In this document: positions 1 to 64,000 of the stretch, in pieces
Numbering within the stretch: position 1 is the first letter of the stretch
Layout of the letters: each line of letters opens with the position of its first letter
Made by a program: the position numbers and the translations under genes
NCBI GenBank assembly: GCA_030649995.1
Contig: JAUSEV010000048.1
Span: 1-64,000 of the forward strand
Length of the DNA stretch: 64,000 nucleotides
Direction: 5' to 3'
Origin: Candidatus Uhrbacteria bacterium
GTDB lineage: Bacteria; Patescibacteriota; Patescibacteriia; 2-12-FULL-60-25
Notes under the pieces: generated by a model
The model's database searches: none
Told to the model about the DNA's origin: nothing
Seen by the model: the letters and a program-made list of their open reading frames with translations, nothing else

Positions 1-24
1 AACTCCTTTTTATGCGATATGTAT

Positions 25-45
25 TCGTTTAGTAAACGATTTTTT
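25..45 (+). terminator. possible intrinsic terminator of an upstream gene
   Basis: A short inverted repeat TCGTT/AACGA is followed directly by six T residues. It would end a plus-strand transcript that starts outside the window. The stem is short, so this is tentative. The rest of the first 120 bases is AT-rich and shows no gene. Confidence 0.4.
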
Positions 46-120
46 GTGTATTATGCGTGTCTGTGGTATGTTGTTGGCACAATCGACCTTTCTTTAAAAT
101 GATAGCACAAGCTATTTAAT

Positions 121-933
121 ATGCAACAGTTTTTAGATCAAACCATAATAGAGCTCAAAATACGAAACTATAGTTCAAAAACGATTAAAAGCTATTTAGG
201 CGCGCTAAGTAGTTATTTTACTTTCAAAAAAATTGATTTTGGCCGGCCGGATGTGGTAAATATTCAAAATTATTTGTTGGCAATGCATGATCGCCACGCT
301 TCGCCCCAAACCTCAAACCTTCATCTTAACGCCATTAAGTTTTTTTACCGTGAGATTATTAAAAGCGGTGTGCCGATAAATTTTAAATTTGCCAAACGGA
401 GCCAAAAATTGCCGGCGGTTTTGACGCGGGACGAGGTTTTAAAGATTATTTCGTCCGTAGAGAATGCCAAACACAAAATAATGTTATCGCTTTCATACGG
501 CGCGGGCCTGCGGGTAAGCGAGGCAGTGAGTTTGCGCGTTAAAGATATTCACTTGGCAGAACTCACGATTCATCTTAAAGAAGCTAAAGGCAAAAAAGAC
601 CGACTGACTATTTTTCCGGAAAAATTGAAAAGAGACATTCAGAATTTAATGGCGGGTAAAAGTGGCGATGATTTTGTATTCGCGAGCGAACGCGGCGGAC
701 GACTCACCGAACGAACGGCGCAGAAAGTTTTTGAGAACGCGTTAAAAAAATCTCGAATCAACAAAGAGGCCACGTTTCATTCTCTACGCCATAGCTTTGC
801 CACGCATTTATTAGAGAACGGTACCGACGTGCGCTATGTGCAGGAGCTTCTCGGCCACGCCAATATCCGCACGACGCAGATTTACACGCATGTGACCAAT
901 CCGGCGATACGGAATATCAAAAGTCCTTTGTGA
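121..933 (+). CDS. tyrosine recombinase, XerC/XerD-like
   Basis: This 270-residue protein is a tyrosine site-specific recombinase, the family that resolves chromosome dimers or integrates mobile DNA. An N-terminal SAM-like core-binding domain (about residues 1-85) precedes the catalytic domain. The catalytic residues are visible: R131 (GAGLRVSEA), K156, H220 and R223 (HSLRH), H246 (LLGHANI) and nucleophile Y255 (IYTHV). The length fits chromosomal Xer proteins. It overlaps the GTG start of uvrB by four bases, so the two are probably co-transcribed. No attachment site or dif-like sequence was recognised, so a housekeeping XerD role is likely but not proven. Confidence 0.9.
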   Translation: MQQFLDQTIIELKIRNYSSKTIKSYLGALSSYFTFKKIDFGRPDVVNIQNYLLAMHDRHASPQTSNLHLNAIKFFYREIIKSGVPINFKFAKRSQKLPAVLTRDEVLKIISSVENAKHKIMLSLSYGAGLRVSEAVSLRVKDIHLAELTIHLKEAKGKKDRLTIFPEKLKRDIQNLMAGKSGDDFVFASERGGRLTERTAQKVFENALKKSRINKEATFHSLRHSFATHLLENGTDVRYVQELLGHANIRTTQIYTHVTNPAIRNIKSPL

Positions 934-3122
934 AGTTCACTCTCAAATCAACTTATCAACCTTCGGGTGACCAACCCGAGGCTATTCGATTGCTCACGGA
1001 GGGAGTAAAAAGAGGCGATAGATTTCAGACGCTTCTTGGAGCGACGGCAACGGGAAAAACTTTTACCATCGCGAATGTTGTTCAAAATATTCAAAAACCG
1101 ACGCTCGTCATCGCGCATAATAAAACTCTGGCCGCGCAACTATGTAACGAATTTCGGATTTTTTTCCCCGACAATGCGGTAGAGTATTTTGTTTCGTATT
1201 ACGATTACTATCAACCCGAGGCGTACATGCCAAAGAGCGATACGTATATAGAAAAAGAAGCGATGATCAACGAGGAGATTGATCGTCTGCGTCATGCGGC
1301 GACGCAAGCACTTCTCACGCGTCAGGATACCATCATCGTCGCTTCCGTTTCATGTATCTACGGCCTTGGCGCGCCGGAAGCGTATGAGCAAACGGTGCTG
1401 CACATTAAACATGGAGAGGCGGTTTCACGTGAACGGATTTTGACGAGATTGATTGAGATGCAGTTTGTGCGGACGCCGACGGATCTGCGTCGCGGAATGT
1501 TTCGCGCGCGTGGGGAGGTGTTGGAGATCATGCCGGCAAACGAGGAGGTGATCTATCGAATCGAGGCGCCGAGGGGGATTATTCAAAAAATAGAGCGGAT
1601 TGATCCGGTGACGAGGAAGCAGATGGATTCCCGCGGTTCGACTGAGCTCACCGAAGTCCTTCGCGGGAATGACAATATGAAAGAGGTTTGGATTTTTCCG
1701 GCGAAACATTTTATCACGCTTGGTCCGGAGCGTGAGCGAGCGATCAAGGTCATTCGATCGGAACTTCAAGAGCGTGTGGATTGGTTTGAGAAGAATGGGA
1801 AGTTGCTTGAGGCCGAGCGTCTTGATCGTCGGACAAAATTTGATCTCGAAATGATCGAGAATCTTGGTTATTGCAACGGCATAGAAAATTATTCGCGTCC
1901 ATTGTCCGGTCGTGCCGCCGGGGCGTCTCCGGATACGTTGTTTTCTTATTTTCCGGATGATTTTTTGTTGGTGATTGACGAGTCGCATGTAACCGTTCCG
2001 CAGCTTGGCGGGATGTATGAGGGCGATCGATCACGAAAAGAAACGTTGATCGAGTACGGATTTCGTTTACCGTCGGCGGCGGACAATCGACCGCTGAAAT
2101 TTATCGAACTTGAGAAGAAGATAAAACAGGTGATTTTTGTTTCCGCCACGCCGGGGCCGTATGAATTGAAACATTCGGATCAAGTGGTGGAGCAAATTAT
2201 TCGACCAACAGGTCTGGTTGATCCGGAAGTGATCGTGAGGCCGATCAGCCCGAACCGGAAACCCCCTGCCCCCTTATCAGGGGGTTCTGATGGGCGACAT
2301 CCCCCTGACAAGGGGGAAAGAGGGGGTTTCGGTCAAATCGACGACCTCATTTCCCGTCTCCCCCCCGTCATCCAACGAAAAGAGCGCGCGCTCATTACGA
2401 CGCTCACCAAAAAAATGGCCGAGGATTTGACGGATTTTTTAGAAGAAAAAAAATTTAAGGTGCGTTATCTGCACAGTGATATTGATACCATTGAACGCCT
2501 GAAAATTTTATCCGAGTTTCGGAAGGGGGTGTACGACATCATTGTGGGAGTCAATTTGTTGCGGGAAGGACTGGATCTGCCGGAAGTATCGCTCGTGGCG
2601 ATATTGGATGCGGATAAGGAAGGATTTTTGCGATCGGAAACCGCGCTCATCCAAACGATCGGCAGAGCGGCGCGCAATATTTCAGGACAGGTGATCCTCT
2701 ATGCGGACGTTATGACCGGTTCCATGCGTCGGGCGATTCAGGAAACGGAACGTCGGCGCGAGAAACAATTAACGTACAATAAAGAGCACGGCATTACGCC
2801 AAAGACGATCGTGAGAGCGCCGCAAGATATTCGAGCGGCTCTCGGATTATCAACCGAGGAAAAGGATGTGAAAGAAATTTTGAAACTTGAACTGAACGCG
2901 GAAACGCATGATCTCGAAACCATCAAGAAACAAAAAGAACAAGAGATGAAAGAAGCGGCATTGCGTCTCGAATTTGAGTTGGCCGCGATTTTGCGCGATG
3001 AGATCCATGTTCTTGACAAGGAAATAAAACAGCGAGGGAAATCATTTGTCATTCCTGCGGAGGCAGGAATCCATGGTGCGGGTCGCATCAAACGCCCTCC
3101 GCGTCACGGGCGCGCACGTTAA
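930..3122 (+). CDS. uvrB: excinuclease ABC subunit B
   Basis: UvrB is the damage-verifying helicase-like subunit of nucleotide excision repair and works with UvrA and UvrC, which are not in this window. Walker A lies at residues 37-44 (GATATGKT), the beta-hairpin YYDYYQPEAY near 90-100, and helicase motifs around VNLLREGLDLPEVSLV and QTIGRAARN. The C-terminal UVR motif is near residues 665-700. The GTG start overlaps the stop of the recombinase gene. Two parts are repeat-derived: about residues 444-467 come from a CCCCCTTATCAGGGGG-type element inserted in frame, and the tail after about residue 706 (VIPAEAGIH) comes from another palindromic repeat. The protein is longer than typical UvrB for this reason. 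Confidence 0.96.
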   Translation: MKFTLKSTYQPSGDQPEAIRLLTEGVKRGDRFQTLLGATATGKTFTIANVVQNIQKPTLVIAHNKTLAAQLCNEFRIFFPDNAVEYFVSYYDYYQPEAYMPKSDTYIEKEAMINEEIDRLRHAATQALLTRQDTIIVASVSCIYGLGAPEAYEQTVLHIKHGEAVSRERILTRLIEMQFVRTPTDLRRGMFRARGEVLEIMPANEEVIYRIEAPRGIIQKIERIDPVTRKQMDSRGSTELTEVLRGNDNMKEVWIFPAKHFITLGPERERAIKVIRSELQERVDWFEKNGKLLEAERLDRRTKFDLEMIENLGYCNGIENYSRPLSGRAAGASPDTLFSYFPDDFLLVIDESHVTVPQLGGMYEGDRSRKETLIEYGFRLPSAADNRPLKFIELEKKIKQVIFVSATPGPYELKHSDQVVEQIIRPTGLVDPEVIVRPISPNRKPPAPLSGGSDGRHPPDKGERGGFGQIDDLISRLPPVIQRKERALITTLTKKMAEDLTDFLEEKKFKVRYLHSDIDTIERLKILSEFRKGVYDIIVGVNLLREGLDLPEVSLVAILDADKEGFLRSETALIQTIGRAARNISGQVILYADVMTGSMRRAIQETERRREKQLTYNKEHGITPKTIVRAPQDIRAALGLSTEEKDVKEILKLELNAETHDLETIKKQKEQEMKEAALRLEFELAAILRDEIHVLDKEIKQRGKSFVIPAEAGIHGAGRIKRPPRHGRAR
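2258..2330. repeat. family D palindromic repeat inside uvrB
   Basis: The element has two palindromic arms, CCCCCTTATCAGGGGG and CCCCCTGACAAGGGGG, between ACCCCC and GGGGGTTT ends. It lies in frame in uvrB and is translated as a Pro/Gly/Lys-rich segment containing PPDKGERGGF. Related copies occur at 17347-17420, 53562-53593 and, in degenerate form, at 8497-8545, 57161-57198 and 59533-59567. Confidence 0.9.
3047..3075. repeat. family C palindromic repeat at the 3' end of uvrB
   Basis: A short inverted repeat, ATTCCTGC-GGAG-GCAGGAAT, within GTCATTCC...GGAATCCA. It encodes VIPAEAGIH at the UvrB C-terminus, after the UVR motif. The same family lies at 31349-31420, 47130-47203 and 15263-15374. It resembles the dRS3-type repeats of Neisseria, a resemblance from memory rather than a search. 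Confidence 0.85.
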
Positions 3123-3146
3123 ATCATTTTTTGCTATACTCACCCC

Positions 3147-4250
3147 ATGTCACCACGCGCAAATAAGTTGACCAAGGGTGTTTTGATGATGGTGGGAACG
3201 ATTATCGGCGCCGGCGTTTTTGCCTTGCCCGCCATGTTTGCCTATGTCGGTTTTTGGCCGGGCACGTTTCTTTTTTGGGGATTGGCAGGCACCGTTACCT
3301 GCGTCCATCTGCTATTGGTTGATATCAGCCTGTCATTTCCCATGAAGCAGCGTTTGGTTGGATATGCCAAAGATGTTCTGGGGCGAGGCGGGTTTGTGAT
3401 CGCCTCCATCACCTATCCGTTATCCAGCATCGGCATGATTTTGGCTTATCTTATTTTGGGAGGAGAATTTTTGGATCAAATTCTTTCCTTCACCGGTTGG
3501 AGCGGACATGTGTTGAGCTGGCAACTCTTTTTCTGGGCGGGTGGAGCGATCATCGTTTTGTTGGGTTTGAAGTTCGTCGCCAAAATCGAATCGCTCGCAA
3601 CGATTTTATTGATCGCGTGCATGACGATGATTTCTTTTTTGGCCGTTGGCCGGATCGATTTGCATCTCGCGTTGACGACGCATTGGAACGATCTGCTGAT
3701 TCCATTTGGCGTTTTTCTTTTCAGCTTGTCCGGCATGAAGATCGTGAGCGAGGTCGTGGATCTGACCCGTCCGCGACGGCGTGATGCGATGTGGGCGGTC
3801 GGCATCGGGACGGGGATCGCCGCGCTTTTGTCTTGGGTGTTTGGCGTCTCATTATTTTTGGCTGGTGGAACGGAGATCGGCCAATGGGGTTGGCTCATTC
3901 CCACGTTCGGATTTTTGGCGATCGTCACCTCGTACGTGGCGGTCGCGCAGGATTTGAAGGCAACGCTTCATCTCGATTTTCATCTGGATCGTTTCATGTC
4001 ATGGGTCACGGCACTTGGCGTTCCGCTTCTGCTTCTGTTTTTGACGGCGCGCGATTTCCTCGCCACCATCAACATCGTCGGATCCGTTTTTGAAGCGACA
4101 AACGGCATGCTGATTTCTTTAATCGCTTGGTTCATTTTGCAAAAAAAAGCCACCACATCTTGGTGGTGGGCGCGGGCGATCCCGTTTATCACGTTCCTCA
4201 TTTTCCTAACCGGATTTCTTCATGAACTCTTTTTTCGTTCCACCCTATGA
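3147..4250 (+). CDS. aromatic amino acid permease family protein
   Basis: This 367-residue integral membrane protein has about eleven hydrophobic segments. Its N-terminus, GTIIGAGVFALPAMF near residues 17-31, is the hallmark of the aromatic amino acid transporter family (TyrP/Mtr/TnaB type, APC superfamily), which imports tryptophan or tyrosine with protons. Import would suit an organism with few amino acid biosynthetic genes. The gene begins 24 bases after uvrB and overlaps the next gene by ATGA, so translation of the pair may be coupled. The substrate cannot be read from the sequence. Confidence 0.8.
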   Translation: MSPRANKLTKGVLMMVGTIIGAGVFALPAMFAYVGFWPGTFLFWGLAGTVTCVHLLLVDISLSFPMKQRLVGYAKDVLGRGGFVIASITYPLSSIGMILAYLILGGEFLDQILSFTGWSGHVLSWQLFFWAGGAIIVLLGLKFVAKIESLATILLIACMTMISFLAVGRIDLHLALTTHWNDLLIPFGVFLFSLSGMKIVSEVVDLTRPRRRDAMWAVGIGTGIAALLSWVFGVSLFLAGGTEIGQWGWLIPTFGFLAIVTSYVAVAQDLKATLHLDFHLDRFMSWVTALGVPLLLLFLTARDFLATINIVGSVFEATNGMLISLIAWFILQKKATTSWWWARAIPFITFLIFLTGFLHELFFRSTL

Positions 4251-4663
4251 TTTTTCTCCGCGCCCTTCTTCTCACCATCCCGCGTTTTTTGATTTTGATC
4301 GCTGTCCTATCAGCGTTACAAAATATCGAGGTCAGTCCGTTGCCGAATTGGACGTTGATCTTGGTCGCGTATCTTTTGCATTTTCTTATCACCTACCTGT
4401 TTGCCGTATGGAGTTTTGGAAAACGCATTCCTCGTTGGCATCATGGGTTGATGGTGGCCTTGATTTTTGTTGTTTTTGGCACGGCGCTCGAAGGCGGTTT
4501 GTTTGTGTATTCACAGGGAGGCCGTTTTACGAATCTGTTGGAAAATTATCGCTGGCAGAGTTTGTACATTGTTGTTTTATACGCTCTTGCCGTTTTCTTC
4601 GCCGCGTATCGAGTCAAAAGAAAACAGATACACGAAGCCTTGCCCGAGGGCATGGAGTCATAA
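4247..4663 (+). CDS. hypothetical four-TM membrane protein
   Basis: I do not recognise this 138-residue protein. It shows four hydrophobic stretches (about residues 3-24, 32-54, 66-88 and 102-121) and a short charged C-terminus rich in Lys and Glu. It overlaps the permease by four bases (ATGA), suggesting joint expression, perhaps as an accessory membrane protein. Its last bases overlap the 3' end of folD, which runs towards it. Confidence 0.7.
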   Translation: MIFLRALLLTIPRFLILIAVLSALQNIEVSPLPNWTLILVAYLLHFLITYLFAVWSFGKRIPRWHHGLMVALIFVVFGTALEGGLFVYSQGGRFTNLLENYRWQSLYIVVLYALAVFFAAYRVKRKQIHEALPEGMES

Positions 4664-5473
4664 AAAATTTTGACGCGACAATCTCACGACATTTTTTAGC
4701 AACTGCGCGATGGTCATCGGTCCAACACCGCCCGGAACCGGTGTGATCCACGCATCTTGATCGCGATAGCTGTTGCTATCAACATCCCCGCACACGCCGC
4801 CATCAAATGCTTTATTGGTTCCGACATCAATAATCACGCGCGCTTGCGGCGTCATGTTGGCATGAAGAAAATTGATCCGACCGACAGCCACGACGACCAC
4901 GGTCGATGCGGCAAGCACTTGTGCATCCAATAGATCAGGCGTCATCATCACGACGGACATGCCGCCGGTCGTCAGCATGCGCTGCAAGGGCGCGGCAAAT
5001 ATTTCTGAATTCGCGATGATCGCGGCTTGTTCGCCGTTGATCGCGACGGGGGCCTCATTTATCAAACGCAAAATTCCTTCATGCACCGGCGGAATCATCG
5101 TTGTATGCGGATGAAAACCATCCACGTCTTTTTTTGGATCAATCGCCGCGATCACTCGCTCCTCATCGTGGCCATACGGGAGAGGAATCTGCACGAGAAT
5201 AGCGTGAACTGACGAGTCATGATTCCATTGTTCGATCAAAGAAATAAGTTGTTCATCCGGTGTTTCCGCCGCAAATTCAAAAATATTCACTTGAACGCCT
5301 ACCTCGCTTGCCGCTTTCTTTTTTAAGGCAACGTACAAGCGTGAGGCAGGATCATCACCGACGAGAAGAATGTTCAAAACAGGAACGGTTTTTAATTCCG
5401 CCACATCTCTTTTTACTTCGGCACGAATCCGCGCGGCCAAAGATTTTCCATCGATCAACTGCATGCGCCGCAA
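4658..5473 (-). CDS. folD: bifunctional methylenetetrahydrofolate dehydrogenase/cyclohydrolase
   Basis: FolD interconverts 5,10-methylene-THF and 10-formyl-THF using NADP, supplying one-carbon units for purine and formyl-Met-tRNA synthesis. Visible motifs are the substrate region ILLVGDDPASRLYVALKKKA with the catalytic Lys, the segment VQIPLPYGHDEERVIAAIDPKKDVDGFHP, and the C-terminal TPVPGGVGPMTIAQLLKN signature. The length, 271 residues, is slightly below the usual 280-300. The start could also be the ATG three codons downstream. It converges with the upstream membrane gene, overlapping by six bases, and diverges from uppS. Confidence 0.93.
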   Translation of the reverse strand: MRRMQLIDGKSLAARIRAEVKRDVAELKTVPVLNILLVGDDPASRLYVALKKKAASEVGVQVNIFEFAAETPDEQLISLIEQWNHDSSVHAILVQIPLPYGHDEERVIAAIDPKKDVDGFHPHTTMIPPVHEGILRLINEAPVAINGEQAAIIANSEIFAAPLQRMLTTGGMSVVMMTPDLLDAQVLAASTVVVVAVGRINFLHANMTPQARVIIDVGTNKAFDGGVCGDVDSNSYRDQDAWITPVPGGVGPMTIAQLLKNVVRLSRQNFL

Positions 5474-5532
5474 GATACAATAAATTAAAAGAATTGACCA
5501 GTGCGGACGGATCTTTTATACTGACACACATT

Positions 5533-6222
5533 ATGTCTCAAACCGCCGTTCAACATCTCGGTTTTATCATGGATGGAAATCGTCGCTGGGCAAAAGAACG
5601 GGGACTTCCCCCGTTTGAGGGTCATCGGCAAGGCTATGAAGGGATGAAAAAAATAGGGGACTGGTGCATTGCGCGAAACATCAGCGTTGTGAGCGTGTAT
5701 GCTTTTTCTACGGAAAATTGGGATCGTACCGCAGAAGAGGTTGGCTATTTGATGGACTTGATTGAATTAGCGTTGGGGAAAGAGCTGCCCTATTTTATGG
5801 AGCGCGGAATTCGCATCCGCGTGTTGGGGCGGCGTGAACGTTTGCGCCCGTCCATTCTACGTGCGATTGATAAAGCGGAAACCGAAACGATAAACAATCA
5901 AAAGCTTACGCTATGCATCTGTCTCAACTATGGCGGACGACCGGAAATTGTGGATGCGGTGAAAGCGATCGTGAAAGAGGGGATGGCTACAGATCAAATT
6001 GATGAGAACACGATCAACCGTCACCTGTATTGGCCGGACATGCCCTTCCCTGATTTGATTATTCGTACCTCCGGCGAAGAACGCACCAGCGGATTTCTTT
6101 TATGGGAAGCGGCGTACAGCGAACTCTATTGGTGTAAACATCACTGGCCGGAATTTAGCGAAGAGGATCTCGATCAAGCCCTCGAGACATTCGCCTCACG
6201 ACAAAGGAGATTTGGGAAGTAA
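5533..6222 (+). CDS. uppS: isoprenyl transferase (undecaprenyl diphosphate synthase)
   Basis: UppS makes the C55 lipid carrier for peptidoglycan precursors by adding isopentenyl units to farnesyl diphosphate. The 229-residue protein has the family's HLGFIMDGNRRWAKERG start with the catalytic Asp, then STENWDR and the C-terminal RTSGEERTSGFLLWEAAYSELYW. I chose the ATG at 5533, which gives a normal N-terminus; the frame stays open upstream to 5260, but those codons would overlap folD antisense. The carrier feeds MraY and MurG encoded a few kilobases downstream. Confidence 0.93.
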   Translation: MSQTAVQHLGFIMDGNRRWAKERGLPPFEGHRQGYEGMKKIGDWCIARNISVVSVYAFSTENWDRTAEEVGYLMDLIELALGKELPYFMERGIRIRVLGRRERLRPSILRAIDKAETETINNQKLTLCICLNYGGRPEIVDAVKAIVKEGMATDQIDENTINRHLYWPDMPFPDLIIRTSGEERTSGFLLWEAAYSELYWCKHHWPEFSEEDLDQALETFASRQRRFGK

Positions 6223-6235
6223 CAGTTTTATTTTC

Positions 6236-6424
6236 CTTGCGGGTCCAATACCCCATCCGCTTGCTGCGTGAGCCATCTGTCATCCTGAGTGAAGTCCGAC
6301 GAAACGAAGGATCTTCGACCGATCGGATCCGAAGATTCTTCACTCCATAGAATTGCGTTCAGAATGACAGAGTTTTGATTTAGGATTGATACCCCGTCCG
6401 CTTGCGGCGGGGTAGTTCATTTTT
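6236..6424. repeat. composite palindromic element (family A core), copy 1
   Basis: The core at 6277-6370 begins CTGTCATCCTGAGTGAAG and ends with the inverted GTTCAGAATGACAG; its centre holds the ATCTTCGACCGATC hairpin. It is flanked by outer sequences (AATACCCC...GCTTGCTGCGTGAGCCAT and TAGGATTGATACCCCG...GGCGGGGTAG) also found at 48480-48716 in inverted orientation. No ORF is carried. It fills the gap between uppS and the convergent pterin dehydratase gene. Confidence 0.85.
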
Positions 6425-6755
6425 ATGACACTCGGTTAATTTTTGCCGCTAAAATAAAATCGTTGTTTGAGAGTCCGCCGATGGCGTGGGTGGAAAGTTC
6501 CAGCTTTACCTTATTCCACCAACAATGGATATCCGGGTGGTGGTTTTCATTTTCGGCGATCTCACCCACTTTGTTGATGAAAGCCAATGCTTCACGAAAA
6601 TTTTTGAAAAGAAATTCTCGTGAAATGGATTTTGTGTCCGGCGCTAAAATCCAGCCATTGATTTGTGCGGCAAGTTTCAAGGCCTCATCGTTATTTAATG
6701 ATGGAACCCCGCCTTCGCATGGCACGCATTTCTGTTCATGAAGAGCTGTGGACAT
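6423..6755 (-). CDS. pterin-4a-carbinolamine dehydratase family protein
   Basis: The 110-residue protein matches the small PCD/DCoH fold. The pterin-binding signature is visible as ENENHHPDIHCWWNKVKLELSTHAIGGLSNND, with the conserved paired histidines. Classically the enzyme dehydrates 4a-hydroxytetrahydrobiopterin, but no aromatic amino acid hydroxylase is present here and many bacteria keep the protein without one. Its role, perhaps in folate or molybdopterin-like metabolism, is therefore unknown. It is a single gene, divergent from pyrG. Confidence 0.88.
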   Translation of the reverse strand: MSTALHEQKCVPCEGGVPSLNNDEALKLAAQINGWILAPDTKSISREFLFKNFREALAFINKVGEIAENENHHPDIHCWWNKVKLELSTHAIGGLSNNDFILAAKINRVS

Positions 6756-6811
6756 GTCCGTAAGAATAACCTATTGACCGGCTCGTGCAAAGAGTCGGCG
6801 CGAGGGATAGA

Positions 6812-8494
6812 ATGTGTTCTTGTATGTTACGACGACGCACCTACATCTTTGTATCAGGCGGCGTAATGTCCGGCGTTGGTAAGGGAGTGGTCACCGCCTC
6901 GATAGGAGCTCTGCTCAAAGCGAGCGGTTTGCGTGTTACAGCCATCAAAATTGATCCTTACCTCAATGTAGATCCGGGAACGCTCAATCCGATCGAACAC
7001 GGCGAGGTGTTTGTCACGAAAGACGGGATCGAGACCGATCAAGACTTGGGCAATTACGAGCGTTTTTTAGATGAGGATCTCACGCGGTTAAACGTGATGA
7101 CCTCTGGAAGCGTGTTTCAATCCATCATCGCCCGTGAGCGGGCGCTGGGCTATGGAGGAAGAACGGTCGAATGGGTACCGGATGTTCCCTTGGAAATTAT
7201 CGGACGCATCAAGCGAGCGTCGGAAGCGGTAAATGTCTTCGACTCTGAGGCTCAGACTCGAGGAGCTGATGTAACGTTGATCGAAATTGGCGGTACGGTC
7301 GGTGAGTATCAAAATCTTTTGTATTTGGAAGCGTGCCGGATGATGCGCATGGAAGCGCCGAACGATGTTTTGTTGATGTTGGTCAGTTATTTGCCCGTTC
7401 CGCCGAATTTGGGGGAGATGAAGACAAAGCCGACGCAATACGCGGTGCGGTCGTTGAACGCCGCGGGTTTGCAACCGGATATCATTATTTGTCGTTCTCA
7501 AAATCCCATTGATGATCGTCGTAAACAAAAATTATCGATTGCGTGCAGCGTGAGATCGGAAGATATGTTTGCCGCCCCCAACGTCTCTTCCATTTACGAA
7601 ATTCCTTTGCGATTTGCCAAAGAAGGGGTGGCGGACAGGGTTCTGGAAAAACTTCATTTCAAAAAAAGATCCGTTGATCTTCGTCAATGGAAAGCTTTGA
7701 CAAAGCGCATCAGGGAATCCGAGCGGCCGGTTCGTATCGGGATCGTCGGCAAATATGCTTCCACGGGAAACTTTCTTTTAACGGATACGTATCTCTCCGT
7801 TTTGGAAGCGATTAAACACGCGGCTTGGACCATCAAACGGAAACCGGAAATTGTTTGGTTGAATGCGGAAGAACTGGAATCAAGCAACGGAAAAATCAAG
7901 CAACCGTTCAAAGGATTGGACGGAATTCTTGTGCCGGGCGGCTTCGGGACTCGCGGGGTTGAGGGAAAAATACGAGCGATTCGGTATGCGCGAGAAAAAA
8001 AGGTGCCCTATCTCGGGTTGTGTTACGGTTTGCAATTGGCGACCATCGAATTTGCACGGCATGTGTTAAAGCGGAAAGACGCGCATACCACGGAAATTGT
8101 TCCAACGTGCGGCTACCCTGTAATCCATCTTATGAACGAACAGGAAGAGCGAATAAAAAATAAAGATTATGGTGGCACCATGCGTTTGGGCGCGTATCCC
8201 TGTTTACTTCAACAGGGGACGCTCGCGCGCAAACTGTATGGAAAAGAGCGGATCGTTGAGCGGCATCGCCATCGCTATGAATGTAATCCTCTCTATCGCT
8301 GCGAATTTGAAGCGGCGGGACTTTTATCGAGCGGCCTTTCGCCGGACGGGGCATTGTTGGAAATGATAGAGCTCAAAGGACATCCGTTTTTTTTGGCCAG
8401 CCAATTCCATCCGGAATTTCTTTCGCGGCCGTTCCATCCGCACCCATTGTTTGTCGGATTCTTAAAAGCGGCGGCGAAACGATCCAGAAAATGA
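6812..8494 (+). CDS. pyrG: CTP synthase
   Basis: CTP synthase aminates UTP to CTP with glutamine and ATP. The N-terminal synthase domain starts YIFVSGGVMSGVGKGV with its P-loop and carries KIDPYLNVDPGTLNP and GGTVGEYQ. The C-terminal glutamine amidotransferase domain has the oxyanion and nucleophile motifs LVPGGFGTRG and YLGLCYGLQLA, and the HPE triad at SQFHPEF. I chose the ATG at 6812 because GAGG lies six bases upstream. An ATG at 6824 would also give a normal N-terminus, and the frame is open to 6785. Confidence 0.95.
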   Translation: MCSCMLRRRTYIFVSGGVMSGVGKGVVTASIGALLKASGLRVTAIKIDPYLNVDPGTLNPIEHGEVFVTKDGIETDQDLGNYERFLDEDLTRLNVMTSGSVFQSIIARERALGYGGRTVEWVPDVPLEIIGRIKRASEAVNVFDSEAQTRGADVTLIEIGGTVGEYQNLLYLEACRMMRMEAPNDVLLMLVSYLPVPPNLGEMKTKPTQYAVRSLNAAGLQPDIIICRSQNPIDDRRKQKLSIACSVRSEDMFAAPNVSSIYEIPLRFAKEGVADRVLEKLHFKKRSVDLRQWKALTKRIRESERPVRIGIVGKYASTGNFLLTDTYLSVLEAIKHAAWTIKRKPEIVWLNAEELESSNGKIKQPFKGLDGILVPGGFGTRGVEGKIRAIRYAREKKVPYLGLCYGLQLATIEFARHVLKRKDAHTTEIVPTCGYPVIHLMNEQEERIKNKDYGGTMRLGAYPCLLQQGTLARKLYGKERIVERHRHRYECNPLYRCEFEAAGLLSSGLSPDGALLEMIELKGHPFFLASQFHPEFLSRPFHPHPLFVGFLKAAAKRSRK

Positions 8495-8496
8495 AT

Positions 8497-8545
8497 TTCC
8501 CCACCACCTCCCTCATTCCCTCCTTCGTAAGGAGGGAGGTCAGAC
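8497..8545. repeat. degenerate family D repeat between pyrG and rpmA
   Basis: A CT-rich stretch ends in the palindrome CCTCCTTCGTAAGGAGG. It sits in the convergent gap between pyrG and rpmA and may act as a bidirectional hairpin. A similar copy is at 57161-57198. Confidence 0.6.
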
Positions 8546-8550
8546 CGAAT

Positions 8551-8838
8551 TTACTTTTTCTCTATCGGAACCACGTTGACCAGCTTTGCCATTTTGAAAG
8601 CGCCGGTAAATTGTTTTACGCGTTTGTTGGTAAACTTGACCATGCCGAGTATGGTCGAAAATAATGTATCGTCAGATCCTTTTTTTACGTTCAAACCGGG
8701 GCGAACCACGGTTCCGCGTTGACGAACGAGAATGTTTCCGGGTTTGACGACCTCGCCCGCATATCGTTTAATGCCTAAGCGCTGACCTTGCGAATCGCGA
8801 CCGTAGGAAGTTGAACCACCTGCTTTTTTGTGAGCCAT
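8551..8838 (-). CDS. rpmA: 50S ribosomal protein bL27
   Basis: The 95-residue protein opens with [19 protein letters not shown], the N-terminus of bL27 that reaches towards the peptidyl-transferase centre, followed by [18 protein letters not shown]. It is basic and of normal length. No rplU (bL21) partner is adjacent, unlike the usual rplU-rpmA operon. A TTGACA box on the minus strand at 8914-8909, with a weaker TACTCT box 17 bases on, is a plausible promoter. Confidence 0.96.
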
Positions 8839-8885
8839 AGGATGGAAAGTGGAATAAAGAAATTTGAATATCGAATGTAGAGAGT

Positions 8886-8914
8886 AGAGTAGGGATAAAA
8901 GCCAATCTTGTCAA
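8886..8914 (-). promoter_or_regulatory. probable sigma-70 promoter of rpmA
   Basis: On the minus strand a consensus TTGACA (8914-8909) is followed after 17 bases by TACTCT (8891-8886). Transcription would start about 40 bases before the rpmA ATG. The -10 box is weak, so confidence is moderate. Confidence 0.5.
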
Positions 8915-8922
8915 GATAACAA

Positions 8923-9174
8923 ATGTCTATGAAATCTAAAGCAGAGTTAAAAATCGAAATCGAAACTGTCCTCAAAATTCTTCGTGAGGGTCTGGCGATG
9001 CATGGTGGAAACGTGGAATTGGTGGATGTGGAACCGGAAACAGGCCAAGTAAAGGTACGTCTTCAAGGTTCGTGCGTTGGTTGCCCCATGTCGGAATTAA
9101 CGCTTAAAGCCGGCATTGAAGACACGCTAAAAGAAATGGTTCCGGAAGTCAAAGAGGTGATTCAGGTAGTATGA
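8923..9174 (+). CDS. NifU-like C-terminal domain protein (Fe-S scaffold type)
   Basis: This 83-residue protein is a standalone NifU C-terminal (Nfu) domain. It contains the CxxC motif in GSCVGCPMSELTLKAGIEDTLKEMVPEV, which holds a labile [4Fe-4S] cluster for transfer to apoproteins in characterised Nfu proteins. It overlaps the following membrane gene by ATGA, so the two may be translationally coupled. No suf or isc genes are present in this window. Confidence 0.88.
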   Translation: MSMKSKAELKIEIETVLKILREGLAMHGGNVELVDVEPETGQVKVRLQGSCVGCPMSELTLKAGIEDTLKEMVPEVKEVIQVV

Positions 9175-9563
9175 TACGGGACGTGATGCATGCGGATGCT
9201 TGGTTGTTTTCCGCAAAACAGGCTTGGCAGCATCTGTTTTTTCGTTGGGTCGCCATCGCTTCTCTTTTGTTGGTGATGGTCGGATCAACCTATTTTTTAT
9301 GGAAAGTTGTGCCGATGCGTAAACACCATCCCGCTTTCGTGAGCCACTACAACGTGTATCTTGGCATTGATCAGGTAGGTTCTTGGACATGGGCTTGGAT
9401 TTTACCCGGGGTATGGTTTTTGATCACGTTATTGGATCTCGTGATCGCGTACGGAATTTACCGGACGGATTTTTATTTGGCGGCAAGTTTGTTAATAGTG
9501 GCTTGCGCGTGGGGTTTGCCGTGGATGGGCGCGTTATTCTATCTGACTCTCGTCAATGCGTGA
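9171..9563 (+). CDS. hypothetical membrane protein
   Basis: An unrecognised 130-residue protein with three to four hydrophobic segments (about residues 20-45, 66-90 and 97-128) and a short cytosolic N-terminus. It overlaps the Nfu-domain gene by four bases. A function in Fe-S assembly should not be inferred from this overlap alone. Small proteins of this shape are frequent in reduced CPR genomes. Confidence 0.65.
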   Translation: MIRDVMHADAWLFSAKQAWQHLFFRWVAIASLLLVMVGSTYFLWKVVPMRKHHPAFVSHYNVYLGIDQVGSWTWAWILPGVWFLITLLDLVIAYGIYRTDFYLAASLLIVACAWGLPWMGALFYLTLVNA

Positions 9564-9620
9564 TAGAATGAAACCATAACTGTTGAACTAACCCATGGTC
9601 TATAGTGAGCTTGTCGAACT

Positions 9621-10673
9621 ATGAATGACTCTTTGCTCGTTGCCCGATCCATCGGCATGGCTTCTTTATCCTTTTTGATCGCCGCTTTTTTAATGCCGCT
9701 CCTCATCCGCGTTTTAAAACGTTTGGGAATGGGAAAATCCATTCGAGATGCTGCCAGCGCGCCGGTGATGGCGGCGTTGCACGAAAAAAAGGCCGGAACG
9801 CCAACCATGGGAGGGATGGTTATTTGGGGAACCGTTCTTCTCGTAACGCTTTTGCTTGCGGCTGGATGCCAACTGGCGGGACCCGTGTCGCTTTTATGTC
9901 GCATTTCCTTTCTCTCACGGGGTCAAACATGGTTGCCTTTGGGACTCATGATTGCCGCCGCTCTGATCGGTCTTGTGGATGATTACCTTAATGTCAAACA
10001 TCGTGGTCCAAATGGGGGCGGTTTGCGCATGCGCCAACGTCTTCTTTCTTATATTCTTGTCTCCGCGATCGGGGCATGGTGGTTTTATACCAAACTTGAT
10101 TGGAATCAAATCCATCTTCCTTTTATGGGAACGTTTCAGATCGGTTTGTGGTATGTCCCGTTTTTTATGCTGACCATCACTGCGACCTCTCATTCGGTGA
10201 ATGTCACCGACGGGTTGGATGGCCTTGCCGGAGGAAGTTTGCTCGCCGCCTTTGGCGCTTATGCGGTGATTGCCTGGTCACAAGGACGAACCGATCTCGC
10301 CACTCTTTGTATGGCGATCATCGGCGCGCTCCTGGGATTTTTATGGTTTAACGTCCATCCGGCAAGGGTGTTTATGGGAGATACCGGTTCCATGTCACTC
10401 GGAACGGTTTTAGGCGTGGTGGCTCTTATGACCAACCAACCGTTTTTGCTTTTGGTGATAGGTTTGCCTTTTGTGTTGGAGAGTTTGTCCGTGCTGGTGC
10501 AATGGATCAGCAAGATCACGCGCCATGGGAAAAAGATATTCAAGAGTTCACCTCTCCATCACCATCTGGAAGCCATCGGATGGAGTGAGCCGGCCGTGGT
10601 GATGCGTTTTTGGATGGTATCTTTTGTCTGCGCCGGTTTCGGGGTGGTTCTTGCCATCATTGATCATGCGTAA
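9621..10673 (+). CDS. mraY: phospho-N-acetylmuramoyl-pentapeptide-transferase
   Basis: MraY joins UDP-MurNAc-pentapeptide to undecaprenyl phosphate, giving lipid I at the inner membrane. The 350-residue polytopic protein has GTPTMGG near residue 55, LIGLVDDYLNVKHRG with the catalytic Asp pair, VNVTDGLDGLAGG, and the C-terminal SSPLHHHLEAIGW histidine motif. It heads a cluster with ftsW and murG, a remnant of the dcw cluster; murC, murD and murF are absent here. A repeat-like GTGAGCTTGTCGAACT segment lies just before the start. Confidence 0.96.
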   Translation: MNDSLLVARSIGMASLSFLIAAFLMPLLIRVLKRLGMGKSIRDAASAPVMAALHEKKAGTPTMGGMVIWGTVLLVTLLLAAGCQLAGPVSLLCRISFLSRGQTWLPLGLMIAAALIGLVDDYLNVKHRGPNGGGLRMRQRLLSYILVSAIGAWWFYTKLDWNQIHLPFMGTFQIGLWYVPFFMLTITATSHSVNVTDGLDGLAGGSLLAAFGAYAVIAWSQGRTDLATLCMAIIGALLGFLWFNVHPARVFMGDTGSMSLGTVLGVVALMTNQPFLLLVIGLPFVLESLSVLVQWISKITRHGKKIFKSSPLHHHLEAIGWSEPAVVMRFWMVSFVCAGFGVVLAIIDHA

Positions 10674-10686
10674 AGGAAAAAAAATC

Positions 10687-11799
10687 ATGCCAATCTTTCA
10701 ACGTTTTCGTTCTCTTGATTTTACGATCGTCGTTGGCACGATCGGATTCGTGGCGTTCGGGCTCATCATGTTGATGTCCGCTTCCGGTCCTGCCGCTTTC
10801 CAACAAACGGGCGATAGTTTGTTTTTTGTTAAACGACAAATTCTCTCCGGTATTATTCCCGGTCTCATAGGTTTTTTATTTTTTTCCCTGATGGATTATC
10901 GTCAGTGGCGGTCATGGGCTTTTTTTATTTTTCTTGCCAGTCTCGTGTTGTTGATTTTTGTGTATATCCCGGGCATAGGGATCAAAATTCATGGTTCGCA
11001 CAGCTGGCTTCGTATCGGTTTTTTAACCTTTCAGCCATCGGAGTTGGTTAAATTCACTTTTTTGATTTATTTGGCCGCTTGGTTGGAAAAGCGTCGCGGA
11101 GCATCGGCTCATGATACGCAAACCGGGTTGCTCCCGTTTTTATGCGCCGTGGGCGCGGTCATGTTGCTGCTGATCTTTCAACCGGATACCGGATCCATGG
11201 CCGTGATCGTCGGTATGGCCCTCGCGCTTTATTTTTTATCCGGAGCGCCCATGAGATGGTTTGTTTCTTTGTGTCTCCTGGGAGGGGGATTGTTGGGCTT
11301 GCTCATCAAATTTTCTCCCTATCGCGCCGCGCGTTTTATGACGTTCCTTCATCCGGAACTGGATCCAAAGGGAGTCGGATACCACATCAACCAAGCCGTT
11401 TTAGCCATTGGTTCCGGCGGGTGGTTTGGATTGGGCTATGGCCATTCGCGACAAAAATATTTGTATTTGCCGGAAGTGGCATCCGACTCCATTTCCGCGG
11501 TGATGGGTGAAGAGTTGGGATTTTTGCTTATGATGGTGATCGTCTCGCTGTTTGGTTTTTTGATTTGGCGTTGTTTGAGGATCGCGCGCCAGTCTTCTGA
11601 TCCTTTCGGGATGTATCTGGCATCAGGTGTTGGCATTTGGATTGCGATTCAGTCATTATTGAATGTGGGATCCATGATAGGCCTCTTACCCATCACCGGT
11701 GTGACGCTGCCGTTTATTTCCCACGGCGGATCAGCCATGACCGTGATGCTCTCGGCCATGGGGCTCGTGGCAGGGATTCCGAGGCGCATCAGGCGCTAG
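10687..11799 (+). CDS. ftsW: FtsW/RodA family peptidoglycan glycosyltransferase
   Basis: FtsW is the SEDS-family glycan polymerase of the divisome. About ten TM segments are visible, with family motifs HSWLRIGFLTFQPSELVKFTF, GEELGFLLMM and LLPITGVTLPFISHGGSAM. I chose the ATG at 10687 because AAAGGA precedes it by nine bases and it follows mraY directly; upstream in-frame ATGs lie within mraY. The position between mraY and murG favours FtsW over RodA. The last codons (RRIRR and the TAG stop) fall in the heptamer repeat at 11791-11885. Confidence 0.93.
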   Translation: MPIFQRFRSLDFTIVVGTIGFVAFGLIMLMSASGPAAFQQTGDSLFFVKRQILSGIIPGLIGFLFFSLMDYRQWRSWAFFIFLASLVLLIFVYIPGIGIKIHGSHSWLRIGFLTFQPSELVKFTFLIYLAAWLEKRRGASAHDTQTGLLPFLCAVGAVMLLLIFQPDTGSMAVIVGMALALYFLSGAPMRWFVSLCLLGGGLLGLLIKFSPYRAARFMTFLHPELDPKGVGYHINQAVLAIGSGGWFGLGYGHSRQKYLYLPEVASDSISAVMGEELGFLLMMVIVSLFGFLIWRCLRIARQSSDPFGMYLASGVGIWIAIQSLLNVGSMIGLLPITGVTLPFISHGGSAMTVMLSAMGLVAGIPRRIRR

Positions 11800-11885
11800 G
11801 CACTAGGCGCTAGGCACTAGGCACTAGCTAAAGCCTAATGCCTAAAGCCTAGCGCCTAATGCCTAAAGCCTAAAGCCTAATGCCT
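11791..11885. repeat. heptamer-repeat palindrome spanning the ftsW stop and murG start
   Basis: The left half is a tandem array of CTAGGCA/CTAGGCG units with 7-base spacing. The right half carries the reverse complement as CCTAATG/CCTAAAG/CCTAGCG units, so the whole could fold into a long imperfect hairpin. It supplies the ftsW stop codon and reaches the first possible ATG of murG. Confidence 0.9.
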
Positions 11886-12983
11886 ATGAGAATTCTTTTT
11901 GTTGGTGGTGGAACTCTGGGGCCTGTGACCCCGCTTTTGGCTGTGGCAAAAAAGTTGAAGAAGCTTGAGCCTCATTGGTCGTTTGTGTGGATTGGTACGC
12001 CAAATGGTCCGGAGAAAAAATTAGTGGAGGCTTTGGACATTCTTTTTAAGTCTTTGCCGATCGTTAAGTGGCCCCGCTATCCGAGTTGGCGTTGGCTGAC
12101 ATTTCCATTCGCATGGTTTACGGTTCAGCATCTCGCTCAAACACTGATCCGAGAACTTAAACCTGACGCGATCGTGACCGTTGGAGGATTTACCGCCGTG
12201 CCTGTGATTTATGCCGCGTCGAAAAAACACCTTCCCTGTTTCACGCATCAACTGGATTTGGTGCCCGGTTTGGCGAATAAAAAAATCGCCTCGCTCTGCG
12301 CGAGCGTCACCACTTCTTTTGAATATGAGCGCGCGCCGTTTGGAGATCGGGTGACGGATGAACAAATACCAACACCCACACTTTTTTCTTCATCACATTT
12401 GCCTTCGCGACGTGTTGCCCTGCATCATTTTGGATTGTCTGAGGATAAACCTATCACTCTGATTTTCGGAGGCGGTACAGGCGCGCAGGCGTTGAATGAA
12501 ATGGTGGATCGAACAAGATCAAACTGGCTCAAATTTACACAGGTGATTCATGGGACGGGAATAGGGAAGGGGAGGTCACGGGTTACAGGTGACAGGTTAC
12601 AGGCGGGATATGTGGGGAGGGAATTTTTTAATGATGACATGGCGCTTGCGTATGCGGCGGCGGATCTGATTGTGTGTCGAGGAGGCATGGGAACGTTGTC
12701 GGAACTGGCGGCGCTGAAAAAACCGATGATCATCGTTCCTATGCCAAAGTCGCATCAAGAATTTAATGCCCGCGCATTTGAAGAACGCGGGGCAGCGATC
12801 GTCATCCGACAAGATTCAAAAAAATTCGATGCAGAACTTTTGGCTGCAGCCAAGTTGTTGATCCACGACGAAAAAACCCGACGCGAGATGGGGGAGCGCG
12901 CTCATCAATTTCTCCCCACGGATGACGGAAGCGCGTTTGCCGAGAGAATCATCGAGAAACTGAAAAAGTTAAAAGATTCTTGA
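11886..12983 (+). CDS. murG: UDP-GlcNAc--lipid I N-acetylglucosaminyltransferase
   Basis: MurG adds GlcNAc to lipid I on the inner membrane face, giving lipid II. The GT-B fold is indicated by the N-terminal glycine loop MRILFVGGGTLGPVTP and by the C-terminal donor-site segment CRGGMGTLSELAALKKPMIIVPMPKSHQEFNA. The usual His in the first loop (GGTGGH) is replaced by Pro here. ATG at 11880 or 11886 is possible; I prefer 11886, which begins the conserved MRILFVGG. About residues 230-240 (VTGDRLQ) come from an in-frame heptamer repeat. Confidence 0.93.
   Translation: MRILFVGGGTLGPVTPLLAVAKKLKKLEPHWSFVWIGTPNGPEKKLVEALDILFKSLPIVKWPRYPSWRWLTFPFAWFTVQHLAQTLIRELKPDAIVTVGGFTAVPVIYAASKKHLPCFTHQLDLVPGLANKKIASLCASVTTSFEYERAPFGDRVTDEQIPTPTLFSSSHLPSRRVALHHFGLSEDKPITLIFGGGTGAQALNEMVDRTRSNWLKFTQVIHGTGIGKGRSRVTGDRLQAGYVGREFFNDDMALAYAAADLIVCRGGMGTLSELAALKKPMIIVPMPKSHQEFNARAFEERGAAIVIRQDSKKFDAELLAAAKLLIHDEKTRREMGERAHQFLPTDDGSAFAERIIEKLKKLKDS
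12575..12607. repeat. heptamer repeat inside murG
   Basis: Units GTTACAG, GTGACAG and GTTACAG repeat every seven bases inside the coding sequence and are translated as RVTGDRLQ. A near-identical peptide, QVTGNRLQ, is made by the inverted copy in argS at 45634-45667. Confidence 0.85.
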
Positions 12984-12984
12984 T

Positions 12985-13184
12985 CATCAAAACGCTGTCA
13001 TTCTGAACGCAATTCTATGGAGTGAAGAATCTCCGGATTCGATCGGTCGAAGATCCTTCGTTTCGTCGGACTTCACTCAGGATGACAGAGGATAACGCTA
13101 GTCAGAGCTTCGGAGTATTGGCTAGAAAAAAAACAAAGGTATCAAAAAAGTCCGGTCGGACTTTTTTGATACCTTTGTTTTTTT
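12985..13184. repeat. composite palindromic element (family A core), copy 2, with terminator hairpin
   Basis: The family A core at 12995-13088 is in inverted orientation relative to copy 1. It is followed by a short spacer and a 23-bp hairpin at 13131-13180. The same core-plus-hairpin arrangement occurs at 48480-48716. With the flank up to 13340 it accounts for the whole gap after murG; no other gene is visible there. Confidence 0.85.
13131..13184 (+). terminator. strong 23-bp hairpin terminator
   Basis: A perfect 23-bp stem (ACAAAGGTATCAAAAAAGTC and complement) with a four-base loop GGTC is followed by a T run. It would end the mraY-ftsW-murG transcript, and as a palindrome could work in both directions. 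An identical hairpin is at 48660-48709. Confidence 0.85.
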
Positions 13185-13339
13185 GATCAATCACTTCGTT
13201 ACAAAGTCACATAAAAAGAATAATAAAAACAGTCATCGAAAAACATTTGACGACCGCAGCAAATCATTGCAGGATGGATCATCCGATGGATCCAGTTGAT
13301 CTGTTGGCGCACTTTTTCACTCAAACAACGGAGGCTATC

Positions 13340-14365
13340 ATGGCAAAGAAAAGGGCATTAGCCTTGTCTGCGCCGGCGGCTCTGGCGCGAGAGGCGGATC
13401 CCACGGGTGAGAGGAGCAAACTGCTCGCTCTGTGCGGCGAACCGGAGACGCTGCCTCGATGGTGGGAAGTCAGAAAAGTGATGAACAATACCTCGCTCTG
13501 TAAGGATCCCGCCTGTCTACACGTCCCATTGCTGAACGTTCCGTGGCTCAGCCTGATTGGACTGCAAGCCATCATCGTAGGTCTTCTTGCCGGTTTTAGC
13601 CTCAGCAATTTCTCTATTCTGGTTCTTTTTATCTTTCCGGAGACTTATCTTTTGCGGCTCTTAAATTGGCGTTTGCATCGCCGACAACTGGAGGCTAAGC
13701 GGATGGAACTGCTCGCGCAGGCTCCGGACAAAGCTCTGCAGCTCCTGGGTCTGCGATGGCGACTGCTGAAGGAAGATCTTCTGGAAGACAACCGATCTCA
13801 AGTCGGACATCACTCAACTCTCGCGAGAGTGTGCGACTGGTTTGAGACCCAACTCGACATCCTGATTGATGAAGCTGATGGTTTTCGGGTGGGAGCAAAA
13901 AAGATGGGGGGAGAATCAAGCGAGATGCACTCCCAACTCCTCGCGGCCGAAGCTCAAGTCGAAGTCTTGCTTACCCGTTTGAGCGAAAGCCTGGAACGAT
14001 TCAACGGTTTCAGCCGTCTGATCAAGCGTTTGCACGCGCATATCCAGCAGGCGATCAATCATTTCACGATCATGCTGAATGAGCAGCGAGGGTTGGCGGA
14101 ACGGTTCACGAAGCTGGAGGCGTTACAAGGTGGTGGCTGGGATCAAGCGTCTGCAGAGATTCTCGGTGCAGTCGAACCCATGCTTGCGGATCTGCCGCCG
14201 TTTTTTGAAGCGTTGGCGAGACTCGAGCGTTGCGGCAAGCGACTTCGATCAGGCGTGGATAAACTAAGAGAGATGGATGCGTCTCAAACGCTTCTCACGC
14301 AGCTTCAAGCGTTTGACGAGGTGATAGAAGAAGCCGAAGAAATGCTTGATCCCGAGCAGACGTAG
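13340..14365 (+). CDS. hypothetical membrane-anchored coiled-coil protein
   Basis: I do not recognise this 341-residue protein. A hydrophobic pair of segments (about residues 70-110, LIGLQAIIVGLLAGFSLSNF and following) precedes a long helical region rich in Glu, Leu, Arg and Gln that looks coiled-coil. GGAGG lies five bases before the ATG at 13340, a much stronger ribosome-binding site than most genes here have; the frame is open upstream to 13247. A TTGACG box at 13247-13252 may be its promoter, and it has its own terminator. Confidence 0.75.
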   Translation: MAKKRALALSAPAALAREADPTGERSKLLALCGEPETLPRWWEVRKVMNNTSLCKDPACLHVPLLNVPWLSLIGLQAIIVGLLAGFSLSNFSILVLFIFPETYLLRLLNWRLHRRQLEAKRMELLAQAPDKALQLLGLRWRLLKEDLLEDNRSQVGHHSTLARVCDWFETQLDILIDEADGFRVGAKKMGGESSEMHSQLLAAEAQVEVLLTRLSESLERFNGFSRLIKRLHAHIQQAINHFTIMLNEQRGLAERFTKLEALQGGGWDQASAEILGAVEPMLADLPPFFEALARLERCGKRLRSGVDKLREMDASQTLLTQLQAFDEVIEEAEEMLDPEQT

Positions 14366-14398
14366 CACGAACCTTCGATCGATCTTCCGATCTTCTCT

Positions 14399-14422
14399 AA
14401 AGCGGCATCCCCCGCTTTTTTT
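14399..14422 (+). terminator. intrinsic terminator after the coiled-coil protein gene
   Basis: AAAGCGG and CCGCTTT form a 7-bp stem around a 6-base loop, ending in seven T residues, 34 bases after the stop codon. The downstream sequence TTATTCTCTTTTAGGGTCAATAC is also found after the terminator at 35395-35420, where another composite repeat begins. Confidence 0.85.
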
Positions 14423-14428
14423 ATTCTC

Positions 14429-14606
14429 TTTTAGGGTCAATACTCCGCAGCTTGCTGCGTGAGCCATCTGTCATCCTGAGTGAAGTCCGACGAAACGAAG
14501 GATCTTCGATCGGAGCCGAAGATTCTTCACTCCATAGAATTGCGTTCAGAATGACAGCATTTGGGTTGAATGGTGCTACCCCGTCAGCTCTGCGGCTTTT
14601 TTATGT
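14429..14606. repeat. composite palindromic element (family A core), copy 3
   Basis: The core at 14468-14557 matches copy 5 at 35463-35556, including outer flanks GCTTGCTGCGTGAGCCAT and TACCCCGTCAGCTCTGC. It starts directly at the T-tract of the terminator upstream. No ORF is carried. Confidence 0.85.
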
Positions 14607-14657
14607 GGAAATAATGCCCATTTTTTGCGAAATTTATTACAAATCGACTCATAACCC

Positions 14658-14688
14658 TTGACAAAATTCCGGTTTTCGTGCATCCTAT
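14658..14688 (+). promoter_or_regulatory. probable sigma-70 promoter of the 14.7-kb orphan gene
   Basis: TTGACA at 14658-14663 is followed after 17 bases by CATCCT, or after 19 bases by TCCTAT. The -35 is consensus and the -10 weak. Transcription would begin about 40 bases before the ATG at 14730. Confidence 0.6.
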
Positions 14689-14729
14689 TAACCACAACAG
14701 CCCTTCAACGGGCAAACAAGGAGGTTCCC

Positions 14730-15131
14730 ATGCGGCAGGCAAACGGTCCCCCGAAGCAGCACACCTTCCTCGTTTCCATCCTCGTCGCGACGCTCCTCTC
14801 CGTGATCGGCTTCACCAACCCCGACCCGTCGACGATCGTCGCCGACAACGTGGTCACGGCGAGCGCCGACGAGACGACCCCGCCGCCGATCTTCACCGAC
14901 ACCGGCGGCGAGGACGTCACCAAGGAGGCGGCCAATACCAGCCACTACGACCCGGCGGCCGCCATCAACCACCCGACCGAGACCGACGGCGCCTACGCCC
15001 TCACCCTCTGGCGGCGCATCGGCATCGACCGGCCCATCAGCACCGACAGCAACATCGCTCCCACCGCGCGGCACCTCACCGCCTCCGCCACCGCGCGCGC
15101 CTCGCCGCCGATGCGGCCGCTCCTCACCTGA
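14730..15131 (+). CDS. hypothetical small protein, probably exported or membrane-anchored
   Basis: This 133-residue protein is unrecognised. An N-terminal hydrophobic helix (HTFLVSILVATLLSVIGF, about residues 10-27) resembles a signal peptide or anchor. The rest is rich in Thr, Ala, Asp and Pro with no visible motif. AAGGAGG lies six bases before the ATG. The coding sequence is much more GC-rich than its neighbours, suggesting foreign origin or special selection. It has its own promoter and terminator. Confidence 0.65.
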   Translation: MRQANGPPKQHTFLVSILVATLLSVIGFTNPDPSTIVADNVVTASADETTPPPIFTDTGGEDVTKEAANTSHYDPAAAINHPTETDGAYALTLWRRIGIDRPISTDSNIAPTARHLTASATARASPPMRPLLT

Positions 15132-15194
15132 CCGGCAGCGCGGCCATTCATCAATCAATGGTGATAGATGGATGGCCGCGCAAACTCTCTACTC

Positions 15195-15227
15195 GAACCC
15201 CCGACACGATCTCGTGTTCGGGGGTTC
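15195..15227 (+). terminator. hairpin terminator of the 14.7-kb orphan gene
   Basis: GAACCCCCGA and TCGGGGGTTC form a strong GC-rich stem with an interior ACGA/TCGT extension, followed by TTCAATTTATTT. The T-tract is interrupted, but the position 60 bases after the stop supports a terminator. Confidence 0.7.
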
Positions 15228-15262
15228 TTCAATTTATTTAGGGTTTCAGCCAAATGACCCTC

Positions 15263-15374
15263 GGTCATTCCCTTGAAGAAGGGAATCCAGCGGCCGAATA
15301 AAAAAGGTTATGAGCTCCTGTACCTTCATAACCCTTTTATTTCATAGCTAGATTCCCGCCTACGCGGGAATGAC
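15263..15374. repeat. pair of family C palindromes flanking a hairpin
   Basis: GTCATTCCC-TTGAAGAA-GGGAATCCA at the left and GATTCCCGCC-TACGCGGGAATGAC at the right enclose a hairpin, AAAAGGTTATGA/TCATAACCCTTTT at about 15302-15338. The layout (two repeats around a terminator-like hairpin) recalls the family A composites. It occupies most of the gap before bipA. Confidence 0.75.
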
Positions 15375-15478
15375 ACAGGGGGGGGGCTGTCAGCACACAC
15401 TCATTGGAAACCCCTTGGATATCCATAAGGACAACCTGCTGAACACTTAGAGGACATCCTGGCCGCGACTACAATTTA

Positions 15479-15507
15479 TTGACACCATTCTCAAAATTCG
15501 ATATGAT
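15479..15507 (+). promoter_or_regulatory. sigma-70 promoter of bipA, near-leaderless
   Basis: TTGACA (15479-15484), a 17-base spacer and TATGAT (15502-15507) form an almost perfect promoter. The expected start near 15513-15515 is only two to four bases before the bipA ATG at 15517, implying a nearly leaderless mRNA without a Shine-Dalgarno site. Confidence 0.85.
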
Positions 15508-15516
15508 CCTGCCCTC

Positions 15517-17346
15517 ATGACAGACATCCGAAATATCGCGCTCATCGCTCACGTTGACCATGGGAAAACCACCTTGGCTGATTCGTTATTGAAACAATCC
15601 GATACGTTTAAGGAACGTGGACTTGAGGGTGAAACGATTCTTGATTCCAACGAATTGGAACGCGAACGGGGCATTACCATCTTGGCAAAAAATGTGGCGG
15701 TCATGTACAACGGCACAAAAATCAACATTGTTGATACTCCGGGTCACGCGGATTTTGGCGGTGAGGTCGAACGCATTATGAATTTGGTTGATGGCGCGCT
15801 TTTGTTGGTTGACGCCAAAGAAGGACCCATGCCGCAAACACGTTTTGTGTTGCGCAAAGCCATTCAAGCTGGACACCGCATTATTCTCGTCATCAATAAA
15901 ATTGATAAGCCGGATGCTCGGCCGGATTGGGTTTTGAATCAAACCTTTGATTTGTTTGTAACGCTCGGCGCATCCGATCGCCAACAAGATTTTCCCGTGA
16001 TTTACGCGTCCGCCAAACAGGGCAAGGCCGGACTGGAGGATGATCTTTCTAAAATGACAAACATCAAGCCTCTTTTTGAAACGATCATCAAAGAAATTCC
16101 GGCACCGGTCGTTGACGCTTCCGCTCCGCTTCAAGTTTCCGTCGCAAACATCAATTATGACAACTATAAAGGAAAGATGGCGACCGGACGCGTTGTACGA
16201 GGAACATTTCGACCCGGTGCGGTTATGTGGATCAATCGTGAAGGTAAGATGGTTCCAGCCAAGATCGCGAGCTTGATGGGTTTTATGGGGATGAACCGCA
16301 TTGAAGTCGCGGAAGCCAAGGCCGGAGACATTGTGGCGTTTGCCGGCATTCCGGAAATCAATATCGGTGAGACCGTGGCCGATCTCGAGAAGCCGGAAGC
16401 GTTGCCAATCATTCAAATCGAAGAGCCTACCGTCAAAATGACGTTTGGCGTGAATACCTCTCCATTTGCGGGACAAGAAGGCCAATTTACCACCTCGCGC
16501 AACATCAAAGAACGTTTGGAACGTGAACTGCAAAACGATGTGGCGCTTCGAGTCGAACCCGGCACAGGTGACGGAACATTTATCGTCTCCGGCCGTGGAG
16601 AATTGCATCTCGCGATTTTGATCGAGCGCATGCGTCGCGAGGGTTTTGAGTTGCAAGCGTCGCGTCCGCAAGTCATCATGAAAAAATCCGCCAGCGGTGA
16701 GCTTGCCGAACCGTTTGAGGAAGTTTCGATCGAATGCCCGGAAAACGCGAGCGGATCAGTCATCGAAAAAATGGGACGACGCAAGGGCGAAATGCAAGAT
16801 ATGCGTGTCGACCCTTCGACAGGCTCAGGGCAAGCCACAGCGTATCTGCAATTTATGATTCCCACGCGCGGGCTCATCGGTTATCGCACGGAATTTATGA
16901 TGGACACGCGGGGGCAGGGGATTATCAACTCAATTTTTCTCGGGTATCAACCGTTTATCGGAACCATCGAAACTTCGCCTCACGGTTCGTTGATTTCCTT
17001 TGAAACGGGCGAATCAAACAGCTACGGTCTTCAAGCCGCTCAAGAACGAGGACAACTGTTTATCGGTCCCAACGTAAAGGTTTATCAAGGGATGGTGATC
17101 GGCCAAAATGCCAAACCGGAAGATTTGGAAGTAAACGTGTGCAAGGAAAAGAAACTTTCCAACATGCGTTCCAAGGGTGACGGAGTGGCGGAAGGATTGA
17201 CCACGCCGAGAAACATGAGTTTGGAGGAAGCGCTCGAATATCTTGGCGATGATGAACTCTTGGAAGTCACGCCGAAAAGTCTCCGAGTGCGCAAACAATT
17301 TTTGAAAAATTTTGAGAGAAAGAGGGCGGAACAATCGGCAAACTGA
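15517..17346 (+). CDS. typA: translational GTPase TypA/BipA
   Basis: BipA is a ribosome-binding GTPase used in stress adaptation and 50S assembly. The G domain shows G1 HVDHGKTT near residues 12-19, G3 [14 protein letters not shown] and G4 [12 protein letters not shown]. Domain III, the EF-G-like domain V and the BipA-specific C-terminal domain follow; the length of 609 residues is normal. Residues about 432-439 (DPSTGSGQ) come from a CCTTCGACAGGCTCAGGGC-type repeat inserted in frame. The promoter gives a nearly leaderless transcript. Confidence 0.95.
16812..16834. repeat. short CTTCGACAGGCTCAGGGC-type repeat inside bipA
   Basis: This 23-base segment belongs to a repeat type seen in many bacterial genomes. 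Here it encodes PSTGSGQA in a variable loop of BipA. A related GTGAGCTTGTCGAACT segment lies before mraY at about 9605. Confidence 0.6.
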
Positions 17347-17420
17347 AACCTCTCTAACTCCCCTTATCAGGGGAGGATATGAGCGATCTTAAACCCCCTG
17401 ATAAGGGGGCAGGGGGTTTC
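17347..17420. repeat. family D palindromic repeat between bipA and the protease gene
   Basis: CCCCTTATCAGGGG and CCCCCTGATAAGGGGG arms flanked by ACCTCT and GGGGGTTTCC, matching the element inside uvrB. It lies between convergent genes and may act as a bidirectional terminator-like hairpin. Confidence 0.85.
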
Positions 17421-17429
17421 CTGTAAGTT

Positions 17430-18584
17430 TTATTCCTCCAACGGCTGGCCGATCGTGTAGTTGGTAAAAAACTCATCCGGAATGTCGTGAACCAAGCTGG
17501 ACCAGTTGGGTCCCCATAGGGAGCGAGCTTTGATTTCCGTCGGCACCCAACGCATGGTTCCAAACCCATCCACAACCACATACACACGCGGCGAGGTGGC
17601 TGATTTAACGAGCGTGCCCGGCTTAAACGTGACATTTCTTAATAACGCATAGTTTGCCAATGCCGTGGGAGCAACATTGATGACGCTGTCAAAATCCGGA
17701 TACCACGAGAGAAAAGTGGCGGTATTGGGAAAGCTCAAACGCTCCGTTCCGGGAAGAAGGCAATACACCGTAGGACTGACTCTGGTTCTCGCGATGTAGG
17801 TACATCCCAAATCTTGTTGATTGATAAAGACCGCGTTTTGATGATACTGAAAATAATTATCATGACTGAAAAAGCGATCGTGTTCGTTTGTTCCATACGT
17901 ATCAAGCCACGTCATAATCGCGCGAATATCCACAAGCTCATTGGTGGTGCTGGCGGTTTTTCCCGACTCGTAGGTGATGGTGACAACGCGCGTGGGAATG
18001 CCGATAAAATGAAATTTGGAATCAACCGCCGCGCCGCCGGAATCGCCCGGAGCGATCCCTGCGCTGGTTTGAATAAAGCCGCTCAAGAATCCTTGAATGA
18101 CCCCATGACTGGTCATGAGTTGATTTCCGCTTCCGGAATAACCGAACGTTTGAATCTGATCGCCAATTTGGGAAAATTCTTGCGTCGCGAGTGCCGGGAA
18201 TGGAAGGGTTAAAATGGTCTGACTGACAGGTTCACCGATTTGGAGGATGGCAAAATCGCGGCTTTTTTCCGGTTGATAGACGGAGCGATTGACCGCGGCT
18301 TTGTAAAAATAAAACGGCGGCTTTTTTGGATCTTCCAGAAAACCGATCAAGCATTCTTTGGCGGGGATGCCTGTTTCTATGTCTATCGCCACATGGGCGT
18401 TTGTCAGCACATATCCGCGGTCACCTTGAATGACCGTTCCGGAACCCTGGCGACGATCGCATTGCACCCAAACCACAGCCTGCCAGACTTTTTTTGGAAT
18501 CGCCACGTCCAGTTCCGCGTAGGCCGGAGCCACCTGGGTCAGAAAAAAAATGATGATGGGCAGGCTCAAAAAGTATCGTCGCAT
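17430..18584 (-). CDS. secreted trypsin-like serine protease
   Basis: The 384-residue protein has a signal peptide (hydrophobic to about residue 20, AYA cleavage-like site near 21-23). A trypsin-like domain follows with a visible catalytic triad: H64 in LTNAHV, D110 in SRDFAIL and S182 in GDSGG. This resembles the DegP/HtrA protease core, but no PDZ domain follows. Instead residues about 265-384 hold two copies of a small motif (VYCLLPGTERLSFP... and VYVVVDGFGTMRWVP...), possibly a cell-surface binding repeat. It probably works outside the cytoplasmic membrane. Confidence 0.85.
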   Translation of the reverse strand: MRRYFLSLPIIIFFLTQVAPAYAELDVAIPKKVWQAVVWVQCDRRQGSGTVIQGDRGYVLTNAHVAIDIETGIPAKECLIGFLEDPKKPPFYFYKAAVNRSVYQPEKSRDFAILQIGEPVSQTILTLPFPALATQEFSQIGDQIQTFGYSGSGNQLMTSHGVIQGFLSGFIQTSAGIAPGDSGGAAVDSKFHFIGIPTRVVTITYESGKTASTTNELVDIRAIMTWLDTYGTNEHDRFFSHDNYFQYHQNAVFINQQDLGCTYIARTRVSPTVYCLLPGTERLSFPNTATFLSWYPDFDSVINVAPTALANYALLRNVTFKPGTLVKSATSPRVYVVVDGFGTMRWVPTEIKARSLWGPNWSSLVHDIPDEFFTNYTIGQPLEE

Positions 18585-18668
18585 AACATTTGTTTGTATG
18601 TTCAGCCCAGTGTAGCAGACAAAAAACGCTTGTGCTATTCTGGGCTTCTATGATCCATGTATTGAACT

Positions 18669-19250
18669 ATGAGGCGTGAAATTGTTTTAGATATTGAAAC
18701 GCGGAATACCTTTCAAGACATCGGTGTGTATAACCCCGCGCTTTTGCAGGTCTCTTTAGTCGGGGTGTATTTTTATGAAACAGACTCTTTTGAGTCCTTT
18801 TTGGAAGAGGATTTACCAAAACTCTGGCCTCGTCTGGAACGAGCCGATTGCATTATCGGTTACAACCTTATCGGCTTTGATTATCCCTGTTTGCAATCTT
18901 ATTACACGGGCGATATCTTACGGCTGCCGACCATAGATCTCTTGGCGGAAATTGAAAAAAAATTAGGGTTTCGCATAAAACTGGATTCAGTGGCCCAGGG
19001 GACCCTTGGGATGGGGAAGAGCGGCGACGGTTTGATGGCGGTAGAGTATTGGCGCAAGGGAGAGATCGAAAAATTACGTGAATATTGTTTGCAAGACGTT
19101 CGAGTGACGCGAGACGTGTATGAGCACGCTTTGCGCCATGGAGAAGTTCAATTTTTTGATCGTCAAGGTCAAAAACAAACGATTCCACTACCCCTCTCGC
19201 CTCCGGAATCAAAGGATCGACCGGCGATGAACCTGTCCTTGGGACTTTAA
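18669..19250 (+). CDS. MrfB/YprB-like 3'-5' exonuclease (RNase H-like fold)
   Basis: The 193-residue protein has DEDD-type exonuclease motifs: Exo I in IVLDIETRN (D8, E10), Exo II in IIGYNLIGFDYP, and Exo III in YCLQDVRVTRDVY. The closest recalled family is YprB/MrfB, the nuclease partner of the helicase YprA/MrfA in mitomycin-lesion repair in Bacillus. No such helicase is adjacent here. It precedes nrdJ on the same strand, but nrdJ has its own promoter. Confidence 0.78.
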   Translation: MRREIVLDIETRNTFQDIGVYNPALLQVSLVGVYFYETDSFESFLEEDLPKLWPRLERADCIIGYNLIGFDYPCLQSYYTGDILRLPTIDLLAEIEKKLGFRIKLDSVAQGTLGMGKSGDGLMAVEYWRKGEIEKLREYCLQDVRVTRDVYEHALRHGEVQFFDRQGQKQTIPLPLSPPESKDRPAMNLSLGL

Positions 19251-19303
19251 ACAACATTATCCACAGAAAGGGTCGCAAAAGAGTTCTTGACCACTATATC
19301 TTG

Positions 19304-19312
19304 TGGTATAAT
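19304..19312 (+). promoter_or_regulatory. extended -10 promoter of nrdJ
   Basis: TGGTATAAT is a perfect extended -10 element. A TTGACC sequence lies 14 bases upstream of TATAAT, too close for an ordinary -35. Transcription would start near 19319, giving a leader of about 40 bases to the ATG at 19359. No B12 riboswitch is apparent in that short leader. Confidence 0.75.
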
Positions 19313-19358
19313 TCAATTTCAGCCACAATATATAGACACTTATTCTTTAACGATTTAT

Positions 19359-22300
19359 ATGAGTGAACACACTTTCTCTCCCGTTACCTCCTCCGAAACG
19401 CACCCCAAAGATTTATTGGAAGCCAAGCAAGCCGCTCAAGCCGTATGGCAGTATGTGACCTCGGTCAAATCCATAAAAAAACGCGATGGCCGCAGCGAAG
19501 ATTTCCAACCAGAAAAGCTCGAAAAAGCGATCCGACGCGCTTTTCTTGACGCCGGCACGCAAGACGAAGCTCTCATCCGCGCCACGGCGGAAAATGTGGT
19601 ATCTCGCCTGCAACATCGTTTCGACGGATTGCAAGTTCCAACGGCTGACGAAGTGAGAGAGATCGTCAGTTTAACGCTTATTGATCGAAATTTGATTCAT
19701 ATTGCGAAACGGTATTTGGAATATCGATCACAAACTTTGCGTGTGAGCGATCAACCCGTTTATGGAAAGGGAATCCACGTTTCACGATTTTACACAGAAC
19801 CCGCGATCCATCCGTTTGATGCCATTTCGTGGGAAAAACGCGATGCCGTTATCACCAATGACAAAGGGAAAGTGGTTTTTGAACAAAAAGAAGTGGAGGT
19901 ACCGAAATTTTATTCGCAAACGGCAACCAACATTATCGTTTCCAAATATTTTCGAGGCAGATTAGGCACTTCGGAACGAGAAACTTCCGTCCGTCAATTG
20001 GTCAATCGAGTAGCAAAAACCATAGCCGGTTGGGGTCGTCGCGGCGGATATTTTGCGATCGCGGAAGATGCCGATGCTTTTGAAGCCGAGCTCACATCCA
20101 TTCTCGTCAATCAACGCGCCGCTTTTAACAGCCCTGTCTGGTTTAACGTGGGCGTCAATCCAAAGCCGCAATGCTCGGCTTGTTTCATCAATTCGGTACA
20201 GGACGACATGCGCTCCATTTTGAATCTTGCGGTTACGGAAGGGATGTTGTTTAAGTATGGCTCCGGCTCCGGCGCCAATCTCTGGCGTTTACGGTCATCC
20301 AAAGAAAACCTTTCGCAATCATCGGGAAAATCATCCGGCCCGGTCTCTTTCATGCGTGGACTCGATGCTTTTGCCGGGGTCATTAAGAGCGGCGGCAAAA
20401 CACGTCGCGCCGCCAAAATGGTGGTGTTGAACGCGGATCATCCCGACATCATGGAATTTGTTTGGTGTAAAGCAAAAGAAGAACGCAAAGCGCACGCGTT
20501 AATTGATTCGGGTTATGACGGAGGCATCAATGGCGAAGCGTACAGTTCCATCTTTTTCCAGAACGCCAATAATTCCGTGCGAGTCAGCGATGAGTTTATG
20601 CGAGCGGCGGAAACGGATGGCGAGTGGTGGACGCGCTTTGTGACCAACCGAGAACCCTGCGAACGATTTCACGCTCGTGAGATTATGAACCAAGTCGCCC
20701 AAGCGGCATGGGAATGCGGTGATCCGGGCGTGCAGTATGACACTACGATCAACGATTGGCACACGTGTTCAAATACCGATCGCATTCACGCTTCAAACCC
20801 CTGTTCGGAATACATGTTTTTGGATGATTCAGCCTGCAATCTCGCCTCCATCAATCTTATGCGTTGCCGGAAAGCCAATGGTGATTTTGATGTGACCGCC
20901 TACGAACACTGTTGCCGCATCATGATTATGGCGCAAGAGATTGTGGTGGATTTTTCCAGTTACCCGACGCCGGCCATTGAACAAAATTCGCATGATTATC
21001 GTCCTTTGGGTTTGGGTTATGCGAATCTTGGCTCGCTCCTTATGTCCATGGGGTTGGCCTATGATTCCGACGAAGGGAGAAATATCGCCGCGGCCGTAAG
21101 TTCGGTCATGTCCGGGGTCGCTTACGAACAATCCTCCAACATCGCGGAAAAACTCGGGGCATTTCGCGGGTATGCCAAAAACGAACAACCCATGCTGCGG
21201 GTGATGCGCAAACACCGTGATGCGGCGTTGCAAATTTCCCCACAAGGCGTGCCACAAGATCTTTGGCAAGAAGCTCGCGTCTGTTGGGACAGAACCGTGG
21301 CGGCAGGGGAAAAATTCGGATATAAAAATTCGCAAATTTCCGTGATCGCTCCAACCGGAACCATCTCGTTTTTGATGGATTGTTCCACCACGGGCATTGA
21401 ACCGGATATCGCGCTCGTCAAATACAAATGGTTGGTGGGTGGGGGTATGATGAAAATGGTGAATGATACCGTTCCCGAGGCTCTGCGTCGTTTAAGCTAT
21501 TCCGAGGAGGAGTGTAAAGATATTCTGGCGTATATCGATCAGCATGACACGATCGAAGGCACTCCACACCTCAAGGCATCTCACCTTTCAATTTTTGATT
21601 GCGCTTTTAAGCCGGCTAAAGGTGAACGATCCATTCATTACACGGGTCATGTAAAAATGATGGCGGCGGTGCAACCGTTTATTTCCGGCGCCATTTCCAA
21701 AACCGTCAACATGCCCGAACATGTCACAACGGAAGAGATCGCTCAAGTGTATCTCCAAGGTTGGAAACTTGGACTCAAAGCGATCGCCATTTACCGCGAT
21801 GGCTGTAAAAGATCACAACCGTTGACAACAAGTCGGGAAGAGGTGACAAAGAAAAAGGAAAATCCATCTGTCATTGCGAGGAACGAGTCTTCGAGTGACG
21901 CGGCGATCTCCGAAAAAGAAGAGAGATTGCTTCACTTCGTTCGCAATGACACTCAAGCGCCTCGTCGTCGGCGCTTGAGCGATGAGCGGCGTTCGATTAC
22001 GCACAAATTCCAAATAGGTTCCCATCAAGGGTATATCACCGTCGGTCTGTACGATGATGGAACGCCCGGCGAAGTGTTTATTACCATGAACAAAGAGGGG
22101 AGCGTGATCAAAGGATTGGTGGACTCGTTTGCCACGGCGATTTCCATCGGCTTGCAATATGGCGTGCCGCTCAAATTGTGGGTGGATAAATTCGCGCATG
22201 TGCGCTTTGAACCTTCCGGTTTTACCCAAAATCCGCAAATTCGCGTGGCCAAATCCATCGTGGATTACATTTTTCGATGGCTTGCCCTCAAATTTTTGTC

Positions 22301-22544
22301 GCTCGAAGATCGCGCCTCTATCGGGCTAAACAACCTTGACGAAATTAAAATTCCAACCTTGGCGGAAACCGTGGCATCGGTCGTTACGTCGATTCCCGTG
22401 CAACAAACCTCGCTTTTACCAAATCCTCCAACCTTCAACAATCAAGCCGACGCTCCCGCCTGCGACACATGCGGTTCCATCATGGTGCGTAACGCGGCCT
22501 GCTACAAATGCTTGAATTGCGGAGCAACGAGCGGGTGTTCATAA
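19359..22544 (+). CDS. nrdJ: adenosylcobalamin-dependent ribonucleotide reductase (class II)
   Basis: NrdJ reduces ribonucleotides to deoxyribonucleotides using adenosylcobalamin. An ATP-cone lies near residues 35-110 (IKKRDGRSEDFQPEKLEKAI). The catalytic barrel includes FNSPVWFNVG, QCSACFINSV, NPCSEYMFLDDSACNLASIN and APTGTISFLMDCSTTGIEP. The C-terminus ends in a zinc-ribbon-like CDTCG...CYKCLNCGATSGC that would re-reduce the active site. I chose the ATG at 19359; the frame is open to 19287 but that part overlaps the promoter. About residues 837-864 are encoded by a family B repeat inserted in frame. Confidence 0.95.
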   Translation: MSEHTFSPVTSSETHPKDLLEAKQAAQAVWQYVTSVKSIKKRDGRSEDFQPEKLEKAIRRAFLDAGTQDEALIRATAENVVSRLQHRFDGLQVPTADEVREIVSLTLIDRNLIHIAKRYLEYRSQTLRVSDQPVYGKGIHVSRFYTEPAIHPFDAISWEKRDAVITNDKGKVVFEQKEVEVPKFYSQTATNIIVSKYFRGRLGTSERETSVRQLVNRVAKTIAGWGRRGGYFAIAEDADAFEAELTSILVNQRAAFNSPVWFNVGVNPKPQCSACFINSVQDDMRSILNLAVTEGMLFKYGSGSGANLWRLRSSKENLSQSSGKSSGPVSFMRGLDAFAGVIKSGGKTRRAAKMVVLNADHPDIMEFVWCKAKEERKAHALIDSGYDGGINGEAYSSIFFQNANNSVRVSDEFMRAAETDGEWWTRFVTNREPCERFHAREIMNQVAQAAWECGDPGVQYDTTINDWHTCSNTDRIHASNPCSEYMFLDDSACNLASINLMRCRKANGDFDVTAYEHCCRIMIMAQEIVVDFSSYPTPAIEQNSHDYRPLGLGYANLGSLLMSMGLAYDSDEGRNIAAAVSSVMSGVAYEQSSNIAEKLGAFRGYAKNEQPMLRVMRKHRDAALQISPQGVPQDLWQEARVCWDRTVAAGEKFGYKNSQISVIAPTGTISFLMDCSTTGIEPDIALVKYKWLVGGGMMKMVNDTVPEALRRLSYSEEECKDILAYIDQHDTIEGTPHLKASHLSIFDCAFKPAKGERSIHYTGHVKMMAAVQPFISGAISKTVNMPEHVTTEEIAQVYLQGWKLGLKAIAIYRDGCKRSQPLTTSREEVTKKKENPSVIARNESSSDAAISEKEERLLHFVRNDTQAPRRRRLSDERRSITHKFQIGSHQGYITVGLYDDGTPGEVFITMNKEGSVIKGLVDSFATAISIGLQYGVPLKLWVDKFAHVRFEPSGFTQNPQIRVAKSIVDYIFRWLALKFLSLEDRASIGLNNLDEIKIPTLAETVASVVTSIPVQQTSLLPNPPTFNNQADAPACDTCGSIMVRNAACYKCLNCGATSGCS
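21869..21951. repeat. family B palindromic repeat inside nrdJ
   Basis: The element begins TGTCATTGCGAGGAACGAG and ends GTTCGCAATGACA, with a central GGCGATCTC/GAGATTGC palindrome. It is translated as SVIARNESSSDAAIS and following residues between the catalytic domain and the C-terminal region. The inverted copy in valS (49955-50037) gives SVIARSESASDAAIS. Confidence 0.9.
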
Positions 22545-22558
22545 AAATTCGCGCTCTT

Positions 22559-22646
22559 TGTCATTGCGAGGAGTTCGACGACAAAGCAATCTCCCCGAAG
22601 CTAAGAGATTGCCGCGTCACTCGAAGACTCGCTCCTCGCAATGACA
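22559..22646. repeat. family B palindromic repeat downstream of nrdJ
   Basis: TGTCATTGCGAGGAG at the left and CTCCTCGCAATGACA at the right, with inner CAATCTCC/GAGATTGCC arms, form an imperfect palindrome of about 88 bases. It lies between nrdJ and the terminator of the convergent orphan gene. Confidence 0.9.
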
Positions 22647-22659
22647 GAAGTTGGTAAAT

Positions 22660-22693
22660 AAAAAAAGACCCGCGCTTGAGTTCAGCGTGGGTC
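22660..22693 (-). terminator. intrinsic terminator of the 22.7-kb orphan gene
   Basis: On the minus strand GACCCACGCTG and CAGCGCGGGTC-like arms (22693-22667) form a GC-rich hairpin followed by seven T residues. It sits just after the stop codon of the minus-strand gene. Confidence 0.85.
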
Positions 22694-22706
22694 GAAGGAC
22701 CATGGA

Positions 22707-23096
22707 TCAGTGACGTCCTGCCGACGCGTGGGTCTGACCGTTCGCCATGGACAGCTCGCGACCGAGGAAGGTGACCTGCAGGGTTGTGTGGGAGAGTACC
22801 ACCTCGAAGTGGTGCTTCCGACCACCCATGCCGAAGTCGGTGGACAAATTTCCTACCTCCTTTTCTTTCGGGCTGCGTTCGCAGCCGTCATCGAGCTCGA
22901 GATCTTGCACGGTGATCTGCGCCCTGACGTGCTTTACGAGCGCAAGCCAGAGCCTGCTGTCGGTCATGTCTCGGTTTACGATGACACTCGCGCCCGTGGC
23001 AGACAAAGCCGAGAAGTTGACCTCCAGCATCCATTTCCAGAAGATTGCCGCTGCGGCTCCGGCATCGAAACGAATGGACCTTACTCCGGTGGGCAT
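22707..23096 (-). CDS. hypothetical orphan protein
   Basis: This 129-residue soluble protein is not recognised; no motif or TM segment is evident. It contains a hydrophobic beta-like region near residues 95-115 (HHFEVVLSHTTLQVTFLG). The start at 23096 is set by AGGAGG four bases upstream. The frame stays open upstream to 23156, but those codons lie in the leader. It has its own promoter and terminator and better ribosome-binding signals than most neighbours. Confidence 0.7.
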   Translation of the reverse strand: MPTGVRSIRFDAGAAAAIFWKWMLEVNFSALSATGASVIVNRDMTDSRLWLALVKHVRAQITVQDLELDDGCERSPKEKEVGNLSTDFGMGGRKHHFEVVLSHTTLQVTFLGRELSMANGQTHASAGRH

Positions 23097-23144
23097 GATG
23101 CCTCCTGTGTGGATGGTGAAAGAACCGGTTAAAATGACACTCAT

Positions 23145-23173
23145 ATAATCTAACAAAACTGAAGTTTTGTCAA
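23145..23173 (-). promoter_or_regulatory. sigma-70 promoter of the 22.7-kb orphan gene
   Basis: On the minus strand TTGACA (23173-23168), a 17-base spacer and GATTAT (23150-23145) form a good promoter. The -35 box lies three bases from the divergent cobalamin adenosyltransferase start codon. Confidence 0.75.
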
Positions 23174-23176
23174 CCT

Positions 23177-23737
23177 ATGCCAGATTCTCGACCGGAAAAG
23201 TGGGGTTTGATTCAGCTTTTCACCGGAAATGGCAAGGGAAAGACTACGGCCGCTTTGGGGACGGCTATACGAGCCATCGCCAAAGGAAAAAAAGTCGCCA
23301 TCGTCTTTTTTGACAAGGGCGGGGAGACGCATTATTCGGAACGCGAGCTGATCAAATTGCGACTGCCTGAAATCGATCTGTATCCAACAGGTCTTGATCG
23401 CATTGATCCAAAAACAAATAAATTTCGTTTTGGTGTGATTGATGAAGATCGTCAAGAAGGGGAGCGAGGGCTTTCCATCATCAAAAAATTGTTTGATGAA
23501 CAGCGTCACGATCTTATTATCTTGGACGAAATAAATTCTTCAACAGCCCTTGGCATCATCCAAGAAATTGACGTGCTCGCGCTTCTCGATCATCGGCCGC
23601 CGAATATCGAACTTATTTTGACCGGTCGCGACGCTCCCCAATCATTCAAAGACAAAGCCGATCTCGTCACAGACATGACGCTCGTCAAACACTATTTTTA
23701 TCACGGAGTTCCGGCGAGAGAGGGTTTGGATTTTTGA
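23177..23737 (+). CDS. cobO: corrinoid adenosyltransferase, CobO/BtuR type
   Basis: The 186-residue protein transfers adenosyl from ATP to cob(I)alamin or cobyrinate. The atypical P-loop FTGNGKGKTTAALG at residues 15-28 and the C-terminal LDEINSSTALG and ILTGRDAPQSFKDKADLVTDMTLVKHYF are characteristic. No other cobalamin biosynthesis gene is in the window, so it probably adenosylates salvaged corrinoid. It lies 630 bases after nrdJ on the same strand, and the product is the cofactor NrdJ needs; the two are separated by an orphan gene on the other strand. Confidence 0.92.
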   Translation: MPDSRPEKWGLIQLFTGNGKGKTTAALGTAIRAIAKGKKVAIVFFDKGGETHYSERELIKLRLPEIDLYPTGLDRIDPKTNKFRFGVIDEDRQEGERGLSIIKKLFDEQRHDLIILDEINSSTALGIIQEIDVLALLDHRPPNIELILTGRDAPQSFKDKADLVTDMTLVKHYFYHGVPAREGLDF

Positions 23738-23748
23738 TCGGACAGCCC

Positions 23749-23777
23749 TTGACAAAAGACCATTTTTATGCTATACT
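23749..23777 (+). promoter_or_regulatory. consensus sigma-70 promoter of the 23.9-kb orphan gene
   Basis: TTGACA (23749-23754), a 17-base spacer and TATACT (23772-23777) make one of the strongest promoters in the window. Transcription would start near 23784, giving a structured leader of about 150 bases. Confidence 0.9.
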
Positions 23778-23783
23778 ATTTAT

Positions 23784-23930
23784 TGAAAATGGCTGATAAA
23801 GCCATGAAAAAACCCTGATTCTGCGCGAGCTGATCACAAAGAGAGAGGTGATCAATTCTTGCAGAGCCGGGGATCATCAAAAGATGACTCCTTGACGGCT
23901 CGATCAAAAAGATGACCGAGGAGGTCAAGC
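23784..23930 (+). promoter_or_regulatory. structured 5' leader with a nine-codon ORF
   Basis: The leader opens with a hairpin ATGGCT-GATAA-AGCCAT (23789-23805) that is also the start of a tiny ORF, MADKAMKKP (23789-23818). A second stem is TGATCAC/GTGATCA (23831-23837 with 23848-23854) within outer TCTGC/GCAGA. A third, GAGCC...GGCTC, surrounds GGATCATC/GATGACTCC. A last hairpin, GACC-GAGGA-GGTC (23914-23926), holds the AGGAGG ribosome-binding site of the next gene. It matches no riboswitch I know. Confidence 0.6.
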
Positions 23931-24203
23931 ATGAATTGGGGACAGCTGTTCCATCGCGTTTTCACCCGTCCGGCATGGTTCTTCGGAACCCTCGCGCTTC
24001 TGGGGTTCATCACCCTCATGATCGCGAGCGTCATCAGCCCGGGCCTGCCGGAGCGGATGATGATGGCCGTGTGGGTCGCGGTACGCCCGATGTTCCAGCT
24101 CCTCTTCGAGGCCGCGGTGGTAATCTTCATCGTCGGCTACGGACTCCGGATGCTCGTCGGAGGAGGACACAGGAGCGGAGGAGGAAACCGCGGGGGGCAC
24201 TGA
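23931..24203 (+). CDS. hypothetical two-TM small membrane protein
   Basis: A 90-residue protein with two hydrophobic helices (about residues 14-35 and 47-75) and a Gly/Arg/His-rich tail (GGGHRSGGGNRGGH). AGGAGG lies six bases before the ATG. The coding sequence is GC-rich compared with its neighbours. It has a consensus promoter, a long structured leader and a dedicated terminator, so it is probably well expressed. The function is unknown. Confidence 0.75.
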   Translation: MNWGQLFHRVFTRPAWFFGTLALLGFITLMIASVISPGLPERMMMAVWVAVRPMFQLLFEAAVVIFIVGYGLRMLVGGGHRSGGGNRGGH

Positions 24204-24255
24204 AAGAAAAACGCGCGAGTCCGATCGAATGCCCCATCGATCGCTCGTGCCTGAC

Positions 24256-24291
24256 TCCCGTCGAAAGCTCTTCGGCGGGATCGTTTTATTT
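24256..24291 (+). terminator. intrinsic terminator of the 23.9-kb orphan gene
   Basis: TCCCGTCGAA and TTCGGCGGGA pair (one G-U) around a five-base loop, followed by TCGTTTTATTTATT. It lies about 50 bases after the stop codon. Confidence 0.75.
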
Positions 24292-24547
24292 ATTCTTCTT
24301 CTTCGACCCCCAAATCCTGTAAACTCATCTCTTCCCTTTTAATTTGTTTTTCCAAACGATCTAATGCTTTCAGTCCATCCACCTCTTCCTCTTCGTCAAC
24401 AATTTCTTCAACAACCTTGGGCTCACCCTCATCATCAAGTTCTTTTTCATCTTTTGATAAAACATCGATCGCGGCGAGATTTCCCAAATCCTCGGCCTCA
24501 TCCAATCCTTGAGTATTCCAGTCATCGTCTCTTGGTCCGTATGTCAT
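24290..24547 (-). CDS. hypothetical acidic protein
   Basis: An 85-residue, strongly acidic protein rich in Glu and Asp, with a helical C-terminal half (DGLKALDRLEKQIKREEM). No enzymatic motif is seen. The start could be at 24547 (MTYGPRDDDW) or at upstream in-frame ATGs, 24556 or 24583. No Shine-Dalgarno sequence is visible at any of them. Small acidic proteins of this kind are common in CPR genomes. Confidence 0.6.
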   Translation of the reverse strand: MTYGPRDDDWNTQGLDEAEDLGNLAAIDVLSKDEKELDDEGEPKVVEEIVDEEEEVDGLKALDRLEKQIKREEMSLQDLGVEEEE

Positions 24548-24672
24548 AAAAGTCATAAGGGTTATTGTCGGCGAAGATAACACAAGAGTGTCTATAAGGG
24601 GAGTGTGGATAAGTCAAGGGGCCTATGGCGCGACGTATAGCTTAGGAAAAGAAAATGATATAAGCTGTGGTC

Positions 24673-25710
24673 ATGTTTGAAATTATGCTGATCGTTCTTG
24701 TAGTGGTGGGTTTTGCCATACTTTTTTGGCTGATCGTCAAACTCCAACGCGCGCAAGCACCTCCCATGGACCCGCAAGCCCTCCTGCTTTTGCAACGTCA
24801 GATTGAAACATTCAATCAGGATATGAAGGGATCTCTTACGGAAAACGTTCGCCAGCAACAAACCGCGAGCCATCAGATGACGAGCGCGGTACGTGATGTC
24901 ACGGAACGTCTCGTCAAAATTGAGGAAACGAATAAACAAGTTTTATCCTTTTCCGGTCAGCTCGAAAATCTGCAACGCATTTTGACGAATCCAAAACAAC
25001 GCGGCATCCTCGGTGAATATTATTTGGAAACGCTGCTCAAAAATATTTTTGCGCCGGATCAATATCAGATGCAGTACAAATTTAAAGATGGAGAAATCGT
25101 GGATGCCGCGATTTTTGTGCAAAATAAAATCGTACCGGTGGATTCAAAATTCAGTTTGGAGAATTACAACCGTTTAGTGATGGAACAAAATGAGACGGAA
25201 CGTGAACGCTTGGAAAAACTTTTTGTCAACGATCTTAAAACGCGTATAAAAGAAACGGCAAAATACGTACGGCCGGAAGAGGGGACTATGGATTTTGCTT
25301 TTATGTTTATTCCGCATGAAGCGATTTATTATGATTTGTTGATTAACAAAATCGGCGCGGTCACGGATGACACGGAAAATTTGTTGCAAAAAGCGGCGAG
25401 CACGTATCACGTGATCATCGTTTCTCCCACCTCATTCACCGCGTATCTGCAAACGGTGTTGCAAGGGTTAAAAGCGCTGAAAATAGAAGAGCAAGCCAAG
25501 GAGATACGCGTGCGCATCGCGGATCTCTCAAAACATCTTCAAGCCTATGAACAGCATCATCAGGCGATCGGCCGAAATTTAGGCACCACGGTCAACCAAT
25601 ATAATTTGTCCAACAGAGAATTTGCAAAAATTGATAAAGACATGCTCAAAGTTACGGGGCAGGGGATGGGATTCCAACCCACTTTGATTGATAAGCCGCA
25701 GGATGAGTAG
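24673..25710 (+). CDS. rmuC: DNA recombination protein RmuC homologue
   Basis: The 345-residue protein has an N-terminal TM helix (about residues 1-22), a coiled-coil region, and the RmuC core with GILGEYYLETLLKNIF, VPVDSKFSLENYNRL, FAFMFIPHEAIYYDLL and IIVSPTSFTAYLQTV. RmuC proteins limit rearrangements between inverted repeats in Escherichia coli and carry a PD-(D/E)XK-like nuclease fold. That link is notable in a genome full of inverted repeats, but causality is not implied. A GTG two codons earlier is an alternative start. Confidence 0.9.
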   Translation: MFEIMLIVLVVVGFAILFWLIVKLQRAQAPPMDPQALLLLQRQIETFNQDMKGSLTENVRQQQTASHQMTSAVRDVTERLVKIEETNKQVLSFSGQLENLQRILTNPKQRGILGEYYLETLLKNIFAPDQYQMQYKFKDGEIVDAAIFVQNKIVPVDSKFSLENYNRLVMEQNETERERLEKLFVNDLKTRIKETAKYVRPEEGTMDFAFMFIPHEAIYYDLLINKIGAVTDDTENLLQKAASTYHVIIVSPTSFTAYLQTVLQGLKALKIEEQAKEIRVRIADLSKHLQAYEQHHQAIGRNLGTTVNQYNLSNREFAKIDKDMLKVTGQGMGFQPTLIDKPQDE

Positions 25711-25721
25711 ACTATAAAATT

Positions 25722-25811
25722 GTGTCATTCTGAACGAAGTCAGACGGAGTGAAGAATCTTCCTGTTCGATCGAAGATCCTTCGTTGCATCGGATTTCACT
25801 CAGGATGACAG
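25722..25811. repeat. family A palindromic repeat, copy 4 (core only)
   Basis: GTCATTCTGAACGAAGTC at the left and TCACTCAGGATGACAG at the right enclose the GAAGAATCTTCC...GAAGATCCTTCG centre. Unlike the other copies it lacks the outer GGGGTATTGA flanks. It lies between rmuC and the DUF218 gene. Confidence 0.85.
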
Positions 25812-25830
25812 AAACGAACATAGCAAGTTT

Positions 25831-26451
25831 ATGAATAAATTTCTCCGCTTCTGTATTTTTCTTGGTGCCATGGTTATTGCGATACCAACTTTGATGATCG
25901 CGGATGTGCAGCTGCGTTACATCAATCGGATGCATTATGAGTCGGTGTCGCCAAAACAACGGGCGTGGACGACGGCATTGGTTTTGGGAGCCAGCATCAA
26001 AGGAAAGGGCGTGCCATCTGAAGCACTTCAAGATCGACTGGATACGGGAATATGGTTATATAAAACGCGTAGCGCTGGACGCATCTTGATCACCGGCGAT
26101 GACGGAAGACATGAAGTGGATGAAATTTCCACCATGAAACAATATCTTTTCGCAAATAACATTCCTGAATCTGATCTTCTCGCAGACGGCGAAGGTTATC
26201 GTACCTATGAAAGCTGTAAACGCGCACGACAGGTAGCAACATCAACTAAAACCTTTGTGGTGGTTACCCAGCGCTTCCATCTTGGACGAGCATTGTATTT
26301 GTGCAATAAAATGGGCGTGGACGCGTTTGGAAGCGTGGCGGATCGGCAATCCTATCGGCGCATTAAGTACTTTTGGATTCGTGATATGTTTGCGAGTGTC
26401 AAAGCCTGGTGGGACATCAATATTGACGCCCCGAAGTCGCCAGTATCCTGA
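25831..26451 (+). CDS. DUF218/SanA-like membrane-anchored protein
   Basis: The 206-residue protein begins with one TM helix (about residues 5-25) and continues with the DUF218 (YdcF/SanA) fold: ALVLGASIKGKGVPSEALQDRLDTG, ILITGDDGRHEVDEISTMKQYL, YRTYESCKRAR and VVVTQRFHLGRALYLC. In E. coli SanA affects envelope permeability, and other family members act in envelope biogenesis. The catalytic reaction is not established. It stands alone between repeats. Confidence 0.85.
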   Translation: MNKFLRFCIFLGAMVIAIPTLMIADVQLRYINRMHYESVSPKQRAWTTALVLGASIKGKGVPSEALQDRLDTGIWLYKTRSAGRILITGDDGRHEVDEISTMKQYLFANNIPESDLLADGEGYRTYESCKRARQVATSTKTFVVVTQRFHLGRALYLCNKMGVDAFGSVADRQSYRRIKYFWIRDMFASVKAWWDINIDAPKSPVS

Positions 26452-26471
26452 TCTATCTTGAAAATTGAACA

Positions 26472-26708
26472 CTACGCTCGCGCCAGTTCTCTGCGAAACA
26501 AGCGCACGAGATCGGTATATTGATCAGTCAGCTTTGCGTCAAGATAATCTTTGCTAACCATGCGCGTTTCAAATTTTGCGAATTCACGAGCTAATTCCTG
26601 TTTTGTAACCATTTCTGATCGAATCGTCTTAAATTGTTCATCAACATGAGACGCGAATGCGTTCATCGCATCTAACAGATCCTGAAGTGTCGGCTCGGAT
26701 GAGGGCAT
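26472..26708 (-). CDS. hypothetical small coiled-coil protein
   Basis: A 78-residue, wholly helical protein whose heptad pattern (MNAFASHVDEQFKTIRSEM ... EFAKFETRM) suggests a coiled coil. Similar short proteins with 'LL.AI..F...VD..F' openings are frequent in CPR genomes. No function can be given. It faces the DUF218 gene tail to tail. Confidence 0.65.
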   Translation of the reverse strand: MPSSEPTLQDLLDAMNAFASHVDEQFKTIRSEMVTKQELAREFAKFETRMVSKDYLDAKLTDQYTDLVRLFRRELARA

Positions 26709-26938
26709 AAAAAAGAGGGGATAATGAATTATAGTATACCCCGTTCCATGAATTTAAAACCCTGTCAAGATGTGGATAAATCATTTTTGATAAAATTTTA
26801 GCCCCTCTGGACAAGCTTCCCATTCTTTGCTACGCTGGTTTTGTTACGCAAATCACTCACGAATTTGCTAGAAGATTCGCCGACGCGCGCGTAGCCAATT
26901 CTTATTCACGACATCATAAGGACCACAAGATTTACACG

Positions 26939-27010
26939 ATGAACCTCGCGTTTTTACGCAACGTGATGTTTGGAATTGGCCGAACGTTGGCGAGTTGTTT
27001 GAGATTTTAA
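26939..27010 (+). CDS. putative 23-codon leader peptide of the ABC exporter
   Basis: An ATG-to-TAA ORF encodes a hydrophobic, basic peptide beginning MNLAFLRNVMFGIGR. It ends 20 bases before an intrinsic terminator that lies directly upstream of the ABC exporter gene. Bases 26986-26994 (GTTGGCGAG) near its 3' end can pair with the left arm of the terminator (27035-27043). This layout suggests ribosome-controlled attenuation. AAGGA lies about 20 bases upstream, rather far for a ribosome-binding site. No clear promoter was found at 26709-26938, which otherwise holds no gene. Confidence 0.5.
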   Translation: MNLAFLRNVMFGIGRTLASCLRF

Positions 27011-27028
27011 TCAACCATTTGAAATCTT

Positions 27029-27060
27029 AAATCCCTCGCTAACTGGCGAGGGATTTTTTT
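27029..27060 (+). terminator. intrinsic terminator / candidate attenuator before the ABC gene
   Basis: ATCCCTCGC (27031-27039) pairs with GCGAGGGAT (27046-27054) and is followed by seven T residues. Only about 40 bases separate it from the ABC exporter ATG, too few for a separate recognisable promoter, so the exporter mRNA must usually read through it. Confidence 0.85.
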
Positions 27061-27099
27061 CATCTCACACCGAACCTTGAAAACCGAAAGGGAAATGCC

Positions 27100-28953
27100 A
27101 TGGACGCGGAATCGGAAAACTGGAAAGACTATCACAAAGGCGTCGGGGAAATCCTCCATGTGTACCGTTGGATCTGGAAGGAGTTGTTGAACCAGGAAAG
27201 CCGTCGGCTGCTCCGGCCGATCATGCTGTTCACGGTGTTTGGGAATGCGCTCGCCATGCTGGTGCCTTGGGTGTTTGGTCAACTGATCGATCAGGTGCGT
27301 ACGCATAAGCTCCAGACGACCGTTCTTCTTCTGGGAGGATTTGCCGCGGCAAAGTTTCTCCACAAGCGGTGCGGTCATTACGTGGGATGCGCGCGGGAGA
27401 TGTTTTTCGGGGCGAGCCGCGGCAGCGTCGATGAGGCGACGAATCGTCTGTTCTTCGAAAAATCCTTGGGGCAAATGCTGCAAGATCATGACCAGTTGTC
27501 TGCGGCAAACCTGAACAAGGGAAGAAATCAGCTCTATCAGATCATGGATCTCTTACTGTTTGAAGGCGTCGAGACGGCACTCATGCTCCTCATGGCGTTC
27601 GTCTGTTTGTGGATACTCCATCCGCTCTCCGGCGCGATCGTGACGACGGTATTCTTCATCTTCTTTTTGTGGTCGCGCTTCTTGCATCGTAAAATCGCAG
27701 AGGTCTGCGTGCCTATTGATGTGGCCTTTCGTTGGCTGGAACGCCATCGCACCGAAACATGGGATAAGGTAGAAAAAATCAAAACCGGCGGCAAAGAAGA
27801 AGAAGAGGTCAGCTTCATGGCTCATCGGTTTCGAGAAATCCTGACTAAGGATCGTTCCTTCTGGCTGTGGTTCATCAAACAACTGACACGACGGAGTATG
27901 TTAAATGATCTGGCTCTGCTTGCAATCGTCATGATTGGCAGTTGGCACATGTGGCGCGGTGAATGGAGTTTGGGATTGTTTTATCCGGTGTATACATGGT
28001 CTTGTCTCATGGTTGACAGCTTCGAACGGATGAGCCGGATTGAACAGCGGATCAGCTGGAGTTTTCCATCGGTCAGCTCACTCAAAGAAACGCTAACCAT
28101 GAAGCCGGATATTCGTGATACTGCCAATGCCATCGAACCGGATGTCGCAGAAGGCGTGCATGTTGAGGTTTTACACGTCTCACACGCCTACCGTTTGCGG
28201 ACCAATGACCAAGCGCGGCACGCGGTTCTCTCGGATGTGAGTTTTACGATTGAACCCGGCGAAGTGGTGGCACTCTTGGGTCCGAGCGGAGCAGGGAAAT
28301 CGACGCTCATGCGTCTCATCCAGCGCGGGATGGATCCGGAACAAGGCGCCATCTTTGTGAACGGTCATGACCTGCGGAACCTACGGCTTCGTTCATGGCT
28401 CATGAATACCGGTTATATCCCGCAACAACCAATCATCCTGACAGGCACCATCCGTTCCAATCTTCTGTACGGTCTGGATCCGGATGCTCGGACACGAGTG
28501 AGTGACGAAGAGCTGCTTAAACTCATGCGTGAGTTGCGTATCGATTTCGGCGGACGTTTGACTCATGGGCTGGAAACTCCGGTGGGGGAACGGGGGATCA
28601 AGCTCTCCGGTGGAGAGGCGCAGCGTTTGAGTATCGGTTCGGCCGTAGCCAAGCGACCACGATTCATGTTGATCGACGAGGCTACGAGCTCGCTCGATTC
28701 AACCACGGAAAAAGAAGTACAGATCGGCTTGGCCAGAGCTCTTCAAGGGAGAGTGAGCGCACTCGTGATCGCGCATCGGTTGAGTACAGTGCGTCACATC
28801 TGCAACAAGTTTGTGGTACTCAAGCGCGTGGATGATCTCGGAGAAGGGGAGTCGCAGGTCGAAGCGGTCGCCAACTCGTTCGAAAATCTGTATCCCATCT
28901 CTCGAACCTTCCGCAGTCTGGCAGATGATCAGGGAATCATCATCGCACTTTAA
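27100..28953 (+). CDS. ABC transporter, fused permease and ATPase (exporter type)
   Basis: The 617-residue protein is a half-size ABC exporter: an N-terminal membrane domain with about six TM segments (to about residue 330) and a C-terminal ATPase. Walker A is LLGPSGAGKST near residue 392, the signature LSGGEAQRLSIG near 502, and Walker B FMLIDEATSSLD near 522, with the H-loop in IAHRLST. The substrate is unknown; lipid, peptide or drug are all possible. GGGAAA precedes the ATG, and the upstream leader ORF and terminator suggest attenuation. Its own terminator follows. Confidence 0.9.
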   Translation: MDAESENWKDYHKGVGEILHVYRWIWKELLNQESRRLLRPIMLFTVFGNALAMLVPWVFGQLIDQVRTHKLQTTVLLLGGFAAAKFLHKRCGHYVGCAREMFFGASRGSVDEATNRLFFEKSLGQMLQDHDQLSAANLNKGRNQLYQIMDLLLFEGVETALMLLMAFVCLWILHPLSGAIVTTVFFIFFLWSRFLHRKIAEVCVPIDVAFRWLERHRTETWDKVEKIKTGGKEEEEVSFMAHRFREILTKDRSFWLWFIKQLTRRSMLNDLALLAIVMIGSWHMWRGEWSLGLFYPVYTWSCLMVDSFERMSRIEQRISWSFPSVSSLKETLTMKPDIRDTANAIEPDVAEGVHVEVLHVSHAYRLRTNDQARHAVLSDVSFTIEPGEVVALLGPSGAGKSTLMRLIQRGMDPEQGAIFVNGHDLRNLRLRSWLMNTGYIPQQPIILTGTIRSNLLYGLDPDARTRVSDEELLKLMRELRIDFGGRLTHGLETPVGERGIKLSGGEAQRLSIGSAVAKRPRFMLIDEATSSLDSTTEKEVQIGLARALQGRVSALVIAHRLSTVRHICNKFVVLKRVDDLGEGESQVEAVANSFENLYPISRTFRSLADDQGIIIAL

Positions 28954-28961
28954 ACACATCG

Positions 28962-28991
28962 TCCGACAGACACTCTCTGTCGGATTTTTTT
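28962..28991 (+). terminator. intrinsic terminator of the ABC exporter gene
   Basis: TCCGACAGA and TCTGTCGGA form a perfect 9-bp stem around CACTC, followed by seven T residues. A second hairpin, AAGACC-CTTAA-GGTCTT with a T run, follows at 29048-29069. Confidence 0.9.
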
Positions 28992-29047
28992 GTTGTGAGA
29001 GGGGATGATGAAAGGATGAAGAAGAAGCGTCGCACAATATACCTTAG

Positions 29048-29069
29048 AAGACCCTTAAGGTCTTTTTTT
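29048..29069 (+). terminator. second hairpin terminator downstream of the ABC gene
   Basis: AAGACC/GGTCTT with a five-base loop runs into seven T residues. It may back up the terminator at 28962. Confidence 0.65.
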
Positions 29070-29076
29070 CAAATAT

Positions 29077-29112
29077 ACTCATTACTCATTACGCATTCCG
29101 CATTACGCATTT
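29077..29112. repeat. heptamer repeat before the 3' end of ftsQ
   Basis: ACTCATT, ACTCATT, ACGCATT, CCGCATT and ACGCATT repeat with 7-base spacing. The inverted partner seen at other heptamer loci is missing here. Confidence 0.75.
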
Positions 29113-29116
29113 GTAT

Positions 29117-29947
29117 CTACTTCACATACACTTTCCCCGGTATTCTCACATCAATATATTGTATGGCCTTCATATTTTTCGGTTGCGACTTTTTAAACAT
29201 CAGATACGCGCGAATTTGCGGCCCTATGGGTTCCATGACATCAATCACCACCGATTCCCCTTCCGCGCTCTTTAAAATCGCCCTGCTGCTCGTTGAGGTC
29301 TTTGGTAGATCAAACTCACGGTACTTCATACCCTCTAAAATCGTTTCAGACGCGATTTGGAGCCATGCCTTGACGGTTGAGGCATCAGCCACGCTCTGAC
29401 CTATAACCACGCGATCATCCAGATCGCGATGGAACATAGGCGGATCATCGGGAGTCGGTAGCTTAGATCCAAGAATTCGCGCCTGCGCCCGTTGCCGCTC
29501 GTCCGGCATCAGCTCGTGTAAAACCGTCCCTTGCAGATCAACCCATACATATTGCTGATGAGAATGAAAAATAAATTTACGCGTCTGCTCTTCCATCTTG
29601 AGTCGTAAAACGTTGAGATAGGTTTTATCCACAGAAGCGTTGGTCACGAACAACCGCTGACTTAGCTCATGAATGAGACGCGGCCTATCAACAAACCAAG
29701 CGTGACGCGCAGGCCAAGGCCGCCACGCAGGTCGCTCATCCAAAATTTGCAGCACTTCCCTACTGACATCGATGGCATCAAGTGATCGTGCGCCCTGAAC
29801 CTCAACGCTGTTGATCACAAACAGATCGCTCATGAAAAGAATGTATAGCCAACCGATGAGAGCGATGGCGCCCAAAAAATAAAATACGCCTCGCGTGCCG
29901 GAGCGCGGTTGAGAATGATCGCGAAACGTCCCCTCTGGTTTTTCCAT
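29117..29947 (-). CDS. ftsQ: FtsQ/DivIB-type cell division protein
   Basis: The 276-residue protein has a cytoplasmic N-terminus, one TM helix (about residues 20-42) and an extracytoplasmic POTRA-like segment (FVINSVEVQGARSLDAIDVSREVLQIL), followed by a beta domain with YVWVDLQGTVLHEL. This is the FtsQ/DivIB layout of the divisome protein that links FtsB/FtsL to FtsW/FtsI. ftsB (60.4 kb) and ftsW (10.7 kb) are encoded elsewhere in the window. Sequence similarity is weak, so the call rests mainly on architecture. Confidence 0.75.
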   Translation of the reverse strand: MEKPEGTFRDHSQPRSGTRGVFYFLGAIALIGWLYILFMSDLFVINSVEVQGARSLDAIDVSREVLQILDERPAWRPWPARHAWFVDRPRLIHELSQRLFVTNASVDKTYLNVLRLKMEEQTRKFIFHSHQQYVWVDLQGTVLHELMPDERQRAQARILGSKLPTPDDPPMFHRDLDDRVVIGQSVADASTVKAWLQIASETILEGMKYREFDLPKTSTSSRAILKSAEGESVVIDVMEPIGPQIRAYLMFKKSQPKNMKAIQYIDVRIPGKVYVK

Positions 29948-29970
29948 GTGACCCCCATTTTAACATATCT

Positions 29971-30060
29971 TGTCATTGCGAGGAGGAGTCTGCGACGACG
30001 AAGCAATCTCTCAGTAACCAAGAGATTGCCGCGCTTCGTATGACTTCGCTCGCAATGACA
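29971..30060. repeat. family B palindromic repeat between serS and ftsQ
   Basis: TGTCATTGCGAGGAGGAG and TCGCTCGCAATGACA ends with inner GCAATCTC/GAGATTGC arms; about 90 bases. It matches the copies at 22559, 49955 and 53097. Confidence 0.9.
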
Positions 30061-30075
30061 AAGATTTGATGCTTT

Positions 30076-31335
30076 CTATCCAATCTTCTTGAATCCGCAG
30101 TATTTTTGCAAAACTTTTGGAATTTTGATGGAGCCGTCGGCTTGTTGGTGACTTTCGAGAATTGACAATAATGCCCGTGGCGTGGCAACGACCGTGCCAT
30201 TCAATGTGTGAAGAAAATCTTTGTTGCTTGATCTGATATTCAATCCGCGCGCTTGAAAGTCAAGACAGTTGGATGTGCTTGTGACCTCTCCCCATCCTCC
30301 TTGACCCTCATTTTTGCCCCACATCCACGCTTCCAGATCGTACCGACGATAATCAGATCCGCCAAGATCGCCGGTACAACAATCAACGACGCGAAACGGA
30401 ATTTCCAAACTTTTCCAAAATAATTCTTCCAGACGCAAAAATTCAAGATGAATCGCTTCAGATTGATCCGGCGCGCTAAAAGCGAACATCTCCACTTTGG
30501 AAAATTGATGCACGCGATAGAGTCCATACGATTCACGACCATACGTTCCGGCTTCGCGACGAAAGCAGTGTGAGAGCGCCACGTATTTTTTTGGCAGTTC
30601 ATCGGCACGCAAAACTTCGTTCATGTGATATCCGAGAACCGTCGCCTCGGAAGAACCGATGAGCGCCAAATCCTCACCCTCGATGTAATACACCTGTTTT
30701 TCCGGACCGCGCGGTAAAAACCCTTTACCGACCATCACTTCTTCTTTGGCAAAATCAGGGGTCATCAAAAACGTAAAACCTTCGCGTATGGCAAAATCAA
30801 TGCCGTAGCGGATCAACGCCTGTTCAAGAATCGCGAGCTTTCCTTTCAAAAAATAAAATTTCGCGCCAGCAACTTTTGCGCCGCGTTCAAAATCCATCAA
30901 ATCATGTTGCGCCGCAAGCTCCACGTGCGACTTGGGTTGAAATTTCGGTTTGATGACATTGCCTACGATCTTCCATTCGCGATTATCAGCATCCGTCTCC
31001 CCTCTTGGCGTGTCCGGGTGTGTCAAATTTGGAACTTGCAATAATAAAACGTGGAGCGATTCTTCCGCTGTTTTCAGTTTTGGTTCAAGTTCGACAATAT
31101 TTTCTTTAACTTTTTTCCCTTGGTTTATCAACCCCTCACGCTCCCCCGCTTTTGCCGCCTTCATCTTTTCCGCGATCTCATTCCGTTCTTGACGCAACAA
31201 CTCTACGCGACGCATCAACTCCAATCGCTCACCGTCAAGTCGCAACAACTCATCAACATCAACTTCAATACGACGTGCGGCACAATTTTCCTTTACCTCT
31301 TCCGCATGTTCACGGATGTATTTTATATCAAGCAT
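30076..31335 (-). CDS. serS: seryl-tRNA synthetase
   Basis: SerRS charges tRNA-Ser, a class II enzyme. The N-terminal antiparallel coiled-coil arm (about residues 25-100) is followed by the catalytic domain with class II motif 2 in SHCFRREAGTYGRESYGLYRVHQF and motif 3 in NGTVVATPRALLSILESHQ. The 419-residue length is normal and no repeat insertion is obvious, in contrast with argS, tyrS and valS. Four bases separate it from the upstream nucleotidyltransferase gene. Confidence 0.96.
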   Translation of the reverse strand: MLDIKYIREHAEEVKENCAARRIEVDVDELLRLDGERLELMRRVELLRQERNEIAEKMKAAKAGEREGLINQGKKVKENIVELEPKLKTAEESLHVLLLQVPNLTHPDTPRGETDADNREWKIVGNVIKPKFQPKSHVELAAQHDLMDFERGAKVAGAKFYFLKGKLAILEQALIRYGIDFAIREGFTFLMTPDFAKEEVMVGKGFLPRGPEKQVYYIEGEDLALIGSSEATVLGYHMNEVLRADELPKKYVALSHCFRREAGTYGRESYGLYRVHQFSKVEMFAFSAPDQSEAIHLEFLRLEELFWKSLEIPFRVVDCCTGDLGGSDYRRYDLEAWMWGKNEGQGGWGEVTSTSNCLDFQARGLNIRSSNKDFLHTLNGTVVATPRALLSILESHQQADGSIKIPKVLQKYCGFKKIG

Positions 31336-31338
31336 AGA

Positions 31339-31806
31339 TTAAGGAAAGGTCATTCCTGCGGAGGCAGGAATCCATCCGATGGATCCCCGGGTCTCGTCGG
31401 ACTCGCCCGAGGATGACAGAAGAGAAGATTTAAATTTTTCCGGATGGAATGGAGCGGCGCGATGAACTTTGACGGTCAGTCCGCGCATCAACAGCTCTTC
31501 GGCTAATCGATGGGTGAACGCGGTTTGATCATATCCGAGCAAAATCACGTCCGGACAAACCTGTTCGATGATCTGATATTTGTCGCCAGGAAAACCGAGC
31601 AACGCTCGATCAACCAACGGATGTTCGGCAACAGTCATCAATCGTTCATCCTGATTTTTTATTGCTGACCGTCCTTTGACTTCACGCACGGTATCATCGC
31701 GCGCGACCACGACGACCAGATAATCCGCCAACGCCTTGGCTTGTCGAAAATAATCAACATGACCGTCATGCAGTCCATCGAAGGTTCCAAAACATATGAC
31801 GATCAT
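31339..31806 (-). CDS. cytidylyltransferase-like nucleotidyltransferase with repeat-derived C-terminus
   Basis: The 155-residue protein belongs to the HxGH nucleotidyltransferase family: CFGTFDGLHDGHVDYFRQAKA at the N-terminus contains the nucleotide-binding HDGH. The segment RSAIKNQDERLMTVAEHPLVDRALLG resembles the glycerol-3-phosphate cytidylyltransferase and RibL FAD-synthase group; the true substrate is uncertain. The last 25 or so residues (GESDETRGSIGWIPASAGM...) are encoded by a family C repeat and are unlikely to be ancestral. It lies between lysS and serS, probably in one operon. Confidence 0.82.
   Translation of the reverse strand: MIVICFGTFDGLHDGHVDYFRQAKALADYLVVVVARDDTVREVKGRSAIKNQDERLMTVAEHPLVDRALLGFPGDKYQIIEQVCPDVILLGYDQTAFTHRLAEELLMRGLTVKVHRAAPFHPEKFKSSLLSSSGESDETRGSIGWIPASAGMTFP
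31349..31420. repeat. family C repeat forming the 3' end of the nucleotidyltransferase gene
   Basis: GTCATTCCTGCGGAGGCAGGAATCCATC joined to GGATCCCCGGGTCTCG...CCCGAGGATGACAG. The inverted equivalent is at 47130-47203. Here it is translated on the minus strand as the C-terminal tail. Confidence 0.9.
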
Positions 31807-31807
31807 A

Positions 31808-31867
31808 TCGAGAATAGATAATAGAGAATAGATAATCGATTTTCCATTTTCTATTATCCATTATCTT
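31808..31867. repeat. heptamer-repeat palindrome at the 3' end of lysS
   Basis: GAGAATA/GATAATA units with 7-base spacing form the left half and TCTATTATCCATTATC the inverted right half. The last residues of LysRS (QDNG) and its TAA stop are encoded within it. Confidence 0.85.
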
Positions 31868-33338
31868 GAGTTAAGGGTCGCAGCGTGGGAAACGCGATCA
31901 CTTCTTTGATGTTTTTTGCGCCGGTCAACAGCATCGCCATACGATCAACGCCGATCCCCAATCCGCATGTCGGCGGCATACCATGTTTCATGGCCTCGAG
32001 ATAATCCTCATCGGTTTGATGTGCCTCATCAAATCCGGCCGCTTCTTTTTTCTTTTCTTCGACGAACCGACGCTCCAAATCCAGCGGATCGTTCAGTTCG
32101 GAATAATTATTTCCCAGCTCGCTGCCCAGCGCGAAAATTTCGAACCGTTCAGTGAAACGTCCATCGGCACACTTTTTTGCGAGCGGCGATACTTCCACGG
32201 GATAATCGTAGATGATGGTGGGTTGAATCAATTTTTCCTCCACCAATTCTTCAAAAGCAAACGCGATGACCTCGCCGACGCTCTGCATGCGATCAAGATC
32301 ACTTTGTTTTTTTGCCGTCAATCGAGGGCTTAAATTTTGTTTGGCTTGATCGATCGTCTGCCAATCGCTCACATCCAACCCCCCAATTTCTTGAACGGCA
32401 TCCACCAAACGAAATCGCTTCCACGGTCGCTTGACGTTGATGGTAACATCGTCATGTACGATTTCTGTGCCACCCAAAACCTGTAACGCAACCTGCTCAA
32501 AAATTTCTTCGGTGATGTCCATGCCAAAACGATAATCCTGATAAGCGATTTGCGCTTCAAACATGGTGAACTCGGGATTGTGGTCGTGGTCGATTCCCTC
32601 GTTGCGAAAAACTTTTGTGATTTCGTACACTCGCTCCACGCCGCCGACCATCAACCGTTTGAGGTACATCTCGTCGGAGATGCGCAAATAAAAATCCACG
32701 TCCAAAGCGTTGTGATGCGTTTTAAACGGTCGCGCAAACCCTCCACCATAGATCGGCTGGAGCGTCGGCGTTTCCACTTCCAAAAATCCGCGCGCATCCA
32801 AAAATTGACGCATGGCGGAGATAATTTTTGAGCGCGCCACCAAACGTTCTCGCACCTCCTCGTTCATGATCAGATCCAAATATCGCTTGCGATAACGCAA
32901 CTCCACATCTTGCAGCCCGTGCCACTTTTCCGGCAGCGGCAAAAGCGCCTTGGTTAAGATTGTCCAGCTTTTGACCTCCAACGTTTTCTCACCGCGCTTG
33001 GTCAAAAACACTGTGCCCGTCACTTCGACAATATCCCCCGGATCAATCAAATCGCGAAAGAGTTCAAAAACGTTTTTTTCCAAATGGTCTTCTTTGAACG
33101 CGATCTGGATTTTTGCGCCGCCATCCGTGAGATCGGCAAACATCATGCCACCATGCACGCGAATGGTTAGCACGCGACCGGCAAGCGTGATGGTTGTCCC
33201 CTGCTTCATCAATTCGCCAAAACGTTCCACCGCTTGCGCGCACGAAGTATCGCGTTTCGAATCCGCCGGGTATGGATCTATTCCCAGCTCCTCAAGCTTC
33301 TGCAATTTTTCCCGCCGTACGCGCGCTTCGTCGATCAT
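31854..33338 (-). CDS. lysS: lysyl-tRNA synthetase, class II
   Basis: LysRS charges tRNA-Lys. An N-terminal OB-fold anticodon-binding domain (about residues 50-150, TLAGRVLTIRVHGGMMFADL) precedes the class II core with motif 2 in VFRNEGIDHDHNPEFTMFEAQIAYQDY and motif 3 in CGLGIGVDRMAMLLTG. The length, 494 residues, is typical. The final codons and stop fall within a heptamer repeat, and another heptamer repeat lies immediately upstream of its start. Confidence 0.96.
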   Translation of the reverse strand: MIDEARVRREKLQKLEELGIDPYPADSKRDTSCAQAVERFGELMKQGTTITLAGRVLTIRVHGGMMFADLTDGGAKIQIAFKEDHLEKNVFELFRDLIDPGDIVEVTGTVFLTKRGEKTLEVKSWTILTKALLPLPEKWHGLQDVELRYRKRYLDLIMNEEVRERLVARSKIISAMRQFLDARGFLEVETPTLQPIYGGGFARPFKTHHNALDVDFYLRISDEMYLKRLMVGGVERVYEITKVFRNEGIDHDHNPEFTMFEAQIAYQDYRFGMDITEEIFEQVALQVLGGTEIVHDDVTINVKRPWKRFRLVDAVQEIGGLDVSDWQTIDQAKQNLSPRLTAKKQSDLDRMQSVGEVIAFAFEELVEEKLIQPTIIYDYPVEVSPLAKKCADGRFTERFEIFALGSELGNNYSELNDPLDLERRFVEEKKKEAAGFDEAHQTDEDYLEAMKHGMPPTCGLGIGVDRMAMLLTGAKNIKEVIAFPTLRPLTQDNG

Positions 33339-33340
33339 AG

Positions 33341-33378
33341 GAGTAATGAGTAACTCGTAACTAGTAATTCGTCATTCG
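33341..33378. repeat. heptamer repeat upstream of lysS
   Basis: GAGTAAT, GAGTAAC, TCGTAAC, TAGTAAT, TCGTCAT repeat every seven bases, ending two bases before the lysS start codon (minus strand). It occupies the greA-lysS gap where a ribosome-binding site would be expected. Confidence 0.8.
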
Positions 33379-33387
33379 ATTGATAAT

Positions 33388-33852
33388 TTAGGAAATGGAA
33401 ACAATGACGTATTCCGTCTCGCCTTTGGGCGTTGTTACCAAAACCGTTTCTTTTAACTTGGCTCCCAAAAGAGCGCTGCCGATGGGTGACTCATTGGAAA
33501 TTTTTCCCGTCGTTGGATCAGCCTCGCTTGATCCGACGATGGTAAATGTTTTTTCTTTTCCATCCACGTTGACGACGATCGTCGAACCTACGCGCACGAC
33601 TCCCTTGGCTCCTTTTTCCTCTTCAATCAACGCCACGTTTTTTAACATCTCGTCCAATTCCATTATTCGACCTTCAATAAAGGCCAGATGATCTTTGGCT
33701 TCATGATACTCGGCATTTTCCGAAAGGTCCCCAAGAGCCTTGGCCGTTTCGATGCGTGATGCCGCCTCTCGCCGCGCCACCGTTTTGAGTTGATGGAATT
33801 CCTGCTGAAGCTTTTCCAACCCTTCCGCGCTCATGTATTGCAGCTTTGACAT
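33388..33852 (-). CDS. greA: transcription elongation factor GreA
   Basis: GreA rescues backtracked RNA polymerase by stimulating transcript cleavage. The 154-residue protein has the N-terminal coiled coil with the acidic tip (AKALGDLSENAEYHEAKDHLAFIEGRI) and the C-terminal FKBP-like domain (TFTIVGSSEADPTTGKISNESPIGSALLG). Length and order are normal. It precedes lysS in the same direction, as in many bacteria. Confidence 0.95.
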   Translation of the reverse strand: MSKLQYMSAEGLEKLQQEFHQLKTVARREAASRIETAKALGDLSENAEYHEAKDHLAFIEGRIMELDEMLKNVALIEEEKGAKGVVRVGSTIVVNVDGKEKTFTIVGSSEADPTTGKISNESPIGSALLGAKLKETVLVTTPKGETEYVIVSIS

Positions 33853-33972
33853 AAAGAGAAGTGTATAACAGAAACGAAGAATTGAGAATAAAACGGGCGA
33901 CCCCGCCTCTCACGAGAGGCGGGGCGCACCCTAATATCAATTAAGATATCGAGCCGCCGGATGGCTGTCAAA

Positions 33973-34803
33973 TCACTTCTTCCTTGCGGATAAAAGTTTA
34001 AAGCTATTTCCGCTCACCACTTTTTTGCCCGTTTTTTCTTCCAGTTCCAACCGTGCATTTTTAGCCACGCGACCACCTTTTTTGGCGGGAATTTTATTTT
34101 CTTCCAGTCCTTTGGCCTCCATTGTTTCGGCAATCTGCCGTGTGGAAAGCTCCGCCAAAGCCGTAAAAACCAATTCTGCGTCCGTCATATGATCGCGCAG
34201 ATTTTCGGTTTTCAAATTCTTTAATGATTTATGCTGCTTCACCGACACATCGCTCCACTCTTGATGAATAATGTTGGTCAAAATTGCGTATTCATCTTTT
34301 TCTTTCACTTCATGATCTTTCCAATAATCCGTGAGTTTATTTCTGACTTCCTGACCCATCATTCTTTGCTGGATCCATTTTTGATCTCGGCCCATTTTCT
34401 GCCAATAATCACGAGAACGATTGAGCGCTTTTTCCGGATCGCTCATTTCTTGCACTCGTTCATAGCCGACTTTTGCCAGCCAGAGCTTGATTGGTTCAGC
34501 CTTTTTACTTGGAATAGATTGAATAATTCTAAACAGGTGTTCAGGATTTCCGGCTAAAGTTTTTCTTTTTTTACCGCTTTCTGTGATCATTTCTACATGG
34601 GGACAATTTGTCCCTATGTAACCGGCAAGCACAGGGTCTCTTTTTCGCAATTTTTTCAAATAGTCCGTTGGATTCACACTTTCAGTTAGCACCTGCACAA
34701 TATCCACCACCGAAAAATACCACATCTCTTTTTCCTCATCCCAAAGACGACGGATTTGTTTTCCTTCAAAAATGACATTTTTTTTGTCGTCGCTATTTTT
34801 CAT
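33973..34803 (-). CDS. DinD-like / Bro-N domain protein
   Basis: The 276-residue protein opens with a Bro-N domain (KQIRRLWDEEKEMWYFSVVDIVQVLTES...DYLKKLRKRDP), a DNA-binding fold of phage antirepressors and baculovirus Bro proteins. The rest matches the layout of E. coli DinD: AEPIKLWLAKVGYERVQEMSDPEKALNRSRDYW and MTDAELVFTALAELSTRQIAE. DinD is damage-induced and inhibits RecA-driven strand exchange. The gene stands alone, possibly from mobile DNA. No LexA-type box was recognised upstream. Confidence 0.82.
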   Translation of the reverse strand: MKNSDDKKNVIFEGKQIRRLWDEEKEMWYFSVVDIVQVLTESVNPTDYLKKLRKRDPVLAGYIGTNCPHVEMITESGKKRKTLAGNPEHLFRIIQSIPSKKAEPIKLWLAKVGYERVQEMSDPEKALNRSRDYWQKMGRDQKWIQQRMMGQEVRNKLTDYWKDHEVKEKDEYAILTNIIHQEWSDVSVKQHKSLKNLKTENLRDHMTDAELVFTALAELSTRQIAETMEAKGLEENKIPAKKGGRVAKNARLELEEKTGKKVVSGNSFKLLSARKK

Positions 34804-34839
34804 AAAGACCAGTGTATAATAGAATCGAAGAATAAGGAA

Positions 34840-34868
34840 TTGACAAATAAACCAAAAATTGGTTTACT
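34840..34868 (+). promoter_or_regulatory. sigma-70 promoter of the 34.9-kb orphan gene
   Basis: TTGACA (34840-34845), a 17-base spacer and TTTACT (34863-34868) lie about 40 bases before the ATG at 34910. An ACCAAAAATTGGT palindrome fills the spacer and could be an operator. Confidence 0.75.
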
Positions 34869-34909
34869 CTTTTTGAGTTTTTTCTACCAACTCAACATCG
34901 AGGGCAAAC

Positions 34910-35338
34910 ATGTCGAAAATCAGGTGGTGGTTACTTCTGGTCATGCTGTATTCGCTCTATTTCGGTCTGTGGAGCTGGATGGCGGTTGATCTGTGGAAGC
35001 CGATTTTTTGGAGGGGGTTTTGGGGCGACTTCCCCATTATCCCGAAGATCGTTGGTTCTCTGTTCTGCGCGCTTCTCTTTATTGGATTCTGCGGTCTCAA
35101 TGTTCAGGCGAGGGTCTGGGTGGGCAAGGGGAAAAAACAGGGGGAAGAGGGTTACGACGAAGAAACTGATAATCTCCGGCTGTTCTGGATATACACGAGC
35201 GCATGGCTCGGGTGGTTCCTATCGCCGGAAAGTACCAACGACGGAATGGTTCAGGTCGCCTCCGGCTTTATAGGCATCATATTCTTCGCCCCTCTTGCCA
35301 TTATCTTCCTGAGCCGCGCTCGGCTCTTCCGTCCCTAA
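34910..35338 (+). CDS. hypothetical four-TM membrane protein
   Basis: The unrecognised 142-residue protein has four hydrophobic segments (about residues 5-25, 42-62, 88-105 and 114-135). A Lys/Glu/Asp-rich loop (GKGKKQGEEGYDEETDN) separates the second and third. GAGGG lies five bases before the ATG. It has its own promoter and terminator and no operon partner, like the other orphan genes at 13.3, 14.7, 22.7, 23.9 and 45 kb. Confidence 0.7.
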   Translation: MSKIRWWLLLVMLYSLYFGLWSWMAVDLWKPIFWRGFWGDFPIIPKIVGSLFCALLFIGFCGLNVQARVWVGKGKKQGEEGYDEETDNLRLFWIYTSAWLGWFLSPESTNDGMVQVASGFIGIIFFAPLAIIFLSRARLFRP

Positions 35339-35394
35339 CCGTCATTCCTCACGACGGGATGATCTATCCCACGGCTCATCCATTCCCCGTTGAC

Positions 35395-35420
35395 GCACTC
35401 GTCGCGGGGTATTTTTTATT
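35395..35420 (+). terminator. intrinsic terminator of the 34.9-kb orphan gene
   Basis: CCCCG...CGGGG with inner TGACG/CGTC pairing is followed by TATTTTTTATT. It joins directly onto a composite repeat. Confidence 0.75.
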
Positions 35421-35606
35421 CTCTTTTAGAGTCAATACCCCGCAGCTGGCTGCGTGAGCCATCTGTCATCCTGAGTGAAGTCCGACGAAACGAAGGATCT
35501 TCGACCGATCGGATCCGAAGATTCTTCACTCCATAGAATTGCGTTCAGAATGACAGCATTTGGATTGAAGGGTAATACTCTGTCAGCTCTGCTGCGGGGT
35601 GATTCA
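35421..35606. repeat. composite palindromic element (family A core), copy 5
   Basis: The core at 35463-35556 has left flank AATACCCCGCAGCTGGCTGCGTGAGCCAT and right flank TAATACTCTGTCAGCTCTGCTGCGGGG. It matches copy 3 at 14429 closely, including the T-rich junction with the terminator before it. No ORF is carried. Confidence 0.85.
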
Positions 35607-37553
35607 TCAAAACCTCCCTCCCCTCTTCGCCCGCAAATTCCACCAGGCTTGCAAAACCTGTCGCGCGACAGGAACGGCTGTGCTTGATCCTTCACCACCT
35701 TCTTCAAGCAGTACCGTCACCACAATTTCCGGTTGACCTGTTGGCGCGAATCCGGTGAACCATGCGTGATTTTTTTTGTTTGAATTCCATTGGGCCGTGC
35801 CTGTTTTTCCGCCCATGGCAAAGGGGAGATCGTCGAGCGCGCGGGCGGAACCGTAACGGACGGCATCGCGCATGCCTTCTTGAACGACTTTTATGACAGC
35901 CTGATCTGCGAGCGGCATCGCGGTTACAAGTTCCGCCGATCGTGATGAGGCGGAAACCACATGCGGTTTGATCAATTTTCCGCCGTTCGCGATCGCGGCC
36001 GTGTAAGCCGAGACCTGCATAGGCGTTACCAAAAGATCGCCCTGACCGATCGCTAGATTGTATGTGTCTCCCACAAACCAATGTTCGTCTTTTGTTGCCT
36101 GTTTCCATTCGCGCGTGGGGACAAATCCGGCAGCCTCGGCAGGCAGATCCAAACCGGTTTTTTGTCCCAAACCGAATCGTCGCATCCAATCCGCCAAACG
36201 ATCCGGCCCCAAACCGATAAACGATTCATATCCGCCTCCTATCGTGTAAAAAAACGTGTTAACCGACCAGGCCAAAGCTTTGCGCACATTTGTGACTCCA
36301 TGCCCGCCGGATTTCCAATCCGGAAAAAATGACGGGCCAATTTGCAATCCTCCGAGAGACAAAACCGTGGTTTCCGGCGTAATGATTTTTTCCATGAGCG
36401 CAGCAACGGAGATCACCACTTTAACGGTCGAACCGGACGGATACGTCCCCGCCCACGCGCGCGGAAAAAACGGTTGATCGGGATTATCCAAAAGGGCCTG
36501 ATGCAAAGTGGAGGATACGCTGCCGGAAAAAATATTATTATCAAACGCCGGGAATGATACGAGTGCCAGAATACTCCCGTCACGCGGATCAAGCGCCACG
36601 ACCGCGCCGCGATCAACTCCCGCCAGACGCATTTCCATCATCAACGCTTGTTCGCTTGCGCGTTGTAAATCCACGTCCAAGGTGAGCGCGAGATCCTGAC
36701 CGTTTTTTTGGGGTTCGTCACGCACGAGTGAGGTCGATCGGCCACGGGCATCAACCTCGCTCACCCGCTCTCCCACCTGACCGCGCAAAGCTTTTTCATA
36801 CGAACGCTCGAGGCCGCTTTTTCCGATTTCATCCACTTGGCGATAGCCAAAAGATTTTTGTCGATCAAACTCTTCTTGTGAGAGCTGCCCCACATATCCG
36901 ATCACATGGGCCAAACTCGTCAGCTCTCCGGAAAATGGATACCGTCGGCGCGGTCTGACTTCCAGACGAAAACCGGGGAGACGCGGCAGAGCCACGGCAA
37001 AGATCATCGCTTGTCGATACGGGAGCGAATCAACCACGAGAACCGTGTTGTCGCGCACGGCAACCTGCGCGGATGGTCGATACGATTCAAAATCTTTGAT
37101 CGTCAAGCCCATGAGCCGCGCCGCCTCGCCTATTTCGAGCTGCCATTCCTCGTCCGATCGTGGCAGTTCGCGCGGGGTCAGCGTTACTTGAAAACGCGGA
37201 ATGTTGTCCGCCAAAATATTTTTTTGGCGATCATACACCAAACCGCGATGCGGCCACGTCAGCACCGTTCGCAAACGATTTTCTTCCGCCAACCGCCGAT
37301 AGGCCGCTCCATGCCATAACTGCATCCATACGGCACGGCCGATCAAGGCAAGAATCACGCATCCCACCACGATCAAAACCGAAAAAAAACGTCGCTTTTC
37401 ATAAGCGCGTCCCACGAAGAGCGGTCGGCGTTTGATGGTGTTTAGACGCTCCTCAAAAAAAACTTCGTGTTGGATAACGGCGTTTGGCGTTTCCGAAAGA
37501 CGGACATCGGCGAGCGCATCGGATGATTCAAAAAAGGGAGAAGGTTTCCGCAT
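35607..37553 (-). CDS. mrdA: penicillin-binding protein 2 (class B transpeptidase, rod complex)
   Basis: PBP2 cross-links peptidoglycan in the elongation complex. The 648-residue protein has an N-terminal TM anchor (about residues 50-75), the pedestal domain (FQVTLTPRELPR ... GLERSYEKALRG) and the transpeptidase domain with SxxK at about residue 375 (GSTVK), SxN in WSVNTFFY and KTG in GGKTGTAQWN. It follows mreD after one base, confirming the rod system. The partner RodA is not adjacent. Confidence 0.94.
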   Translation of the reverse strand: MRKPSPFFESSDALADVRLSETPNAVIQHEVFFEERLNTIKRRPLFVGRAYEKRRFFSVLIVVGCVILALIGRAVWMQLWHGAAYRRLAEENRLRTVLTWPHRGLVYDRQKNILADNIPRFQVTLTPRELPRSDEEWQLEIGEAARLMGLTIKDFESYRPSAQVAVRDNTVLVVDSLPYRQAMIFAVALPRLPGFRLEVRPRRRYPFSGELTSLAHVIGYVGQLSQEEFDRQKSFGYRQVDEIGKSGLERSYEKALRGQVGERVSEVDARGRSTSLVRDEPQKNGQDLALTLDVDLQRASEQALMMEMRLAGVDRGAVVALDPRDGSILALVSFPAFDNNIFSGSVSSTLHQALLDNPDQPFFPRAWAGTYPSGSTVKVVISVAALMEKIITPETTVLSLGGLQIGPSFFPDWKSGGHGVTNVRKALAWSVNTFFYTIGGGYESFIGLGPDRLADWMRRFGLGQKTGLDLPAEAAGFVPTREWKQATKDEHWFVGDTYNLAIGQGDLLVTPMQVSAYTAAIANGGKLIKPHVVSASSRSAELVTAMPLADQAVIKVVQEGMRDAVRYGSARALDDLPFAMGGKTGTAQWNSNKKNHAWFTGFAPTGQPEIVVTVLLEEGGEGSSTAVPVARQVLQAWWNLRAKRGGRF

Positions 37554-37554
37554 A

Positions 37555-38088
37555 TCAAAATCGTCCGAAGGATCGTTCTTCCGGACGAAGAACGCTGGTC
37601 ACGAAACGCTGGGTCAGAAAAACTAAAATAAAAAATACGAGGCTCACAAAACCCACATCCCAGATAGCCGGAATCCACCAATGAACGTCCCGCGACCAAG
37701 CCACATGCGTAAAGCCCGTCCAAAAAGAGACGCGCCCGATCAACCACGCCGTGGAATACTCCAAGAAGCGACCCACCAAAACCAGACTGACGGCCGCATA
37801 CCATGAGCGATGGGTCAGGACGCGGCGAATCAAAAGATCCAAACAAAAAATCAACAAAAGCCATCGCAAGAGGGCAAAATCAAATACGGGGAGCGCGTAT
37901 AAATCCATAACGATCGCTCCGGCCGCGGCAGAGGCAACCGCGCGTGAACGGCGACTGACCACGAGCAGCATCACCACTATCATGAGCAATGGACGAAACA
38001 TGAAAGGAATGGGCAAAAAAGGTCTGACCGCGATTTCCCAGAGTCCGGCCAAAGCACCTAACAAGCCGGCAAGAATGATCCGGCGCAT
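37555..38088 (-). CDS. mreD: rod shape-determining protein MreD-like
   Basis: A 177-residue membrane protein with about five TM segments and little sequence conservation, as usual for MreD. Its position between mreC and PBP2, with single-base gaps, is the main evidence. MreD helps couple cytoplasmic MreB to the periplasmic wall synthases. Confidence 0.8.
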   Translation of the reverse strand: MRRIILAGLLGALAGLWEIAVRPFLPIPFMFRPLLMIVVMLLVVSRRSRAVASAAAGAIVMDLYALPVFDFALLRWLLLIFCLDLLIRRVLTHRSWYAAVSLVLVGRFLEYSTAWLIGRVSFWTGFTHVAWSRDVHWWIPAIWDVGFVSLVFFILVFLTQRFVTSVLRPEERSFGRF

Positions 38089-38089
38089 A

Positions 38090-38896
38090 TTAAGGTGATC
38101 GGAACACCGATGGCCGCAACACCGATACCAGAGAAATTTGATTCAAATGCACGAGCGGCTCAATGGCGGCGGAAAGAAAAGGGTCTGTGGGCTTGCCGAG
38201 AACCGCGTTCACGATTCCGAGGGGCAGGTTTTGCGGCACCTTGTCTTGGGTGTTCGCCGTCACCACGATTTGATCGGTTTGAATTTTTTCCGAGGAGGGA
38301 ATGTAGGTGAGCCTCGCCGCGCCATTTCCCCGGCCTTCTACCACTCCGATAAGACGTTGCTCCCCTGCCAAGGCCGCGGCGACTCGGCTATGAGGATCGG
38401 TAAACAGTTCTACGGTGGCGACACGCTCTTTTAAGGAATAAATTTTTCCGATGAAAATTCCTTCATCCGTGATCACCGCTTGGCCAATCTCCAGATGATC
38501 CTGCAACCCTCGATCGATGAGCAGAAGCGCGCGCTCATCCCGTAAATCTCGACTGATAATATGCGCGCCAACGCTGTCAAACTCCGAACTCGTTAAAAAT
38601 TTCGTTTGTAACCGCAACGCTTTATTCTCTTCTTCCAAAGCCTTGAGCCGCGTGTAGTCCACGGCCAAACGCGTCAAGCGCGATTCAAGCGTCCGTACTT
38701 CTTCCGGACTCAAAGAAACGTTGGAGGAAGACCGCGACAAAAAAACGGCCGCGGCGTTTTTGGACACAAAACGTACCGCAGGCAGCGTCGCGCGACGAGC
38801 CAGATCACCAACCGAATGCAACCATCCGGCCAACACCAAAAACAACGTGAGACAACACAGGCCGATGATCATCAATAAACGAGAGGGACGAAACAT
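38090..38896 (-). CDS. mreC: rod shape-determining protein MreC
   Basis: MreC has an N-terminal TM helix (about residues 5-25), a coiled coil (LESRLTRLAVDYTRLKALEEENKALRLQ), and the paired beta-barrel domain with VGAHIISRDL, IGQAVITDEGIFIGKI and LPLGIVNAVLG. I chose the ATG at 38896 (MFRPSRLL); the in-frame ATG at 38923 lies in a heptamer repeat. It sits between mreB and mreD in a normal mre operon. Confidence 0.9.
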   Translation of the reverse strand: MFRPSRLLMIIGLCCLTLFLVLAGWLHSVGDLARRATLPAVRFVSKNAAAVFLSRSSSNVSLSPEEVRTLESRLTRLAVDYTRLKALEEENKALRLQTKFLTSSEFDSVGAHIISRDLRDERALLLIDRGLQDHLEIGQAVITDEGIFIGKIYSLKERVATVELFTDPHSRVAAALAGEQRLIGVVEGRGNGAARLTYIPSSEKIQTDQIVVTANTQDKVPQNLPLGIVNAVLGKPTDPFLSAAIEPLVHLNQISLVSVLRPSVFRSP

Positions 38897-38917
38897 AAAT
38901 GAAGGGTTAGATATCGG

Positions 38918-38991
38918 ACACATTAGACATTAGTCATTAGACATTTGTCATTAGTCTGACCGAATGTCTAATGACTAATGTCTGATGTCTT
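38918..38991. repeat. heptamer-repeat palindrome between mreB and mreC
   Basis: GACATTA/GTCATTA units with 7-base spacing are followed by the inverted half (TGTCTAATGACTAATGTCTG), able to form a long hairpin. It fills the mreB-mreC gap and provides an alternative in-frame ATG for mreC. Confidence 0.9.
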
Positions 38992-39004
38992 ACTTTTTTA
39001 TCTA

Positions 39005-40060
39005 CTACATCCTCGTCAATTGATCCGTAGCCGGAAAGGCCACGTCTTCCAAGAGCGCATCGTGATCCAAAAGAATACCGGTTCCTCGCACGACTGCCGT
39101 GAACGGATCTTCGGCTACGCGAACGGGCAATCCGGTTCCGCGACTGATGGCCGTATCAATGCCTCGCAAAAGCGCGCCGCCTCCGGTGAGGATGATCCCC
39201 CGTTGATAGATGTCCGCCACCAATTCCGGCGGCGTCATTTCCAAAATAGCCTTGATATGTTCCACGATCGCTTTAATGGAACGCCCCAAGGCCTCGCGAA
39301 TTTGCGCGTCATTCACCATAATCTCTCGCGGCAAACCGCTTAACAAATCACGACCGCGCATGGACGTCTCCATTTTCTCCGCCAGATCAACGGCCGAACC
39401 AACCGCGATTTTAATCTCCTCGGCAATGCGTTCTCCCAAAAGAAGATTAAACACGTCGCGCGCGTATTGCGTAATATTTTTGTTCAATTCATCTCCGGCG
39501 ATGGAAATGCTTTTGGCGGTTACGATGCCATTTAACGAGATAACCGCAATCTCGGTTGAACCGCCACCGATATTTACCACCATATTTCCCACCGGATCGG
39601 AAATGGGTAACCCCGCGCCAATTGCCGCGGCAATCGGTTCTTCAACGACCAGCACCTCTCGCGCGCCGGCGCTCATGGCCGCGTCTCCTACGGCTTTACG
39701 TTCCACCTCTGTGACATCAAGCGGCACGCAGATGACCACTTTTGGTCGCGGCAGAGCCAGAGAATTATCATCGTGCACTTTTTCAAAAAAATACCGCAAC
39801 ATTTTTTCCGTGACTTCAAAGTCGGCAATGATGCCGCGCTGCAAGGGCCTTGTGACGAGAATGTGCGGCGGAGTTTTCCCGATCATGGCGCGCGCCTCTT
39901 CTCCCACGGCAATCACCTGTCCGTTGCGGCGATTCACGGCCACGACCGAAGATTCGTTGACCACAATCCCCTTTCCTTTAACAAACACCAAGGTATTGGA
40001 AGTCCCCAAATCAATGCCCAGCTGCTTTGTAAATCGACCTAAAAGAGAGGGCCACTTCAT
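39005..40060 (-). CDS. mreB: rod shape-determining protein MreB
   Basis: MreB is the bacterial actin that directs lateral wall synthesis. The 351-residue protein shows the phosphate-1 motif LGIDLGTSNTLVFV, phosphate-2 VNIGGGSTEIAVI, the adenosine motif LTGGGALLRGIDTAI and VVEEPIAAAIGAGLP. The length fits the family. It heads the mreB-mreC-mreD-mrdA operon, which indicates a rod-shaped cell with a peptidoglycan wall. Confidence 0.96.
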   Translation of the reverse strand: MKWPSLLGRFTKQLGIDLGTSNTLVFVKGKGIVVNESSVVAVNRRNGQVIAVGEEARAMIGKTPPHILVTRPLQRGIIADFEVTEKMLRYFFEKVHDDNSLALPRPKVVICVPLDVTEVERKAVGDAAMSAGAREVLVVEEPIAAAIGAGLPISDPVGNMVVNIGGGSTEIAVISLNGIVTAKSISIAGDELNKNITQYARDVFNLLLGERIAEEIKIAVGSAVDLAEKMETSMRGRDLLSGLPREIMVNDAQIREALGRSIKAIVEHIKAILEMTPPELVADIYQRGIILTGGGALLRGIDTAISRGTGLPVRVAEDPFTAVVRGTGILLDHDALLEDVAFPATDQLTRM

Positions 40061-40103
40061 AGAGTCCTTATCTTACCTAGAAAAAGAAAAAACGCCACTT
40101 TTG

Positions 40104-40493
40104 TCAATCCCTCCGACTCTCGTTAACCAATAAAAATCCGTATTCGATGGCAGCCACGAAAATAATCAAAGCGATAAAATTCCACCAAAAAAGCAAAGAT
40201 TGAGCCGACAGAGCCAAGCTAATTACCGCAACCAACGACAACATCACCCCGTGGCGAAAAGAAATCTTCACCTCGCGGCTCAAAAGTTGATGTTGTTTAA
40301 GCATGCGTACTCGATACAAAACACCGAGCGTGGCAAGGGTGCCAACAAGGGATACAAAAAGCGTCAGATAAAAAAGCCCCAGTCCAGGCAGGCCAGTCTC
40401 TTGCTGATCAATGGTGTTTAACACCAACATCCAACCCATCCAAGCCAGAAGCGTTCCGGCAATCATAAAATAAAGATACGTACGAAAATGCAT
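40104..40493 (-). CDS. hypothetical four-TM membrane protein
   Basis: An unrecognised 129-residue protein with four TM segments (about residues 6-26, 38-60, 82-98 and 102-122) and a basic loop (RVRMLKQHQLLSREVKISFRHG). It lies between the DUF721 gene and mreB on the same strand. Its TGA stop overlaps a TTGACA sequence at 40107-40102 that may be part of an mreB promoter. Confidence 0.7.
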   Translation of the reverse strand: MHFRTYLYFMIAGTLLAWMGWMLVLNTIDQQETGLPGLGLFYLTLFVSLVGTLATLGVLYRVRMLKQHQLLSREVKISFRHGVMLSLVAVISLALSAQSLLFWWNFIALIIFVAAIEYGFLLVNESRRD

Positions 40494-40505
40494 GTCGGTA
40501 TTATA

Positions 40506-40805
40506 TCACACGACCACCTGAATCTGCTGAACGATTTTTGATCCGAGAGCGCGATTCACTTCGTTTTGCAATGGCACGGTGGCATTTTTTATTTCTTGCG
40601 CCGCGGCAGGAGCGAGCGCTTTCACTTTTATCACCCCGTCCTTAAAAGAAACCGTTTGAATATACTTGGCTTTTTCCTCGCCCCACAAACGCCGAAGGGC
40701 TTCCTGCGTCTCTTGAATCACCCGAGCCGCCGTCACCTGACGCGCAATGCCGGCCTGTTGAATGGCTTGAGGAAGGATTTTACGAATGGGTTCAAAAGAG
40801 GCCAT
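40506..40805 (-). CDS. DUF721 / DciA-like protein
   Basis: The 99-residue protein fits the DUF721 domain: an N-terminal helical part and a KH-like C-terminal half (YIQTVSFKDGVIKVKALAPAAAQEIKN). DciA proteins of this family load the replicative helicase DnaB where DnaC/DnaI is missing. The assignment to helicase loading is by family only. It is the first gene of the run towards mreB. Confidence 0.72.
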   Translation of the reverse strand: MASFEPIRKILPQAIQQAGIARQVTAARVIQETQEALRRLWGEEKAKYIQTVSFKDGVIKVKALAPAAAQEIKNATVPLQNEVNRALGSKIVQQIQVVV

Positions 40806-40903
40806 AAAAAGTATGTGGATAACCTCACTATTGACGATTCTTGGTATTTGGATCTATACTGTATCTGTATCTCTACAGAAAAGCGCTTCTTGGGGTTCCG
40901 TCC

Positions 40904-41407
40904 CTAAGCGGCGTTTTTCTTTTTATATTCAAGTTTGTCTCGCAAATTATTCATGAACCATATCTTTTCCTTCGCGGTTTGTTTTAACAAACTTGAACAA
41001 TGCACCATATCAGGACTCAACACAACTTCCAATTTACTATTCTCATATAAATGTTTAACAAGAGAATAAAAATCGCCGTCGCTTGAAACAATCACCGCTT
41101 TATCATATTCGTGGTATTCGATCATGGTGCGTAAAACAAGATCCGCATCTATATTCCCTTTAATTTTTCCATCGGCATCCGGGATAGTTGGTTTGAACTT
41201 AAGGATGAAGCCCGCTTCTTGTAAGCGATCGTATAATGACTGGTTCAGCACGACAAAACCAATAAAAATGTAAGCTTTTTTGACACCGTATTTTTCAGCG
41301 AGGTACACACGGAATTTTTTATAATCCAATTTCCATCCAAGCTTTTGTATGCCGAGATTGAGATTTTGGCTGTCTATAAACGCGTAATTACTTTCTTTTT
41401 TGAGCAT
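40904..41407 (-). CDS. NYN domain (LabA/DUF88-like) protein
   Basis: The protein of about 167 residues has the PIN-like NYN nuclease fold. Conserved acidic residues are visible in YAFIDSQNLNLG (first Asp), KGNIDADLVLRTMIEY and IVSSDGDFYSLVKHLYEN. Family members bind or cleave RNA. I placed the start at 41407 (MLKKESNYAF); in-frame ATGs at 41422, 41425 and 41452 are alternatives. A GC-rich hairpin with T runs lies just after the stop (40880-40918). Confidence 0.82.
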   Translation of the reverse strand: MLKKESNYAFIDSQNLNLGIQKLGWKLDYKKFRVYLAEKYGVKKAYIFIGFVVLNQSLYDRLQEAGFILKFKPTIPDADGKIKGNIDADLVLRTMIEYHEYDKAVIVSSDGDFYSLVKHLYENSKLEVVLSPDMVHCSSLLKQTAKEKIWFMNNLRDKLEYKKKNAA

Positions 41408-41462
41408 AAACGTGTAGCCCATCATGCATGATGCGGCCTGAAATAAAAACACCGCCGATGGT

Positions 41463-42755
41463 TCAAGGACTCTCTGATTTTGAAAAAATTTGCGCCCAGT
41501 TGAGTCTTCCGGTGAGCTGCATCATTACAAACAGCGTCAAAACGGCCAAGACGGTGATGATCAGTCCCGTGTACCCTTCAAAAAAGAAAGAGTACGTGAA
41601 AGCGACAAGATACACGAACTGGGATAGGCCCGCCTCGATAACGGCAAATCTCAAACCGACAACCAAGCGGAGATAGGTGATGGTTAAGAAGATGGAGGTG
41701 ATCGCCGCGATGGCAAAAGAGAGTTTAAGATCAAGATGATCCACCAGATACGCGAATAAAAGATGGAACGAGAAAAATGCCGTAGCGAGAAAGAAAAAAT
41801 GCATGGGATGAAGCGGCACCTTGCGCAGAAGCGAGATCATCAACAGAACCAAGAAGAAGAAAAACAACGCCACAGGCGCAAAAATGGTGACGCGGCGCAC
41901 AAACGGACCCGGATTGAGTTTTTTGGGAACGCTGATGCCAATATCCTGTCCGGAAATCAACTGCTCATATTGCCATACCAATTTCCACCCGTCCCCTGCG
42001 CGAATTTTTTCCCGCGGAGCCAACATCTGCTCGGGAAAATCCACGTCCTTAAAATTTGTCATGGCCGTTAAACGAAAATCCTTGATGGTGCGAACCGCGC
42101 CACCCTTGTCCAAATTCGGATAGGTTTGATACTGGTTTTGATACTGTTCTTTTGCAACCGTTTTTTCAAAGGTATATTGCCATTCATCCAACCCTTGAGA
42201 CGCATAACGAATTGTCACGACGCGTTTACCGTGTGGAGGAATTTCAAATTGCCCCTCTCGCCGACGATCCGCAGCGGTCAAGGCAACCTCCTTTTGATCA
42301 ATCAGAATGGCGAAGTTATCATACACCGCTTTTCCGCTCGGAAATTCGTGGGTCACTTTGACTTGCGCGGTTGTTTCAAGAGGATTTTCAACGGTGTAGG
42401 TTCCCTTAAAACTTACTTTATACAAGTTGTACCACAACAGCCCTTTTTGACGGGGTTCATAATTTAAATCTGTGTTGACATCAGAAGCGACTTTCATATC
42501 GGCGGGCGCAAAAGACGTATAAAGCTTCCCTTGACTGTTTCGCTCGGTCTTCAGGGTTGTGGCGGAAAAAAGAGGTTCTTTTTGCACTTGGATATCTCCC
42601 CACAACATCTGAACCTTGCTCCGCAAACGCGAATCAAGTCCGGAGGTGCGCGCATTAATCACCCCGGCCAAAACAAACCACGCAATACACGTTACAACAA
42701 AAATAAAACCAATGGCCACTAACCGACGCACGGACAGAATCGAGGAGGTAGACAT
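41463..42755 (-). CDS. CreD-like inner membrane protein
   Basis: The 430-residue protein has an N-terminal TM helix, a large extracytoplasmic domain, and a C-terminal block of five or six TM segments. LHPMHFFFLATAFFSFHLLFAY, LSFAIAAITSIFLTITYLR and YSFFFEGYTGLIITVLAVLTLF correspond to the C-terminal part of CreD (inner membrane protein of the CreBC regulon). The N-terminal VINARTSGLDSRLRSKVQMLWG also fits. No creBC genes are present here and the molecular role of CreD is unknown. Confidence 0.75.
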   Translation of the reverse strand: MSTSSILSVRRLVAIGFIFVVTCIAWFVLAGVINARTSGLDSRLRSKVQMLWGDIQVQKEPLFSATTLKTERNSQGKLYTSFAPADMKVASDVNTDLNYEPRQKGLLWYNLYKVSFKGTYTVENPLETTAQVKVTHEFPSGKAVYDNFAILIDQKEVALTAADRRREGQFEIPPHGKRVVTIRYASQGLDEWQYTFEKTVAKEQYQNQYQTYPNLDKGGAVRTIKDFRLTAMTNFKDVDFPEQMLAPREKIRAGDGWKLVWQYEQLISGQDIGISVPKKLNPGPFVRRVTIFAPVALFFFFLVLLMISLLRKVPLHPMHFFFLATAFFSFHLLFAYLVDHLDLKLSFAIAAITSIFLTITYLRLVVGLRFAVIEAGLSQFVYLVAFTYSFFFEGYTGLIITVLAVLTLFVMMQLTGRLNWAQIFSKSESP

Positions 42756-42770
42756 AGAGCAAAAGAGTGG

Positions 42771-43058
42771 TTAAAGGATGCGATTAATGTTTAAAAGAAA
42801 TATCCAACCGATCCCCGCGCCTAAAAGAATGAGGAGAATCCAATATACCAGAAAACGTGCCACAAGCGCACGAATCGGCTTTGACTTTCCCCACCATATC
42901 TCACCAAAAAAAATCAGTCCAAGACTGATAAAAAACAACACGGCCAAGATGAGCGCGCCAATTAAAAGAATCCCAAAATGCTCGTCAAAAGAAACGTTAT
43001 TGTAGGTTGGCTGATAAACCGCTGGGCTGCCATGGAGAGGAAAATTTGATCCGGACAT
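42771..43058 (-). CDS. hypothetical two-TM protein
   Basis: A 95-residue protein with two hydrophobic helices (about residues 29-52 and 68-92) separated by a basic loop. It precedes the CreD-like gene by 15 bases on the same strand and is probably co-transcribed. It is not recognised. Confidence 0.65.
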   Translation of the reverse strand: MSGSNFPLHGSPAVYQPTYNNVSFDEHFGILLIGALILAVLFFISLGLIFFGEIWWGKSKPIRALVARFLVYWILLILLGAGIGWIFLLNINRIL

Positions 43059-43117
43059 AGCGTCATAGAACCACGCTTGAATCTTTCTAGCAAGAATGAC
43101 TAAAACAATAAGTGCGC

Positions 43118-43146
43118 TTGTCCAGAAATACTTTCTTTGCTATCTT
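43118..43146 (+). promoter_or_regulatory. probable promoter of the tRNA pair
   Basis: TTGTCC (43118-43123), 17 bases and TATCTT (43141-43146) lie about 37 bases before tRNA-Leu. The spacing is ideal and the boxes are moderate. Confidence 0.65.
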
Positions 43147-43182
43147 TTGGCTACCTTCAAATTTTGATGGGATTCATCTGAA

Positions 43183-43269
43183 GGGCGGGTGGCGAAATTG
43201 GTAGACGCACTACCTTGAGGTGGTAGCGGCCGCAAGGCTTTAAGGGTTCAAATCCCTTCCCGCCCACCA
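43183..43269 (+). tRNA. tRNA-Leu (anticodon GAG)
   Basis: An 87-base cloverleaf with acceptor GGGCGGG/CCCGCCC, D-arm TGGCGAAATTGGTAGACGC, anticodon loop CTTGAGG, a long variable arm and T-arm AAGGGTTCAAATCCCTT. The 3' CCA is encoded. The long variable arm and D-loop are typical of tRNA-Leu. Confidence 0.97.
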
Positions 43270-43283
43270 CATGAATCTGATCG

Positions 43284-43360
43284 GGACGCTTAGCTCAGTT
43301 GGTTAGAGCATCTGCTTTACACGCAGAGGGTCGTAGGTTCGACTCCTACAGCGTCCACCA
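43284..43360 (+). tRNA. tRNA-Val (anticodon TAC)
   Basis: A 77-base cloverleaf with acceptor GGACGCT/AGCGTCC, D-arm TAGCTCAGTTGGTTAGAGC, anticodon stem-loop CTGCTTTACACGCAG reading TAC, and T-arm GTAGGTTCGACTCCTAC. CCA is encoded. It follows tRNA-Leu by 14 bases and is probably in the same transcript. Confidence 0.97.
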
Positions 43361-43395
43361 CGTAAAAATCCCGCGAAAGCAGGGATTTTTACGTG
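43359..43395. terminator. hairpin after tRNA-Val
   Basis: CACGTAAAAATCCC and GGGATTTTTACGTG form a perfect 14-bp stem around GCGAAAGCA, beginning in the CCA end of tRNA-Val. It has no long T-tract beyond the stem but its arms hold five T residues, so it may end the tRNA transcript or guide processing. A related CACGTG-containing inverted repeat continues to about 43460. Confidence 0.65.
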
Positions 43396-43451
43396 CCACG
43401 TGATGCGCCTGCGCATTTTACGTGGCTCCCCCTCATTTGCTTTCGCGAGAT

Positions 43452-44225
43452 TCACGTGGCGCGGCCACTTGTTTCTCGACCTTTTCCCGTGATCACTTTT
43501 AATTTATTCGGTACGATGGAGAGCTTAAAAGAAAATCCGTTGACCGTGTGTCCATCCATAAAGACATCGATCGGTTCTTTGGAAATGATTGTCCCTCGTT
43601 TTAATCTGATCGTCGTTTCGTCCAATGGCGATTTCCCAAGCCAACGATCTCCGTTGACTCGCGTTTGAATGATCGCTTCCAACCAACCGTCTTTCGGATC
43701 TGCCGCAACGGGAATTTTTCCGGATACGCTTCCTAAATTACGCACGGCAATGGCTCCACCGACAGCCGGACTTACCCGATATTGACCCTCCACCTCCAAT
43801 GACGCGACGGTCGCGGGCACAATCACCTCGGTTAAAAAATAACGATCATCCAGCTTGCCAACGTCAATCGTTTCTACGAGTCGCGCCGCCAAAACATCAA
43901 CCGCCGATAAACCCATGGGAATGCCAAGCAAGGTTCCAATGTGAGCCGGTTTCGTGAGTGGAATGTATCCGACCGTAACACCCACATCGGGCAAAAACCA
44001 CATCATTTTTTCCACCGTTTTATCGTTGCCGACAAAGACGATATTTTTGGCTCCGGCGCATGCCAGATCGATGATCGTTTCACGCGCGCTGCGAAACATG
44101 GCCAATCTCGCCACCTGACCTTCTACGCCGCGGCTCGCCAATTCCGTTTCTAAAATGGAAATTTCTCGCTCAAAACGACGATCGGATAAAAAATCATCGT
44201 AGATGTACGCAAATGCCGGATTCAT
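43452..44225 (-). CDS. diacylglycerol kinase-like (DAGK catalytic domain) protein
   Basis: The 257-residue protein appears to be a divergent DAGK/YegS-type lipid kinase fold. IVFVGNDKTVEKMMWFLPD sits where GGDGTxxE is expected, IPLTKPAHIGTLLGIPMG parallels the GTGNDFA region, and ETIDVGKLDDRYFLTEV matches the IDLG.xNGRYF segment, followed by a beta-rich C-terminal domain. The degenerate GGDGT motif leaves activity doubtful. It overlaps the bactofilin gene by four bases, so the two are likely co-expressed. Confidence 0.65.
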   Translation of the reverse strand: MNPAFAYIYDDFLSDRRFEREISILETELASRGVEGQVARLAMFRSARETIIDLACAGAKNIVFVGNDKTVEKMMWFLPDVGVTVGYIPLTKPAHIGTLLGIPMGLSAVDVLAARLVETIDVGKLDDRYFLTEVIVPATVASLEVEGQYRVSPAVGGAIAVRNLGSVSGKIPVAADPKDGWLEAIIQTRVNGDRWLGKSPLDETTIRLKRGTIISKEPIDVFMDGHTVNGFSFKLSIVPNKLKVITGKGRETSGRAT

Positions 44226-44680
44226 GATTCACTCGCAAGCACCGGCACTCGCTCTCGACCGTTTATGCGCCCGCGAGGAGATTCGGCGGCTACGGTCGCG
44301 GCGGCTCCCGACGGTTTAACGCCCACGGTCATGCGACCGGAAAGAATCGCTCCGGACTCAATCATGACGGTTTCCGTGGTAACGTCGCCCATAATTTTTG
44401 CCGTGGCCTTAACGTCTAAGTGTTTGGTCACGATCACATTCCCCTCAATAGTACCGGATACCATAGCCGAACCGGCCTTTACGTCGGCTTTAATCTTCGC
44501 TTCAGACCCCACTGTTAACATCCCCGCGGTCGAAAATGTTCCGTGGACTTCCCCCTCAATCAACACGTCGCTTTGGCTGGTAAACTCGCCCTCGACTTTA
44601 ACGCCTCTGGCAATAACCGTGGTTGCCCCTTCGTCAGAGGCTTTACCGTCGTAGGAAGAACCGTGTTTAGAATTGAACAT
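44222..44680 (-). CDS. bactofilin family protein
   Basis: A 152-residue bactofilin (DUF583): a central right-handed beta-helix of repeating units (VKVEGEFTSQSDVLIEGEVHG, KIKADVKAGSAMVSGTIEGNV, KIMGDVTTETVMIESGAILSG) between flexible tails. Bactofilins form nucleotide-free filaments that organise cell-wall enzymes or chromosomes. Overlap with the DAGK-like gene (ATGA) suggests a shared membrane or envelope task. Confidence 0.9.
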   Translation of the reverse strand: MFNSKHGSSYDGKASDEGATTVIARGVKVEGEFTSQSDVLIEGEVHGTFSTAGMLTVGSEAKIKADVKAGSAMVSGTIEGNVIVTKHLDVKATAKIMGDVTTETVMIESGAILSGRMTVGVKPSGAAATVAAESPRGRINGRERVPVLASES

Positions 44681-44743
44681 AAAAAAACAACATGAATAAA
44701 ATATGCAGATAACTTACCCTAAGTCACGGTTTTTGCCAAGGAC

Positions 44744-44774
44744 AAAAAAAGCCGTCCGGAGGAACCGAAACGGC
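44744..44774 (-). terminator. intrinsic terminator of the 45-kb orphan gene
   Basis: On the minus strand GCCGTTTCGG and CCGGACGGC arms pair around TTCCT and are followed by seven T residues (44750-44744), about 30 bases after the stop codon. Confidence 0.8.
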
Positions 44775-44802
44775 GTAGAAAAAGGGTTGATCGTGTTACC
44801 GA

Positions 44803-45255
44803 TTACAGCTGCGTGAAGTCCACGAGGCGGTCGCGTTCCTGAAACGGCATCCCACCACGCATAACCTTGCGAACCACCACACTCTCTTCGAATTCGACGA
44901 TGGCCAAGGGCCGATGCTCGCCACGCAACCGCAGATCGTACACGACCCTCCCGGGATCATCCACGCGCAGGATCCATCCCGGCAAATGGCTGCTCTTGAT
45001 CAGGCGAACGCATCCCTTCGGGGAAGGGGTCATGAAGCACTGACGCTCGGTCTCCTGCCGATCAACTTCGCCCAGGCTGTGGAAGCTCTCCCTCACGTAG
45101 AAGCAGAGGATATTCACCTTCGCCTCTTCGCCCCACCGGTCGCGGATGTACCGCCTCTTTCGGGGAATGCTCGACGCGAGCATCCACGACTCGACGGGGA
45201 TCACTCCTCCGCGATTCGTGCCGCCATCCCTATCCTCTCTCACGCTCTCTCTCAT
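44803..45255 (-). CDS. hypothetical orphan protein
   Basis: This unrecognised 150-residue soluble protein is rich in Arg, Glu and Val with a beta-like C-terminal half (ILRVDDPGRVVYDLRLRGEH, LAIVEFEESVVVRKVMRGG). The start at 45255 is set by GGGAGG five bases upstream; the frame is open to 45309. It has a promoter at 45339-45310 and a terminator, and more GC-rich codons than its neighbours. Confidence 0.7.
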   Translation of the reverse strand: MRESVREDRDGGTNRGGVIPVESWMLASSIPRKRRYIRDRWGEEAKVNILCFYVRESFHSLGEVDRQETERQCFMTPSPKGCVRLIKSSHLPGWILRVDDPGRVVYDLRLRGEHRPLAIVEFEESVVVRKVMRGGMPFQERDRLVDFTQL

Positions 45256-45309
45256 CGCTTCCTCCCTTGTTACGACGATTGAAGATGCACACATTCTTGA
45301 GCGACACAA

Positions 45310-45339
45310 TTATTAGCACCCGCGTAAACCCTCTGTCAA
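45310..45339 (-). promoter_or_regulatory. sigma-70 promoter of the 45-kb orphan gene
   Basis: TTGACA (45339-45334) and TAATAA (45315-45310) are separated by 18 bases on the minus strand. Transcription would begin near 45303, giving a leader of about 48 bases. Confidence 0.75.
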
Positions 45340-45354
45340 ATGGTTGTCCTTTCT

Positions 45355-47118
45355 TTACATTTCTTCCGGCACGGAAATTCCAAGAAAACTCAAACCTTGC
45401 GTCAAGGTTTGACGAGCTACGGCAACAAAATTTAATCGCGCTTCACGCATTTCAGCCGTTGATTCCAAAACCGGCACGTCTCGATAAAAAGCGTTGATCG
45501 CCTGCGCGGTCTCAAAACACCAATTCGCAACAAGTGACGGTTTCAATTTTTCCGCCGCCTCTTCGATCACACGAGGAAACTTGGCCAACACGATCGCAAG
45601 TTGCTTTTCCGTCAGATGATCGAATGTTGTTGATGTAACCTGTAACCTGTTACCTGTTACCTGTGACGCCTTCTTGAGTATCGATCCCAATCTCGTCGCC
45701 GCGTATTGGCAATAGGGCCCGGTCGCGCCGTCGAATGATAAAGCTTGTTCAAGATCAAAAGTATAAATTTTATCGCTGTCCTGTTTTAACATCCCAAACT
45801 TGATGCCTGCCATCGCAATGTCCCAAGCCACATCTTCCACTTTTTGTTCTGACCAGTCGGCGTGGCGCGAAAGAATTTCTTGCTTGGCATAATCTATCAC
45901 CGCGTCGCGAAAATCCGCGTAGGTGACGATGTTTCCTTTTCGGCTGCTCATGGCCCCATCTTTCAACGTCACCAATTCATACCCGACATATTCGAGTGGC
46001 TTATCAAAACCCATGCGACGCAAGGTCTCAAACAGTTGTCCAAAATAAAACGCTTGGCGCGTATCCACAAGATGTAAACTCCGTGCGTATGAGGGATACT
46101 CCTCCGCCTTAAGCTCGGCCAAAGCCAAATCTTTAGTGGCGTAAAGCGACGTTCCGTCCGATTTACGAATAAGAAACATTCCTAATTTTTTTTCTTCTAA
46201 ATCAACTACCATCGCGCCTTCGCTGATTTTGGCTACTCCTTTTTTCAATAAATCATCCGCGATCCGTAACCCTCGTTCATACACTTCTGATTCCAAATAT
46301 TGACGGTCAATCACCGCATCAAGCTCATAAAAAATCACCTTCATTTCGTCCAGTGACCACTGTCGCGTTTCCTGCCACAATTTTTCCCATGCCGGATCAT
46401 GCGCTTCGAGTTTTTGTTGCACCGATGAAACCTGATCTTTCAAACTCTCATCCTCGGAGAGAGCGCGCGTCGCGTCCGCATACACCCGACCAAGATACTC
46501 CCCTGTCCGATCACCATCGGAAATTTTCTCAAGCAAGCCCGTCACCGCCTCGACCGTTATACTGTTAGCTGTAAGCTGTAAGCTGTAAGCTAGTTTCCAC
46601 AGGCACTTCGCCACATGCGCTCCCACATCTCCGTGATAACTCATGGCGATGACTCGCGATCCTCGGTGTTTCAACACATTGATCAGAGATACGCCTAGAA
46701 TCACATTTCTCAAGTGTCCTATATGGATTTCCTTGTGCGTGTTTACCTGCGCGTATTCCAAAAGCACCGTCTGATCGCTTTTGATCTCGCTCGATCCGTA
46801 TTCCTCCCCCATTTCTTCCACATCCTCAATCACTCGCCGAATGGCCGCGTCCGTCGCTAAAGTAAAATTGACATACGGTCCGGTCGCCGTGACTTGTGTG
46901 ATGTCCGAGCCTTGTTTCTCAAATGCCTTGGCGATTTCTTGCGCGAGAACGATTGGATTTTTTTGACCTTCCTTGGCCAATCGAAAACACCCAAACGCAA
47001 AATCACCGAGTGTGGGATCCGGCGGTGCGACGATTTCAGATGATTCGACGTGGATGCCAAGCGTTGCGGATACGCGTCGCGCAATATCATACGTCCAATG
47101 TTGCCAAGCGGTTTGCAT
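45355..47118 (-). CDS. argS: arginyl-tRNA synthetase
   Basis: ArgRS charges tRNA-Arg, a class I enzyme. An N-terminal Add-1 domain (about residues 1-115) precedes the HIGH motif in VNTHKEIHIGHLRNVILG; KMSKS is replaced by SSRKGN, as in many ArgRS, and a DALR anticodon domain ends the protein. The 587-residue chain has two heptamer-repeat insertions, near residues 176-186 (YSLQLTANS) and 484-495 (QVTGNRLQVT). Both keep the frame. A family C repeat lies upstream. Confidence 0.95.
   Translation of the reverse strand: MQTAWQHWTYDIARRVSATLGIHVESSEIVAPPDPTLGDFAFGCFRLAKEGQKNPIVLAQEIAKAFEKQGSDITQVTATGPYVNFTLATDAAIRRVIEDVEEMGEEYGSSEIKSDQTVLLEYAQVNTHKEIHIGHLRNVILGVSLINVLKHRGSRVIAMSYHGDVGAHVAKCLWKLAYSLQLTANSITVEAVTGLLEKISDGDRTGEYLGRVYADATRALSEDESLKDQVSSVQQKLEAHDPAWEKLWQETRQWSLDEMKVIFYELDAVIDRQYLESEVYERGLRIADDLLKKGVAKISEGAMVVDLEEKKLGMFLIRKSDGTSLYATKDLALAELKAEEYPSYARSLHLVDTRQAFYFGQLFETLRRMGFDKPLEYVGYELVTLKDGAMSSRKGNIVTYADFRDAVIDYAKQEILSRHADWSEQKVEDVAWDIAMAGIKFGMLKQDSDKIYTFDLEQALSFDGATGPYCQYAATRLGSILKKASQVTGNRLQVTSTTFDHLTEKQLAIVLAKFPRVIEEAAEKLKPSLVANWCFETAQAINAFYRDVPVLESTAEMREARLNFVAVARQTLTQGLSFLGISVPEEM
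45634..45667. repeat. heptamer repeat inside argS (1)
   Basis: AACCTGT, AACCTGT, TACCTGT, TACCTGT repeat every seven bases and are read on the minus strand as SQVTGNRLQVT. The same family, inverted, lies in murG at 12575-12607. Confidence 0.85.
46561..46592. repeat. heptamer repeat inside argS (2)
   Basis: CTGTTAG followed by three CTGTAAG units, all with 7-base spacing, read on the minus strand as AYSLQLTANS. It belongs to the same AGCTGTA-type family as 50521-50556 in valS. Confidence 0.85.
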
Positions 47119-47129
47119 AATTTATGGTT

Positions 47130-47203
47130 TGTCATCCTCGGGCGAAGTCCGACGAAGACCCGGGGATCCATCCGATGGATTCCTGCCTCCGCAGGAATGA
47201 CAA
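47130..47203. repeat. family C repeat upstream of argS
   Basis: The inverted equivalent of 31349-31420: GTCATCCTCGGGCGAAGTCC...ATTCCTGCCTCCGCAGGAATGAC. It fills the gap between tyrS and argS, leaving little room for an argS promoter. Confidence 0.9.
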
Positions 47204-47213
47204 CGGATAATTC

Positions 47214-48437
47214 TTACAATTTTAATTTCACAAAATACCTCTTCCCTTTCTGAATCACCGTTCCTTTTGCGCCGATTTTGATGATCGCCTTCGGATCCGT
47301 GATCTGTCGATCATCAACTTTGATGCCCCCTTGCTCAATCTGCCTCCGCGCCTCGGTTTTTGATGTGACGAGCTTTGATAACACGAGCGCGTCCGGTAGG
47401 GGCAATTCATGAATTGCCCCTACACGAACAACCGGAATCTCTTCAGGCTTCTCGTGTTTTTGATGCATCTTGCTAAAATGTTCCGCCGCTCGATCAGCTG
47501 CCGATTCGCCGATGAGCCACGCCACAATTCGACGAGCCAACTCGCGTTTGAGTGTCATGGGATTTTCTCCTTTTTTTAAACCTTGGCGTACGGCATCAAC
47601 TTCTTTTGAAGTCGCGTCCGTACAAATCTCAAACCCCGGGACAATCATCCCGTCGCTCCAACTCATCACCTTGCCATACATATCTTCCGGAGAGTCCGCG
47701 AGCGTGATCAGCGCGCCTTCTGTCTTGCTCATTTTTTTACCGCTCGAGTCGGTCAACAGCTTGGTCGTCAACACAAACTTTTCTTTGTGCTTGATTTCTT
47801 TCATGAGTGTTCGACCGGCAAGCGCGTTAAACGTTTGATCGTTACCGCACACTTCCAAATCAACATCCATCGCAACCGAATCATACCCTTGCATGAGAGG
47901 ATACAAAAATTCATGGATAAAAATCGGCTTGTCATCCACCATCCGTTTCTCAAACATATCCCGTTTCATCATCTGTTGCACGGTAAAATGAGAGGCGAGA
48001 TCAACCACGTCTTTGAAAGACATTTTGCCCAACCAGTCATTGTTGAATTTTATTTCCACCGGATTCGGCCCGTCAAATTTCAAAATTTTTGACGCTTGCT
48101 GTTTGTAATTTTTACAATTTTGCAAAACCTCCTCACGCGTGAGCTGTTGACGCGCCGCGGATTTATCCGTTGGATCGCCGATCATGGCGGTAAAATCCCC
48201 GATCAACCAGATAATACGATGTCCCAGCTCTTGCAACTCACGTAATTTTTGCAAGGTGATGGTGTGGCCAAGATGGAGCACCGGCCCGGTCGGATCAAAG
48301 CCAAGATAGACGGAGATACGCTCGCCGCTCATCAATTTTTCACGCAAAGCCTCGCGCGATGGATATACGTGCTCGACCGCATGGGTAAGAAACCAATCGA
48401 TCTTCGTCGGATCAATGATGATTTTGGATTTGGACAT
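47214..48437 (-). CDS. tyrS: tyrosyl-tRNA synthetase
   Basis: TyrRS charges tRNA-Tyr, a class I enzyme. The HIGH-like motif is in YLGFDPTGPVLHLGHTITL, KMSKS is KMSKT (SSGKKMSKTEGALITL), and a C-terminal S4 domain (ALVLSKLVTSKTEARRQIEQGGIKVDD) binds tRNA. About residues 339-347 (VGAIHELPL) come from a perfect palindromic repeat placed between catalytic and S4 domains. I chose the ATG at 48437; one four codons upstream (48449) is possible. Confidence 0.95.
   Translation of the reverse strand: MSKSKIIIDPTKIDWFLTHAVEHVYPSREALREKLMSGERISVYLGFDPTGPVLHLGHTITLQKLRELQELGHRIIWLIGDFTAMIGDPTDKSAARQQLTREEVLQNCKNYKQQASKILKFDGPNPVEIKFNNDWLGKMSFKDVVDLASHFTVQQMMKRDMFEKRMVDDKPIFIHEFLYPLMQGYDSVAMDVDLEVCGNDQTFNALAGRTLMKEIKHKEKFVLTTKLLTDSSGKKMSKTEGALITLADSPEDMYGKVMSWSDGMIVPGFEICTDATSKEVDAVRQGLKKGENPMTLKRELARRIVAWLIGESAADRAAEHFSKMHQKHEKPEEIPVVRVGAIHELPLPDALVLSKLVTSKTEARRQIEQGGIKVDDRQITDPKAIIKIGAKGTVIQKGKRYFVKLKL
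47396..47423. repeat. perfect 28-bp palindrome inside tyrS
   Basis: GTAGGGGCAATTCA and its exact reverse complement TGAATTGCCCCTAC lie back to back. It is translated in frame as VGAIHELPL in the linker before the S4 domain. Single copy in this window. Confidence 0.95.
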
Positions 48438-48479
48438 AAGTAAAGTCAATGATAATAGAAAAGTCTTGTTTTCGCAAAT

Positions 48480-48716
48480 AAACTACCCCGCAGCAGAGCT
48501 GGCGGGGTATCAATCCTAAATCAAAACTCTGTCATTCTGAACGTAATTCTATGGAGTGAAGAATCTCCGGATTCGACCGAAGATCCTTCGTTTCGTCGGA
48601 CTTCACTCAGGATGACAGATGGCTCACGCAGCAAGCTGCGGGGTATTGACTCGGAGAAAAAACAAAGGTATCAAAAAAGTCCGGTCGGACTTTTTTGATA
48701 CCTTTGTTTTTCTGAT
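48480..48716. repeat. composite palindromic element (family A core), copy 6, with terminator hairpin
   Basis: It contains the left flank TACCCCGCAGCAGAGC, the core 48529-48618, the right flank ATGGCTCACGCAGCAAGCTGC, and the 23-bp hairpin at 48660-48709 identical to that at 13131. It is the most complete copy in the window and lies upstream of tyrS. Confidence 0.85.
48660..48709. terminator. second copy of the 23-bp hairpin
   Basis: The same 23-bp stem and GGTC loop as at 13131-13180, with T residues downstream on the plus strand and A residues upstream, so it could terminate in either direction. No plus-strand gene ends here. Confidence 0.7.
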
Positions 48717-48720
48717 CAAT

Positions 48721-48746
48721 AAAAAAAGTCCGTGCGAGGACGGACT
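48721..48746 (-). terminator. intrinsic terminator of the 49-kb orphan transcription unit
   Basis: On the minus strand AGTCCGT and ACGGACT pair around CCTCGC and are followed by at least seven T residues. It marks the 3' end of a minus-strand transcript starting near 49150. Confidence 0.85.
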
Positions 48747-49130
48747 CAAGGTTGATAACGAGATGCATTGATCTCGTGTAGAGAAAGAAGCGGGTGGCCT
48801 CCGGTAGGAGAAAACAGCCGGGGGGGAGACGTATTTTCTACGCCACCGAAGGCCACCCATGAGGAAGGCGAGGCGCCAAGCAGGACCGTGACCGTCGCTG
48901 TACTCAAGCCGGAGCTCGAGCCTAGCGTGCGGCACAGAAACCTACAGCCTTTCCATGTTCTCGGTGATCGGCTTTTCCCTCTACGTTTAAGTTGTCGGGG
49001 AAAGCACGGGTCGAGTAAAACAGTGGAGAGCTAATGGTCGCGCCTCATAACTTGAAAAAGGAAGCGGATGGTGATCTCCGAGTCAGTGGCGAGGAGAAGA
49101 CCGGCATCAAAGACCACCATCCGTTACCTG
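48727..49130 (-). ncRNA. candidate non-coding RNA downstream of valS
   Basis: This roughly 400-base unit has a promoter and a terminator but no convincing protein. A 29-codon ORF beginning ATGGTGGTCTTTGATGCC (near 49121) ends in TAG. The longest later ORF, from a GTG at 48935, runs through the terminator, which argues against it. A strong stem pairs GGGTGGCCTTCGGT (48859-48846) with ACCGGAGGCCACCC (48805-48792) on the minus strand. It could instead be a decayed gene. It matches no RNase P RNA, tmRNA or SRP RNA signature that I could find. Confidence 0.45.
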
Positions 49131-49134
49131 CATT

Positions 49135-49163
49135 CAAACATAGGGTGGCTATAGGTGTCAAGC
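49135..49163 (-). promoter_or_regulatory. probable promoter overlapping the valS stop codon
   Basis: TTGACA (49163-49158) includes the TGA stop of valS. A TTTGAA box follows after 17 bases. The -10 is weak, so the call also rests on the terminator 400 bases downstream. Confidence 0.5.
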
Positions 49164-51863
49164 ACTGTTTAATCTTGACTTCAAGAGCCGCGCTTTTTCT
49201 TGCGCTTCTTGCAACTTATTCTTCATGTCTTCCACGATGCGCGGCGGGGCTTTTTTGATGAATTCTTTATCTTTGAGTTTTTGTTCCAGCGATGTAATGT
49301 AGCTCGTCGCCTCTGCCAATTCTTTTTCTATTTTCCCGCGTTCTTTTTCCGGATCGATTGAGGTGGCCGGATTAAATCCGATGGTCCATGAGCCGGAAGA
49401 TACGGTAACCCAGTCACTCGGAATGGATTTTATAAATTCAATCGAGGTCGCTTTTGTCAGACGGTGAATCCATGCTTGATTGTCCCCGATCCATTTTTTA
49501 AGACGATCGTCAGCGATGATGATTTGAAAAGTGATTGACATTGCCGGTTCAATTTTCTGTTCTGCTCGTAAACGACGCATATCCATCACAACTCGTTGCA
49601 AAGAATCGAACTCTGTCATGCGTAATGCGTCATGCGTAATGCGTAATTCGTCCGGCCACTTCTCAATCATCAACATTCCGTCGTAACCAGCCACCTTCCA
49701 AATATGTTCCGTCACAAACGGCATAAATGGGTGCCAGAGTTTGAGAAGCGTTTGAAGAATCTGCGTCAAAATATATTTTTTTCCTCCTTCAATTTTTGCA
49801 ATTTCTAAATACCAATCCGCCAGATCCCCCCAAGTAAAATCACGTAACTCCTCACCGGCGGAAGAAAATTGATACGTTTCAAGTTTTTTCGTGACGGAGG
49901 AGATGACTTGATTCAGACGATGTTGAATCCAGATGTCGGCGAGGGTTTGTTGTTTGTCATTGCGAGGAGTCATCGACGAAGCAACCTCTTGTCCGGAGAT
50001 TGCCGCGTCGCTCGCAGACTCGCTCCTCGCAATGACAGATAAAATAAATCGCGAGATGTTCCAGAGTTTGTTGGTAAAATTTCTAAATCCTTCAATCTTT
50101 GCTTCTGACAACCGCGTATCTTGACCGGGCGTGGATCCGATCATGAGCGACAAGCGCACCGCATCGGTTCCATATTTAGGAATGAGATCGAGCGGATCCA
50201 AAATGTTGCCGAGCGACTTGGACATTTTGCGCCCTTGCTCATCACGCACCAAACCATGAAGATACACGTCTTTGAATGGAATTTCTCCCAGCGTGTAAGT
50301 CGTCATTAAAATCATGCGCGCCACCCAAAAAAATAAAATATCATAACCGGTTTCAAGCAATGCCGTTGGATGGTACTGCCGAAGCGACGACCATTCTTTT
50401 TTATCCGGCCAACCCAATGTCGAAAATGTCCACAATCCGGAAGAAAACCATGTATCGAGAGTGTCGGGATCCTGCTGCCAATCCTTCCCGGGTGAAGTGT
50501 CGGAAACGATCATTTTATCCGGCTGTAAGCTGTCAGCTGAAACCTGTGAGCTGTGGTGGTACCACACCGGAATCCGATGCCCAAACCAAATCTGTCGCGA
50601 TATGCACCAGTCGCGCAAATGATCAATCCAATGAAAATAGATTTTTTCAAAGCGCTCGGGAATGATCGTCACCTGTTTTGACGTAACCACCTCGCGCATC
50701 AATTCTTTCAGTGTCACTTGATCGCCTTTCTTCCATTTACCCAAAGTGTCTTGACGCAGAGCAAACGGTTTTGTGACTCGAATGAACCATTGTTTCAAAA
50801 TTTGCGGCTCAATCATGCCACCGCCGCGACTGCACGTGGCAATGCGGTGAATGTAATTTTCATTGATGTTGACGAGCAACCCTTTCTTCTTCAATTTTTC
50901 CACGACCTTCTGTCGCGCCTCTTTGATGTGCATGCTCTCAAACTCTCCGGCGATCGGTAATAAATTTCCATGCAGATCAATCACCTGTTCTTTTGTGAGG
51001 TGATGACGTTCCGCGATTTCAAAATCCGTCATGTCATGCCATGGCGTTATGGTCATTACGCCAGTTCCAAATTCCCTATCCACCGCCTCGTCTTTGATAA
51101 TCGTCGCCTCGATAGGTCCGTTGATCCACTCCACCGTTAATTTTTCCCCTTGTTGATATTTTTGATACCGCGTGTCATCCGGATGCATCACCACATACTT
51201 GTCGCCAAATTTCGTCTCCGGACGAGACGTGCCGATCACAAACGGTCCATATTGAAATTCAAAAAACGGCGCCTTCTCCTCCACCCACACCACTTCGTCA
51301 TCCGATACGACGGTTTGCGTGTTGGGATCCCAGTTGACGATGCGCGCTCCCCGTTCGATCAAACCATCCTCATACATCATCTTAAACACCTCATTCACAG
51401 CTCGACTGCGCGCCTCATCCAACGTGTATCGCTCGCGTGACCAATCACATGAAGAACCCATCTTGCGTATCTGTTTGTTGATCGTCTTGCTCGACTCTTC
51501 CGCAAACGCCACGACTTTTTCCAAAAATTTTTCTCGTCCCAATTCCTCGCGCGGATTCTTCATCCCCTCCTTCATCAACATCTGCTCGACTTTGACTTGC
51601 GTCGCAATAGCCGCATGATCAGTCCCTGGAATCCACAAGGTTTTTTTTCCTCGCATGCGCTCAAAACGAATCAACAAATCCTGTATAGCCAACATCACCG
51701 CATGCCCCATGTGCAACGTCCCCGTCCGATTCGGCGGCGGCATCACCACGCAATATGACTCACCTTTTTGATTTCGATCAGGAAGCTTATCAGGATTAAA
51801 AAAACCCGATGCTTCCCATGCACGATAAATTTCGTCCTCGACCGATGACGCGTCGTAGGCCAT
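49158..51863 (-). CDS. valS: valyl-tRNA synthetase
   Basis: ValRS charges tRNA-Val; a tRNA-Val gene lies at 43.3 kb. Visible are HIGH in PPPNRTGTLHMGHAVML, an editing CP1 domain, KMSKS in GRKMSKSLGNILDPLD and a C-terminal coiled coil (KERGKIEKELAEATSYITSLEQKL). I chose the ATG at 51863 (MAYDASS), giving 901 residues; the frame is open to 51911. Three repeats are inserted in frame: about residues 436-447 and 738-748 (heptamers) and 609-636 (family B, SVIARSESASDAAIS). Confidence 0.95.
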   Translation of the reverse strand: MAYDASSVEDEIYRAWEASGFFNPDKLPDRNQKGESYCVVMPPPNRTGTLHMGHAVMLAIQDLLIRFERMRGKKTLWIPGTDHAAIATQVKVEQMLMKEGMKNPREELGREKFLEKVVAFAEESSKTINKQIRKMGSSCDWSRERYTLDEARSRAVNEVFKMMYEDGLIERGARIVNWDPNTQTVVSDDEVVWVEEKAPFFEFQYGPFVIGTSRPETKFGDKYVVMHPDDTRYQKYQQGEKLTVEWINGPIEATIIKDEAVDREFGTGVMTITPWHDMTDFEIAERHHLTKEQVIDLHGNLLPIAGEFESMHIKEARQKVVEKLKKKGLLVNINENYIHRIATCSRGGGMIEPQILKQWFIRVTKPFALRQDTLGKWKKGDQVTLKELMREVVTSKQVTIIPERFEKIYFHWIDHLRDWCISRQIWFGHRIPVWYHHSSQVSADSLQPDKMIVSDTSPGKDWQQDPDTLDTWFSSGLWTFSTLGWPDKKEWSSLRQYHPTALLETGYDILFFWVARMILMTTYTLGEIPFKDVYLHGLVRDEQGRKMSKSLGNILDPLDLIPKYGTDAVRLSLMIGSTPGQDTRLSEAKIEGFRNFTNKLWNISRFILSVIARSESASDAAISGQEVASSMTPRNDKQQTLADIWIQHRLNQVISSVTKKLETYQFSSAGEELRDFTWGDLADWYLEIAKIEGGKKYILTQILQTLLKLWHPFMPFVTEHIWKVAGYDGMLMIEKWPDELRITHDALRMTEFDSLQRVVMDMRRLRAEQKIEPAMSITFQIIIADDRLKKWIGDNQAWIHRLTKATSIEFIKSIPSDWVTVSSGSWTIGFNPATSIDPEKERGKIEKELAEATSYITSLEQKLKDKEFIKKAPPRIVEDMKNKLQEAQEKARLLKSRLNSA
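49618..49652. repeat. heptamer repeat inside valS (1)
   Basis: ATGCGTA, ATGCGTC, ATGCGTA, ATGCGTA and ATTCGTC repeat every seven bases and are read on the minus strand as DELRITHDALRMTEF. Confidence 0.85.
49955..50037. repeat. family B palindromic repeat inside valS
   Basis: An 83-base element with TGTCATTGCGAGGAG and CTCCTCGCAATGACA ends. Read on the minus strand it gives SVIARSESASDAAIS, the same peptide frame as the nrdJ copy. Confidence 0.9.
50521..50556. repeat. heptamer repeat inside valS (2)
   Basis: GCTGTAA, GCTGTCA, GCTGAAA, CCTGTGA, GCTGTGG units at 7-base spacing, read on the minus strand as HHSSQVSADSLQP. Confidence 0.8.
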
Positions 51864-51935
51864 AAACCCAAAAATCATACCTGTTTGCCCACATATTGAC
51901 AACTTTTCCAAAACATCCTAAATTAGCTGATTCTC

Positions 51936-53081
51936 ATGGCTTTTACCGCAGAACAACAGGCGATGGAATTGATCAATCGCGCCAAGCAGATTCTCGTCAC
52001 GACCAAAGACCACGCCGAGGTTGACTCGATCGCGGCGGTATTGGCGATGGGTTTGTGGTTGCAAAAGATGAATAAGTCATTTGATATGGTCGTGCCGGGT
52101 TTTGACGCAAAAACGCTCCCCTCTTTTTTTCCTTCGACCGTTCCGATACAACCGCGCGTGGGTGCCGTGCGCGCGTTTCACGTTCATGTGAAGGTTGGAG
52201 CCGTGCCTCTCTCGGAACTCATGTATGACGTCAAAGACGGGCTGCTCGATATTACGCTCGTGCCAAAAAGCGGTGAGTGGTCGGCGCAGGATATCCATTT
52301 CAAATCAGGGGATGATCGTTATGATCTCGTGATTGCGATTGACAGTTCCGATCTGGCCTCGCTGGGCGAGATGAGTCGCGAGCATGCGGATTTTTTCTAT
52401 CGCACCACCATCATTAACCTTGATTGCCACGCCACCAACGAATATTGGGGTCAAGTCAACTTGGTGGATTTGAACGCCGTCGCCAGTACGGAAATTTTGT
52501 ATGGCTGGATGGAGCGCTGGAATAAAGTGTTGATTGATGCGCCGATCGCCACAACGCTTCTCGCCGGCATGGTTTCCAAAACCAAAAGTTTTCGTACGCC
52601 GGGAGTGACGCATCACACGCTGCAAGCCGCGTCGAATTTGATCGCACTCGGCGCGGAACGGGAAAAAATCGTGCATGGTTTGTGGCGCAATCGATCCATC
52701 TCCAATTTAAAATTGTGGGGACGCGTGCTCTCGCGACTCAACCAAGATCAAGAACTCGGACTTGTGTGGTCTGTGCTGACCGAATCGGATTTTACGGAAA
52801 TCGGCGTGGCACCCGAAGCGTTGCACGGGGTGGTTGATGAACTGTTGGCGTATGCTCCGGAAGCAAAAATCGTGGCCTTGATTTGGCAACACGCCTCACA
52901 AATTTTTGTCAGTCTATACACCACGACCAACCTCTCTGCCGCAGAACTGGCCCGCCCGTTCGGTGGCAGCGGCACGCGCGATCGCGCCATGTTCCCCTAT
53001 CGCGATTCAACAAATGTGACAGAAGCCGCCACAAAAATCATCGATCGCCTGCGCGAGACGTTGAACGTTTTGAAGAAATAA
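51936..53081 (+). CDS. DHH family phosphoesterase-like protein
   Basis: The 381-residue protein has the N-terminal layout of DHH phosphoesterases (NrnA/RecJ type): ILVTTKDHAEVDSIAAVLAMGLWLQ, where DHPDGDSIGS is usual, VIAIDSSDLASLG, NLDCHATNEYWGQVNLVD and a DHHA1-like end with RPFGGSGTRDRAMF. Several metal ligands look changed (KDHAEVDS), so activity against nanoRNA or c-di-AMP is uncertain. It diverges from valS. Confidence 0.8.
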   Translation: MAFTAEQQAMELINRAKQILVTTKDHAEVDSIAAVLAMGLWLQKMNKSFDMVVPGFDAKTLPSFFPSTVPIQPRVGAVRAFHVHVKVGAVPLSELMYDVKDGLLDITLVPKSGEWSAQDIHFKSGDDRYDLVIAIDSSDLASLGEMSREHADFFYRTTIINLDCHATNEYWGQVNLVDLNAVASTEILYGWMERWNKVLIDAPIATTLLAGMVSKTKSFRTPGVTHHTLQAASNLIALGAEREKIVHGLWRNRSISNLKLWGRVLSRLNQDQELGLVWSVLTESDFTEIGVAPEALHGVVDELLAYAPEAKIVALIWQHASQIFVSLYTTTNLSAAELARPFGGSGTRDRAMFPYRDSTNVTEAATKIIDRLRETLNVLKK

Positions 53082-53096
53082 CGACCTAATACCTTC

Positions 53097-53185
53097 TGTC
53101 ATTGCGAGGAGCGAGTCGGCGAACGACGCGGCAATCTCCCCGTAGCCCTCAGAGATTGCTTCGTCGATAACTCCTCGCAATGACA
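53097..53185. repeat. family B palindromic repeat after the DHH gene
   Basis: TGTCATTGCGAGGAGCGAG and AACTCCTCGCAATGACA with inner GCAATCTCC/AGATTGC arms; about 89 bases. It lies between the convergent DHH and methyltransferase genes. Confidence 0.9.
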
Positions 53186-53205
53186 GTAATAAAAAACCGC
53201 TCGCG

Positions 53206-53748
53206 TCAAGATCGACGATCTCGTTGACGAGAGGCTTCATACAACAAAAGTGCCGCGGCTACCGACACGTTAAAACTTTCCACAAACCCGCGCATGGGAA
53301 TTTTGAGATAATAATCTGCAGCCTTCATCATTTCTTTTGAAACACCATCGTGTTCATTGCCGATAACAATGGCGATCGGTTGCGTCAGATCGACGTTGAT
53401 CGGATCTTTTGCGCGACCCGTAAGCGTGGTCACCGCAATTTTGATGTTCTTGTGTTTTAATGTTCTCACGAGCTTCGCCGTTGAATCCCATTTTGTCACA
53501 CGCAACCATTTAAGTGCCGATGCCGCGGCTTTTGATCGAAGCTCTGACAAACGTGGACCACGAAAACCCCCTTTTTCCCCCTTATCAGGGGGATAGAGAA
53601 GATGCACTTCCCCCACCCCAAACGCGTCACACGAACGCAAAATCGCGCCGACATTATGCGGGTCATCCACATTTTCGATGATCACCATCAAATCCTGTTG
53701 GCGTTTTGCGAGAACCGATTCAATTCTCTTTTTTCGACGAGGAGTCAT
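53206..53748 (-). CDS. SpoU/TrmH family RNA 2'-O-methyltransferase
   Basis: The 180-residue SPOUT methyltransferase shows motif 1 in IIENVDDPHNVGAILRSCDAFGV, motif 2 in PIAIVIGNEHDGVSKEM and motif 3 in IPMRGFVESFNVSVAAALLLYEA. It probably methylates a ribose in tRNA or rRNA; TrmH (Gm18 of tRNA) is the nearest type. Residues about 52-62 (YPPDKGEKGGF) come from a family D repeat, matching PPDKGERGGF in UvrB. Confidence 0.9.
   Translation of the reverse strand: MTPRRKKRIESVLAKRQQDLMVIIENVDDPHNVGAILRSCDAFGVGEVHLLYPPDKGEKGGFRGPRLSELRSKAAASALKWLRVTKWDSTAKLVRTLKHKNIKIAVTTLTGRAKDPINVDLTQPIAIVIGNEHDGVSKEMMKAADYYLKIPMRGFVESFNVSVAAALLLYEASRQRDRRS
53562..53593. repeat. family D repeat inside the trmH-like gene
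   Basis: A partial element, AAAACCCCC...CCCCCTTATCAGGGGG, translated on the minus strand as PPDKGEKGGF. It shares frame and orientation of translation with the right half of the uvrB copy. Confidence 0.85.
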
Positions 53749-53749
53749 G

Positions 53750-55912
53750 CTAAATTTTACGCCTGATTCGCAAGCTATTTGTTAATACGCTGACGCTCGA
53801 AAATGCCATGGCGAGACCGGCGATGATGGGGTTGATGATGCCGAGCGCGGCAAGAGGAATGCCGATCGCGTTATAGATAAACGCCCAAAATAAATTTTGT
53901 TTGATCGCCGAAAACGTGCGACGCGCGAGATGCAACGCGTCCACGGCTTTTTGAGGAGATCCTCCCATGAGCACGATCTGACCGGCAGCGATTGCCACGT
54001 CCGTGCCTGTGCCGACGGCGATTCCGAGATTCGCTTGCGCCAGCGCCGGCGCGTCATTTAACCCATCGCCGACAAATGCGACTTTGCGCCCTTCCGCCTG
54101 CAAACGTTTGACTTCTTCTGATTTTCCAGTTGGCGAAACCTCTGACAACACGCGTTCGATTCCAAGAGAGAGCGCAACCGCTTCTGCCGTGGCGCGATGA
54201 TCGCCGGTGAGCAAGACGACTTCAATCTTACGACGCTTGAGTTCCGTGATCGCCGCGATCGCATCACTCTTGACTCGATCTTGCGCGGCGATCAAACCGA
54301 GCAGCGTCGTGCCTCGACTCACAAGCATCACGGTCTTTGCTTCTTGACGCAATGCCATGAGTTGACCTTCAAATTCTTTGGCGATGATCACTCCTGATTC
54401 TCGTAAATATTTTTCCGTGCCCAGACGCACCATCTCATTTTCAAAACGCGCCTCAATTCCTTGTCCGGGAATGGCGCGAAAGTCCATCACCTTTTTCGCG
54501 CTCACCTGTCGCTCGATGGCAGCTTGTAGAACCGCTGTAGCCAATGGGTGTTCGGAAGCGGCTTCAAGACCTGACGCAGTCGCTAAAAGTTCGACGGCGC
54601 TTGTGCCTCCGACGGGGATGATATCCGTCACGCTCGGCTTCCCTTCGGTGAGCGTTCCTGTTTTATCAAATACCATCAGATCAATCCCACGCGCCGCTTC
54701 AAGGGCTGAACCATCTTTGACTAAGATGCCTTTTTTTGCACCCGCGCCCGTACCAACCATAATCGCGGCAGGTGTCGCCAACCCCATCGCGCAAGGACAG
54801 GCGATGATGAGAACCGCCACCGCATGTCGAATCGCTTCTCCGAGTTCATGCGTCAAAGTCAACCATACAATAAATGTCAAAACGGCAAGCCCGATCACCA
54901 CCGGCACAAATACGCTCGACACTCGATCCACCAATTTTTCAACAGGTGATTTTGTCGCAAGCGCGCGCTCCACGGTCGCCACAATCGCGTCAAGAGTTGA
55001 CTTTCCCGGCTCCACCGTCACCTCAAAAGTGAACGAGCCTGTTTTATTGATCGTGGCGCCATACACAACGTCACCGACGTGTTTTTCAATCGGAATCGCC
55101 TCACCTGTTAACATGGATTCATCCACGGATGACGAGCCTTCAACGATCTTTCCGTCCATGGGAATGCGTTCCCCGCTTTTGACGAGACAACGATCGCCCG
55201 GACGCAAAATGTTTGGATCCACATCCTCGCTTGATCCATCCGCTTTGATTCGATGCGCGAGTTTTGCATGGAGATTGAGGAGTGCCGCAATGGCGGTGCC
55301 CGCTTTTTGCCGTTGACGCGCTTCCAAAAATTTTCCCAACAAAAGAAAAAAGATGATGATGCCCGCGACTTCAAAATAGACTTCTTCACCGCGGATGAGC
55401 GCGTAGGTGCTCCAGAGAAGCGCGGATCCCGTGCCGACCGTCACCAGCGTATCCATGTTGGCGCGACCGTGTTTAAGTTCGTTCCACGTTCCCGCATGAA
55501 ACTTCCATCCGAGTTTGACGACGAGATACCACGTGATGACGGCGATCAAAATCAACCACGCCGGACGGCCAAATATCATTCCGATTTCGGGCATCACGAA
55601 CATGGTGAGAAACAATGGAATGACGAGAATCGCGGCAAAAATCAACCCGCGTTTCGATATGTATCCTTGGTGTTCCAGATGATCTTCGTGCGCTTCCGCA
55701 TCCTCGGTCATGCCGATGGCATACCCAGCATTTTTAACCGCTTGCGCGAGCGTATCGCGTGAGGTGTTTGCTTCATCATGCGTGACCGTCGCGCGTTCCG
55801 TTGCATAATTGACGGATACCTCTTGCACGCCGCCAACTTTTTTGAGCGCGCGTTCAATCGTCAACGCGCATGAGGCACAATGCATGCCTTGAATTTGAAG
55901 AGTCGTTTTCAT
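53750..55912 (-). CDS. copA: copper-transporting P1B-type ATPase
   Basis: CopA exports Cu(I) using ATP. The 720-residue protein has one N-terminal HMA domain ([15 protein letters not shown]), eight expected TM segments, the metal-site CPC in [15 protein letters not shown], the phosphorylation site [17 protein letters not shown] and the hinge [13 protein letters not shown]. Two upstream genes on the same strand (55956 and 57197) also look metal-related, giving a compact copper-handling cluster. Confidence 0.94.
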
Positions 55913-55955
55913 AGGCCTACGAAATTACGAATCAACGCGAAAATACGAAACATAA

Positions 55956-57122
55956 TTAAGAATTCGGTACCACGATGATTTCCCCGCGAAACATGCCCAT
56001 GGAACAGGTGAATGGATAGGTGCCGGGTTTGGAAGGCGCGATGAATGCGATGGTGTTGATTCCGGAAGTGAGCAAATGACGAATGCCGAGTGGACGCGAC
56101 TGAAGAACAGAGAGACAACCGGCGCCTCTGCTTGCATCAATTTCCCAACGCGTGGGAACGCCCGCGCGAATCGTAAAACGATTTGGTAAATATCCTTTGA
56201 CGTAATTCGCGTCCACGATCATCTGCATGGATTGGCTCTCGCCGTCATACGTGACGTACGGATCTTGAGAAGCTTGGACGGTTTCTGTTCCAAAATTCGG
56301 AAGCGACAAAGGATAGCCGGCCATGGTAAATCCGTTTTGAATGTTCCATAAACCGAGGACGATAACGAGCGCGCCGGAAAATTGAAAGAAAAAGTTTCCC
56401 AGCTTTCCTTTGAGCGAGCTCGAAGCCCAACCAAGGGCAAACAATGCCGGAGCCGTGCCAAGCGCGAAAGCGAATAAAAGGCTCGCACTCGTCAAAAAAT
56501 TTCCGGTTGTAAGCGCGTAGAGCTGTAATGCTTGCGTGAATCCGCACGGTAAAAAGAACGTGGCGGCGCCAAGCGCAACGGGCATAATGGGATGCTCCTT
56601 TCCTTCCGCATCTATAATGCGATGTGCCACACGATTCGGTATGCGAGGCGTGCATCGTTTGAGCCAACGCGGCGCGAGCTGTAACATTTCGAGTCCCATC
56701 ACAAACATGTAGAGCGCCGCAAAAATTGTGATAAGACCGGTGACGAGGGGCGTTAGTGACAGGGCTTTTCCAAGCAGACCGATCAAACCACCCAAAATTC
56801 CATACGAAATCAACCGACCGACAATGAATAATGTTACGGGGCGCAGATGACCGAGCCGCGTTGCGCTCCGGTATCGTTCATTAAATTTTGCCGCGGAAGA
56901 AAGCAGGAGTCCGCCACAAACCGCTATGCAAGATGAACTCGCGGCCACAAGACCGAGCATAAACACCGCCCAGACACCGATACCAACGCCCAAGGACACC
57001 TGTGGTTTAAGCAGTCCCAAACGCGAAAAAAGAAAACCAAAAAAGAAAACCAAGGCGAACAATCCGATCAGTTGAAGAATAGAAGGCCGTTTTTGGATCG
57101 AACACACCGATGAATCAGACAT
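55956..57122 (-). CDS. TauE/SafE-like membrane protein fused to a cupredoxin domain
   Basis: The 388-residue protein has six to eight TM segments of the sulfite-exporter/UreH-like type (ALVAASSSCIAVCGGLLLSSA, PVALGAATFFLPCGFTQALQLYAL). Its C-terminal domain (about residues 285-388) looks like a cupredoxin: MIVDANYVKGYLPNRFTIRAG ... PGTYPFTCSMGMFRGEIIVV with Cys, Met and possible His ligands. Similar fusions accompany copper ATPases in other bacteria. It may pass copper to or from CopA, 43 bases downstream. Confidence 0.82.
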   Translation of the reverse strand: MSDSSVCSIQKRPSILQLIGLFALVFFFGFLFSRLGLLKPQVSLGVGIGVWAVFMLGLVAASSSCIAVCGGLLLSSAAKFNERYRSATRLGHLRPVTLFIVGRLISYGILGGLIGLLGKALSLTPLVTGLITIFAALYMFVMGLEMLQLAPRWLKRCTPRIPNRVAHRIIDAEGKEHPIMPVALGAATFFLPCGFTQALQLYALTTGNFLTSASLLFAFALGTAPALFALGWASSSLKGKLGNFFFQFSGALVIVLGLWNIQNGFTMAGYPLSLPNFGTETVQASQDPYVTYDGESQSMQMIVDANYVKGYLPNRFTIRAGVPTRWEIDASRGAGCLSVLQSRPLGIRHLLTSGINTIAFIAPSKPGTYPFTCSMGMFRGEIIVVPNS

Positions 57123-57160
57123 AAGAATTCAAAAACAAAAAATAAATGTATCCCTCGCTC

Positions 57161-57198
57161 AAACCTCCCCTAACCCCTCCTTCGCAAGGAGGGGGATT
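57161..57198. repeat. degenerate family D repeat in the copper cluster
   Basis: AACCTCCCCTAACCCCTCC and the palindrome CTCCTTCGCAAGGAG, similar to 8497-8545. It separates the TauE-like gene from the small Met/Cys-rich gene. Confidence 0.65.
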
Positions 57199-57601
57199 AA
57201 AAAATCTTCGGATTCAAGATGCCGCGACGAAATGCCAAAAGCAACATCGGTGAGGCGATAAAAATTTTTCGCCGATCAAAAAAGGGTTTAAGAAAAAATA
57301 AATCACGCGGTGTTTCAAAATAGAGCAGAACCCACAACGCTAAAAGCGCAAAAACGACAGTGATCGCGATGCGCGATGCCACCGCGGGAAAAAGTTGAAA
57401 AAAAGAATTTTGATGTTGTGCCAGACCCATGGGACAGTTCATGGGATTTGATTTGCAATCCGCCATGTCCGTCATGTTCATCGCGGTGATCGAAGTGCCT
57501 TGATCCTGCATCACTGGCATCATGGTAAAACGACAAAAATTAAAAAACGCGACACCCACGAGCGATAGAACCAGCATCAAAGCAATACCACGATTCTTCA
57601 T
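57197..57601 (-). CDS. hypothetical Met/Cys-rich two-TM protein
   Basis: An unrecognised 134-residue protein with two TM segments (about residues 5-28 and 75-95). The loop between them is rich in Met and Cys (MNMTDMADCKSNPMNCPMG), a pattern typical of Cu(I)-binding segments in copper chaperones and resistance proteins. Its place upstream of the TauE-cupredoxin fusion and copA supports a copper role, by inference only. Confidence 0.65.
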   Translation of the reverse strand: MKNRGIALMLVLSLVGVAFFNFCRFTMMPVMQDQGTSITAMNMTDMADCKSNPMNCPMGLAQHQNSFFQLFPAVASRIAITVVFALLALWVLLYFETPRDLFFLKPFFDRRKIFIASPMLLLAFRRGILNPKIF

Positions 57602-57602
57602 A

Positions 57603-58829
57603 TCATTCTCTCTGCAAGATACGCCGTGTTTCTTTTTTATACAACTCCACCGCCGGTTGGTCGAACGCGTTGACTTTTATCAATTTTCCCAAAAACATCG
57701 TCTCCATCATTTTGCATTGTAAAAATCCACCCAAGCTGCGCAAAGAGAGATCGGGTAAAATCGTTTCGCTAAACGGTAAAGACTCATTTCGACAAGCTTT
57801 TTTCGCTCCGTGCAAAATGGCCTGCATAATTTTTTGCGCCGATTGACCCGGCAGCCCTTCGACCAAACCGCGAAAAAATAACGCTCGCGGCAGCTTTACG
57901 TCATGCGCGGATTTTTTCGCCCAAACAAAAGTCGTAAATTTATCTCTCGGCCCTCCATATAATAATTGACCGACCGAATGCAGATCCGTCGAACCGATGG
58001 TGACTGTCGGCGTCAGCCCCTTGCCATGTTTGCCAAGACTCTCGGCGACGAGCTGCCTCACCCATTTGCCAAGCGTTTCCAATTCTGGATGAAAAAAGAA
58101 ATGATCGTATATCGTGCGGCCGTGCTCCAAATGATGAAAGGCGATTGATGCGGACACGGACGCGTCCCGTTGTGTCACCTCGCGCGCTCCGCGACACAAC
58201 TCACGAATATCCAAACCGATCGCCGCTAAAGGAAAAAGACCTGCGGCCGTGAATACGGAGTATCGTCCGCCAACCATTTTTGGAATCGATAGACGAGACA
58301 GTCCTTGTGCCTCGGCCAATTTCCATAATTTTGATCCCTCATCGGTCGTGATGACAAACCGATCCTTCACATTCTTGAATCGCCGCTTCATCCAACCCAT
58401 GACCCATTCCGCGTTGGCCACGCTTTCCGTCGTCGTACCCGACTTGCTGATAACGTTGATGAGAATTTGATCGGCGTGCCTGATCTCGCGTTTGAAAAAT
58501 TTGGAAAAGGCAAAAAGAAATTCCGGATCCGTCGTATCCAAGAACAGCATTTTCGGATAACGCTCCTCCGCTAAACCATCAAACGATCCATACACTGCAT
58601 CATAAACCGCTTTTGCTCCCAAATTTGATCCACCAATACCGATCACGATCACATATTTCAATTTTTTGTTGACCTTCGCCGCCTTCATCTTTAACACGCG
58701 ATTGATGAGCCCGCGATCAAAAGGCAATTTTGTGATGCCTTGTTCCATCATGGATGGATCGAGCCGTTTAACAATATTCGCAAGCGCAGATCGAGCGACG
58801 AGCGCAGATGAGTGAAAGATAAATCTCAT
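57603..58829 (-). CDS. pgi: glucose-6-phosphate isomerase
   Basis: Pgi interconverts glucose-6-phosphate and fructose-6-phosphate in glycolysis. The 408-residue protein, shorter than the 550-residue E. coli type, has SIS domains with VIGIGGSNLGAKAVYDAV, ISKSGTTTESVANA, GGRYSVFTAAGLFPLA and a C-terminal VNAFDQPAVELYK. It is the short form seen in Firmicutes and CPR genomes. It begins one base after the Met/Cys-rich gene starts, so it may share a transcript with the copper cluster. A TATACT box at about 58842-58847 (minus) may be its -10. Confidence 0.93.
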   Translation of the reverse strand: MRFIFHSSALVARSALANIVKRLDPSMMEQGITKLPFDRGLINRVLKMKAAKVNKKLKYVIVIGIGGSNLGAKAVYDAVYGSFDGLAEERYPKMLFLDTTDPEFLFAFSKFFKREIRHADQILINVISKSGTTTESVANAEWVMGWMKRRFKNVKDRFVITTDEGSKLWKLAEAQGLSRLSIPKMVGGRYSVFTAAGLFPLAAIGLDIRELCRGAREVTQRDASVSASIAFHHLEHGRTIYDHFFFHPELETLGKWVRQLVAESLGKHGKGLTPTVTIGSTDLHSVGQLLYGGPRDKFTTFVWAKKSAHDVKLPRALFFRGLVEGLPGQSAQKIMQAILHGAKKACRNESLPFSETILPDLSLRSLGGFLQCKMMETMFLGKLIKVNAFDQPAVELYKKETRRILQRE

Positions 58830-58884
58830 AAAGTGTTCTTAGTATAGCGCATGATCCGTTTTTGACATAACTGCCAAAAGATTT

Positions 58885-58932
58885 GAGACAAACTCTGACT
58901 ATAGCTAGAGTTTGTCTCACTTTGTTTTTTTT
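58885..58932. promoter_or_regulatory. 12-bp palindrome with T-tract between divergent genes
   Basis: GAGACAAACTCT and AGAGTTTGTCTC pair perfectly around GACTATAGCT, with eight T residues six bases downstream on the plus strand. Located between pgi and the 58.97-kb gene, it could be an operator, an attenuator or a terminator of a short RNA starting from the TTGACA at 58862. Confidence 0.6.
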
Positions 58933-58967
58933 CCTGATTTATTGTTTCTGTGCTTTAATAGAAGGGT

Positions 58968-59528
58968 ATGAAAATCAAAATCGTCAATGCGACAAAGATT
59001 CGCAACACCATTGATACGGACTTTCACGGTGTGGGTTCGCATGGAGATTATCCCTACATTCCCCTTGATGAGCTGTGGATTGACGCTTGCCTGAAAAAGG
59101 AGAAAGACCTGTTTTTAAAATTGTGGAAATTGGAACACTCCATGCGTGGAAAATCTTTTCGTCTGATTCGAGAAAAAGCCAAAAAAACATTTACGCTCCC
59201 AAAGAAAGTAAAAATTGTGGTTACAAAGAGCGTCCAAAAAGGCGATCTCACGATTCGCTATGTTGACGGTGCCTCGGTACGCCGAGCCCTTGATCCCTAT
59301 TTTTTGCTGGCCAGTCATCATCTTGTTGACGCATCGATTCCAAAAAAAGAAATTTGGATTGATACGAACATTGATCCGAAAGAATGGAAATATTGGTTGA
59401 TCCACGCGCTTCACGAACGTGAGCGGATGATTCAAGGCATGGCGCATGACGACGCGCACGATTTTGCGATCGCCGCCCAACGCATGGCCAGACGCAAAGA
59501 TGGAGTCGCGGAATTTTTGAGAGGGTAA
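58968..59528 (+). CDS. hypothetical protein with two similar halves
   Basis: The 186-residue protein appears internally duplicated. The first half has IRNTIDTDFHGVGSHGDYPYIPLDELWID; the second has VRRALDPYFLLASHHLVDASIPKKEIWID, each ending in a helical segment. HALHERERM...DDAHDFA in the second half has an HxxxE arrangement that might bind metal, but the family is not recognised. It stands alone, downstream of a palindrome. Confidence 0.7.
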   Translation: MKIKIVNATKIRNTIDTDFHGVGSHGDYPYIPLDELWIDACLKKEKDLFLKLWKLEHSMRGKSFRLIREKAKKTFTLPKKVKIVVTKSVQKGDLTIRYVDGASVRRALDPYFLLASHHLVDASIPKKEIWIDTNIDPKEWKYWLIHALHERERMIQGMAHDDAHDFAIAAQRMARRKDGVAEFLRG

Positions 59529-59532
59529 ATCT

Positions 59533-59567
59533 CCGAAACCCTGCCCCCTTAATCATGGGGTTTTGAT
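59533..59567. repeat. degenerate family D repeat
   Basis: ACCCTGCCCCCTTAATCATGGGGTTTTG resembles half of a family D element. It sits between the 58.97-kb gene and the terminator of the convergent structured unit. Confidence 0.5.
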
Positions 59568-59572
59568 CATAC

Positions 59573-59613
59573 AGAAATAAAAATAAGCCGATGGGAGGTC
59601 CCAAACGGCTTAT
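59573..59613 (-). terminator. intrinsic terminator of the structured transcription unit
   Basis: On the minus strand ATAAGCCG and CGGCTTAT pair (59613-59606 with 59590-59583), with an inner TGGGA/TCCCA stem, followed by TTTTTATTT. It ends the transcript that begins near 60325. Confidence 0.85.
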
Positions 59614-60325
59614 CGAGAAGAAGAGAGAAGGACCTTAGCCTCCCCACGATCGAATTCCACCGCCTCCAGCAAGGCTGCTTGGATCGAATCGGATTTGAAC
59701 CCGTTCCGATCTTCCGCTACCTGTGCCATAGGTTTGGCTTCATTCGACCGCGGGAGAGGCCGCGGCGGAAGTTCCCATGAGACACGCGAGCGTATCTCAT
59801 GTTGCCCTCGAAGGGCAGGTTCTCCCCAAGGTGACCGACGAATCGATCCCCCTGCCTTACCACGCGCTGAACCTTGCGGTTCCATCTTCTACGCAAACTT
59901 TTAAGGGTTCATGCAGATGATGAGAAGTTTTGATTTTGAGTCTTTCGACTCTCAATCATCCCTCCCTGCTCGTGGTTGATCATGTGTCCTGGTGACTCCC
60001 GTGACACATGATCTTGATCAGTCTTTGAAAAGCACCTTGGCTTTCCAGCTTTCAGTCTTTCGACTTGAGCCTTCTGGCTTCGATGGGGGGAAACTCGCCG
60101 AGATTGACTTCGCCTTGCGGCTGATCTTTCTCTTCGAGCTGTTCCCTTACTCCTCTCTGACTGATCTGAACACCCGACTATGTTGTCAGCTTTGTGTTGG
60201 GAGTGGACAGGAACGCGCCTTTTCCACTCTTATTTTGACTCGTGCCGATTTCTCGACCCGTGCCGAAGCCACTCTGCTGATCGCCTTCGGGTGTTACGCT
60301 GTGTGAAGGTGCTGCTTGAAGTTTA
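59583..60325 (-). ncRNA. candidate large structured RNA (about 740 nt)
   Basis: A promoter-to-terminator unit with no convincing long ORF but many local hairpins on the minus strand. These include GAACC-GCAA-GGTTC (59882-59869), GAGTC-GAAA-GACTC (59951-59938), AGTC-GAAA-GACT (60065-60054), GCC-GCAA-GGC (60121-60112), an 11-bp GATCATGTGTC/GACACATGATC stem (60013-59978), ATGAGATACG-CTCG-CGTGTCTCAT (59800-59777), GCCCT-TCG-AGGGC and CCGCGG/CCGCGG. Four are GNRA-capped, as in large folded RNAs. No tmRNA, RNase P or SRP signature was found. A 91-codon ORF (59610-59885) overlaps the 3' part, so a protein-coding role is not excluded. Confidence 0.55.
59610..59885 (-). CDS. possible small protein within the structured unit
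   Basis: A 91-codon ORF ends with TAA exactly at the terminator stem, the usual place for a real stop. The last 39 residues (MAQVAEDRNGFKSDSIQAAL and following) read like a plausible helix. Against this, there is no spaced ribosome-binding site at 59885, and the ORF covers several strong hairpins. Coding and structured-RNA readings compete here. Confidence 0.35.
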   Translation of the reverse strand: MEPQGSARGKAGGSIRRSPWGEPALRGQHEIRSRVSWELPPRPLPRSNEAKPMAQVAEDRNGFKSDSIQAALLEAVEFDRGEAKVLLSSSR

Positions 60326-60328
60326 TAC

Positions 60329-60357
60329 AATTTATATCTGATAAAATAACGCGTCAA
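60329..60357 (-). promoter_or_regulatory. probable promoter of the structured unit
   Basis: TTGACG (60357-60352) is followed after 17 bases by TAAATT, or after 15 by TATAAA, on the minus strand, in an AT-rich region. It would start a transcript near 60322 running to the terminator at 59573. Confidence 0.6.
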
Positions 60358-60426
60358 GGGGTACTTATCCACAAAATTGTGGATAAGTGAAAAACTTAAA
60401 AAACACCAATAAATACAGCCATAATT

Positions 60427-60837
60427 TTAACGAGGGAAAAAATAGCGGAACCATTTTTGAGGATTAGACAATGTTGGCTCGGATGAAGACGTGGAAGATC
60501 CTTGCGAGTCTTGACTTCCGGCCGTGCGACCGTTTGCTTCCGGTAGAACGATCACTCGCTCACCCGGCTTTCGCAAACCCAGTCGAGCGCGCGCTTGTTT
60601 GTCCAAATCATCGTCGGAACTTAAACGTTGGATGGTCTCAATGAGATGCATCTGTTTTGTTTCCAGTTCCTCCACCTGTGTTTGCAGCCCTTGAGTTTCT
60701 CTATTCACTTGCCGAGCGCGATAGGTTTCCCGCGCGGTCGAAATGCCGATCACCAAAAAGAGTATGACCGTGAACGCCATAAACAAAGGCCATCGAAGAA
60801 AACGCCAAGTGCCGGAAGAATTGGGTTCCTGTTTCAT
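60427..60837 (-). CDS. ftsB: FtsB/DivIC-type septum formation initiator
   Basis: The 136-residue protein has a short cytoplasmic N-terminus, one TM helix (about residues 16-33) and a coiled coil (RQVNRETQGLQTQVEELETKQMHLIETIQRL), followed by the family's short end DDDLDKQARARLGLRKPGERVIVL. It would pair with FtsL and FtsQ in the divisome. Its start overlaps the upstream PH-domain gene by four bases. Confidence 0.85.
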   Translation of the reverse strand: MKQEPNSSGTWRFLRWPLFMAFTVILFLVIGISTARETYRARQVNRETQGLQTQVEELETKQMHLIETIQRLSSDDDLDKQARARLGLRKPGERVIVLPEANGRTAGSQDSQGSSTSSSEPTLSNPQKWFRYFFPR

Positions 60838-61337
60838 ACAATTTTTTCCTGTTGTTTTTCTCGCAATGCATTAATATACCGCTGCCAATCTTCCGGATGA
60901 GGAATGCGCGTGGCGGCGAGACGCGGCGCGTCAACACTTGTCCGAACCCACAACGTGCCGATCGGCCAAAAAATTTCGATCAATCCGGAACGTTCGCATC
61001 CGATATCCCGAATCAGACTCAAAGGAATCTCTTGCCTGCGGCGTTTCCAAATTCCTTGTTGCTCGATCCGTATCAAGCGCTCTCCGGTCACGATCAACAC
61101 GTCAAAATTCCAGATCAAAAAACTTCGAACGGCAAACCAACATCCGGCGATCTCACACGCCACTAAGAAAATTTTTCCAAGCAGACCAAGCTGAAGAATG
61201 GGAAAAAGAAAAAAGAAAGGGGTGACAATCAAAAAAGCCGCGGAAAATAAACCGGGTAAAAGCGTGATGCCGTGCTTGCGCACCACCGCCTCCACGCGCT
61301 CCCCTTCTTTCAGATGTAGTGATTTGAATGGGGACAT
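60834..61337 (-). CDS. membrane protein with bacterial PH domain (bPH2-like)
   Basis: The 167-residue protein has two close TM helices (about residues 27-48 and 53-72) and a C-terminal bacterial PH-like domain (DVLIVTGERLIRIEQQGIWKRRRQEIPLSLIRDIGCERSG). Such YdbT/YdbS-like proteins are common but functionally obscure. It overlaps ftsB by four bases and follows murE, placing it among envelope genes. Confidence 0.8.
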   Translation of the reverse strand: MSPFKSLHLKEGERVEAVVRKHGITLLPGLFSAAFLIVTPFFFLFPILQLGLLGKIFLVACEIAGCWFAVRSFLIWNFDVLIVTGERLIRIEQQGIWKRRRQEIPLSLIRDIGCERSGLIEIFWPIGTLWVRTSVDAPRLAATRIPHPEDWQRYINALREKQQEKIV

Positions 61338-61340
61338 GAA

Positions 61341-61411
61341 AAATGAGTAATGAGTAATGAGTAAAAAGGAATGAGGGATGGACGCATTACGCGTTACACA
61401 TTACTCATTCT
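61341..61411. repeat. heptamer-repeat palindrome at the 3' end of murE
   Basis: AATGAGT units with 7-base spacing form the left half and ACGCATT/ACACATT/ACTCATT the inverted right half. The last residues of MurE (MSNV) and its stop codon are encoded in the right half. Confidence 0.9.
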
Positions 61412-62656
61412 TTTTCGAATTCCCTCCCTCGCCACTTCCCTCTCATCCCATGGAGTTTTTGATCCGTGGGGCCCGCAGATCCATGTTTCACTTCCTTTGC
61501 CGGTCATCACGACCAAATCATTCGACTCTGCCAATTCCATGGCTTTGAAAATTGCCTGTCGTCGATCGATGATCCGATACGCCGTTTGCCCTAAAATTTT
61601 TCCGGCGGCGACGGCGCCTTCCAGCACTTGATCGATAATTTTTTCCGGATCCTCATCATACGGATCCTCGTTGGTCACAATCACCACATCCGCGTTTTGC
61701 GCCGCGAGTTGACCGAGAATGGGACGACGCAGCTGATCGCGTCCGCCGCCACACGAGCCCAGAACATGAATGATGCGAGCATGGGGAATCAACGTCAATG
61801 CTTGATACATCTGGCGCAACGATTCCGGTTCGGGCGCGTAATCAACGATCACGGTCCACGGCTGCCCCTCGTTCACGCGTTCCATTCGTCCGGGAATTTG
61901 TTTGACCGATGCCAAGCGCGCGGCCGCTTGCGTAAAATCAATCCCGCAAGCGACGCTCGTTGCAAGAGCCGCAAGCGCGTTCTCCACATTATATCGCCCG
62001 GGCAAAGACAAGGATACTTCCACGTTTTGTACGCGAAAAGTTGAACCATGTTCGGAGAGCTTGATGTCCTTGACCGACAGCGCTTCAACCCCAAACCACA
62101 CAATACGCTTCAAGCCCGGCGTTTGCGCATAATACGTCCCGTACGGACTGTCGGCGTTGATGACGGCCGTCGGAACAGACTCAAACAAAATACGTTTGGC
62201 GCGTTTATAGTTTTCAAACCCACCATGCGCTTCCAGATGTTCCGGTGTGAGATTGGTGAACACGCCAATGTCGTACTTGATGCCGATGTGACGCGACTGA
62301 ATCAATCCTTGCGAGGACGTTTCGATCACCGCGTAACGACAACCGGCATCGACCATTTGACGCAACATTTTTTGCAAAAAAAACCGGCCGGGCATCGTCA
62401 TCTTGGTATCATTCAACCATTCGCGCTCCCCGATCTTAAAAATTGCGGACGTGGTGCAACCGGTTTTTGTCTCCGACGATTCCAATGCCTTGGCAATCAA
62501 ATACGCGGTGGTCGTTTTGCCGTTTGTACCGGTCACACCGATCACAATCAACCGCCGTGACGGATGTCCATACCAAACAGCCGCCAGTCGCGCGAGAAAA
62601 TAATGGTAAGCGCGCAACCACGAAGCTGGAATGAATTTTTTTAGATGATGGAACAT
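61394..62656 (-). CDS. murE: UDP-N-acetylmuramyl-tripeptide synthetase (MurE-like)
   Basis: MurE adds the third amino acid to UDP-MurNAc-L-Ala-D-Glu. The Mur ligase ATP motif is VIGVTGTNGKTTTAYLIAKAL; ETSSQGLIQSRHIGIKYDIGVFTNLTPEHLEAHG and the C-terminal HVLGSCGGGRDQLRRPILG are also visible. I chose the ATG at 62656 (MFHHLKKF), giving 420 residues; upstream in-frame codons are heptamer-repeat-derived. The N-terminal UDP-binding domain is shorter than in classical MurE. The substrate (meso-DAP or Lys) is unclear. Confidence 0.88.
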   Translation of the reverse strand: MFHHLKKFIPASWLRAYHYFLARLAAVWYGHPSRRLIVIGVTGTNGKTTTAYLIAKALESSETKTGCTTSAIFKIGEREWLNDTKMTMPGRFFLQKMLRQMVDAGCRYAVIETSSQGLIQSRHIGIKYDIGVFTNLTPEHLEAHGGFENYKRAKRILFESVPTAVINADSPYGTYYAQTPGLKRIVWFGVEALSVKDIKLSEHGSTFRVQNVEVSLSLPGRYNVENALAALATSVACGIDFTQAAARLASVKQIPGRMERVNEGQPWTVIVDYAPEPESLRQMYQALTLIPHARIIHVLGSCGGGRDQLRRPILGQLAAQNADVVIVTNEDPYDEDPEKIIDQVLEGAVAAGKILGQTAYRIIDRRQAIFKAMELAESNDLVVMTGKGSETWICGPHGSKTPWDEREVAREGIRKRMSNV

Positions 62657-62664
62657 GGAGGAGG

Positions 62665-62777
62665 TGATGCGTAATGAGTAATGAGTAATGAGTAATGGGT
62701 AATGTAAAGTGTGGGTCAAGCTCATTACGCATTACTTTATTCGCATTACTCATTACGCTTTACGCATTACTTTATTC
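62665..62777. repeat. long heptamer-repeat palindrome upstream of murE
   Basis: AATGAGT units (GCGTAATGAGTAATGAGTAA...) on the left and ATTACGC/ATTACTC units on the right form the longest heptamer hairpin in the window, about 113 bases. It fills the gap between pgsA and murE. Confidence 0.9.
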
Positions 62778-62782
62778 TATTT

Positions 62783-63364
62783 TTATATCCCATACGTCAA
62801 AAGTGACACGATGGCAAAAATAATGGCGACGGCAAAAGTACCGACGGCAAACGGAACCACAAGTTGAAAACCGAGAAGCTTTGCGAGGAGCAAAAGAGCG
62901 ACGCCAATCACCTGAAACAGCATTTTGAGCTTGCCGTAATTATTCGCGGAACTGTATTGGCCTCGTCGTTGACGAATAATGGCGCTGCCGACAATCAACA
63001 ATTCAATCAAAACGATCACTCCCGCAAAAATGAGATTGACTTCGCGCGCGACAAAGAGCACGACCACCGTGCCTATCAAAAACTTATCGGCGATGGGATC
63101 GGCGATGGTCCCCCACAAGGTGATCTGTTTGCGTACGCGCGCCAATGACCCATCGATCGCATCCGTCAAAGCGGCAACGAGAAAAAAAACAAGAGCCACC
63201 GGCCAATCTTCGATCCACAAAAAGTATAAGGTGAACGGCGTTAATAAAAATCGCACGATCGTTACATGATTCGGATGGATCGCGCTTGGAATCAAGCGCA
63301 GAATCGTTTTGGCAAATATCCGATCATGCGGAAAAAGCCGAATATTTTCATTGGTCATCAACAT
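62783..63364 (-). CDS. pgsA: CDP-alcohol phosphatidyltransferase (phosphatidylglycerophosphate synthase-like)
   Basis: The 193-residue membrane enzyme has the family signature D-x2-D-G-x2-A-R-x8-G-x3-D-x3-D in TDAIDGSLARVRKQITLWGTIADPIADKF and about six TM segments. It would join CDP-diacylglycerol to an alcohol such as glycerol-3-phosphate, the first step to phosphatidylglycerol. The exact alcohol cannot be read from the sequence. It lies between the lytic transglycosylase and murE on the same strand. Confidence 0.88.
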   Translation of the reverse strand: MLMTNENIRLFPHDRIFAKTILRLIPSAIHPNHVTIVRFLLTPFTLYFLWIEDWPVALVFFLVAALTDAIDGSLARVRKQITLWGTIADPIADKFLIGTVVVLFVAREVNLIFAGVIVLIELLIVGSAIIRQRRGQYSSANNYGKLKMLFQVIGVALLLLAKLLGFQLVVPFAVGTFAVAIIFAIVSLLTYGI

Positions 63365-63369
63365 ACGCG

Positions 63370-64000
63370 TTATTGTTTTTGACTGGTTTCCATAATAACC
63401 GCTTGCGTTTCTTTGATGAGCGGCTCGACTTGGCGATACTTCTTGACATAAAATACCGTTTCGCTCGGTAATGACGCTTTTTTGTCTCTGACTTCTTGAG
63501 TCGCGACCCGATCATGTTCTTTTTGAACGGATTTGATTTGCTGTTTTAACGGTTTTAACACCGTAGCATTTTTCGCTTTTTTGATCTTTGCTTTTATGCT
63601 CGCGATGGACTGATCCAATGCGCGATGTTGTTGTTTGAGACTCTGTAAGTGGTTTGATCGCGATTCCGACCAATCATCGCCCCAAGCGGCAATCGCGCGA
63701 CGCACGCGAGCCGTCCCCGCGTTATAAGCGGCCGCCAAATATTCGTTGATCTCCCCGACTCGCAGTGATGGGGAAAACTCGGCCAGAGCAGCATCAAGAT
63801 ACACCACCTGCGCCTTGATCGCCGTCGGCGCGTTCCGTGTTCCTTCCGTAAAATCTTTTTCCAGATCAACGTCGCTACGACGCGCCAACAACCGATACGT
63901 CGCCGGCATAAATTGCGCCAACCCCGCGGCGCCGACGCGAGAACGGGCATACGCGTAGGCGCGTTCTTCGTTGGCCGCCAGGGTCACAAAAAACGGTTCG
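63370..64000 (-). CDS. lytic transglycosylase SLT-domain protein, 5' end outside the window
   Basis: Only the C-terminal part is present; the reading frame continues past the window edge. AANEERAYAYARSRVGAAGLAQFMPATYRLLARR is the SLT/Slt70-like core (normally ES...A.S..GA.GL.QFMP.T), and EYLAAAYNAGTARVRRAI is the conserved AYNAG motif. Such enzymes cleave peptidoglycan glycan strands. A long Lys/Gln-rich helical C-terminus follows (SLKQQHRALDQSIASIKAKI). The catalytic Glu would be the E within ANEER. Confidence 0.85.
   Translation of the reverse strand, partial: EPFFVTLAANEERAYAYARSRVGAAGLAQFMPATYRLLARRSDVDLEKDFTEGTRNAPTAIKAQVVYLDAALAEFSPSLRVGEINEYLAAAYNAGTARVRRAIAAWGDDWSESRSNHLQSLKQQHRALDQSIASIKAKIKKAKNATVLKPLKQQIKSVQKEHDRVATQEVRDKKASLPSETVFYVKKYRQVEPLIKETQAVIMETSQKQ

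Follow-up and report, generated by a model that had tools for sequence, protein, structure and literature searches.

At positions 27100..28953, the window (a 64,000-nucleotide stretch of a Candidatus Uhrbacteria contig) carries a gene for an ABCB-type half exporter of 617 amino acids, with a transmembrane domain and an ABC ATPase; this gene and all features described around it are on the + strand. A profile search gave a clear match to PF00005 and placed PF00664 just below its cut-off, no cut-off was reached among the 25 of 186 NCBIfam matches listed, and the nearest solved structures in the PDB are of the ABCB1, ABCB10, Sav1866 and BmrA kind. A terminator follows the gene at 28961..28985. Upstream lies a leader open reading frame (ORF) of 23 codons (26939..27010), encoding the peptide MNLAFLRNVMFGIGRTLASCLRF and closed by a stop codon, and after it an intrinsic terminator (27029..27056; stem AAATCCCTCGCT / GGCGAGGGATTT, then a T-tract). 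The exporter ATG stands 43 nt after the terminator stem. An initial annotation of this DNA had described both the 23-codon ORF and a terminator about 40 bases before the ATG, and both are present. It had also held that a separate promoter between terminator and exporter would speak against attenuation; we found nothing resembling a promoter within these 43 nt. A consensus match upstream of the leader predicts a promoter at 26808..26836 (TGGACA-17-TACGCT, with TG before the -10 element), and the corresponding position in the sister species G001 reads TAGACA-17-TAACCT, likewise a consensus match. Judged from their sequence, leader and exporter look like a transcription unit of their own.

We next describe the pairings available to the leader RNA. 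The end of the leader ORF (segment 2, 26985..26996) can pair with the terminator's left arm together with its loop (segment 3, 27035..27043). The initial annotation had claimed a nine-base pairing including one G-U, and this pairing is found exact to the base, with GTTGGCGAG (26986-26994) opposite CTCGCTAAC (27035-27043). The upper part of this antiterminator (2:3) is a hairpin around the stop codon (26999..27030), in which 26999-27010 pairs with 27019-27030. Segment 2 also has a second partner, segment 1 in the 5' UTR (26874..26885), and the resulting pairing, 26874-26885 with 26985-26996 (1:2), is an anti-antiterminator; it is lengthened in the window leader by a further pairing between 26894-26902 and 26972-26980. 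Sequence comparison and folding show two alternative partners for segment 2, segments 1 and 3, and segment 3 can also pair with segment 4 to form the terminator (3:4). Together, these three pairings make the leader a classical four-segment attenuator. The anti-antiterminator, the predicted promoter of the leader and a peptide motif that recurs among the leaders had no place in the initial annotation. Attenuators of the E. coli trp type rely on four segments whose 1:2, 2:3 and 3:4 pairings are mutually exclusive. The leader described here shares this exclusivity but lacks control codons, and its segment 2 lies inside the leader ORF, while segment 1 is found either in the 5' UTR or where the ORF begins.

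Taken by itself, the window shows a 2:3 pairing only moderately beyond chance. The terminator's upstream pairing, at -17.7 kcal/mol, is the third strongest when the 22 terminator-like hairpins of the two strands are ranked, two others reaching -18.8 kcal/mol; of these top three, only the hairpin at 27029-27056 has a short ORF ending just upstream. Against 300 shuffled ORF ends (mononucleotide shuffling), the pairing gave p = 0.003.

To extend the analysis to relatives, we collected loci by means of the exporter protein, because similarity of the leader DNA was convincing only for G001, a Candidatus Uhrbacteria MAG of the same genus. The search covered near relatives, GTDB contigs, 380 genomes of the class (from which the best 30 loci were taken) and two families; weak, partial matches in other phyla (L079-L092) were left out. 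Removal of duplicates yielded 40 distinct orthologous loci from Uhrbacteria and other Patescibacteria, of which four were not assessable (no gene start found in L064, contig ends in L070 and L109, and a broken gene in L129). A leader ORF followed by a terminator directly upstream of the exporter was observed at 31 of the 36 assessable loci, and was absent from L075, L076, L106, L123 and L124. The distance from leader stop to terminator stem was 17-24 nt in 21 of 24 loci with a correctly picked terminator (exceptions: 14, 14 and 32 nt). When we required an ORF of 23 or more codons whose end falls 11-32 nt upstream of the stem, 28 of 28 loci had one, versus 2.65 expected from dinucleotide shuffles, a contrast that is overstated since the loci had been selected for having an ORF. 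These 28 loci, defined by a readable leader ORF, are the set used for the pairing, masking, ORF and shuffle tests; L125, L128 and L077 joined later, and their 2:3 pairing was computed outside the permutation tests. In G001 the leader ORF is 33 nt longer with the frame kept; relative to that ORF (L023, 1311-1415), the window ORF is correspondingly shorter in frame and lacks one hairpin. A leader motif pattern searched in one family matched 3 of 42 genomes, in all cases at exporter loci; this was a single pattern in a single family, and the leader may be used at other genes elsewhere.

Across relatives, the sequences place the 2:3 pairing far beyond chance. We computed the duplex energy between each ORF end and each terminator left arm plus loop, with own and with swapped partners, for the 28 loci. 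Own partners averaged -18.3 kcal/mol and swapped partners -11.6 kcal/mol, a difference reached in 0 of 100,000 permutations. Two windows over the ORF end each behaved in the same way (0 of 20,000 permutations), and by contrast, control windows further upstream in the leader showed no own-partner effect in these loci. Removal of five closer relatives, leaving 23 loci, gave the same result. Tested against shuffles of their own ORF ends, 22 of the 28 loci reached p ≤ 0.05; the six that did not are L073, L074, L103, L108, L110 and L112. The paired sequences themselves differ between loci: L028 pairs CTGGGCAAGA with TCTTGCCCAG, L025 pairs TTAGGCAA with TTGCCTAA (with one mismatch further in), and L061 pairs TTCGCAA with TTGCGAA. 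In these loci, segments 2 and 3 change together. Loss of the pairing in relatives had been named beforehand as evidence against the antiterminator; instead, the pairing is retained there with altered sequence. Of the pairs in the window leader (G000), G001 keeps 19 of 23 in the antiterminator, 10 of 10 in the 3:4 core and 9 of 12 in the stop-codon hairpin.

The anti-antiterminator is locus-specific as well. Segment 2 showed an own-partner effect with the region around the leader start, in windows from -70 to -40 and from -10 to +20 relative to the ATG (0 of 20,000 permutations each), and no such effect in windows further from the ATG. The conservation check proposed in the initial annotation found the leader, followed by a terminator, at 31 of 36 loci and the 2:3 pairing locus-specific. 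G001 keeps 9 of 12 pairs of 1:2 and 9 of 9 pairs of its extension. In modeled folds of the growing transcript of the window leader, 1:2 has a predicted probability of 0.90 up to the leader stop and 2:3 a predicted probability of 0.78 once segment 3 has emerged; in the predicted fold of the full leader, 1:2 (0.90) coexists with 3:4 (0.92). The G001 leader is predicted to fold like the window leader. In the truncated-transcript model, naked RNA would already favor 2:3 (mean of 28 loci, 0.68), which means that termination in an untranslated leader would depend on 1:2 outcompeting 2:3. The full-length window fold suggests that it does.

To model the effect of a translating ribosome, we blocked its footprint and calculated, for the 28 loci, the probability that the ORF end is paired with the segment 3 core at the last step before the terminator becomes complete. 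The mean predicted probability was 0.68 for free RNA; a ribosome on the start gave 0.76 and one on codon 10 gave 0.72. By contrast, a ribosome on the stop codon gave 0.19, and one placed two codons before the stop gave 0.11. Masking of the stop codon thus largely removes the antiterminator in silico, as would be expected from the earlier proposal that ribosome position decides read-through. In this model, completion of the leader would lead to termination, and a halt before its end would lead to read-through. Masking of the start raised the modeled probability by more than 0.05 in five of the 28 loci and lowered it in two, suggesting that 1:2 is stronger in some loci than in others.

Based on the recurrence of leader and terminator at 31 of 36 loci and on the locus-specific complementarity of ORF end and terminator arm, which bear out the attenuator reading of the initial annotation, we propose, with a probability of roughly 0.8, that the leader is a ribosome-dependent transcription attenuator of the exporter that most likely senses hindered translation. 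Transcription would begin at the leader's own predicted promoter. If the leader is not translated, 1:2 and the terminator would form, and the exporter would be off. If a ribosome reaches the leader stop, it would cover segment 2 and open the stop-codon hairpin, the terminator would form, and the exporter would again be off. If a ribosome is slowed within the leader, 1:2 would be broken and segment 2 left free, such that 2:3 could form and transcription could read through into the exporter. The likely signal is impaired translation, caused for example by ribosome-targeting compounds from neighbors, which the exporter could relieve. Conservation of the ORF and the frame-preserving change in its length among relatives are what a translated leader would be expected to leave.

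The arrangement resembles that of bmrB-bmrCD in Bacillus subtilis, where antibiotic-slowed translation of a leader permits transcription into an ABC exporter (Reilman et al., 2014; PMC4191407). Both systems have a short ORF before an ABC exporter, of multidrug type in B. subtilis and a candidate for that type here, with a terminator, an antiterminator and an anti-antiterminator, and in both ribosome progress would decide read-through, in our case as modeled; the bmrB terminator, however, lies inside the leader coding region, whereas ours follows the stop codon, mostly by 17-24 nt, and bmrCD, as a further difference, encodes a heterodimer (PMC4191407). The role of the bmrB anti-antiterminator was left unclear by the authors (PMC4191407). 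The likeness is one of arrangement and logic, and we claim no sequence kinship; drug induction of the leader is suggested by analogy only. A full-text search of open-licence papers on Patescibacteria returned no report of such a leader. We conclude that the leader is most likely a lineage-restricted variant of ribosome-mediated attenuation known from other bacteria. Little is known of gene regulation in Patescibacteria (Candidate Phyla Radiation), and the leader gives a tangible example, conserved among relatives, in which ribosome progress would control transcription. It also predicts a gene that is switched on in these bacteria when ribosomes are hindered: these tiny, uncultivated bacteria probably complete the RNA for a pump only if translation of a short gene falters. 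As a short natural cassette of about 220 nt, the leader lends itself to tests in an ordinary laboratory host.

We also examined the leader peptides. They evolve fast, even between close relatives: those of L073 and L074 differ by 14 non-synonymous and 3 synonymous codon changes. Their last residues are largely set by segment 2. The peptides share a weak common motif, P-x-F-(D)-G-[AVL]-V. With the last 14 codons set aside, 10 of 28 leaders contain the dipeptide FG, against an expectation of 2.46. None of 5000 shuffles reached this number, although the count is post hoc since the motif came from dipeptide screening; TTYGG occurs 10 times in frame and 5 times out of frame. A Gibbs search returned x-P-x-F-(D/G)-(G/A)-(A/V/L)-V with a score of 210, versus 192 ± 3.3 for 40 shuffles. 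Close relatives and ORF ends were left out of both the FG and the Gibbs tests. Between the codon for the motif glycine and segment 2, the median distance is 44 nt (quartiles 40 and 54; 21 loci, motif places picked by the analyst), such that a ribosome paused a few codons past the motif would be positioned immediately 5' of segment 2. The window leader is the odd one, being the shortest, at 23 codons, with its motif only 14 nt from segment 2. Judging from its position, the motif is perhaps a programmed pause. In drug-sensing leaders such as those of erm, vmlR and msrD, the sensor is ribosome stalling on the leader peptide. The present leader may share this kind of sensor; its motif is not known to match any stalling motif. 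We tentatively raise the possibility, which we regard as the less probable outcome, of a nascent-peptide sensor proper to Patescibacteria, in which the motif would halt the ribosome, with or without a small molecule, leave segment 2 free, and so place export under an arrest code that these bacteria's ribosomes alone would read.

We considered whether the short ORF might instead encode a small peptide, bacteriocin- or signal-like, that the exporter secretes, with the terminator serving only to keep peptide mRNA in excess of exporter mRNA. The position of the ORF directly upstream of the exporter and the recurrence of a motif at the peptide level are consistent with this; however, the 3' end of the ORF complements the terminator arm locus by locus, which a substrate gene would not need, the peptides are very unlike even between close relatives (14 versus 3 for L073/L074), and the exporter has no match to the C39 peptidase models searched, a domain expected of a double-glycine exporter. 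We therefore regard a secreted peptide as unlikely. It is quite unlikely, too, that the leader is an antiterminator RNA bound by a ligand or protein, with an incidental ORF. An elaborate 5' UTR fold common to G000 and G001 would suit such an RNA, but the stop codon lies at a nearly fixed place (28 of 28 loci versus 2.65 expected, in loci selected for an ORF), the length change between G000 and G001 keeps the frame, and the predicted 5' UTRs vary widely, with no common aptamer-like core visible by eye. At gathering threshold, moreover, Rfam reported only two tRNAs in the window and no family in the leader region.

Permissive Rfam matches over the terminator hairpin were to Leu_leader, PyrR and His_leader, at about half the gathering score or less. 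These scores, far under gathering for Leu_leader (25.6 versus 50 bits) and His_leader (17.3 versus 49 bits), argue against a trp/his-type attenuator that responds to amino-acid starvation, as do the gene behind the leader, which encodes an exporter rather than a biosynthetic enzyme, and the 30 peptides inspected by eye, in which no run of codons for a single amino acid resembles those of trp and his leaders. We consider this reading very unlikely, despite its identical 1-2-3-4 logic. Finally, an ordinary terminator with a chance complement would fit the rank of third among 22 in the window alone, but is contradicted by the locus-specific complementarity in relatives, and we give it almost no weight.

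The exporter subfamily seems confined to the window's class within our sample of the phylum: 2 of 379 genomes matched at E ≤ 1e-120, both from this class and one of them the window's own. On contig C13 of G210, three subfamily copies (L102, L123 and L124) lie close together on one strand (14422-26751), and only L102 (= L063) has the full leader. Two copies contain in-frame stops, four in L129 and one TGA in L128; these are perhaps decaying genes or assembly errors.

In 26 of 30 loci, the sequence shortly before the leader matched a sigma-70-like promoter (consensus matches, no shuffle control), giving predicted leader 5' UTRs of about 1-96 nt. A Shine-Dalgarno-like site precedes 2 of 30 leader ATGs. 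Genes in the window are themselves poor in such sites: of 49 ORFs, 6 have one at their first start and 21 have one when all starts within 30 codons are considered. We dropped the missing Shine-Dalgarno site as a peculiarity of the leader because window genes lack it too. Elsewhere in the window, a palindromic element with 20-base arms (CAAAGGTATCAAAAAAGTCC / GGACTTTTTTGATACCTTTG) and a 4-base loop occurs at 13134-13177 and at 48663-48706, and is possibly a mobile or repeated element.

Follow-up and report, generated by a model that had tools for sequence, protein, structure and literature searches.

We identified what is very probably a compact, multi-domain folded RNA on the minus strand of a 64-kb stretch of a Candidatus Uhrbacteria genome (the whole of which is referred to here as the window). 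The RNA runs from about position 60322 to 59582 and measures about 740 to 745 nt including its terminator (Table 1). We propose that this locus carries a stand-alone gene whose product is a structured, noncoding RNA of about 745 nt, a reading to which we assign a probability of about 0.6 and in which transcription is predicted. Directly observed are a strand-specific fold, an excess of GNRA tetraloops, a single-copy locus poor in open reading frames (ORFs), and absence from Rfam. To our knowledge, few bacterial RNAs of such size and complexity have been described, and the functions of the best-studied ones are still open.

An earlier, sequence-only reading had marked a minus-strand unit of about 740 nt at 59573-60357 as a candidate for a novel large structured RNA, and the fold statistics bear out both the unit and its strand. 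The minimum free energy (MFE) of the minus strand was -317.7 kcal/mol, compared to -241.9 +/- 6.6 kcal/mol in dinucleotide shuffles (z = -11.6). With other boundaries the minus strand gave z-scores near -10 (-10.0 in the strand comparison), whereas the plus strand reached only -4.2. When the 64 kb were scanned in 250-nt pieces on both strands (638 windows, mean z -0.5, s.d. 1.7), the three consecutive minus-strand windows starting at 59601, 59801 and 60001 were among the lowest (z = -6.4, -6.9 and -5.5). The locus thus shows a strand-specific fold more stable than shuffled sequence, as is looked for in a structured noncoding RNA. A few other sites in the window fold as strongly, and part of these do so on either strand, which is the behavior of simple inverted repeats; the unit is set apart from them by its length, strand bias and loops. 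The other strong outliers lie at 48601, 38801, 15001-15201 and 2201; the first three are probably inverted repeats rather than RNAs, because they are low on both strands.

The MFE structure holds 16 hairpin loops, where at least eight local hairpins had been claimed. Six of the loops are GNRA tetraloops (three GAAA, two GCAA and one GGAA), against 0.30 +/- 0.51 expected and a maximum of 2 in 120 shuffles. Five of these six are robust, with stems of pairing probability >= 0.94, and the sixth is part of an alternative pairing. Tetraloops of all kinds number 11, compared to 3.55 in shuffles. The motif set had been called typical of large folded RNAs; the count of four GNRA loops given with it was too low. 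GNRA-loop and strand-bias statistics offer a route to orphan RNAs from one sequence. The description as a large structured RNA outside Rfam is well supported, while its standing as a novel family rests on one sequence.

Table 1. Predicted elements of the RNA locus, in window coordinates
Feature	Position	Strand	Basis
Folded RNA	59582..60322	-	Fold energy, window scan, pairing probabilities, GNRA count
Palindrome, 26 bp, perfect: ACTTATCCACAAAATTGTGGATAAGT, two head-to-head DnaA-box consensus 9-mers	60363..60388	.	Sequence; 5 bp upstream of the -35 box
Sigma-70-type promoter-like site, TTGACG-17-TAAATT	60329..60357	-	9/12 matches; TTGACG 60357-60352, TAAATT 60334-60329
Domain I: closing 9-bp helix, GAAA hairpin	60169..60295	-	Pairing probabilities 0.79-0.99
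Domain II: closing 8-bp helix, GCAA and GAAA hairpins, repeated AGTCGAAAGACT hairpin	60016..60166	-	Pairing probabilities; repeat D1
Hairpin III: 11-bp stem	59978..60013	-	Probability 1.00
Domain IV: three hairpins, GAAA and GCAA loops	59859..59976	-	Pairing probabilities; closing stem only p = 0.61
Hairpin V: UUCG loop	59827..59854	-	Pairing probabilities
Domain VI: long imperfect hairpin (59637-59761) and 11-bp hairpin	59623..59826	-	Probabilities 0.78-1.00
Intrinsic terminator hairpin, then TTTTTATTTC	59582..59614	-	Pairing probability 0.98 and sequence

Most helices of the RNA have a high pairing probability. The 12-nt hairpin AGTCGAAAGACT of domain II occurs again in domain IV, and a long-range pairing of 60157-60150 with 59622-59615 is predicted as a possible further contact. 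Within domain VI, GGGTTCAAATCC resembles a tRNA T-arm (with a match at locus L034). We regard this as coincidence: ARAGORN found no tRNA, and the stem is unlike T-stem pairing.

Comparison with known RNAs placed the unit outside all families that we could search. Rfam 15 covariance models, run on the whole window at gathering thresholds, detected two tRNAs only, and GOLLD, ROOL, OLE, HEARO and raiA, the families named by the sequence-only reading for such a search, did not reach their gathering thresholds in the RNA. When a 1-kb query holding the unit was compared to 4227 Rfam families with permissive filters, matches at E<10 were chance matches to unrelated families. By covariance model, the RNA does not belong to OLE, GOLLD or ROOL. 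The two housekeeping RNAs that are likewise large and folded, bacterial RNase P RNA (RF00010) and tmRNA (RF00023), had been set aside by signature, correctly, since both are encoded elsewhere in the same genome (C6:20476-21108 and C21:73609-74033). The locus has no match to the RF00010 core, and ARAGORN, which looks for tRNA-like ends and a tag ORF, found no tmRNA in the window. The RNase P RNA of this genome (L063) is 633 nt long, and an internal stretch of it resembles a dispersed repeat that matches several places in other genomes of the family.

In size and style the RNA resembles several of these families. GOLLD RNAs are bacterial and stand alone, are large and often exceed 800 nt, fold elaborately and are of open function (Rfam; PMC12286853). 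Phages and prophages carry them, in many cases close to tRNA islands, and a covariance model exists for them (PMC12286853), whereas the RNA described here does not match that model and lacks a phage or tRNA context: the closest tRNAs lie at 43183-43360, and neither a tRNA cluster nor phage genes adjoin it. ROOL is likewise a large ornate RNA and is not known to have a protein partner (Rfam; PMC12286853); our RNA differs in having no Rfam match and in lying outside a phage or prophage setting, and the pseudoknotted ROOL core was not recognized in it. OLE, of about 600 nt, shares the intricate multi-helix fold (PMC9723947). It occurs in Gram-positive extremophiles and anaerobes and forms a ribonucleoprotein with partner proteins such as OapC (PMC9723947), while our RNA has no sequence match to OLE and no recognizable partner gene in its immediate neighborhood (Pfam). 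OLE, GOLLD and ROOL all form homo-oligomeric complexes (PMC12286853).

These likenesses leave room for a member of a known family, be it GOLLD, ROOL, OLE, HEARO, an intron of group I or II or another RNase P-like RNA, whose divergence has taken it beyond detection by covariance models, and RNAs of this lineage can be odd, as the 633-nt RNase P RNA illustrates. We consider this unlikely, given that none of the 4227 families matched at E<10 beyond chance, that tRNA clusters and phage genes are missing from the neighborhood, and that the phage and viral collections returned no match.

Homologues were equally elusive. Searches by blastn found none in 96 genomes (the same genome and relatives), 381 genomes of the class or 41 of the family, and none in phages and plasmids. 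The class-genome matches at E-values of 0.007 to 1 were short, single-block and scattered, and nhmmer on those loci gave 0.042 at best. Single-sequence covariance models of domain VI (R1) and domain IV (R2) detected no homologue in 192 class genomes, and R1 detected none in 40 genomes covering nearly the whole family. In G001, a genome from the same genus, 875 kb (most of that genome) were searched by cmsearch, with models R1 to R3, and by nhmmer, and no homologue was found; even the two sister species searched yielded no relative. Exact 18-21-mers of the RNA had no match in IMG/VR; in GTDB genomes there were two (Marinobacter and Inhella), both isolated 19-20-mers.

Two controls showed that the methods are effective over such evolutionary distances. 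Searching by blastn with the RNase P RNA of the same genome recovered it in all relatives (25 of 25), and another unannotated structured RNA was recovered at about 72% identity between G001 and the Uhrbacteria genome. We therefore conclude that the RNA is either confined to one species or evolves much faster than both control RNAs. Two loci of G001 were rejected as relatives: L153, with three GNRA loops, overlies a 116-codon ORF that looks coding, and the structured RNA at L166 shares a palindrome with our locus (see below), yet the RNA was not matched by a profile built from two sequences of that locus. The RNA is an orphan: as far as searched, its signal, convincing at the RNA level, is limited to one species.

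The genes flanking the RNA are ordinary chromosomal ones (PGI, divIC, bPH and a Mur ligase by Pfam). Synteny is broken on both sides: the neighbors of divIC differ among relatives, and the relatives of the 186-aa gene on the other side are found in other contexts, with differing downstream neighbors. Such flanks are compatible with a recent rearrangement or arrival and, together with the restriction to one species as far as searched, could point to a mobile or selfish RNA element that arrived recently. This, too, seems rather improbable to us, as the RNA is single copy in its genome (whole-genome search), has no associated recombinase or endonuclease gene, and went unmatched in the phage, plasmid and viral sequences searched.

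The 186-aa protein gene itself (58968-59528, plus strand) adjoins the RNA locus and has no Pfam match, and we found no linked partner protein among the immediate neighbors of the RNA. The protein is present in 7 of the 30 genomes searched (its own included), with 38-70% identity in relatives, and in several of these its gene adjoins one whose product starts like a C39-type peptidase.

Of the two control elements that had been claimed for the unit, the terminator stood and the promoter did so only in part. The terminator is a strong one, although our motif scan did not pick it up, probably on account of its interrupted stem. The promoter-like site would put the start of the predicted RNA near 60322, but nine matches out of twelve occur at chance rate (4 found vs. 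3.5 expected in 3 kb), so that the site counts through its position only. A weak promoter would suit a cis element, in which the RNA would be no separate gene but the divIC operon's processed tail or structured 3' UTR, as would the position of the RNA on the same strand as divIC, about 105 bp past its stop codon. We find this hard to favor: a stable palindrome and the promoter-like site intervene, 745 nt would be very long for a 3' UTR, and what comes after divIC in relatives is either tRNAs or other genes. In G001, as read from the sequence, two tRNA-like genes come after divIC and the RNA is absent there.

The ORFs at the locus measure 91 codons (minus strand) and 104 codons (plus strand), and their codon scores of 0.03 and 0.08 are higher than in wrong frames (-0.09 +/- 0.08) and lower than in genes (0.17 +/- 0.07). 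On codon use the case could go either way, and it is mainly the fold statistics that speak for RNA rather than protein. A coding or decayed coding sequence with accidental structure is very improbable, for all the two ORFs and their intermediate scores, since neither ORF has a Pfam match, a convincing tblastn match (one collection per ORF) or, as the sequence-only reading had noted, a clear ribosome-binding site upstream of its start, and since both the excess of GNRA loops and the strand specificity of the fold lie far beyond chance. The locus is probably not a protein gene.

We return to the stand-alone RNA gene. Transcription would proceed leftward from the RNA's own promoter just downstream of divIC and stop at its own terminator. 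From its 5' end, the transcript would fold into domain I, the branched domain II, hairpin III, domain IV with its three hairpins, the short hairpin V and, at the 3' end, the long domain VI; the five GNRA-capped arms could dock into helices as tertiary contacts. We think it most likely that the RNA acts in trans as a structural RNA, whether by itself, with a protein or as an oligomer. We favor a stand-alone, trans-acting structural RNA because of its size, its single copy, its own terminator and the lack of a linked protein gene. That it works in the manner of the ornate RNAs OLE, GOLLD and ROOL is a tentative suggestion, drawn by analogy.

The genome is reduced (about 1.08 Mb) and space in it is costly. 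A large RNA there, if real, would suggest that such RNAs emerge or spread more frequently than searches by family bring to light. Large structural RNAs would be under-counted by these searches, because searches that depend on homologues cannot see orphans.

The palindrome next to the promoter-like site adds a further feature. The DnaA-box 9-mer TTATCCACA occurs 7 times in the window vs. 0.27 expected, an over-representation of about 26-fold. The palindrome was found once in about 490 kb of the Uhrbacteria genome and once in 875 kb of G001 (L166:2713-2738), and in both genomes the palindrome ACTTATCCACANNNNTGTGGATAAGT adjoins a structured RNA. That DnaA controls the RNA by way of these promoter-proximal boxes is speculative. 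An equally simple reading is that the divIC transcript could end in a terminator-like hairpin formed by the palindrome. That the RNA is the first of a new, taxonomically very restricted ornate class, with its transcription tied to DnaA via the palindromic box pair, is a scenario we hold to be doubtful.

The structured RNA next to the palindrome in G001 belongs to a second large structured region of about 480 nt (z near -7), the one that served as a control above, which is conserved between the two genomes (L192 in the Uhrbacteria genome, G000:C8, about 3230-3710, minus strand; L166 in G001:C58, about 2800-3260, plus strand). In the Uhrbacteria genome a single DnaA box precedes this second RNA, where G001 has the full palindrome. 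The region lies between a gene of 391-395 aa and a TraR/DksA-like gene in both genomes (the latter label is from the sequence, not from a family search) and has no Rfam match. In the two-sequence consensus, 16 pairs were changed on both sides and kept; both strands fold well, so that either may be the RNA.

Three other observations concern the window at large. On the plus strand at 40814-40930, TGTGGATAA is followed by 8 nt, TTGACG, 18 nt, TATACT and then about 60 nt that close with a T-run hairpin resembling a terminator; this could be a small RNA. At 26771-27065, also on the plus strand, TGTGGATAA precedes 7 nt, TTGATA and about 250 nt in which no gene is obvious and which run up to a strong intrinsic terminator; matches to Rfam in this stretch were weak and leader-like only. 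Finally, the GC skew changes sign at about 28000-30000, from positive to negative, a switch of the kind seen at replication origins or termini.
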